A DNA stretch of 22,100 nucleotides from a virus. Each line of letters starts with the position of its first letter. Position 1 is the first letter of the stretch. The stretch covers positions 1-22,100 of the IMG/VR virus record IMGVR_UViG_3300029319_000576; one strand, 5' to 3'. Positions 1-22,100 of the stretch are shown piece by piece. A model generated the notes under the pieces. It was given only the letters and a program-made list of their open reading frames with translations, made no database searches and was not told where the DNA came from. A program made the translations under genes and the position numbers.

Positions 1-43
1 CATTAGGCAGATTTCCGTAACCTGCTGCAGTTTTAAATGCCAT
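1..43 (-). CDS. Probable major capsid protein, N-terminal fragment
   Basis: Only the first 14 codons are in the window (MAFKTAAGYGNLPN), and the gene continues past the left edge. This N-terminus resembles that of major capsid proteins of marine podovirus-like phages as I remember them. Position supports it: it directly follows the scaffold gene, the usual order in tailed phages, and it has its own promoter and long leader, as expected for the most highly expressed virion gene. The ATG at 43 was chosen because GGAG lies 6 nt upstream. Two upstream in-frame ATGs (55 and 49) overlap that ribosome binding site and are less likely. The identity rests on few residues, so it is an inference. Confidence 0.6.
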   Translation of the reverse strand, partial: MAFKTAAGYGNLPN

Positions 44-122
44 TTTCATCTCCATTTTGAAAATAAAACAAATGCACGAATGTGCTATATTTACTCGTCA
101 TCGGCTAATAGTATCTAAGGTG

Positions 123-182
123 TATGTTTAATAGCTAGTCAAACATAGGCTCGTACTATAAGGTAGGCTTCCAAGTGTTTGA
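123..182 (-). promoter_or_regulatory. Alternative hairpins in capsid-gene leader
   Basis: On the minus strand the segment TATGTTTGA (147-139) can pair with upstream TCAAACA (182-176, 7 bp) or with downstream TTAAACATA (131-123, 9 bp including one G-U, 7-nt loop). The two pairings exclude each other. The segment lies in the untranslated leader between the predicted promoter and the capsid start. Structure is seen directly; a regulatory role is inferred. Confidence 0.4.
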
Positions 183-187
183 TTATA

Positions 188-215
188 TGTGAGTTGTCCA
201 CGTGGAGAGGTCACA
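188..215. repeat. Nested inverted repeat in capsid-gene leader
   Basis: Outer arms TGTGA (188-192) and TCACA (211-215) flank a perfect 10-bp palindrome TCCACGTGGA (197-206), with 4-nt spacers on each side. On the plus strand it is followed by TTTTT (216-220), but no plus-strand gene precedes it, so a terminator is unlikely. It lies just downstream of the predicted minus-strand start point, so it could be an operator or an RNA hairpin. Confidence 0.4.
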
Positions 216-231
216 TTTTTAGTTATCTATA

Positions 232-259
232 GTTATACCTATAAACAACATTTTGTCAA
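232..259 (-). promoter_or_regulatory. Sigma70-like promoter for capsid gene
   Basis: On the minus strand a perfect -35 TTGACA (259-254) is followed after 16 bp by TATAAC (237-232), a 5 of 6 match to the -10 box. It starts 5 bp beyond the scaffold stop codon and points at the capsid gene, giving a leader of about 180 nt. It probably boosts capsid expression above the rest of the late operon. Confidence 0.6.
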
Positions 260-263
260 CTGA

Positions 264-1151
264 TTATCTAGCAGAGCCTGATATGTCGTAGACAAAATTC
301 CCTGATCGGATTGCTTCCATAATTACGTCTGACTTCTTTTCATATTCTTTTGCAGACATCTTTTGAACTTCCGACTCTAATATCTTATTGTTACTTTCTA
401 CAGTAGGTGTAGTCTTTTCACCTTTTGTTTTAACTTGTGTAGCAGCACTTTTACTGTTCTTGCTCTTCTCTTCTCTGCCGATATTTCTATCTGCCTTGTA
501 AAGGTCAATAGCTCTTGCCGCTGATTTTGCATCATTGTCATTTTCATATAACGCTTTCTGCACCCACTGTGGTTGTTCTTCAGCCCAATTATGAAAGTCA
601 TCACTATCTCTGATGGTATCAAAATCAGGATGTATCTTCATAAGTTCAACTTCTGCTCTTTCTTTTACAGTCTTTTGGTTGAACTCATTTATCTCTTTCA
701 ACTTTTTTTCTAGAGTTGTAGATTGTTCTTTTGCTTTTTTCATTGCAATAGACTCTACAATCTTAGCTACATCAGGATATTCTTTTGCCCATGCCTCTAT
801 GTCTTCATCTGACTTAGGCAACTTCATCTCTTTTTGTGTAGCTTGACTTAGTTGACTTTTTAATTCATCTATCTGCTTTTGAAAGTCTTTTTCTTTCTCT
901 TGACTATATCTTCGCAGATCGCCATAACGCTTCTTAAAAGTTCTTTCTTCAGCATTCTTCGGTTCTTCTTCTTCTTCCTTCTTCTCTTCAGTAGGCTCTT
1001 CAGATTCACCTTTTGCCACTTTCATAAGCTCTTTTAATTCTTCCTCATCTTTTTTAATTCTGTCTTCATGAGTAGAACGTTTAGTCATGAATGCTTTTTT
1101 CTTTGGTGTAGCATCTACCACCATCTCTTCTTGTTTAGCTTCTTCTGCCAT
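264..1151 (-). CDS. Probable head scaffolding protein
   Basis: This 295-aa protein is extremely rich in Glu and Lys, with no cysteine or membrane segment. It has an acidic stretch at residues 50-65, a predicted long coiled coil at about 80-110 and a second helical region at about 140-170. It ends in a helical segment with a basic tail. This is the profile of tailed-phage scaffolding proteins, which direct assembly of the capsid shell and then leave it. The position between a structural gene and the capsid start is the classic scaffold position. The start has a clean AGGAG 6 nt upstream. The capsid promoter begins a few bases past its stop codon. The family is recognised by composition, a KKRYGDLRRY motif (73-82) and context, not by a catalytic signature. 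Confidence 0.72.
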   Translation of the reverse strand: MAEEAKQEEMVVDATPKKKAFMTKRSTHEDRIKKDEEELKELMKVAKGESEEPTEEKKEEEEEPKNAEERTFKKRYGDLRRYSQEKEKDFQKQIDELKSQLSQATQKEMKLPKSDEDIEAWAKEYPDVAKIVESIAMKKAKEQSTTLEKKLKEINEFNQKTVKERAEVELMKIHPDFDTIRDSDDFHNWAEEQPQWVQKALYENDNDAKSAARAIDLYKADRNIGREEKSKNSKSAATQVKTKGEKTTPTVESNNKILESEVQKMSAKEYEKKSDVIMEAIRSGNFVYDISGSAR

Positions 1152-1209
1152 TTTTTACTCCTAGGGTTATCGTAGCCATCTCTCGGGGGATAAGTAGCTA
1201 GTATGTGGA

Positions 1210-2949
1210 TTATTTTTTAGAAGCTAATCCACCTCGCTTCATCTTCTTAGGTTTAACTTTTCTTTTTGCAAGTCCACCTTGTTTAAAGTCCATTCCTGCA
1301 CTAGGGTCTGTAGTTGACATACTTGCACCCGGATTATAACCTTCACCACTAGATTGATCTCCTAAGTCCCCACTAGCACCAACTCCTGAACCTATATTAG
1401 ATAAATCTATACCTGATGTATCAAGTTGACCTGTTCCAGACTGTAGTCCTGATTGTATGCTTCTCATTTCTGCTTCTGTTGGCGTTAATCCTCTTTGAAC
1501 GCCTCTTCCTTGAGCATCAGGTACACCAGTAAATAAATCTCTTCCTAATTTTTTCCTACCTGTTTTCTTTTCAAATTCATCATCTTTTACTATTTGATCA
1601 TCTCTTAAAAATTGATCAGGATCAAAAACGCTAACCTCTTTAGGATTAATATTTTTAAGTTTAGTAGTTGCAGTTTTACTTTTATCAATAAATCCTTGTA
1701 TCTGACTTACTCCCGGTATTGTTATCCCTGCTTTCTTAGCTAATTCAACTGCCACTGCTGCCTGAGGTTTACCCATGTAAGCTAATTGTGCTAGTTGACC
1801 TTTTGTTTGATCTTTGATAGCATTTGCTATTTCTGTGGTTGTTTTTTGAAAGTTAGCTCTACCTGTATCTCTATAATTAGCAATGCTTTGTAATCCTATT
1901 GTACCATCTAAGTTATATTGAACAGCATATTCTACATCACCTATTGTCGTTCTTGCACCACCTAAATCAGCCATCTCACTATCGCCATCATCACTGCCTG
2001 TTTGTTGTTCTACTCTAGCAGTTTTAGTTCTAGCAGTTTGTATCTTAGGTGCTAAAGGACTATCTGTCTTTGCTTTAAATCCTTCAGGAACACTAAAGCC
2101 TGTTAATATCTCTCCGTTTTTAAATGGTATCTGTATCTCTGCACCTGCATCGTTTACATATGTTCTATACTCATCAGGTCCTTGTGTCAACTCTTCTCCA
2201 CCAAATAATCCTGTGTATGTAGCTTTTTTAGTTGTGTCTATAGGAGATTTATATTTAAAACCACCTATCGGTGCTGCAGTTGCAGTTGGTATTGTAGGTG
2301 CTACGTAAGGTGTTTTAATCCCTGTTTGTGCTCCTGCTACATTAGGTTGTCTTTGTTGCAAAGGATTTGTTGTAGTTGTTGTACCTGCAAAACCATTTGC
2401 TGCCTCTATAACTCCACCTTCTGCTCTTTTCTCAACCTCTTCATCTTCATCATCTTCTGCTATATTTATATCTATTACACTAAATGGTATATCATCAGGT
2501 ATTGTTGCTTCGTCTGCATTACCCATCTGACCCATTTCTTCCATCATCTTGAGACCCATCTTTGCTTCTTGTCTCAATCTCATTAACTTTTCTAAACCAA
2601 TATATCTTACAACATCTGCGGGGAATACAAACTCTCCTTCACTTAACTGTGCAGGTATATCATCTCTTACTTCTTCTTGTGTAGCTCCCGGAGGTACATC
2701 GTTTCCTGACACAGGGTCTTTTGTGCCACCTTCATCTTTAAGACCACCATCTTGAAACATTTCCATTTGTTTCTCTATGTTTCCACCTTTAGCTTTTCCT
2801 GTAACCTTTTTTAAGTCTTTTATCTTTTCTTTGTTTATCTCGTCTTGAACCTCAAGCATTAAAGGAAGGAAAGCTCTTAACTCTTCTCCTGTTATTCCCA
2901 TCTTTAAAGCCGCCGCTTCTAGCTTTGACATGTCTCTTATTTTAGTCAT
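1210..2949 (-). CDS. Conserved virion-region protein, 579 aa
   Basis: The function is unknown. The N-terminal part is helical and charged (1-60). Residues 60-122 hold a conserved-looking block with FQDGGLKDEGG, DPVSGNDVPPG and SEGEFVFPADVVRYIGLEKL, which I associate with structural-module proteins of marine podovirus-like phages. Next comes a Met-rich helix (125-145), an acidic stretch (160-175), and a long low-complexity Thr/Ala/Pro/Gly-rich middle (about 185-330). The tail is Gly/Ser-rich and ends in a basic GGLAKRK...KRGGLASKK element that recurs in small proteins upstream in this operon. Its place between the 793-aa virion protein and the scaffold suggests a virion or head-assembly component. 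No enzymatic motif was seen. Confidence 0.65.
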   Translation of the reverse strand: MTKIRDMSKLEAAALKMGITGEELRAFLPLMLEVQDEINKEKIKDLKKVTGKAKGGNIEKQMEMFQDGGLKDEGGTKDPVSGNDVPPGATQEEVRDDIPAQLSEGEFVFPADVVRYIGLEKLMRLRQEAKMGLKMMEEMGQMGNADEATIPDDIPFSVIDINIAEDDEDEEVEKRAEGGVIEAANGFAGTTTTTNPLQQRQPNVAGAQTGIKTPYVAPTIPTATAAPIGGFKYKSPIDTTKKATYTGLFGGEELTQGPDEYRTYVNDAGAEIQIPFKNGEILTGFSVPEGFKAKTDSPLAPKIQTARTKTARVEQQTGSDDGDSEMADLGGARTTIGDVEYAVQYNLDGTIGLQSIANYRDTGRANFQKTTTEIANAIKDQTKGQLAQLAYMGKPQAAVAVELAKKAGITIPGVSQIQGFIDKSKTATTKLKNINPKEVSVFDPDQFLRDDQIVKDDEFEKKTGRKKLGRDLFTGVPDAQGRGVQRGLTPTEAEMRSIQSGLQSGTGQLDTSGIDLSNIGSGVGASGDLGDQSSGEGYNPGASMSTTDPSAGMDFKQGGLAKRKVKPKKMKRGGLASKK

Positions 2950-2959
2950 ATTTATTCCT

Positions 2960-5341
2960 CTACTGATATTTTTTAAATAAGTCAGCTACAAATGACGCAG
3001 AATTTTCTGCATTTGCATTTATTAAACCATCGTATAAATTGGCAAAGAAAAATTGATCGTGTATTAAATTACCTTTAACCATATTCTTTTGTAACTCTTC
3101 TAAAGTAGCTCCTTCACCAAAAATGTTATCAGGATTTTCTAATATAGTTTCTGCTGCATTATTATAAGCAGAATCAAATGTTTCAGTAAAAGTATCAGCG
3201 TCTTCACCTTTTAATGTATCTTTGTATTTTTCTACCTCATCATACATACTTAAATAACTTTTTTTTCTTCTTGCAATTTCTTTATCAAAAGCCTTAAATT
3301 TGTTATCAAATTGTATTTCTACTTTATTTTTTCTCTCTATTGGTAAATTTGACTTTTTTAAATTATCATCAAATTTGTCAGCTATGGAATATATATTATC
3401 CTTAAATCTTTCTAGTAATGCATTATCTGCATTTTTAAAATCATCTATCTTTACAAAAGAATCTAAATTATTTGTGATACCTTTTTCCCCCATATAAAAT
3501 TTAGGAAGATTTACTGATTGCTCTACGTCTAAGTCAAGTTTTTTAGGTATCTGTTTTTCGCCTTTATAAAATTGACCTAAACCCGGAGTTTCGTCAGGGT
3601 CTTCAAGTCTCTTTTGAGCAAAAAATGCTTCAACCTCTCCTCTGCTACTTCTATAATTTTTCTCTGCTTGTTTATATGTTTCGTTTAATTTATCAGCTTC
3701 ATTTAATATCTCTATTCTTTTTTTCATATAAGGTTTAAATTCAGGCATACCTGATAATAATCGTATAGTATTAGCCTCGGCTTTATCAAAATTTATTTTA
3801 TTACTCATGGCTATTTGAAGAGGGTTGTTTGATAAAGTTGTATAATATGTTTCATCAGAGCTAACATTAAAATTAATATCACCATTAAATTTATTATAAT
3901 TTATTTGTTCTCTCTGAGCTAACTTTGTTATCATGTTTTCAAACTTTTCTTGAAACATTTCATTCATTCCTTTAGAACCAAATGTTTTCATAAGTTCATC
4001 GACAAATTGAGGTTCACTACTTTTAAGTAATTCGTTCTGTGTTAAATTAAATTTTAATACATCTATTATATTTTTATTTCTATTGTTAACTTTTTCAAAA
4101 AATTCACTTTGTATTCCACCTAAACTTTTTTTTAAATTATCTGCTTTGACATTATAATCAGGGTCAAGTTTTAATGTTTCTCTTGATACACTACTACCAC
4201 TGTCAAATCCTTCTCTTCTTTGTATCGCATGTTGTAATTCGTGTATTATGTCAGATAACATTCCCTTTGGTGTATTAGGGGATAATCCAATTTCATCAGT
4301 GTTTGGATTATAAGTGGCTTGAACTTCATCCATTTCATTTTTAGGAACTCTAACAATTTTTATATCACCTATGGGTTTATAACTTTTACTTACCCCATCT
4401 ATGTCTACATTTATTTTTTTATCATATTGTTTAAATAAATCTTGAAAGTTTAATATATCTTTTAGTGTTGCTCCTTCAGGTATAATTAAATTTCCATCAT
4501 TTCCTACTTTAAATGCATCAGTATTTAATGTTGCATCTTTCATAGGGATAGCGTATCTTAATTTACCATCAGCACCTCTATAAACACCTGTTGCTTTATA
4601 CAATGTTTGTTTTTGTGGCAAAGTTAACATTTCATAATTTTTTATAGAGTCTTCTTCTGTTATGTTAAATGTAAATACACTTGACTTAACAGGTTTTTGC
4701 CCTCTTTTTGCAGTGCCAGTTTGTAACTCTCCATATTCTGCTATTCTATACTTTTGTGCTTGCTCTTTACCTAAAGGATTATTTTCACCTATAACATTTA
4801 AATCTATCTTAGGTCTGTTAACATCTATATCTTTTTTAGGTATAGTCATTATAGGATCAATGTAAGCTCCCTCGGTAACTAAATCACTTTTACCAAAATT
4901 ATTTGCTGATAAAGTATTTTTAATTTTATTATATAGTGCAGAAGCACCATCAGACAATTTATCAACTAATTTGGTAGGTGCTAAAAATGCTCCTGTAGGA
5001 GATAATATTTCACCTACAAGCTGATTCATATTTGTAGGATCGGACTTTATTCCTGTTATTTCTTCAAATCCTTGATCGAATGCTTTTCTTCCATATTCTT
5101 TTTCAAACTCTTGCAGATTATCTTTTATTAACATTGCCAAAGGACTATAAGAGTTTTCAGCTAAAAAAGTGTTAACAGTTTCTGCACCTGTTACTACGTC
5201 AGAGGGAATCGCTATAGTTCCTGTTAATAATCCTGTTCCAATTTCTTTAAAATCATCTACAGTTTCGTCTAGCGTTTGAACATTACTAGGCTTAAACAAA
5301 GTATCCATTTGATTGTTTAAACTATTCTGCATTGACCTCAT
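2960..5341 (-). CDS. Large virion-associated protein with HExxH metallopeptidase motif
   Basis: This 793-aa protein carries a zinc-metallopeptidase signature, HELQHAIQ, at residues 367-374 (His367, Glu368, His371). It is preceded by YNPNTDEIGLSP (344-355), the kind of beta strand that precedes the active helix in metallopeptidase-like domains of large polyvalent phage proteins. The N-terminal 130 residues are helical with short hydrophobic stretches (35-52, 108-122). The last 400 residues are highly charged and helical. In position it follows the portal, where many podovirus genomes encode internal or ejection proteins, so a virion protein delivered with DNA is plausible. The start at 5341 overlaps the upstream gene by 20 nt; Met4 at 5332, with GAGG just upstream, is an alternative. 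The substrate is unknown. Confidence 0.65.
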   Translation of the reverse strand: MRSMQNSLNNQMDTLFKPSNVQTLDETVDDFKEIGTGLLTGTIAIPSDVVTGAETVNTFLAENSYSPLAMLIKDNLQEFEKEYGRKAFDQGFEEITGIKSDPTNMNQLVGEILSPTGAFLAPTKLVDKLSDGASALYNKIKNTLSANNFGKSDLVTEGAYIDPIMTIPKKDIDVNRPKIDLNVIGENNPLGKEQAQKYRIAEYGELQTGTAKRGQKPVKSSVFTFNITEEDSIKNYEMLTLPQKQTLYKATGVYRGADGKLRYAIPMKDATLNTDAFKVGNDGNLIIPEGATLKDILNFQDLFKQYDKKINVDIDGVSKSYKPIGDIKIVRVPKNEMDEVQATYNPNTDEIGLSPNTPKGMLSDIIHELQHAIQRREGFDSGSSVSRETLKLDPDYNVKADNLKKSLGGIQSEFFEKVNNRNKNIIDVLKFNLTQNELLKSSEPQFVDELMKTFGSKGMNEMFQEKFENMITKLAQREQINYNKFNGDINFNVSSDETYYTTLSNNPLQIAMSNKINFDKAEANTIRLLSGMPEFKPYMKKRIEILNEADKLNETYKQAEKNYRSSRGEVEAFFAQKRLEDPDETPGLGQFYKGEKQIPKKLDLDVEQSVNLPKFYMGEKGITNNLDSFVKIDDFKNADNALLERFKDNIYSIADKFDDNLKKSNLPIERKNKVEIQFDNKFKAFDKEIARRKKSYLSMYDEVEKYKDTLKGEDADTFTETFDSAYNNAAETILENPDNIFGEGATLEELQKNMVKGNLIHDQFFFANLYDGLINANAENSASFVADLFKKYQ

Positions 5342-5543
5342 CTCTTAATAGTTTTAATCTTTTCAGTGCCATCACATAACCTTGTGATCTATGTATAGAT
5401 ATGGAATCATCTGATTGTTCCATTATTTTATGTTGCTCTTCTATTTTATAATCTAAGTAATCATTGAAGTTGTTGATTAACTTGGGGTTGTTGACCAATA
5501 TCTTGAGTCGGCTGAGTATCTGTTTGTGATTGTTGTTCTCCAA
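5322..5543 (-). CDS. Small helical protein downstream of portal
   Basis: This 73-aa protein is helical and charged, with the segment IHRSQGYVMALKRLKLLRDEV (50-70 region). It resembles the short protein that often follows the portal in marine phages. Its first 83 nt overlap the portal 3' end in another frame, and its last 20 nt overlap the next gene, suggesting translational coupling. No internal methionine gives a non-overlapping start that keeps the conserved-looking part. The function is unknown; a small head or neck role is only a guess from location. Confidence 0.6.
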   Translation of the reverse strand: MENNNHKQILSRLKILVNNPKLINNFNDYLDYKIEEQHKIMEQSDDSISIHRSQGYVMALKRLKLLRDEVNAE

Positions 5544-7614
5544 CTTGTGACCTTCCTGTAAATCCTTGCTCTTGAGGTGTAGGTGCTATTCCTGTACCTA
5601 TTGTTCCTCCACCTGAACCTGTAGGATCGCTTGGGTCTACTCCTGCAGGTGCTTGTGGTTGAGCTTGTTCTTGTTGGGGTGCTCTAAAATCTTTCATGAG
5701 TTCTGCTTGTAATGCAGCTTCATCCATATTGTTTGTAACTTTATCAGGGTCTAAGTCCATAGCTTTTGCTATTTCACGTATTATATATTGAAACTTAGCA
5801 AAAGGTGCTAATGCAGGATTAGATGATACTTGTAAGAATTGCATCAACCTTTGTGATCTAACTTCGTTAGCCATGAGACTTTCTGTACCACGAGCTTTTA
5901 CTTCTAAGTCACCTTTTATCTGTGGATCATAATCAAACTGCATATTAAATTTAAACAATCCTTCACCTAAAGGTTTAAGTAAATAATCATCTACATTCTT
6001 AATTACTGTTTTAATACTTCCTGCCGCTGCGTTCATGAGCATAGATATTCCTGAAGCAGTTCTACCTACTCCTGTTATTCCTGTTTGACCATGAGCAAAC
6101 GATGGCATACCTGTACTCTCATCTGCCAACTGCCTTGCTTTGTCAAACAACTGTAAATTTTCTCCTGCTACATTAGGAAACTTAGTTCCAAAAATAGCTT
6201 GTCCGGGTGCTCCACCCTGTCTTCTAAATACTTTGCCCGGATATACAGATAAATCTTGTCCCGGAACTAAATTAGTTTCATCTACTTCTATGAGTAAGTT
6301 TCCTGATAATACTGCGTTATCTACTGCCATTCTCATAAAACCATTCATCAATGTTTGTGTATCATCCATGTTTTCTGCTACACCCACACCAAAGAATGAA
6401 TATGGATTTAGTTCGTATGGTGCTGCTACATAAGGTATTCTTGCAGGTTTAAATGGATTAATTACCATTCTAATTAACTTGCCATTACATATCCATACAT
6501 TAACTTGTATTTCATCTAATTTTTGTAATTCTTTAGGTATCTCAATGTCTTGTTGTAATAACATATCAACATCACAGTTACCCCAATATTCTAATACTTC
6601 AAATCTTTCTATATAATTTTCAGGTGCGTAGTCTGCTAAGTCATCTTCCCATGACTTTTTATCATAGTTTTCACCTGCCTCTATAGCGTCTTCTATAACT
6701 TGTGGTCTAAAGTGAGGTCTCTTTTTTAATGAACGCAATTGTGATCTAGACATCTTATGTCTTTCAATTACATACTGTGCTTCATCCATATTTGTTGAAT
6801 CAGGATCAGGGTAAAAATTCCATACAGATACATGTGATACTTGAGGTATAGTTTTAAATGTTGGATCATATTCTCCATCATCACCCCAATTAGGATATTC
6901 TTTATCTACTGCAAAAGGTCCTTTCATGACACCTGTGCCAAATAAAGCCATTTCAAATGCAGTGCTTCTTAGTGATTTATTAGCACTTGATTCCTCTAAT
7001 TGATCCATGATCTTTTTTTCCATAGCCTTCGCTGCAATCATTGCAGGACTAAAGGTTACGGAAGAAGGCGTTTTACCAACCTCTTCTTTAAGATTTTCAA
7101 CCTCTGATAACTTTTCTTGCAAAGGTCCGAGCCTTTCTTGTAGACTTCTCTCAGTCGCTCCCTTAGGTAAATCGTTACCATCGCCACGAAATCCATAAGG
7201 TGATTCCATGCTTTTATTGGCAATTTCTTCAGGTTCTTTGGGGTCAAACGAAACATCTTTTGCTACTCCTTCAGGTAACTCCGTTGGCTCTACACTCAAC
7301 GGAAACTTATTGTTAGCAAATAGCACATCAACAATTTGTCCATATGCCGCTAACGTCTTCGTCTTTGTAACTTTTATAAATACTCTAGATTTTTCTGCTT
7401 CAGTAAATTGCACATCTGAACCATATAATCCTCTATAATTTCTATATGCTCTTAACCATCGTTGTTCGTCTTGCTCACGATAATCATCTGCACGATAATA
7501 CTTTTCCATAATAAAAGGTATTATATTATTTGTACCTGCATCTGCTACTACAGCATCATCTGTATCTTCTAAAGATACTGATTCTATTTCTACAGGAATA
7601 TCTTCTTCAGCCAT
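5461..7614 (-). CDS. Portal protein
   Basis: At about 717 aa this has the size of P22-type portals, the dodecameric ring at the head vertex through which DNA is packaged and ejected. The N-terminal part (IMEKYYRADDYREQDEQRW, then KSRVFIKVTKTKTL) and the segment MPSFAHGQTG...GRTASGISMLM near residue 550 match portal proteins of this group as I know them. The C-terminus is a Gln/Pro/Gly-rich tail (about 630-717) that is probably disordered. It lies directly downstream of the terminase large subunit, its packaging partner. I chose the Met at 7614, 2 nt past the terminase stop; an in-frame ATG at 7635 would add 7 residues and overlap the terminase by 20 nt. Confidence 0.85.
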   Translation of the reverse strand: MAEEDIPVEIESVSLEDTDDAVVADAGTNNIIPFIMEKYYRADDYREQDEQRWLRAYRNYRGLYGSDVQFTEAEKSRVFIKVTKTKTLAAYGQIVDVLFANNKFPLSVEPTELPEGVAKDVSFDPKEPEEIANKSMESPYGFRGDGNDLPKGATERSLQERLGPLQEKLSEVENLKEEVGKTPSSVTFSPAMIAAKAMEKKIMDQLEESSANKSLRSTAFEMALFGTGVMKGPFAVDKEYPNWGDDGEYDPTFKTIPQVSHVSVWNFYPDPDSTNMDEAQYVIERHKMSRSQLRSLKKRPHFRPQVIEDAIEAGENYDKKSWEDDLADYAPENYIERFEVLEYWGNCDVDMLLQQDIEIPKELQKLDEIQVNVWICNGKLIRMVINPFKPARIPYVAAPYELNPYSFFGVGVAENMDDTQTLMNGFMRMAVDNAVLSGNLLIEVDETNLVPGQDLSVYPGKVFRRQGGAPGQAIFGTKFPNVAGENLQLFDKARQLADESTGMPSFAHGQTGITGVGRTASGISMLMNAAAGSIKTVIKNVDDYLLKPLGEGLFKFNMQFDYDPQIKGDLEVKARGTESLMANEVRSQRLMQFLQVSSNPALAPFAKFQYIIREIAKAMDLDPDKVTNNMDEAALQAELMKDFRAPQQEQAQPQAPAGVDPSDPTGSGGGTIGTGIAPTPQEQGFTGRSQVGEQQSQTDTQPTQDIGQQPQVNQQLQ

Positions 7615-7615
7615 A

Positions 7616-9163
7616 TTAATATCCAAACGTTGCATCTGCTACAGGCATACCTTGTGAAGGTCTACCCATAGGGTCATAATCAAATATACTAAATCTAGGT
7701 CTAGTCATTACTCCATATCTTAGTGCGTCATAGATATGATCTTCTGCTCTTGTATCCACATCTTCAGGATTCTTTTTATCTAAAGGTATTGCAGGTATCT
7801 GTGATATTGTATTTATGCAAGAGTTAAAAAATACCATTCGTGGCTTTTCTGTAAACTCATCTATTTGTAATCTTCTATGTATTTCGTTCTTACCTGCTAC
7901 ACGACTACCTTTACTTCTATCTGATGGTCTCCAACGACATCCTCTTTGTATCATTTGCTCTGCAAGTGAAGGTCCTGTATCTCCACGTTTATGCCAAAGA
8001 GAGCTATCTAAAACACCATATTTTATATTACCATCTTCATGTTCTAAGTCTAGTACCATTTCTGCCAAATCTGTGGCAAGGACTTTAGAAACATATAACT
8101 CTCTATATAGTATAAGTTGCTCATCTGGGCTAACAGCAAACCACAACACAGCACTATAAGACCCATAACCATAATCACATGCACGAAACTTAACCCAATT
8201 TCTTGGAATGTCAAAAGGTTCAACAACATGAATATCCCTGTTAAACTCAGTAAAAGCAGCACCTTCTTTAATATCCCAATCGCCTTCAAGCAATTGTTTA
8301 CGTTGGTGTTCAGGTAAGGAAAGAAGCATTGCTTCGTAGTCTCCTTGACTTGACAAGTACGGATTATCAGATAATCGAGCAGGTATGAATCTTCTTTTAA
8401 ATAATGCCTCACCTGCTTTTTGGTGTCCGTCAGGATATCTAAGAACCTTTCCTGTTTCAATGTTTGTGGCATCAAATGCTCTTCCGTATGGTGCTGGGTC
8501 AATAAACATCTTTTTAACCCATTGATGTCCCGGACCTCCGGGGTTTGTTGTTGCTCTCATGTACACAGGTAAATCAGAGGCAGTAGAACGTAATCTTGAT
8601 CTCATGTAGTTCCAAGCAAATGGTGTTGACCACTGTGTTAATTCATCAAAGCCTATCCAACTAAATGCTAAACCTTGATATCTTAGAACATCATCATCAC
8701 GATCTAGGTATGACATCCATAGTCTTGCACCTGATGGTGCTACCCATTGCATCTTTCGTTCTGACCACTTGATGCCTTTGTATATGAGAGGGTATAACTC
8801 TCTTGACTTCCACACAAGTTCTCTCAACTCTTCTGTGGTATGTCTTAATAATAATCCACTAAACTGTGGATGATTCATATATCGTAGTGGGTCTGCTAAC
8901 ATAGCGTATGATTTACCACCACCTGCACTACCACCATATAAGACTTCTCTCTCAGGTGACGCAAGAAACTCTGTTTGAGGTCCTTCGTTAGGTTTGAAAA
9001 CAACATTCTGTTCTTCAACAGGTATGCTTTCTACCTCTTCTATTATCTTAGGCTTTTGCTCCGATTCTACTTTCTTCGATGGTTTTCGCTTTTTGTATTG
9101 CCTTTTGGGCGTATTCAGACCATTTTCTAAGAGTTCTAGCCTTGTTCTTACGTTGTTGCTCAT
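7616..9163 (-). CDS. terL: Terminase large subunit (packaging ATPase and nuclease)
   Basis: This 515-aa DNA-packaging motor protein has all expected motifs. Walker A is GGSAGGGKS (77-85, Lys84). Walker B is WIGFDE (169-174, Asp173 with catalytic Glu174), and a coupling motif ATTNPGG follows (204-210). The RNase H-like nuclease domain shows Asp330 in ACDYGYG, Asp386 in VLDSS and Asp475/Asp479 in AEDHIYDALRY. It acts with a small subunit and the portal encoded on either side. The start overlaps the upstream gene by 116 nt, which is unusual; no methionine lies between residue 1 and the Walker A region, so a later GTG or TTG start cannot be excluded. The N-terminal 50 residues are basic and probably flexible. 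Confidence 0.93.
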   Translation of the reverse strand: MSNNVRTRLELLENGLNTPKRQYKKRKPSKKVESEQKPKIIEEVESIPVEEQNVVFKPNEGPQTEFLASPEREVLYGGSAGGGKSYAMLADPLRYMNHPQFSGLLLRHTTEELRELVWKSRELYPLIYKGIKWSERKMQWVAPSGARLWMSYLDRDDDVLRYQGLAFSWIGFDELTQWSTPFAWNYMRSRLRSTASDLPVYMRATTNPGGPGHQWVKKMFIDPAPYGRAFDATNIETGKVLRYPDGHQKAGEALFKRRFIPARLSDNPYLSSQGDYEAMLLSLPEHQRKQLLEGDWDIKEGAAFTEFNRDIHVVEPFDIPRNWVKFRACDYGYGSYSAVLWFAVSPDEQLILYRELYVSKVLATDLAEMVLDLEHEDGNIKYGVLDSSLWHKRGDTGPSLAEQMIQRGCRWRPSDRSKGSRVAGKNEIHRRLQIDEFTEKPRMVFFNSCINTISQIPAIPLDKKNPEDVDTRAEDHIYDALRYGVMTRPRFSIFDYDPMGRPSQGMPVADATFGY

Positions 9164-9449
9164 GCATTAATCTTTTTCTTAATCCTACGTGAGATATATC
9201 TCTTCCTGTTTTAGTTGTTAGCCAATTAGCTACTTCACGATAAGAAAACTGTTTCACGTGTTTTCTAGCAAGTTCTAATGCCTCTAACTCATAAGGCACA
9301 GGATCAAGTAGTTCAGAATCCTCTTTATTTATAACATAGCCAAAAGGTATTGTTCTAGCTATTCGTGGTATCTGTACCCACTCTTTTTCATCTTCATCTT
9401 TTAAATCTGTTGGTTGTGGTAGCTTCCACTTTCCTAAACTTCTATTCAT
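9048..9449 (-). CDS. HTH protein next to terminase, possible small-terminase-like subunit
   Basis: This 133-aa protein contains a helix-turn-helix-like segment FSYREVANWLTTKTG...HVGLRKRL (residues about 73-103), similar to the DNA-recognition part of resolvase-type or small-terminase proteins. It is preceded by IPFGYVINKEDSELLDPVPYELEALELARKH, a pattern I associate with proteins encoded beside terL in marine phages. The tail is basic and helical. It overlaps terL by 116 nt and the gene before it by 4 nt (ATGA). It could be the DNA-recognition subunit of the packaging complex, although the gene at 9709 is the better small-terminase candidate. Two such genes in one packaging module is noteworthy. 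Confidence 0.68.
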   Translation of the reverse strand: MNRSLGKWKLPQPTDLKDEDEKEWVQIPRIARTIPFGYVINKEDSELLDPVPYELEALELARKHVKQFSYREVANWLTTKTGRDISHVGLRKRLMHEQQRKNKARTLRKWSEYAQKAIQKAKTIEESRIGAKA

Positions 9450-9709
9450 TTCTTTAGTTTTACAGTATTTTTCTTTTTATTATATTTATAATCTGATGGC
9501 TTTCTCTTTGACTTCTTTGCTGCTCTTTCTTTAGCTCTTTGAGAAGGTGTTTTCTTTCCTTGTATTTTACCTTTTCTAGTAGCTTTTTGTGTTCCCTTTT
9601 TTAAATTGCCACTTCTTTGTAGACTTTTAGTTGCTATGGCATAAGCTGCACTTTTGCTATGCCCTTTGTCCATAAGCTGAGATACTAATCTGTCAAGTAT
9701 CTTTGGCAT
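9446..9709 (-). CDS. Small basic protein of packaging module
   Basis: This 87-aa protein begins MPKILDRLVSQLMDKGHSKS and has a helical N-terminal third with AAYAIATKSLQRSGNLKKGT. The Lys/Arg-rich C-terminal half lacks acidic residues almost completely. The N-terminal pattern is common in small phage proteins found near structural genes; the function is unknown. The high charge suggests DNA or RNA binding. It shares one base with the upstream gene and overlaps the downstream gene by 4 nt, so it is translated in series with the terminase genes. Confidence 0.7.
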   Translation of the reverse strand: MPKILDRLVSQLMDKGHSKSAAYAIATKSLQRSGNLKKGTQKATRKGKIQGKKTPSQRAKERAAKKSKRKPSDYKYNKKKNTVKLKK

Positions 9710-10074
9710 TACTTTTTCTTCGGTGGTAATAACATGACACCACCTGATGCTTCTACTTGTACTTTCTCAGTTTTAATTAATCCTACTCTATCAAGCAATT
9801 CTTTTGCTGCACCAAGTCTATCTCTGATACCTAATTGTGTTGGATCATCTATGCCACTAACCATAGCCACTGCTGCCTTAGGTGCATTTCTACTCATGTA
9901 TAATTGAGTTGCATCCATTATCTCATCTTTCATTGTAGCAACAATAGAAGATGTAGATGAATGCTCAGAGTAACCTGCAAGTATTTTTGCTTGAGTAGGA
10001 TCACCATTCGCTTGTTCAAATAAAACGTCTAAGAACTTTTGTTGTCTTTCTGTTAACTCTCTTATCTTTTTCAT
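9709..10074 (-). CDS. terS: Probable terminase small subunit
   Basis: This 121-aa protein starts with LTERQQKFLDVLFEQANGDPTQAKILAGYS (residues 7-36), the typical N-terminal DNA-binding HTH layout of small terminases in which an AGYS-like turn follows the recognition helix. A helical oligomerisation part (RNAPKAAVAMVSGIDDPTQ...RLGAAKELLDRVG) and a short beta tail, VQVEASGGVMLLPPKKK, complete it. The small subunit recognises phage DNA and regulates the large subunit, encoded 550 bp downstream. The start overlaps the lysozyme stop by 4 nt (ATGA). Family assignment rests on pattern and location. Confidence 0.75.
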   Translation of the reverse strand: MKKIRELTERQQKFLDVLFEQANGDPTQAKILAGYSEHSSTSSIVATMKDEIMDATQLYMSRNAPKAAVAMVSGIDDPTQLGIRDRLGAAKELLDRVGLIKTEKVQVEASGGVMLLPPKKK

Positions 10075-10526
10075 ACAGGCACACCATATCGCACAACTCT
10101 ATCAATTAAACGTTGTGCTCTGTTTGTTGTTTGTTTAAACCATCTACTGTCTTCCATTTGCAAAGACATTTCACGATAGTCCTCTACTTCTACTGCGGCA
10201 ATCATAAGTTTAAACTTGCGTAAACGAGGACCTCCAAGTTGGAATGCCATATTTATTAACACGTGTTGTATGTCCTCAGGCAAAGAATCAAAATCATTAA
10301 ATATATCTTGACAGTCATTTATTGCAGTCTGAACATCTTTTTCAAACCACTCTTGTACTTGTTCTTCAGATATAGGTGTTCCGATAGGTTTTGCGTATAC
10401 TTCCTCATCCCACTCAGTAATCAAATGTCCTATTCCCCCGGTCAAATGACCTTCACTGCAATGGTAAGTTTCGTATTTACATCCCTCGTCAGCTTCTATT
10501 TCTTTTCGTAATACATCTATATTCAT
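10071..10526 (-). CDS. Endolysin, GH24 (T4-type) lysozyme
   Basis: This 151-aa muramidase hydrolyses peptidoglycan at the end of infection. The active-site layout is Glu14, 8 residues, Cys23, 5 residues, Thr29, within DEGC...EGHLTGGIGHL. This is the known E-8aa-(D/C)-5aa-T triad of phage lysozymes, with cysteine in place of T4 Asp20. The C-terminal part has NMAFQLGG and SRWFKQTTNRAQRL, as in T4-like lysozymes. There is no signal peptide or signal-anchor, so release depends on a holin, and a holin-type gene lies close upstream. Length is normal for the family. ATGA overlaps occur at both ends. Confidence 0.92.
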   Translation of the reverse strand: MNIDVLRKEIEADEGCKYETYHCSEGHLTGGIGHLITEWDEEVYAKPIGTPISEEQVQEWFEKDVQTAINDCQDIFNDFDSLPEDIQHVLINMAFQLGGPRLRKFKLMIAAVEVEDYREMSLQMEDSRWFKQTTNRAQRLIDRVVRYGVPV

Positions 10527-10648
10527 GGTCGGAGTCCTTGTTTGTATTGTTGTTTACGGATTTCTTGCACATGTTTGTGCCAAAAGTATACTGATATTCT
10601 ACTTGTTATATCAGATAATTTTAAAAATGTCAATGTCTTGAGGCTCAT
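10523..10648 (-). CDS. 41-aa protein inside lysis cassette
   Basis: This ORF (start MSLKTLTFLKLSDITSR) exactly fills the interval between holin and lysozyme, overlapping each by 4 nt (ATGA at both ends). That spacing argues for real translation. The N-terminal 25 residues are mildly hydrophobic and amphipathic, and the rest is basic (KHVQEIRKQQYKQGLRP). It is too short for a clear membrane span. A role as lysis accessory or antiholin is suggested only by location. I recognise no family with certainty. Confidence 0.6.
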   Translation of the reverse strand: MSLKTLTFLKLSDITSRISVYFWHKHVQEIRKQQYKQGLRP

Positions 10649-11037
10649 TTGCGTTTCAACATCTTAGCTGCTTGACCTACACCTTTGATACCAAAAGATG
10701 CAGATATGGCTATGTATAACAAGTATTGATACCAATCAGGCAATGTTGCCAACACCTCAAATCCACTTTGAACATACTCTCTCATTCCCGGAATGAAGAC
10801 TAGTATTGCAGGTGCTAGTAAAACAACTAAGGCAAATTCATCTTTCCATGAATCATTTGTAGCATCTGCCATTTTGCCTTCCCACTCTATTTTACCTGAA
10901 GCCACTTTCTCTGCTACAGTTGCTCTAGCTTTTGCTTCTGCTACTTTTGCTTTACCTTCTGCTTTTGTTTTTTCTAGCTTGTTTTGAAACCATGTTCCTG
11001 CGAGATTTGCGATTGGTCCTATTAACGCTTGTATCAT
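10645..11037 (-). CDS. Holin of the 3-TM gene-transfer-agent type
   Basis: The 130-aa protein has an N-terminal amphipathic segment (MIQALIGPIANLAGTWFQ, 1-18), then a charged helix (about 18-55), then SWKDEFALVVLLAPAILVFIPG (63-84) as a membrane span. After a short link it has a second span (about 103-120, YQYLLYIAISASFGIKG). This order, and especially the SWKDEF...FIPG...DWY...FGIKG pattern, matches the 3-TM holin family known from gene transfer agents and marine phages. Holins open the inner membrane to release endolysin, and the lysozyme gene is 120 bp downstream. The SD is weak (AAGGA about 12 nt upstream). Confidence 0.8.
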   Translation of the reverse strand: MIQALIGPIANLAGTWFQNKLEKTKAEGKAKVAEAKARATVAEKVASGKIEWEGKMADATNDSWKDEFALVVLLAPAILVFIPGMREYVQSGFEVLATLPDWYQYLLYIAISASFGIKGVGQAAKMLKRK

Positions 11038-11084
11038 TTTCTATTTTTTCCTTTAATCTTTCTGCTCTTAGCTTTTCTTTTACC

Positions 11085-11345
11085 TTAACTGAATTTACGA
11101 AATCTTGATGTTTTCTTTGCAATCTTTTTGGGTTGTTTAGATACCTGTTTACCTGCTCTCTTCGCTTTTCGTTTAGCAGCCGTAGAGGCGGCGTATTCAC
11201 TGGCAGAAAGAGCCTTAATCGCTGCCGAAGGTAAATAACGTTCACCAGTAGCCTTTTTCCCTTGTGTACTAGGTTTACCTGATTTGGTTCTCCATTTTTG
11301 CTTTGTCCACGCAACTAAAGACCTCTGTGATTTTTTAAGTGCCAT
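11085..11345 (-). CDS. Small basic conserved phage protein, 86 aa
   Basis: The protein has the pattern SLVAWTKQKWRTKSGKPSTQ, then GERYLPSAAIKALSASEYAAST, then a Lys/Arg tail with KQVSKQPKKIAKKT. This is a widespread small protein of marine viruses with the constant W(T)KQ-W-TKSGKPS and GERYLP elements; it has only a DUF-type annotation as far as I know. It is strongly basic with no cysteine. The SD AAGGA lies a few bases upstream. The function is unknown; nucleic-acid binding or virion internal protein are possibilities. Confidence 0.72.
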   Translation of the reverse strand: MALKKSQRSLVAWTKQKWRTKSGKPSTQGKKATGERYLPSAAIKALSASEYAASTAAKRKAKRAGKQVSKQPKKIAKKTSRFRKFS

Positions 11346-11354
11346 TCTTTATCC

Positions 11355-11450
11355 TTACATACATAAGTCTTCATATTTAGTTGTATGAAGTCTATGTTTT
11401 GATAAGTCTCCCTGACTTTTCTTAAATATATTTAGTATCCATTGTATCAT
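11355..11450 (-). CDS. 31-aa small protein
   Basis: The ORF encodes MIQWILNIFKKSQGDLSKH followed by RLHTTKYEDLCM. It starts inside the stop of the upstream gene (ATGA, 4-nt overlap) and ends 9 nt before the next start, so it fills an otherwise empty gap. The N-terminus (MIQWILNIFKK) is a short hydrophobic amphipathic helix. The function is unknown. Support comes from the coupling geometry only. Confidence 0.5.
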   Translation of the reverse strand: MIQWILNIFKKSQGDLSKHRLHTTKYEDLCM

Positions 11451-11890
11451 ATTTTACCTGTCCATTTACCTACAAAGTATAATATCATTCCTCCAAATGC
11501 TAGTAAAGCTATGAATGCTATACTATAACCCATCATTTCAAGAAGTTCTTCTTTTCTTCTTTGAGCCATTTTCTCTGCATATCGTCTTGACTTTCTAGCC
11601 TCTGCTTGAAACTTTTGCCAATCTTGCCATAATCCCGGTCTACCTACGTAAATCATAATTTGTTTAAGTTCTTCTTCTTGTTGCTTTATTTTTTCTAAAG
11701 CCATGAACTCTTCTAAATCATTTGTACGTACTCCTTTGGCTTTTTGCTTTTTAGCTTTCTTTTCTATTTGTTCTTTTGCAAAAACAAAATCAGAAATCTG
11801 TTTTCCACAACTTGCTAAATCTTTTCCGTTGCTTATGAAACTTTTTATTACACCGAAGGCAGCATTTGCCGCTGCTAATTCTGCTAACAT
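11447..11890 (-). CDS. Coiled-coil protein with C-terminal membrane anchor
   Basis: The 147-aa protein begins MLAELAAANAAFGVIKSFIS, then NGKDLASCGKQISDFVFAKE. A charged coiled coil follows (about 38-80 and 92-118), containing RTNDLEEFMALEKIK (55-69) and GRPGLWQDWQKFQAEARK (83-100). One transmembrane helix lies at about 121-142 (YSIAFIALLAFGGMILYFVG). It is a conserved small protein of marine phages whose role is not known to me. The location beside the lysis module and the single tail anchor are compatible with a spanin-like or lysis-related role, but neither a lipobox nor a partner is visible. It is followed by the 31-aa gene with a 4-nt overlap. Confidence 0.7.
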   Translation of the reverse strand: MLAELAAANAAFGVIKSFISNGKDLASCGKQISDFVFAKEQIEKKAKKQKAKGVRTNDLEEFMALEKIKQQEEELKQIMIYVGRPGLWQDWQKFQAEARKSRRYAEKMAQRRKEELLEMMGYSIAFIALLAFGGMILYFVGKWTGKI

Positions 11891-11891
11891 T

Positions 11892-12068
11892 CTACTTCCT
11901 TACAGGTTTACAATATGCAGTTATACGTTTATTTCCATCCTCTGTTGGTATTTGGGGTTGGTCGTGCAGTCTTTCTGCAAAATACAAACATCTATCAATG
12001 TTTTTAAATCTCTGTGTCTGATTGACTATTTGTTTGTCTATCATGAATATCAGTAAGAACTCGATCAT
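11892..12068 (-). CDS. Small phage protein, 58 aa
   Basis: The core is RFKNIDRCLYFAERLHDQP, then GNKRITAYCKPV. That C-terminal pattern (CLYFAE, then AYCKPV) is familiar from small proteins near the lysis and structural genes of marine phages. Two starts are possible: 12068 (58 aa, with a hydrophobic MIEFLLIFM leader) or the in-frame ATG at 12044 (50 aa). Neither has a clear Shine-Dalgarno. It ends 2 nt before the downstream start and largely overlaps the Cys-rich ORF (12004-12150) in another frame. The function is unknown. Confidence 0.55.
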   Translation of the reverse strand: MIEFLLIFMIDKQIVNQTQRFKNIDRCLYFAERLHDQPQIPTEDGNKRITAYCKPVRK

Positions 12069-12150
12069 TGTGATGACAATCGCATGAGCATTCTTCGCAA
12101 TCGCATTCGTAACATTCGCAAGTCTTACACCTTTTTCTTTTTTCGCTCAT
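12004..12150 (-). CDS. Cysteine-rich metallothionein-like mini-protein, 48 aa
   Basis: The ORF starts MSEKRKRCKTCECYEC and has eight cysteines in 18 residues (8, 11, 13, 16, 18, 21, 23, 25) spaced C-x2-C-x-C-x2-C-x-C-x2-C-x-C-x-C, followed at once by His26-His27. This regular spacing with Glu/Asp between is what metal-thiolate proteins look like. The second half is polar and probably unstructured. It overlaps the upstream gene by 26 nt and the downstream 58-aa ORF by 65 nt, so one of the two may not be translated. AAGAG lies 4 nt upstream as a weak ribosome site. It matches no family I know; metal binding is inferred from the spacing. Confidence 0.5.
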   Translation of the reverse strand: MSEKRKRCKTCECYECDCEECSCDCHHNDRVLTDIHDRQTNSQSDTEI

Positions 12151-12430
12151 TTGCTCTTTTTAAACTTTCTTTTGCTTTTTTAAATATACTAACAACTTCA
12201 GTCTTTCCCATTACTTTTGCTCTTTGCTCACCGACTGTAAGTATTTGTATCTTTCTCGCATATGGTTTATTGACCTTTTTAACTTTTCTAACTGTGTTTC
12301 TTGCGTCTGTCGGTGTGGCAAACTTGATGCTAACTGTGTCTTTAGGGTTTTCATCCGTGTATAAACGTCTACCCGACCCTTTCGGTTTTTTGCCCGTGCC
12401 AACTTTAGGGTCTTTCTTTTTCTTAGGCAT
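12125..12430 (-). CDS. Small basic conserved phage protein, 101 aa
   Basis: The pattern PKVGTGKKPKGSGRRLYTDENP (8-29 region), then DTVSIKFATPTDARNTVRKVKK and KPYARKIQILTVGEQRAKVMGK, belongs to a family I recognise from marine phage late regions without a known function. It is Lys-rich at both ends, with a central part that may fold as a small alpha/beta domain. It starts at the last base of the upstream gene's stop, so it is translated in series. No catalytic residues are evident. Confidence 0.7.
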   Translation of the reverse strand: MPKKKKDPKVGTGKKPKGSGRRLYTDENPKDTVSIKFATPTDARNTVRKVKKVNKPYARKIQILTVGEQRAKVMGKTEVVSIFKKAKESLKRANERKKKKV

Positions 12431-12717
12431 TAGCTTGTGTAACCACCACCTGCTTTTTTATAAGCAGAAGCTAACATCTGAGCTTTACGAGCACTCCACT
12501 GACCCGGAGCACCACCTTTACCTCCAGCTTTTATTCGATTAAAAATTCTTTTTCTCATTGTAGGTTTAGTGTAGTTACCTGCTTTGTTTACTGTACTACC
12601 ACCTTTTCTTAACTTAATAGCAGATAAGGCTTTTGCTTGACTTGCATGAGCTTTACTAGCTTTTTTTAATTTAGATGTTACTTTTTTAATTGTTTTTTTA
12701 GCTTTTTTTATTGCCAT
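12430..12717 (-). CDS. Small basic protein, 95 aa
   Basis: This 95-aa protein has an Ala/Lys-rich N-terminal helix like a histone tail (MAIKKAKKTIKKVTSKLKKA, 1-20). A C-terminal part, KAGGKGGAPGQWSARKAQML and AYKKAGGGY, recurs in marine phage small proteins. There are no acidic residues, so strong nucleic-acid affinity is likely. The role is unknown; packaged DNA compaction would fit but is a guess. It begins 3 nt after the upstream HNH-like gene stops, without a clear Shine-Dalgarno. Confidence 0.65.
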   Translation of the reverse strand: MAIKKAKKTIKKVTSKLKKASKAHASQAKALSAIKLRKGGSTVNKAGNYTKPTMRKRIFNRIKAGGKGGAPGQWSARKAQMLASAYKKAGGGYTS

Positions 12718-12720
12718 AAT

Positions 12721-12981
12721 TTATGCCATTGGGTTTCTTTTTTTAGACTTACGGGTTCTTCTAAAAGACCTATTCTTTGATGCTGACTTTGTTGTAAGAT
12801 TGGATGTCCTGTTATCTTTTGGATTGCCATTCTTGTGTGCAACATCTTTGCCTTTTACATTCACACCTTTACTCTTTAGTATTCTACGAGCTTTGTTTCT
12901 ACTTTGTCTGTTTTTAACTTGCTCGGTTTTACTATGGTAATTCTTATATTCTTTTTTGTAATTTCTTTTTTTTGGAGACAC
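12721..12981 (-). CDS. HNH-like small protein, 86 aa
   Basis: The central segment GKDVAHKNGNPKDNRTSNL (about 44-62) resembles the beta-beta-alpha metal core of HNH nucleases (D-x2-H-x-N/D-G-N...N-x2-SNL), and a basic N-terminal helix region precedes it. The final histidine or asparagine ligand after SASKNRSF is not obvious, so activity is uncertain. Similar short HNH-like proteins occur in late regions of marine phages, and some phages need an HNH protein for packaging with the terminase. The start codon is GTG at 12981; no in-frame ATG exists before the core. No good Shine-Dalgarno is seen. Its first 38 nt overlap a possible 45-aa ORF. Confidence 0.58.
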   Translation of the reverse strand: MSPKKRNYKKEYKNYHSKTEQVKNRQSRNKARRILKSKGVNVKGKDVAHKNGNPKDNRTSNLTTKSASKNRSFRRTRKSKKRNPMA

Positions 12982-13081
12982 TTGGTAGTAATCCTTTATT
13001 TACTGCTCTAGCTCTTTCAGAAAAGCCTAACTTTTGTTTACTTCTTATTTTTCTTTTTATTGTTTTTAGTTTGGCTACCAT
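12944..13081 (-). CDS. Possible 45-aa basic protein
   Basis: The ORF begins MVAKLKTIKRKIRSKQKLGF and continues SERARAVNKGLLPSVSKKKK. It overlaps the upstream 231-aa gene by 44 nt and the downstream HNH-like gene by 38 nt. Composition fits the surrounding basic mini-proteins. No Shine-Dalgarno is visible. The ORF bridges what would otherwise be a 56-nt gap, which is mild support only. Confidence 0.35.
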   Translation of the reverse strand: MVAKLKTIKRKIRSKQKLGFSERARAVNKGLLPSVSKKKKLQKRI

Positions 13082-13733
13082 CGGAATATAAATTATTAAA
13101 TGTCGTATATGGGTCAAGATATGACTCATGAGCTTCTGCAGAATGTAACCATTGAGATGGTGAGAAATCAGGAGCACCTTCTCCTGTTACCCATAAAGCA
13201 GGACTTGTTGCTCTTACTCTATTATTTGGAAGTGCCACAATATTACCTGTCCACTTACCTGCATCTAACAAATACAATACATGTGATTGTTTATGTTGTG
13301 CAGGATCATCTGCTATGTCACTCTCTGTATAATCTACAGTAAATAAATATTTAGCAGTATAAAAAGCATTGTCTATTTTACATAGCCACGGAGAGGAACT
13401 AACTCTATCCATAACTGTAACTGCATGATGTCTAGATTCACAATCCCAAGGTTGACACAAATGGTCTTCCATTGGTTCTGCCCATTCATCAACTGGTATG
13501 TCAGCTACAAGTGCTTGTATTGGCATTCTTGCCCACATTGCACCACCATGAACATTCTCGTCTTCGTCACATCCTGTAAAGACAACTTGGAAACTTAATG
13601 ATCTGTCTGGTATCGTATTAACTGCGAAAGCAATAGCATGGAGAAATTCACCATGATACTTCATGTGGTTAGAAGTAAACTCTTTTCTTACCCAACACTT
13701 GAAGTGTGGAACGTTACTTATCAGGTAAGACAT
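13038..13733 (-). CDS. Conserved marine-phage protein, 231 aa
   Basis: Recognisable blocks are SNVPHFKCWVRKEFTSNHMKYHGEFLHAIAFAV broken over residues 6-38, GGAMWARMPIQALVADIPV (63-81), QPWDCESRHHAVTVMDR (94-110), DDPAQHKQSHVLYLLDAGKW (143-162) and ALPNNRVRATSPALWVTGEG (166-185). This is a well-conserved family of marine viruses with no established function. It is soluble, globular, and rich in Trp, His and Cys (Cys13, Cys54, Cys93, Cys98, Cys117). It lies among the basic mini-proteins at the promoter-proximal end of the late operon. The start overlaps the upstream stop (TAATG). The C-terminus is an Asn/Lys tail. Confidence 0.75.
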   Translation of the reverse strand: MSYLISNVPHFKCWVRKEFTSNHMKYHGEFLHAIAFAVNTIPDRSLSFQVVFTGCDEDENVHGGAMWARMPIQALVADIPVDEWAEPMEDHLCQPWDCESRHHAVTVMDRVSSSPWLCKIDNAFYTAKYLFTVDYTESDIADDPAQHKQSHVLYLLDAGKWTGNIVALPNNRVRATSPALWVTGEGAPDFSPSQWLHSAEAHESYLDPYTTFNNLYSDGSQTKNNKKKNKK

Positions 13734-13906
13734 TATTTACGTCTTGCCGCACCACCCCTTGACATATATTTAGTTTTCTTCATGCCTCCCTTTGACATGT
13801 ACTTTGTTTTCTTTTTCATAGCACCACCCTTATTCATCATTTTAGATTTTTTGGTAGCACCACCACGACTCATCATCTTGGATTTTTTCTTTCCGTGCAT
13901 TGGCAT
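13733..13906 (-). CDS. 57-aa protein made of four GG-repeat units
   Basis: After MPMHGKKK the protein consists of four near-repeats: SKMMSRGGA, SKMMNKGGA, TKYMSKGGM and TKYMSRGGA, separated by Lys-rich links, ending ARRK. GGGAG lies 9 nt upstream of the ATG, and the stop overlaps the next start (TAATG). The same (K)xMxxGG element appears at the C-terminus of the 579-aa virion protein and in neighbouring small proteins. A virion-associated binding peptide is possible; the function is unknown. Confidence 0.65.
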   Translation of the reverse strand: MPMHGKKKSKMMSRGGATKKSKMMNKGGAMKKKTKYMSKGGMKKTKYMSRGGAARRK

Positions 13907-13919
13907 AATTAAGTCTCCC

Positions 13920-14546
13920 TTATTTTTTGCCTTTCATACTCGCCCTTACTAAGGACAATCTCTTGTTAGCTGCTTTCTCTCTATCTATTTCTTTTAATCT
14001 TTGAGCTATTGTTCCTTTCTTACCACTTCTTAGTGTTACCATCTTTGGTAAAGAAGAAGATGTTTTCTTTTTATCTGTTCTTAAATTAGTTGTAAATTTT
14101 TTGCCATCAAAAGTAAATGTTGCTTTACCTGCATTTCTAGCTTTCCTAAATGCTGCATTAAATCTACGTCTTGTTTCTGATATGCCACTACCTGCTTTTG
14201 TTTTTGTTGGGGATTTTAATTTTATGTTTGTTATAGCTAATCCAACAGGTCTTCTTGTAGGCTTTGCTTTTAAGTCTTTAACAACATTTTTTAACTCTTT
14301 TGTTATTACATTTTTAGCTTTTTTAAGGTTAGCAGTTGCAGACTTATCCATTGAGACTGATTGTTTAACTTTTCTCATTATGGGATCAGTAAATTTGTTT
14401 GGAATATTGATTGCCTTTAAGTTTTTTTCAAATTGATTTAAAATCATCTTATTGGCTTTGTTTACATCTTTAGATTTTGCTATTTTAACTTTAGCAACTT
14501 GTAATAGTTCATCATCTGTAAATTTACTAAAGTCTGGTCTACTCAT
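13920..14546 (-). CDS. Basic protein of unknown function, 208 aa
   Basis: The protein is Lys/Arg-rich and mostly helical. Residues about 128-150 hold the segment RFNAAFRKARNAGKATFTFDGKKF. This AFRKAR-AGK-TFTFDGKKFTT motif is one I know from several otherwise unrelated marine phage proteins, where it looks like a small beta-hairpin module. The N-terminus (SRPDFSKFTDDELLQVAKVKI) forms a regular helix. The start has AAGG upstream and overlaps the preceding stop by 4 nt (ATGA). No enzymatic motif is seen. A structural or DNA-binding role in the virion is possible. Confidence 0.65.
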   Translation of the reverse strand: MSRPDFSKFTDDELLQVAKVKIAKSKDVNKANKMILNQFEKNLKAINIPNKFTDPIMRKVKQSVSMDKSATANLKKAKNVITKELKNVVKDLKAKPTRRPVGLAITNIKLKSPTKTKAGSGISETRRRFNAAFRKARNAGKATFTFDGKKFTTNLRTDKKKTSSSLPKMVTLRSGKKGTIAQRLKEIDREKAANKRLSLVRASMKGKK

Positions 14547-14830
14547 GTTGTAACCTTTTTACCTTTAGTAATCTTTGCAAATGCTTCAGGACTAGATTTA
14601 CGTAGTGCCATTAGTCCCGGATTCATTTTAACAGAGCCTCCTGCCACATACATGTGCCTTTTACCCATAACAGTACCACCATACGCCATTTTTGTCTTAC
14701 CTTCAACTAATTTCATTGGTTTTTCTCCCTTTTGTGTAAACTTTTCCACAACTTCTTGTGCTTGTTCTACTAATCTTCTACTATGTTTTTCAGAATCTGC
14801 TAATATTTTCTTTGCTTCAGCTAATCCCAT
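14543..14830 (-). CDS. Small basic protein with GG motifs, 95 aa
   Basis: The start at 14830 (MGLAEAKKILADSEKHSRRL) was chosen because GGAGG precedes it and its ATG overlaps the upstream stop (TAATG); an ATG at 14842 would hide that ribosome site. The N-terminal half is one amphipathic helix. The second half has KMAYGGTVMGKRHMYVAGGS and NPGLMALRKSSPEAFAKI, a GG-rich pattern shared with other late mini-proteins of marine phages. The function is unknown. Confidence 0.65.
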   Translation of the reverse strand: MGLAEAKKILADSEKHSRRLVEQAQEVVEKFTQKGEKPMKLVEGKTKMAYGGTVMGKRHMYVAGGSVKMNPGLMALRKSSPEAFAKITKGKKVTT

Positions 14831-15126
14831 TAACACCTCCACCTTCTTCTTGCTTGTCTTAACCTACTATTAGGATTTTTAGCGGCTTTTGGAAACTTTT
14901 TCATCTGTCCTGCACTTCTTGCACAGAAAGATTTACGTCTTGCTGCTCTTTTTCCTGTTGGTTTCTTCTCAGTTACTGCTGTTTTTAGTTTACTGCCCGG
15001 ATTTTGCCTTCTGTACTTAGCAACACCCTTTGCAGTCATACCTGCACCTGATTTTGTAGGTCTCATATCCCCACTTTTTTGGGTAAAACCTTTTAATCCA
15101 CCTCTTTTTCGCTTCTTAGCTGCCAT
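14830..15126 (-). CDS. Small basic conserved phage protein, 98 aa
   Basis: The pattern GAGMTAKGVAKYRRQNPGSK, then TAVTEKKPTGKRAARRKSFC and ARSAGQMKKF, with a Trp-Arg-Cys end, marks a conserved small viral protein carrying only a DUF label as far as I recall. The paired cysteines (in KSFCARS and the C-terminal WRC) are typical. Very basic composition suggests nucleic-acid contact. The N-terminus has RKRGGLKG, again a GG element. It overlaps the upstream gene by 34 nt and is coupled to the downstream gene by TAATG. SD is weak. Confidence 0.68.
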   Translation of the reverse strand: MAAKKRKRGGLKGFTQKSGDMRPTKSGAGMTAKGVAKYRRQNPGSKLKTAVTEKKPTGKRAARRKSFCARSAGQMKKFPKAAKNPNSRLRQARRRWRC

Positions 15127-15338
15127 TTTGTGTTTAATTTTTCACCTTCTATGGTCATATCCAAACATTTATAACTTTTAGGGTAATACATTGGCATATG
15201 TATGGGCATACCTTGTGCTATTTCGTAAGCTCTTGATAAACATTTGTCATGAGTTGGATGTGGACTATATAAATCTTTGAGTGTTACACACATATCAGGC
15301 TGATGCATCAGACAAGCTAATACAAATAGTTCGTACAT
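15093..15338 (-). CDS. Small protein with hydrophobic N-terminus, 81 aa
   Basis: The N-terminus MYELFVLACLMHQPDMCVTL is hydrophobic but short for a membrane span. The rest contains LYSPHPTHDKCLSRAYEIAQ and PMYYPKSYKCLDM. Cysteines 9, 17, 33 and 58 could form disulfides if exported. Similar short proteins with this opening occur in marine phages; the role is unknown. The ATG directly follows the upstream stop (TAAATG), with GGAAAG upstream, and its 3' end overlaps the next gene by 34 nt. Confidence 0.6.
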   Translation of the reverse strand: MYELFVLACLMHQPDMCVTLKDLYSPHPTHDKCLSRAYEIAQGMPIHMPMYYPKSYKCLDMTIEGEKLNTKWQLRSEKEVD

Positions 15339-15593
15339 TTACGTATCTTTCCATCCCTCTTCTTTCATTATCCTTTCTACATGCTCTAACGAAAACTTTT
15401 GTCCACTACGAGCCTCGACTGCTGCTCTTACGTAGTAAACATCACTATGAGGGATATGTAATTTATCTAATCTATTAGTACGGACAGCACGATAAAATGT
15501 TTTAAGCACATTATCTGTATATAGTTTTACGGATTTTTTCCTCATTGTCAAGTTCAATGTATATTTACGTAGGGGGTTGTCAGGATAAGACAC
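15339..15593 (-). CDS. First gene of late operon, 84 aa, unknown
   Basis: This promoter-proximal gene of the minus-strand operon encodes a basic helical protein with the segment SVKLYTDNVLKTFYRAVRTN and PHSDVYYVRAAVEARSGQKF near the C-terminal half. No known domain is recognised; an HTH-like fold at residues 50-80 cannot be excluded. The start is GTG at 15593 without a clear Shine-Dalgarno, and the in-frame ATG at 15545 (68 aa) is an alternative. The leader contains the AACATT-type palindromes. Confidence 0.55.
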   Translation of the reverse strand: MSYPDNPLRKYTLNLTMRKKSVKLYTDNVLKTFYRAVRTNRLDKLHIPHSDVYYVRAAVEARSGQKFSLEHVERIMKEEGWKDT

Positions 15594-15654
15594 ATTATAA
15601 ATGTTATTATATATTAAATGTATATAACATTATAAATGTTAACATTTTAAATGT
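15592..15654. repeat. Three AACATT-type palindromes over late leader
   Basis: Two identical 15-mers, ACATTATAAATGTTA, occur at 15592-15606 and 15627-15641, and a perfect inverted repeat with one central base, ACATTTTAAATGT, at 15642-15654. All fit AACATTnTAAATGTT. They sit between the late promoter's predicted start point and the first late gene, a position expected for a repressor operator or a late-activation element. Confidence 0.5.
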
Positions 15655-15660
15655 AACCTA

Positions 15661-15689
15661 GTTGTATCATATTTTTATTAAAATGTCAA
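15661..15689 (-). promoter_or_regulatory. Sigma70-like promoter of late operon
   Basis: On the minus strand a perfect -35 TTGACA (15689-15684) is followed after 17 bp by TACAAC (15666-15661), a 4 of 6 match to the -10 box. The start would fall near 15654, next to the AACATT palindromes. It is the only good match found upstream of the leftward genes. Confidence 0.5.
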
Positions 15690-15888
15690 ATCAGTTAAAG
15701 TGTTTGCCCGGCTGCCCTTGTTCGTATACTTTTAAAAAACATATTAACAGTTATTTTAGTGGTTAACACTTGATTTTCCTAATCTGTGTATTTGTACATG
15801 CATATAACGTGGGTACGGGGGTGTGGCAGTCGCATGCCGTACTGAAAAAATGATAGTTTTTAGGCAAGATTGACGGAAAAAAATATTT

Positions 15889-15905
15889 TTAACCAAGTTG
15901 GTTAA
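15889..15905. promoter_or_regulatory. 17-bp palindrome copy 1 (upstream position)
   Basis: TTAACCAAGTTGGTTAA, arms of 8 bp around a central G. This copy lies about 90 bp upstream of the first sigma54-like promoter, roughly where an enhancer-binding activator of RpoN promoters would bind. It is the copy nearest to the late operon. Confidence 0.6.
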
Positions 15906-15944
15906 ATTAATCTATTGATTTTATTACATTTTTTATTGTTAAGT

Positions 15945-15963
15945 AACTGATATTGTATCAGTT
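15945..15963. repeat. 19-bp inverted repeat upstream of first sigma54-like site
   Basis: The perfect 8-bp arms AACTGATA and TATCAGTT are separated by TTG. The repeat ends 13 bp before the first sigma54-like promoter and is found once. A TTTT run follows, but the AT-rich stem makes it a poor terminator. A single operator is plausible. Confidence 0.4.
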
Positions 15964-15976
15964 TTCTTTATGTAAC

Positions 15977-15993
15977 TTGGCACAAATCTTGCA
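15977..15993 (+). promoter_or_regulatory. Sigma54-like promoter P1
   Basis: TTGGCACAAATCTTGCA fits the RpoN consensus TGGCAC-N5-TTGCW, with GG (15979) and GC (15991) separated by exactly 10 bp. Predicted start is near 16003, with no gene until 16215; it may add to P2 and P3 or give a leader RNA. Confidence 0.6.
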
Positions 15994-16050
15994 TCAGCAA
16001 ATTTCATGCCAAAATGAGACATAGGAGCATATATTTTTTTATGGTCATTT

Positions 16051-16067
16051 TTGGCACGCTTCTTGCT
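16051..16067 (+). promoter_or_regulatory. Sigma54-like promoter P2
   Basis: TTGGCACGCTTCTTGCT is a full match to the RpoN consensus TGGCACG-N4-TTGCW, with GG-N10-GC. It lies 93 bp upstream of P3, between P1 and the TGTCAAA palindromes. Confidence 0.62.
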
Positions 16068-16077
16068 ACTATCACAA

Positions 16078-16133
16078 TGTCAAAATTTTGACAGTTGGGA
16101 GTGTCAAAAAAGCAGCTTGTCAAATAATTGACA
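16078..16133. repeat. TGTCAAA-type palindrome pair
   Basis: The perfect 16-bp palindrome TGTCAAAATTTTGACA (16078-16093) and a near-perfect copy TGTCAAATAATTGACA (16118-16133) have centres 40 bp apart, with a half-site TGTCAAAA at 16102-16109 between them. They lie directly upstream of P3. The right arm TTGACA of the second copy could also act as a -35 box (17 bp to GAAAAT at 16151). Confidence 0.55.
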
Positions 16134-16143
16134 CTTTTCAAAG

Positions 16144-16160
16144 TTGGCACGAAAATTGCA
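16144..16160 (+). promoter_or_regulatory. Sigma54-like promoter P3 of first early gene
   Basis: TTGGCACGAAAATTGCA is a full consensus RpoN site with GG-N10-GC. The predicted start (about 16171) falls just ahead of palindrome copy 2, and the gene at 16215 follows after AGGAG. This is the best placed of the five sites. Confidence 0.68.
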
Positions 16161-16173
16161 GGATATCCATTAA

Positions 16174-16190
16174 TTAACCAAGTTGGTTAA
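16174..16190. promoter_or_regulatory. 17-bp palindrome copy 2
   Basis: Identical TTAACCAAGTTGGTTAA, starting 14 bp after P3's TTGC and ending 24 bp before the ATG at 16215. The position just past the transcription start suits a repressor operator. Confidence 0.68.
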
Positions 16191-16214
16191 AAAATAAAAA
16201 TAGGAGAAAAAAAA

Positions 16215-16457
16215 ATGACTTGTAGATTAAATAAAAATCAAATTAAGTTTTATGATCAAGTTGAATTAAATAATAACTTAAAATTAATATCTGATAAATT
16301 TGATGTGGATATTAAAAAACTTAAAAAAATGTATTTTGTTGCAAATAAAGAAAATACATTAAATAAAGAATTGTTTAATGATCTAGTATCAACTTTAAAA
16401 AATGAAACAAAAGAAATTAAAACTTTAATTCATTTAGATCGATCAATTTTGGCATAG
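16215..16457 (+). CDS. Early gene 1, 80-aa lysine-rich protein
   Basis: This is the first gene of the rightward unit. It is a soluble, helical, Lys/Asn/Leu-rich protein with no motif I recognise (start MTCRLNKNQIKFYDQVELNN). The AGGAG 8 nt upstream and the run of A to the ATG are the same as in the next gene, so both leaders seem to be copies. Coding DNA is much more A-rich than the genes after 17300. The last 9 nt, including the stop TAG, form part of promoter P4. Being the first gene behind P3 and a palindrome, it is a candidate autoregulator, but no helix-turn-helix is clear. Confidence 0.65.
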   Translation: MTCRLNKNQIKFYDQVELNNNLKLISDKFDVDIKKLKKMYFVANKENTLNKELFNDLVSTLKNETKEIKTLIHLDRSILA

Positions 16458-16465
16458 TAATTGCA
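16449..16465 (+). promoter_or_regulatory. Sigma54-like promoter P4
   Basis: TTGGCATAGTAATTGCA keeps GG-N10-GC and TTGCA, with T for C at the last base of the -24 hexamer. It overlaps the stop codon of early gene 1, and its predicted start is about 16476, upstream of palindrome copy 3 and early gene 2. A second ATTGC follows 10 bp later (16471). Confidence 0.6.
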
Positions 16466-16488
16466 TAGCAATTGCAACTTTAACATTT

Positions 16489-16505
16489 TTAACCAAGTTG
16501 GTTAA
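16489..16505. promoter_or_regulatory. 17-bp palindrome copy 3
   Basis: Identical TTAACCAAGTTGGTTAA between P4 and the ATG at 16536, followed by an AGGAG plus A-run leader that matches the one before early gene 1. Confidence 0.68.
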
Positions 16506-16535
16506 AAAGCATTTTAAAAAATAGGAGAAAAAAAA

Positions 16536-17171
16536 ATGCAAATAATAGAAAATAAAAAAGAGTTAAATTTATCTGATGGAATTAATTATTTAGATAAAAT
16601 TAACAAATATAATAAAACTTCAAGTGATAACATTGAAAAAAGATTTAACGATTTTTTACCTTATTTTTCAATGTATTGTGAATTTGTTGCAGATTGTAAA
16701 AAGATTGCAAGAAATAAACATAAAGAAAAAAAGCTTTCGCCTAAAACACTTGAAAAAGTCATGAATGAAAAACAAAAAAATTCATATTCAATATATAAAG
16801 CAATTCATTCTTCTGAAAAAACTGCAATTGATAACATTGCAAAAAATTCAAGTGAATTTGTTAACTTAGTTAATGAGCGTAAATTAGATGAGAAAAAAAG
16901 AAATCCAATTAATTTTCGTGGAATTTATAATTTAAAAGATAAACCAAAACAAGAAAAAACTTTTGATGATATTGTTAAGTCTTTTACTGAGCGTAATATT
17001 AAAAGCGTAATTGGTGAAATATCTTTTACTTCTGACGCAGAAAAACATAAATATTTTATTAATGAGTTTATGAAATCTTTTTCTAAACAATTTGATTTAA
17101 CTATTATTGATAATGAAACAAAAGAAAATGAAGAAATTGCTCAAGATTTAAAAATGATTTCTTCAATGTAA
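16536..17171 (+). CDS. Early gene 2, 211-aa protein of unknown function
   Basis: A Lys/Asn/Ile-rich soluble protein, predicted almost wholly helical, with segments NDFLPYFSMYCEFVADCKKI (38-57) and ERNIKSVIGEISFTSDAEKH. There is no signal peptide, membrane segment or nuclease or polymerase motif. It is preceded by AGGAG 8 nt upstream and by P4 plus palindrome copy 3. Palindrome copy 4 and a strong terminator follow its stop within 65 nt, so it forms its own transcription unit. Base composition matches early gene 1 and differs from the later genes, which suggests a shared origin of this two-gene block. A host-takeover or regulatory role is only inferred from earliness. Confidence 0.65.
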   Translation: MQIIENKKELNLSDGINYLDKINKYNKTSSDNIEKRFNDFLPYFSMYCEFVADCKKIARNKHKEKKLSPKTLEKVMNEKQKNSYSIYKAIHSSEKTAIDNIAKNSSEFVNLVNERKLDEKKRNPINFRGIYNLKDKPKQEKTFDDIVKSFTERNIKSVIGEISFTSDAEKHKYFINEFMKSFSKQFDLTIIDNETKENEEIAQDLKMISSM

Positions 17172-17174
17172 CAT

Positions 17175-17191
17175 TTAACCAAGTTGGTTAA
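17175..17191. promoter_or_regulatory. 17-bp palindrome copy 4
   Basis: Identical TTAACCAAGTTGGTTAA starting 3 nt after the early gene 2 stop and 6 nt before the terminator stem. No sigma54-like site is next to it, unlike copies 2, 3 and 5. Confidence 0.62.
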
Positions 17192-17197
17192 AATATT

Positions 17198-17234
17198 GAG
17201 TGAGATTTATTTCTCACTCTTTATTTTTTTTTTT
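17198..17234 (+). terminator. Rho-independent terminator after early gene 2
   Basis: The perfect 8-bp arms GAGTGAGA (17198-17205) and TCTCACTC (17212-17219) enclose a 6-nt loop and are followed by a tract of 14 T with one A (17220-17234). It should end transcripts from P1-P4, or be controlled by antitermination. Confidence 0.85.
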
Positions 17235-17256
17235 GTGCCACTACTATCACTAGTGG

Positions 17257-17284
17257 GGAGTGAGGAGTGAGGAGTGGCGAGTGA
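17257..17284. repeat. Four tandem 7-bp repeats
   Basis: Units GGAGTGA, GGAGTGA, GGAGTGG and CGAGTGA run without gaps between the terminator and the gene at 17305. The GAGTGA core is the same as in the terminator arm. Each unit resembles a Shine-Dalgarno (GGAG). Confidence 0.6.
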
Positions 17285-17304
17285 ATTTTATATAGGAGTG
17301 ACAA

Positions 17305-17559
17305 ATGCCAAGAGCAAAAAATCAAACAATGTATTGGGATAATGGTATTCGTGTTCATGTAAATCGTAGTCGTTTGACTTCGTCTTTGCACAGAATTGCC
17401 AAGCATCAAACACGCACAGACTTCGAGTGGGGAGCTATCGATCAGATCGTTGAGTATCGTAACGATCAAGACACAAAAAAACATCATGCTAAAAAACAAC
17501 ACCAAGCTATCGTATCGCTTTGTAATGAGTGGCGAGACAAACTTGGTATTGACTACTAG
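17305..17559 (+). CDS. Early protein, 84 aa, unknown
   Basis: A basic, His-rich, polar protein that begins MPRAKNQTMYWDNGIRVHVN. It has no recognised domain; the central part, SSLHRIAKHQTRTDFEWGAI, looks helical. The ATG has AGGAG 6 nt upstream. It is separated from early gene 2 by a strong terminator and has no sigma54-like site of its own, so its expression depends on read-through or on a promoter I cannot see. P5 begins 8 nt after its stop. Codon use is less A-rich than in the two preceding genes. Confidence 0.62.
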   Translation: MPRAKNQTMYWDNGIRVHVNRSRLTSSLHRIAKHQTRTDFEWGAIDQIVEYRNDQDTKKHHAKKQHQAIVSLCNEWRDKLGIDY

Positions 17560-17566
17560 TTTCATT

Positions 17567-17583
17567 TTGGCATGGAAATTGCA
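17567..17583 (+). promoter_or_regulatory. Sigma54-like promoter P5
   Basis: TTGGCATGGAAATTGCA has GG-N10-GC and TTGCA, with T at the last base of the -24 hexamer as in P4. Its predicted start (about 17594) is just before palindrome copy 5, the same geometry as P3 with copy 2. It would drive the long downstream operon. Confidence 0.65.
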
Positions 17584-17596
17584 TAACAATTATTAA

Positions 17597-17613
17597 TTAA
17601 CCAAGTTGGTTAA
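17597..17613. promoter_or_regulatory. 17-bp palindrome copy 5
   Basis: Identical TTAACCAAGTTGGTTAA preceded by ATTAA, as in copy 2 (extended identity ATTAATTAACCAAG). It starts 14 bp after P5's TTGC and ends just before AAGGAG of the next gene. Confidence 0.68.
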
Positions 17614-17626
17614 AAAGGAGAAATAA

Positions 17627-17824
17627 ATGACCATTAAACAACTAATTAAAAATTTATCAAGGTATGATGATAATACAAGGGTAGATTTTATGTATACCAA
17701 TCATGCTGAATCAGATTCACAATTTGATATTCCCTTAAAGTTAATAGGAATTATAGGAAGTGGAGACACTACTGAAAATTGTGATGTTAAATATATAGAA
17801 CTAGGATTAATAGAGGAGAAGTAA
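17627..17824 (+). CDS. Early protein, 65 aa, unknown
   Basis: A small acidic protein, MTIKQLIKNLSRYDDNTRVD at the start, then DFMYTNH and KYIELGLIEE. The opening (T-I-K-Q-L-I-x-x-L-x-x-Y-D-x-N-T-x-V) is a pattern common in short phage proteins with an alpha helix followed by a beta strand. AAGGAG lies 6 nt upstream. It is the first gene behind P5 and palindrome copy 5. The next ATG follows its stop directly (TAAATG). No function can be given. Confidence 0.65.
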   Translation: MTIKQLIKNLSRYDDNTRVDFMYTNHAESDSQFDIPLKLIGIIGSGDTTENCDVKYIELGLIEEK

Positions 17825-18013
17825 ATGATAATATTCGCTAGAACTTTAATTACAATATTTGGACTATGTTGTATACTAACAAGCTATACATTTTGGGATA
17901 TAACAAGGGAGTTGTTTAATCCCTTTTATATGCGAGAGCTAGTTACTATCAGTTTGGCTATGTCAGGTGTGGCATTCGGTTGGATTGCAATATTTGATCC
18001 ATCATGGAAATAA
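17825..18013 (+). CDS. Small two-span membrane protein, 62 aa
   Basis: Two predicted transmembrane helices are at about residues 3-24 (IFARTLITIFGLCCILTSYT) and 38-58 (LVTISLAMSGVAFGWIAIFD). The short polar link between them contains WDITRELFNP. GAGGAG precedes the ATG, which directly follows the upstream stop. Early phage membrane proteins of this size often act in superinfection exclusion or on host membrane functions, but nothing here decides it. Confidence 0.6.
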   Translation: MIIFARTLITIFGLCCILTSYTFWDITRELFNPFYMRELVTISLAMSGVAFGWIAIFDPSWK

Positions 18014-18025
18014 TAGGAGAAAATT

Positions 18026-18418
18026 ATGAGAGTTGAATTATATTGGAATGTAAATTTAAATAAATATAGTGTACGAGCTTTGGAGGGAGAACACAAAGGT
18101 AAAGTGTTTACACACACAAGACATGCACAAATAACCAATGGGAGGTTTGTAGTGCAACAAGGTGGACAAAACTTAGTAAGGGAGAGTGGGCAGAAGAATG
18201 TCCATGCCTTTATTCGTGGATATTTAAATGTAGATGAGTGGCATGAGGAGTATGCCAAAAAGATGTTGTGGAGAAGAGTAAGGTATAATCCTTATAGAGA
18301 TGACTTCTTTATGGTGCAGAAGTTCTCTGATCCTACTGTTTACAAAGAAGTGGATAAAGATGCTTACTATGCAGTACGACTAGAAACATACGAAGATAAA
18401 CCAAGAATTTATATATAG
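18026..18418 (+). CDS. Conserved early phage protein, 130 aa
   Basis: The pattern MRVELYWNVNLNKYSVRALE, then FVVQQGGQNLVRESGQKNVH and AFIRGYL, then RVRYNPYRDDFFM, resembles a family of phage early-region proteins with beta-rich N-termini (RVELYWNxHKxxYSVR) that carry no assigned function. It has no cysteines and no membrane segment. AGGAG is 6 nt upstream. It lies in a same-strand cluster with short spacers, and the next gene starts 9 nt later behind AGGAGG. Confidence 0.7.
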   Translation: MRVELYWNVNLNKYSVRALEGEHKGKVFTHTRHAQITNGRFVVQQGGQNLVRESGQKNVHAFIRGYLNVDEWHEEYAKKMLWRRVRYNPYRDDFFMVQKFSDPTVYKEVDKDAYYAVRLETYEDKPRIYI

Positions 18419-18427
18419 GAGGTATTT

Positions 18428-19132
18428 ATGAGTTATAAATTATTTGGAGTGGGGAGTAATACCAAGATTGTAAAAGGTGATGGATCAGAGTATATGACTG
18501 CCATCATGCATTTATTCCCAAAGAACACCAAGATATGTCCCTTTCAAGATGTGGCAAAGTGCAAAGAGCCTTGCCTATATACTGCAGGGCGAGGTGTATT
18601 TAATAATGTACAAAAGGCTAGGCAACGTAAAACAGACTTGTATCTTACAGACAAGTTCAAGTTCATGGACTACATGTATCATGACATGCATATGTTTAGA
18701 CGCAGAATGCACAAAAAGGGAGTGAAACCTTGTGCTAGACCTAATGGTACGAGTGACATAATGTTTGAGAGGACTAACCTTATGTATGACTTCTATGACA
18801 TACAGTTCTATGATTACACCAAGACATACAAGCGAGTGTACAAGAAGTTACCACCTAATTACCATCTTACCTTATCATATAGTGAGGCTGACATGGACTA
18901 TGCTAACAAGATATATCGAGCAGTTATTGATACATGTACAAACATGGCAGTTGTGTCCACCTTACCTATGCCTAAGAAGTTCAGGGGTTTAGATTGTATT
19001 GATGGAGACAAAGATGACTTACGATTTCTTGATCCAAAAGGTGTTGTGGTTTGGCTATCTGCCAAAGGCAAAGCTAAAAAAGACACAAGTGGATTTGTTG
19101 TACGAGATTTAGATAATTGGAGAGTAGCATGA
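18428..19132 (+). CDS. Conserved phage protein with Cys motif, 234 aa
   Basis: It opens MSYKLFGVGSNTKIVKGDGS, followed by CPFQDVAKCKEPCLYTAGRG with Cys37, Cys45 and Cys49, then PCARPNGTSD (Cys102) and a C-terminal FLDPKGVVVWLSAKGK. This family is common in early regions of diverse phages, often listed as a DUF; a relation to the gene product 88 group of mycobacteriophages is possible from memory. The three-cysteine cluster with the later ARPNGTSD strand suggests metal or iron-sulfur binding. Function is not established. AGGAGG is 5 nt upstream of the start. It overlaps the next gene by 4 nt (ATGA). Confidence 0.72.
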   Translation: MSYKLFGVGSNTKIVKGDGSEYMTAIMHLFPKNTKICPFQDVAKCKEPCLYTAGRGVFNNVQKARQRKTDLYLTDKFKFMDYMYHDMHMFRRRMHKKGVKPCARPNGTSDIMFERTNLMYDFYDIQFYDYTKTYKRVYKKLPPNYHLTLSYSEADMDYANKIYRAVIDTCTNMAVVSTLPMPKKFRGLDCIDGDKDDLRFLDPKGVVVWLSAKGKAKKDTSGFVVRDLDNWRVA

Positions 19133-19305
19133 CAACAGTAAATGATTTATTAAATATGTTTGATCTGCATAAACGTCTATGCAAGTTATCAAACAAGAAA
19201 TCGCTAGACTTTGAGGACTTTACTTTAGTATTTATACAAAGTAATTACACAAACGTACAAGCAAATGCATTTAAACATTTAACCAAGTTGGTTAAAAATG
19301 ACTAA
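19129..19305 (+). CDS. Small early protein, 58 aa
   Basis: The ATG at 19129 overlaps the upstream stop (ATGA) and has GGAGAG 5 nt before it; an upstream TTG in frame is less likely. The product starts MTTVNDLLNMFDLHKRLCKL and is unknown. Its C-terminal codons L-T-K-L-V-K are palindrome copy 6, so the regulatory repeat is written into the protein. It overlaps the next gene by 8 nt. Confidence 0.55.
   Translation: MTTVNDLLNMFDLHKRLCKLSNKKSLDFEDFTLVFIQSNYTNVQANAFKHLTKLVKND
19279..19295. promoter_or_regulatory. 17-bp palindrome copy 6, inside coding sequence
   Basis: Identical TTAACCAAGTTGGTTAA inside the end of the 58-aa gene and 2 nt before the ATG at 19298. No sigma54-like site lies upstream of it, and it fills the place where the ribosome binding site of the next gene would be. 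Confidence 0.6.
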
Positions 19306-19489
19306 CAAGTTAACACATTTTCAAAAGATGGATAGGCTTAAAAGTTTATATGTTAGGCATTGTGAGAAGTTTGGAAAGTTAAGTAAAGAGAGATACTTAG
19401 GTGTTTTAGATGGTCTAGATTTAGCTATGGAGTTAAACGAGAGCATCCAAAACTTTGAGAGAGATTTACGTAATGATAAAAAGAATTAA
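19298..19489 (+). CDS. Small early protein, 63 aa
   Basis: A helical, charged protein, MTNKLTHFQKMDRLKSLYVR at the start and ERYLGVLDGLDLAMELNESI in the middle. No motif is recognised. There is no Shine-Dalgarno: palindrome copy 6 occupies that position, so translation is probably by coupling from the overlapping upstream gene or is controlled at the palindrome. It overlaps the next gene by 17 nt. Confidence 0.52.
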   Translation: MTNKLTHFQKMDRLKSLYVRHCEKFGKLSKERYLGVLDGLDLAMELNESIQNFERDLRNDKKN

Positions 19490-19649
19490 CCCTGTTGCAA
19501 AGGCTATGGCACACAATCGCAAGAGAAAACAGATTGTGCCTAACAAGAAGAAGTATAGTCGCAAGAGGGATAATACAATTCCATCAACCAATAACATGAA
19601 AGGAGGTTATTATGGAATTAAACAACAAGCAGACTCTGAAGACACTTAG
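19473..19649 (+). CDS. Small basic phage protein, 58 aa
   Basis: The segment NPVAKAMAHNRKRKQIVPNK followed by KKYSRKR resembles a short basic protein family (NP-AK-x(n)-VV-x-K-x-KYxRK) found in the early regions of several marine phages. The ATG at 19473 was preferred over an upstream TTG. GAGAGAG lies about 10 nt before it. The last 38 nt overlap the next gene, which has its own strong AGGAGG. The likely conserved part ends near residue 36; the rest may be unconstrained. Function is unknown. Confidence 0.55.
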   Translation: MIKRINPVAKAMAHNRKRKQIVPNKKKYSRKRDNTIPSTNNMKGGYYGIKQQADSEDT

Positions 19650-20025
19650 AGGAGTTATAGAAAAGGCATTAATCAACATGTCAGTTTCTGGTAGATATGA
19701 AGATATGTATCACTTTGAATTAGGCAGTTGCACATACGATAGAGATGGATCAAATGCTACGTTCAAACTTAATGTAAGAGTGAAAGGTGCTAAGACTAGA
19801 GAAGAAAAGCAGCTAAACACTTTTGCTGACTTGGATGATATTGATATCAACAAGACATGGACAGAGGGGACTAGAAAGTTCAAGCTATGTGGATACAACA
19901 CAAAAGCACCAAAGTTTCCTTATCTAATGAAGGATATCAATTCAAGTGGATCACAGACCTACAAGATTGGTACATCTACTGCAAAGAGATGGTTTCCTAG
20001 TGACTCTGTGGTCACACCATTGTAA
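19612..20025 (+). CDS. Conserved early phage protein, 137 aa
   Basis: The protein begins MELNNKQTLKTLRGVIEKAL and has the order helix, SCTYDRDGSNATFKLNVRVK, then KFKLCGYNTKAPKFPYLMKD, and a short C-terminal strand with SQTYKIGTSTAKRWFP. This layout, with NATFKL and GYNTKxxKxP, recalls a family seen in roseobacter and marine podovirus-type phages without known function. AGGAGG 6 nt upstream is the best ribosome site in this part. It is a compact alpha/beta protein with two cysteines. Confidence 0.65.
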   Translation: MELNNKQTLKTLRGVIEKALINMSVSGRYEDMYHFELGSCTYDRDGSNATFKLNVRVKGAKTREEKQLNTFADLDDIDINKTWTEGTRKFKLCGYNTKAPKFPYLMKDINSSGSQTYKIGTSTAKRWFPSDSVVTPL

Positions 20026-20034
20026 TATTAATCT

Positions 20035-20229
20035 ATGTACGAAGTTAGAATAGAAAAGCATTGGGGAGGCAAAAATTATAATGTTTCTCTTGTTTCTTGG
20101 GAAAAAAATGGTAGTGGAATGACAAGTGGTCGAGCATTTGATGTTCCATTCAAAAAGGCTATGAAAGAAGCTCATAGACAATCAGAACTTTATAATGCTC
20201 CCATTAAAATAATGTGGGAGGATGCTTAA
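20035..20229 (+). CDS. Small early protein, 64 aa, unknown
   Basis: The product starts MYEVRIEKHWGGKNYNVSLV and ends with LYNAPIKIMWEDA; it looks like a small beta-alpha-beta domain. No clear Shine-Dalgarno precedes the ATG, which lies 9 nt after the upstream stop. No motif is recognised. An imperfect stem of 10 bp follows it, before the next gene. Confidence 0.52.
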   Translation: MYEVRIEKHWGGKNYNVSLVSWEKNGSGMTSGRAFDVPFKKAMKEAHRQSELYNAPIKIMWEDA

Positions 20230-20239
20230 CATTAATCAA

Positions 20240-20265
20240 GGTAGGATACAATCACGTGTCCTACC
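20240..20265. other. Strong hairpin between early genes
   Basis: Arms GGTAGGATAC (20240-20249) and GTGTCCTACC (20256-20265) form a 10-bp stem with one G-U pair and a 6-nt loop. No U-tract follows on either strand, so it is not a standard terminator; it may be an RNA processing, stability or protein-binding site. Confidence 0.6.
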
Positions 20266-20289
20266 TCTCATATACAGAAAGGAATTATT

Positions 20290-20781
20290 ATGAGAAATTT
20301 AACTTTAGACGCAGTCTACGACATGGTAGACTCATTATCAGAGAGAAAAAGACCATGCGACATAAACGATGTTCTTAATTACAAAGTTTGGTCAAAAGGT
20401 AGACAAGATTACATCAGACTTGGTGATCACTACATCGAGCATTTACTACGTAAGATTGTCAAACAGACAGAGGAGCATCATGACAAGGTGGCTAGACTTG
20501 AAGGCTTGATTGAAGAGAAGGATAAATTTATTCACAAGCTAATTCAAGAACAAGAGCCTAAAGGTTGGCGTTATATGTTCTGTGATATACCTAACAAACC
20601 AATAGGTAAAATCTTTGTTAGAATGCTCAAGAAGTATCTCAACAAAGAGAGTTACAAGATACGTGTCAAAGGTCAATATCTTGATGACGAGACTAAAAAG
20701 ACAGAAGGTTGGAAGAAGTATGAGTTCGGTCAACCTATCGGCAAGTCTAAGTGTTTACGTGTATATGTGGATAAGGTATGA
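20290..20781 (+). CDS. Early protein with coiled coil, 163 aa
   Basis: The segment IVKQTEEHHDKVARLEGLIE (55-74) and the following residues to about 88 form a coiled coil. After this comes GWRYMFCDIPNKPIGKIFVR and a basic C-terminal half with SYKIRVKGQYLDDETKKTEG. No family is recognised. AAAGGAA lies upstream. It overlaps the next gene by 4 nt (ATGA). A dimeric DNA- or RNA-binding protein is possible from the coiled coil and basic tail, but this is a guess. Confidence 0.6.
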   Translation: MRNLTLDAVYDMVDSLSERKRPCDINDVLNYKVWSKGRQDYIRLGDHYIEHLLRKIVKQTEEHHDKVARLEGLIEEKDKFIHKLIQEQEPKGWRYMFCDIPNKPIGKIFVRMLKKYLNKESYKIRVKGQYLDDETKKTEGWKKYEFGQPIGKSKCLRVYVDKV

Positions 20782-20924
20782 GTATTATCTTAGACAACAC
20801 AGTAAATGCTAAGTGCAAAGAGTGTGGCAAGGAGTGCAGAGCTAGTGAGATGTATATGTTTCACAAGTTTCTGTACTGCTTTAAATGTTCAATCAAAAGA
20901 TTAAAAGATGAAAGGAGATTTTGA
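20778..20924 (+). CDS. Zinc-ribbon mini-protein, 48 aa
   Basis: The reading frame gives CKECGKEC (residues 13-20), a helix-like link, and CFKC (34-37). The cysteine pairs Cys13/Cys16 and Cys34/Cys37, with Cys20 extra, make a CxxC...CxxC zinc ribbon. A basic tail follows. It starts with a 4-nt overlap (ATGA) on the upstream gene and ends with TGATG on the next, which has AGGAG inside this gene's end. The role is unknown; zinc ribbons in phage early genes often contact nucleic acids or RNA polymerase. Confidence 0.62.
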   Translation: MSIILDNTVNAKCKECGKECRASEMYMFHKFLYCFKCSIKRLKDERRF

Positions 20925-21238
20925 TGGCTAAATCAAATATTGTAATTAAAAATATAAAGTTAACTGTAAGTCAAGAGGAGTTGGATTTGATTACAGATTC
21001 TTTAAATTATTATGTTGAAACTATGGAAACTGGTAATGATGAATTATCTTTACGGACTATAGATGTAGGTAGGATACCTTTCTACAAAGTAGACAAAGGT
21101 CTTTGTCCTGACATGAGAAAATGGTACATAAAATATACTAGACTAGCAACTCAGTTGAATAGACTCAATAATAAATTAACTTTCATGGATAAGTTACATT
21201 GGAGAGGTATACATCAACAACTAGCGAGGGCAAAATGA
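20924..21238 (+). CDS. Early protein, 104 aa, unknown
   Basis: The ATG at 20924 has AGGAG 6 nt upstream and overlaps the preceding stop (TGATG); an upstream TTG is discarded. The protein opens MAKSNIVIKNIKLTVSQEEL, then has DLITDSLNYYVETMETGNDE, and ends in a basic helix, LHWRGIHQQLARAK. A two-helix charged protein is predicted. No motif is recognised. It ends with ATGA overlap onto the next gene. Confidence 0.6.
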   Translation: MAKSNIVIKNIKLTVSQEELDLITDSLNYYVETMETGNDELSLRTIDVGRIPFYKVDKGLCPDMRKWYIKYTRLATQLNRLNNKLTFMDKLHWRGIHQQLARAK

Positions 21239-21459
21239 CTTGGGTATTGTACGTATTGTTTATGGCAGAAGATCGCACTCTGCAACATATAGCAGAGAAA
21301 AAATTCTTTGAAACAGAACAAGCATGTTATCAACACTACAATAATCACAAAGCTAGTATTGATAAAAGTATCTACGAGATCATACGACCAAGAATAAATA
21401 AAGCTGAGATATTGCATGTTGGTTGTATGCCTACAACTGCAAAGATGGAGATTAAGTAA
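21235..21459 (+). CDS. Early protein, 74 aa, unknown
   Basis: The ATG at 21235 overlaps the upstream stop and has GAGGG before it. The protein MTWVLYVLFMAEDRTLQHIA has a short hydrophobic start, then EKKFFETEQACYQHYNNHKA, and a beta-rich end. The layout (W-VLY...EDxTLQHIAEKxFxxxxACxxHxxxH) suggests a small alpha/beta domain. No function is assigned. The stop overlaps the next ATG (TAATG). Confidence 0.58.
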   Translation: MTWVLYVLFMAEDRTLQHIAEKKFFETEQACYQHYNNHKASIDKSIYEIIRPRINKAEILHVGCMPTTAKMEIK

Positions 21460-21620
21460 TGAAAGAAGGTAAACCATATATTGTCACGTATTGTGACGTT
21501 ATATACGCAAACTCAGAGAAAGATGCATACAGAATATTGCTAAGGCAATTGGAGTCTGATGTAGCGTGTGGGGAATTGGGTGCATTTAATTTAAAACCAT
21601 TAGAGGAGTTAAAGACATGA
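21459..21620 (+). CDS. Early protein, 53 aa, unknown
   Basis: The ORF gives MKEGKPYIVTYCDVIYANSE, then KDAYRILLRQLESDVACGEL. It starts on the upstream stop (TAATG) with GGAG about 9 nt before, and overlaps the next gene by 4 nt (ATGA). Overlaps at both ends support translation. No motif is recognised. Confidence 0.55.
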   Translation: MKEGKPYIVTYCDVIYANSEKDAYRILLRQLESDVACGELGAFNLKPLEELKT

Positions 21621-21841
21621 AAGTTTTAAATTCATTAAAATTAAAAGATGTGTTCTACGAGTTTGTACACACCAGAAAAACTAGTTTCGAGGAGTTAGAA
21701 TATACTGCTCGTCACATGGGATATCTTTTAGTAGGCATAAAGTTTCCTAACGATCATGTTTACAAAGATAGACCACCATCTCCTGCTTACTTAATTGTAG
21801 AGCATGGACAAACAAATAAACATTACAGATTGGAGGTATAA
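21617..21841 (+). CDS. Early protein, 74 aa, unknown
   Basis: The protein MKVLNSLKLKDVFYEFVHTR continues with KTSFEELEYTARHMGYLLVG and a proline-rich turn, PPSPAYLIVEHG. GAGGAG precedes the ATG. The C-terminal part looks like a beta strand pair. No family is recognised. The methyltransferase gene begins 1 nt after its stop, so the two are probably cotranslated. Confidence 0.58.
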   Translation: MKVLNSLKLKDVFYEFVHTRKTSFEELEYTARHMGYLLVGIKFPNDHVYKDRPPSPAYLIVEHGQTNKHYRLEV

Positions 21842-21842
21842 T

Positions 21843-22100
21843 ATGAATGTATTAAATTTATTTGGTGGTATGGAAGCAGGAAGACTTGCTATGGACAGAG
21901 CCAATATATCTGTGGATAAATACTATTCTGCAGAGATTGACCCTTATGCTATTAAGATAGCAAACAAAAATCATCCTGATATAATACAGTTGGGAGATGT
22001 AACTAAAATAAATACTAAGGATTTACCTAAGATTGATTTACTTCTCTGTGGCTCACCATGTCAAGGATTTTCTTTTGCAGGAAAACAGTTGGCATTTGAT
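21843..22100 (+). CDS. C5 cytosine DNA methyltransferase, truncated by window edge
   Basis: The first 86 codons of a DNA (cytosine-5) methyltransferase are present. Motif I is NLFGGMEAGRLA (5-16), the AdoMet-binding loop. A strand with AEIDPYAIKIA (31-41) is motif II/III, and catalytic motif IV is LLLCGSPCQGFSFAG (64-78), with Cys71 in the PCQ core. The sequence is of the phage/Dnmt3-like type. GGAGG lies 7 nt upstream. The remaining motifs, including target recognition, lie beyond the window. In a phage it may protect DNA against host restriction. Confidence 0.9.
   Translation, partial: MNVLNLFGGMEAGRLAMDRANISVDKYYSAEIDPYAIKIANKNHPDIIQLGDVTKINTKDLPKIDLLLCGSPCQGFSFAGKQLAFD

Follow-up and report, generated by a model that had tools for sequence, protein, structure and literature searches.

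A conserved cluster of predicted sigma54 (RpoN) promoters in the control region of an HMO-2011-type podophage

The control region between the divergent gene blocks of an uncultured marine HMO-2011-type podophage carries six strict sigma54 (RpoN) -24/-12 elements. Good support for the proposal that they are RpoN-type promoters comes from their spacing, from the statistics, from their conservation and from the finding of such sites in a second lineage. It is probable that they are genuine sigma54 promoters that control the phage programme and are served by host RpoN and a host activator. The sites are listed in Table 1 with other features of the window, which is the whole 22,100-base stretch of DNA that was analysed. 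An initial annotation had described the five plus-strand sites, P1 to P5, and all five were confirmed, each with GG-N10-GC, as was its reading of P2 and P3 as full TGGCACG-N4-TTGCW elements. The sixth strict site, P-, on the minus strand (16012-15996), was absent from its list; the observation is real and was understated. All six sites have the -24 GG and the -12 GC exactly 10 bp apart in a TGGCAC/TTGC context. P3 also fits the extended upstream consensus mrNrY (AAAGT), and the remaining sites in the window fit it partly.

Table 1. Features of the control region and its surroundings (window coordinates)
Feature	Sequence	Position	Strand	Remarks
First late-side gene, conserved marker		15342..15545	-	conserved in HMO-type phages
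O1, palindrome	TTAACCAAGTTGGTTAA	15889..15905	.	centre -107 to P1
P1, sigma54 -24/-12 element	TTGGCACAAATCTTGCA	15977..15993	+	strict match; predicted +1 ~16004
P-, sigma54 element	TTGGCATGAAATTTGCT	15996..16012 (read 16012-15996)	-	strict; toward late genes; predicted +1 ~15985
P2, sigma54 element	TTGGCACGCTTCTTGCT	16051..16067	+	full consensus TGGCACG-N4-TTGCW; predicted +1 ~16078
U1, inverted repeat, candidate enhancer (bEBP) site	TGTCAAAATTTTGACA	16078..16093	+	centre -86 to P3, -100 to P-
U2, inverted repeat, candidate enhancer (bEBP) site	TGTCAAATAATTGACA	16118..16133	+	centre -46 to P3, -140 to P-
P3, sigma54 element	TTGGCACGAAAATTGCA	16144..16160	+	full consensus incl. upstream AAAG; predicted +1 ~16171
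O2, palindrome	TTAACCAAGTTGGTTAA	16174..16190	.	centre +11 to P3
80-aa ORF		16215..16457	+	missing between P3 and P4 in relatives
P4, sigma54 element	TTGGCATAGTAATTGCA	16449..16465	+	strict; over stop of ORF 16215-16457; predicted +1 ~16476
O3, palindrome	TTAACCAAGTTGGTTAA	16489..16505	.	centre +21 to P4
First conserved early gene, 211 aa		16536..17171	+	199 aa in relatives, 25-26% identity
O4, palindrome	TTAACCAAGTTGGTTAA	17175..17191	.	after stop of ORF 16536-17171
Intrinsic terminator closing first early unit		17198..17230	+	stem sequence differs among relatives, pairing kept
P5, sigma54 element	TTGGCATGGAAATTGCA	17567..17583	+	strict; ahead of second early operon; predicted +1 ~17594
O5, palindrome	TTAACCAAGTTGGTTAA	17597..17613	.	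centre +11 to P5
O6, palindrome	TTAACCAAGTTGGTTAA	19279..19295	.	ahead of ORF 19298-19489

The placement of the sites was also borne out. Apart from P4, which overlaps a stop codon, they lie in non-coding DNA, and three of them stand directly upstream of genes: P3, P4 and P5 are 44-70 nt ahead of a start codon, in each case one with a Shine-Dalgarno-like GGAG. Sites on the same strand are spaced by at least 74 bp in the window. P1 and P- are arranged face to face with 2 bp between them, and because of this short distance their footprints overlap, so polymerases at P1 and P- should exclude each other.

The excess over shuffled controls that was expected from the initial annotation was found. 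The window holds six strict sites on both strands, compared to a mean of 0.01 and a maximum of 1 in 300 dinucleotide shuffles of the window, and for the control region alone the mean was 0.0013 strict sites in 3000 shuffles. When the half-elements were held fixed and the spacer between them was varied from 0 to 15 in the window, N5 gave six matches, N11 gave one and every other spacer gave none. Since only N5 is enriched and the shuffles are near zero, it is the exact sigma54 geometry, and not base composition, that is enriched.

By gene content and synteny, the virus record of 22,100 bases covers part of an HMO-2011-type podophage genome. HMO-type terminase and portal, integrase, helicase and primase-like genes were found in HMO-2011 order, with divergent early and late blocks, and the near relative G006 has an integrase and a helicase in the same order as HMO-2011. 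Late genes run leftward on the minus strand from 15545 and early genes run rightward from 16215, which is the layout of HMO-2011; the labels "early" and "late" are taken from this synteny and not from expression. A C-5 cytosine DNA methyltransferase is present in the early block (21804-22100 in the window, cut by the window end; 5469-6608 in contig L488). Since a close relative has a tyrosine integrase, the phage may be temperate.

The terminase matches that of Puniceispirillum phage HMO-2011, a SAR116 phage, at 84% identity across 90% of its length, that of Roseobacter phage CRP-1 at 78% across its full length and that of SAR11 phage HTVC033P at only 53%. The initial annotation had seen a puzzle in SAR11, a host of similar marine phages reported to lack rpoN. 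An annotated RpoN has indeed been reported absent from a freshwater SAR11 (LD12) strain (PMC12113158), and SAR116 and Roseobacter are also among the hosts of HMO-type phages (PMC9038755). With these terminase identities the puzzle mostly dissolves: the phage does not group with the HTVC033P subgroup of SAR11 phages (53% vs 84% to HMO-2011), and SAR11 is an unlikely host because the kinship to HMO-2011 and CRP-1 exceeds that to HTVC033P. A search for the host through genome contigs gave five matches, all on MAG contigs (Bacteroidetes, Flavobacteriales, Marinimicrobia) that look like phage contamination, and these were set aside.

HMO-2011, CRP-1 and CRP-345 share with the window the divergent gene layout, a terminase that is 78-84% identical, the position of the control region and a common conserved block, but they have zero strict RpoN sites anywhere in their genomes. 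A whole-genome scan of 15 public phage genomes (HMO-2011, eight Roseobacter CRP phages, two SAR11 phages, SIO1, Lentibacter phage ICBM1, an uncultured Manatee Spring phage and Sinorhizobium phage phiM6) found no strict RpoN site. Just upstream of P1, at 15945-15963, lies a palindromic AACTGATATTGTATCAGTT with counterparts in HMO-2011, CRP-1 and CRP-345. An Rfam search gave no credible match.

Control regions of other HMO-type phages were fetched with the small conserved late-side gene at 15342-15545 (minus strand) as a marker, and 80 regions were obtained. The nearest relatives form clade A (L164, L165, L166, L169 and partly L170 and L051; L169 and L507 are one phage), in which P1 to P5 occupy homologous positions. 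P1 is kept in all six of these contigs and P5 in L164, L165, L166 and L169. P- is kept in L164-L166 and L051 and lost in L169/L170. In an alignment of the window with L164, L166 and L169, all 45 core columns (nine for each of the five sites) are invariant, as are 20 of the 25 N5 spacer columns, and GG-N10-GC never changes. In the same alignment, only 2 of the 20 bases downstream of P3 and 7-8 of 20 in the P4 flanks are invariant. The elements are thus conserved selectively over their surroundings (45/45 in the core vs 2-13/20 in the P3 and P4 flanks). The distance from P3 to P4 is 82-83 bp in the relatives, and in the window they are separated by the 80-aa ORF. The protein of the first conserved early gene is predicted to be helical at low confidence, and the model (pLDDT 45) is not interpretable.

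RpoN sites recur in a second lineage, clade B (L179, L182, L186, L187, L189). Measured from the marker start, its two plus-strand sites lie at about 610 and 710 bp and its single minus-strand site at about 295 bp. L234 has one site per direction in the same control region. The proposal of an early control region was incomplete in this respect: P- and the opposing clade B site point toward the late genes on the minus strand. Clades A and B are sisters neither on the marker tree, which has 68 residues and is poorly resolved, nor on the terminase tree, in which L083 is the sole clade B member; well-supported forks lie between them, and intervening lineages, among them HMO-2011, L080/L193, L088/L171 and L089/L177, are without sites. 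Independent gain in the two clades is the simplest reading of these trees. Another possible explanation is that the pattern may reflect exchange of control regions or repeated loss. Over all 80 HMO-type control regions, N5 gave 31 matches and any other spacer 0-3, and the early flanks of the 80 loci held 37 matches in 285 kb compared to 4 in 414 kb of late flanks, with near-identical contigs counted in both comparisons.

Viral contigs were also scanned for two RpoN sites 50-80 bp apart. Many contigs among the matches listed have 3-7 strict sites within one intergenic region; such arrays, again among the matches listed, are found at L396 7080-7276, L389 5952-6147, L377 10284-10460, L388 1662-1839 and at least about 60 further loci in L369-L447, and 43 of 68 array loci are linked via common genes. 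In L377, L389 and L396 the array has terminase-side genes on one flank and the opposite gene block on the other. One array contig encodes a DNA polymerase with 40% identity to the enzymes of Roseobacter phages such as SIO1, and no isolate close to the array-bearing phages was found. Adjacent sites are most often 26-28, 37 or 47 bp apart, with a helical periodicity of 0.35 vs a null mean of 0.07, among the matches listed.

These arrays bear on the best of the rival explanations, an unlikely one, which holds that the motif is the site of a phage or host DNA-binding protein (a repressor, replication initiator or alternative sigma factor) resembling sigma54, and that the cluster is an operator array or an origin. 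The sites cluster where two gene blocks diverge, as operators and origins commonly do, and the helically phased spacings of the unrelated phages are too tight for a polymerase at each site, among the matches listed. However, positions outside the search pattern in 175 array sites, among the matches listed, also follow the sigma54 consensus, including the extended one (A 0.70 at -4, A/G 0.80 at -3, G/A 0.89 at -1 and only G/A after CAY). The N5 bases vary while GG-N10-GC never does, and the wider spacing in the window, with three sites just before genes that have ribosome sites, also speaks against a protein of this kind. A poising or decoy array, which would trap the sigma54 holoenzyme of the host as closed complexes, chiefly to draw it away from host stress genes, and would not act as productive promoters, is an improbable reading of the window. 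Several near-consensus sites in tandem, the overlapping P1/P- pair and the dense arrays of other phages fit it, and since the array spacing is too tight for one polymerase per site there is room for such a role in those phages; in the window, however, P3, P4 and P5 each stand a short distance ahead of a start codon, and the unit that P1-P4 feed ends at a conserved terminator. It is most improbable that the real early promoters are of the sigma70 type (in the block at 15743-15811, common to HMO-2011 and the Roseobacter phages that have no RpoN sites, or at TTGACA-like sequences) and that the RpoN-like sites are chance matches or relics, since chance is excluded by the shuffles and the spacer test, relics would not retain every core base while their flanks diverge, and sigma70-like matches in the region show no excess (17 vs 19.4 in shuffles). 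The block itself, GTGGTTAACACT..CCTAATCTGTGTATTT, is conserved in the HMO-2011 group, including the Roseobacter phages, and is possibly an ancestral promoter or origin.

Genuine sigma54 promoters would need an activator. The sigma54 holoenzyme forms a closed complex, and its opening requires a bEBP and ATP. The initial annotation had suggested that the phage might encode a factor with the same site preference; this was not upheld, as neither a Sigma54_DBD (PF04552) nor a Sigma54_activat (PF00158) domain was found in 17 phage records, all of them fragments, in a search that detected its positive controls. The absence of both domains from these records points to host RpoN and a host bEBP. Because no clade A or B record is a complete genome, it is possible that a phage activator is encoded in unseen parts.

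Candidate sites for the activator are the inverted repeats U1 and U2. They are two copies of the form TGTCAA-N4-TTGACA, for which 0.17 are expected per shuffle with one mismatch allowed. In clade A, their arms are invariant in 24 of 24 columns, compared to 4 of 8 in the centres and 13 of 24 between the repeats, and clade B has two such inverted repeats side by side. Enhancer sites of ATP-driven activators usually lie 80-150 bp upstream of sigma54 promoters, and U1, U2 and O1 are located at bEBP-like distances from the promoters. U1 and U2 fit the published NifA site TGT-N10-ACA (PMC4999443) and nearly fit the published FleQ box GTCAAT-N2-ATTGAC (PMC10723142). The likeness to alphaproteobacterial NifA-RpoN promoters (PMC4999443) extends to the TGGCACG-N4-TTGCW element, its spacing and a TGT-N10-ACA repeat 46-140 bp upstream of two promoters. 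In contrast to bacterial RpoN promoters, those described here belong to a phage control region and form a tandem series with one site reversed, and the usual RpoN targets, such as nitrogen-fixation genes, are lacking. With the Pseudomonas FleQ box (PMC10723142), the repeats share the 14-bp frame GTCAA-N4-TTGAC, but the sixth base is matched by at most one half in the phage, and some relatives that lack RpoN sites have the box too. These are L213, L226 and, with weaker boxes, L219; the early side of L213 has up to five GTCAA-N4-TTGAC-like boxes at 377-540 bp from the marker start. This occurrence weakens the link of the repeats to sigma54, and the box-binding protein may be independent of it. 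A role of U1 and U2 as activator sites linked to sigma54 is plausible.

A second set of repeats, O1 to O6, consists of six identical 17-bp copies in the window. In relatives, TTACCAAGTTGTTAA and close variants are present at mostly matching positions, and this change in concert is what is expected for operators of one DNA-binding protein. O2, O3 and O5, just after P3, P4 and P5, are probably operators of a regulator. A 5' RNA hairpin was considered and rejected. The palindromes of the window can form a weak fold (-5.1 kcal/mol, with z -2.1 to -2.8 for the copies downstream of P3 and P5), and the P3 and P5 transcripts are predicted to begin 3 nt ahead of it, but a hairpin role is less likely than a protein operator because the TTACCAAGTTGTTAA of the relatives breaks the RNA stem. 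In viral contigs, TTAACCAAGTTGGTTAA gave 20 matches, which were single, scattered and without RpoN sites. A composite of an RpoN site and AACCN5GGTT gave 51 matches in viral contigs, mostly in coding DNA of one gene (GTTGGCATTTGGTTTGCTGC...), and was discarded. HMO-2011 (L028; first 1600 bases of L007) differs in having its own repeated palindrome, AGTCCGACAGCGGACT, before the early genes in a similar place.

The following mechanism is proposed from these features. On entry of the genome, host RNA polymerase with host RpoN would bind the sites as stable closed complexes, which would wait for the host ATP-driven activator. Binding of a dimeric activator to the TGTCAA-N4-TTGACA repeats, or else to O1, would open P1-P4, and transcription from these would cover the short first early unit and end at the terminator. 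P5, also opened by the activator, would serve the following operon, and the late side could be supplied from P-. A separate regulator on the palindromes just after the +1 of P3, P4 and P5 would turn these promoters down, as a shut-off or for timing. The start of the phage programme would in this way be tied to a host physiological signal.

No paper describing phage early genes driven by RpoN was found in a search of open-access literature. A related case is the phage-shock response (PspF-sigma54) of Escherichia coli and Salmonella, in which phage infection is coupled to sigma54; there, however, the host genes are sigma54-dependent and not phage genes. Sigma54 promoters are a known element, and their use as a conserved cluster in a phage master control region is new. 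Sigma54 promoters are off by default because they do not fire without an ATP-driven activator, which is the opposite of what is expected for the first genes of a lytic phage. The cluster points to a start of infection through an activator-dependent host switch, for which no phage precedent was found in the open-access literature.

The control-region reading predicts hosts with rpoN and a NifA/FleQ-like activator. If it is true, the onset of infection depends on host physiology in some lineages of a marine phage group that is abundant worldwide. A broader reading, with slightly less than even confidence, is that RpoN control is a widespread and as yet undescribed phage strategy, in which at least two HMO-type lineages and at least one unrelated uncultured group independently gained clusters at the early/late divergence and infection would proceed only with an active host enhancer-binding protein. 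If this is true, whether the lytic programme runs, or whether a phage with an integrase enters lysis or lysogeny, would depend on the nutrient, stress or motility state of the host. Control regions of this kind would also offer a way to search viromes for physiology-gated phages.
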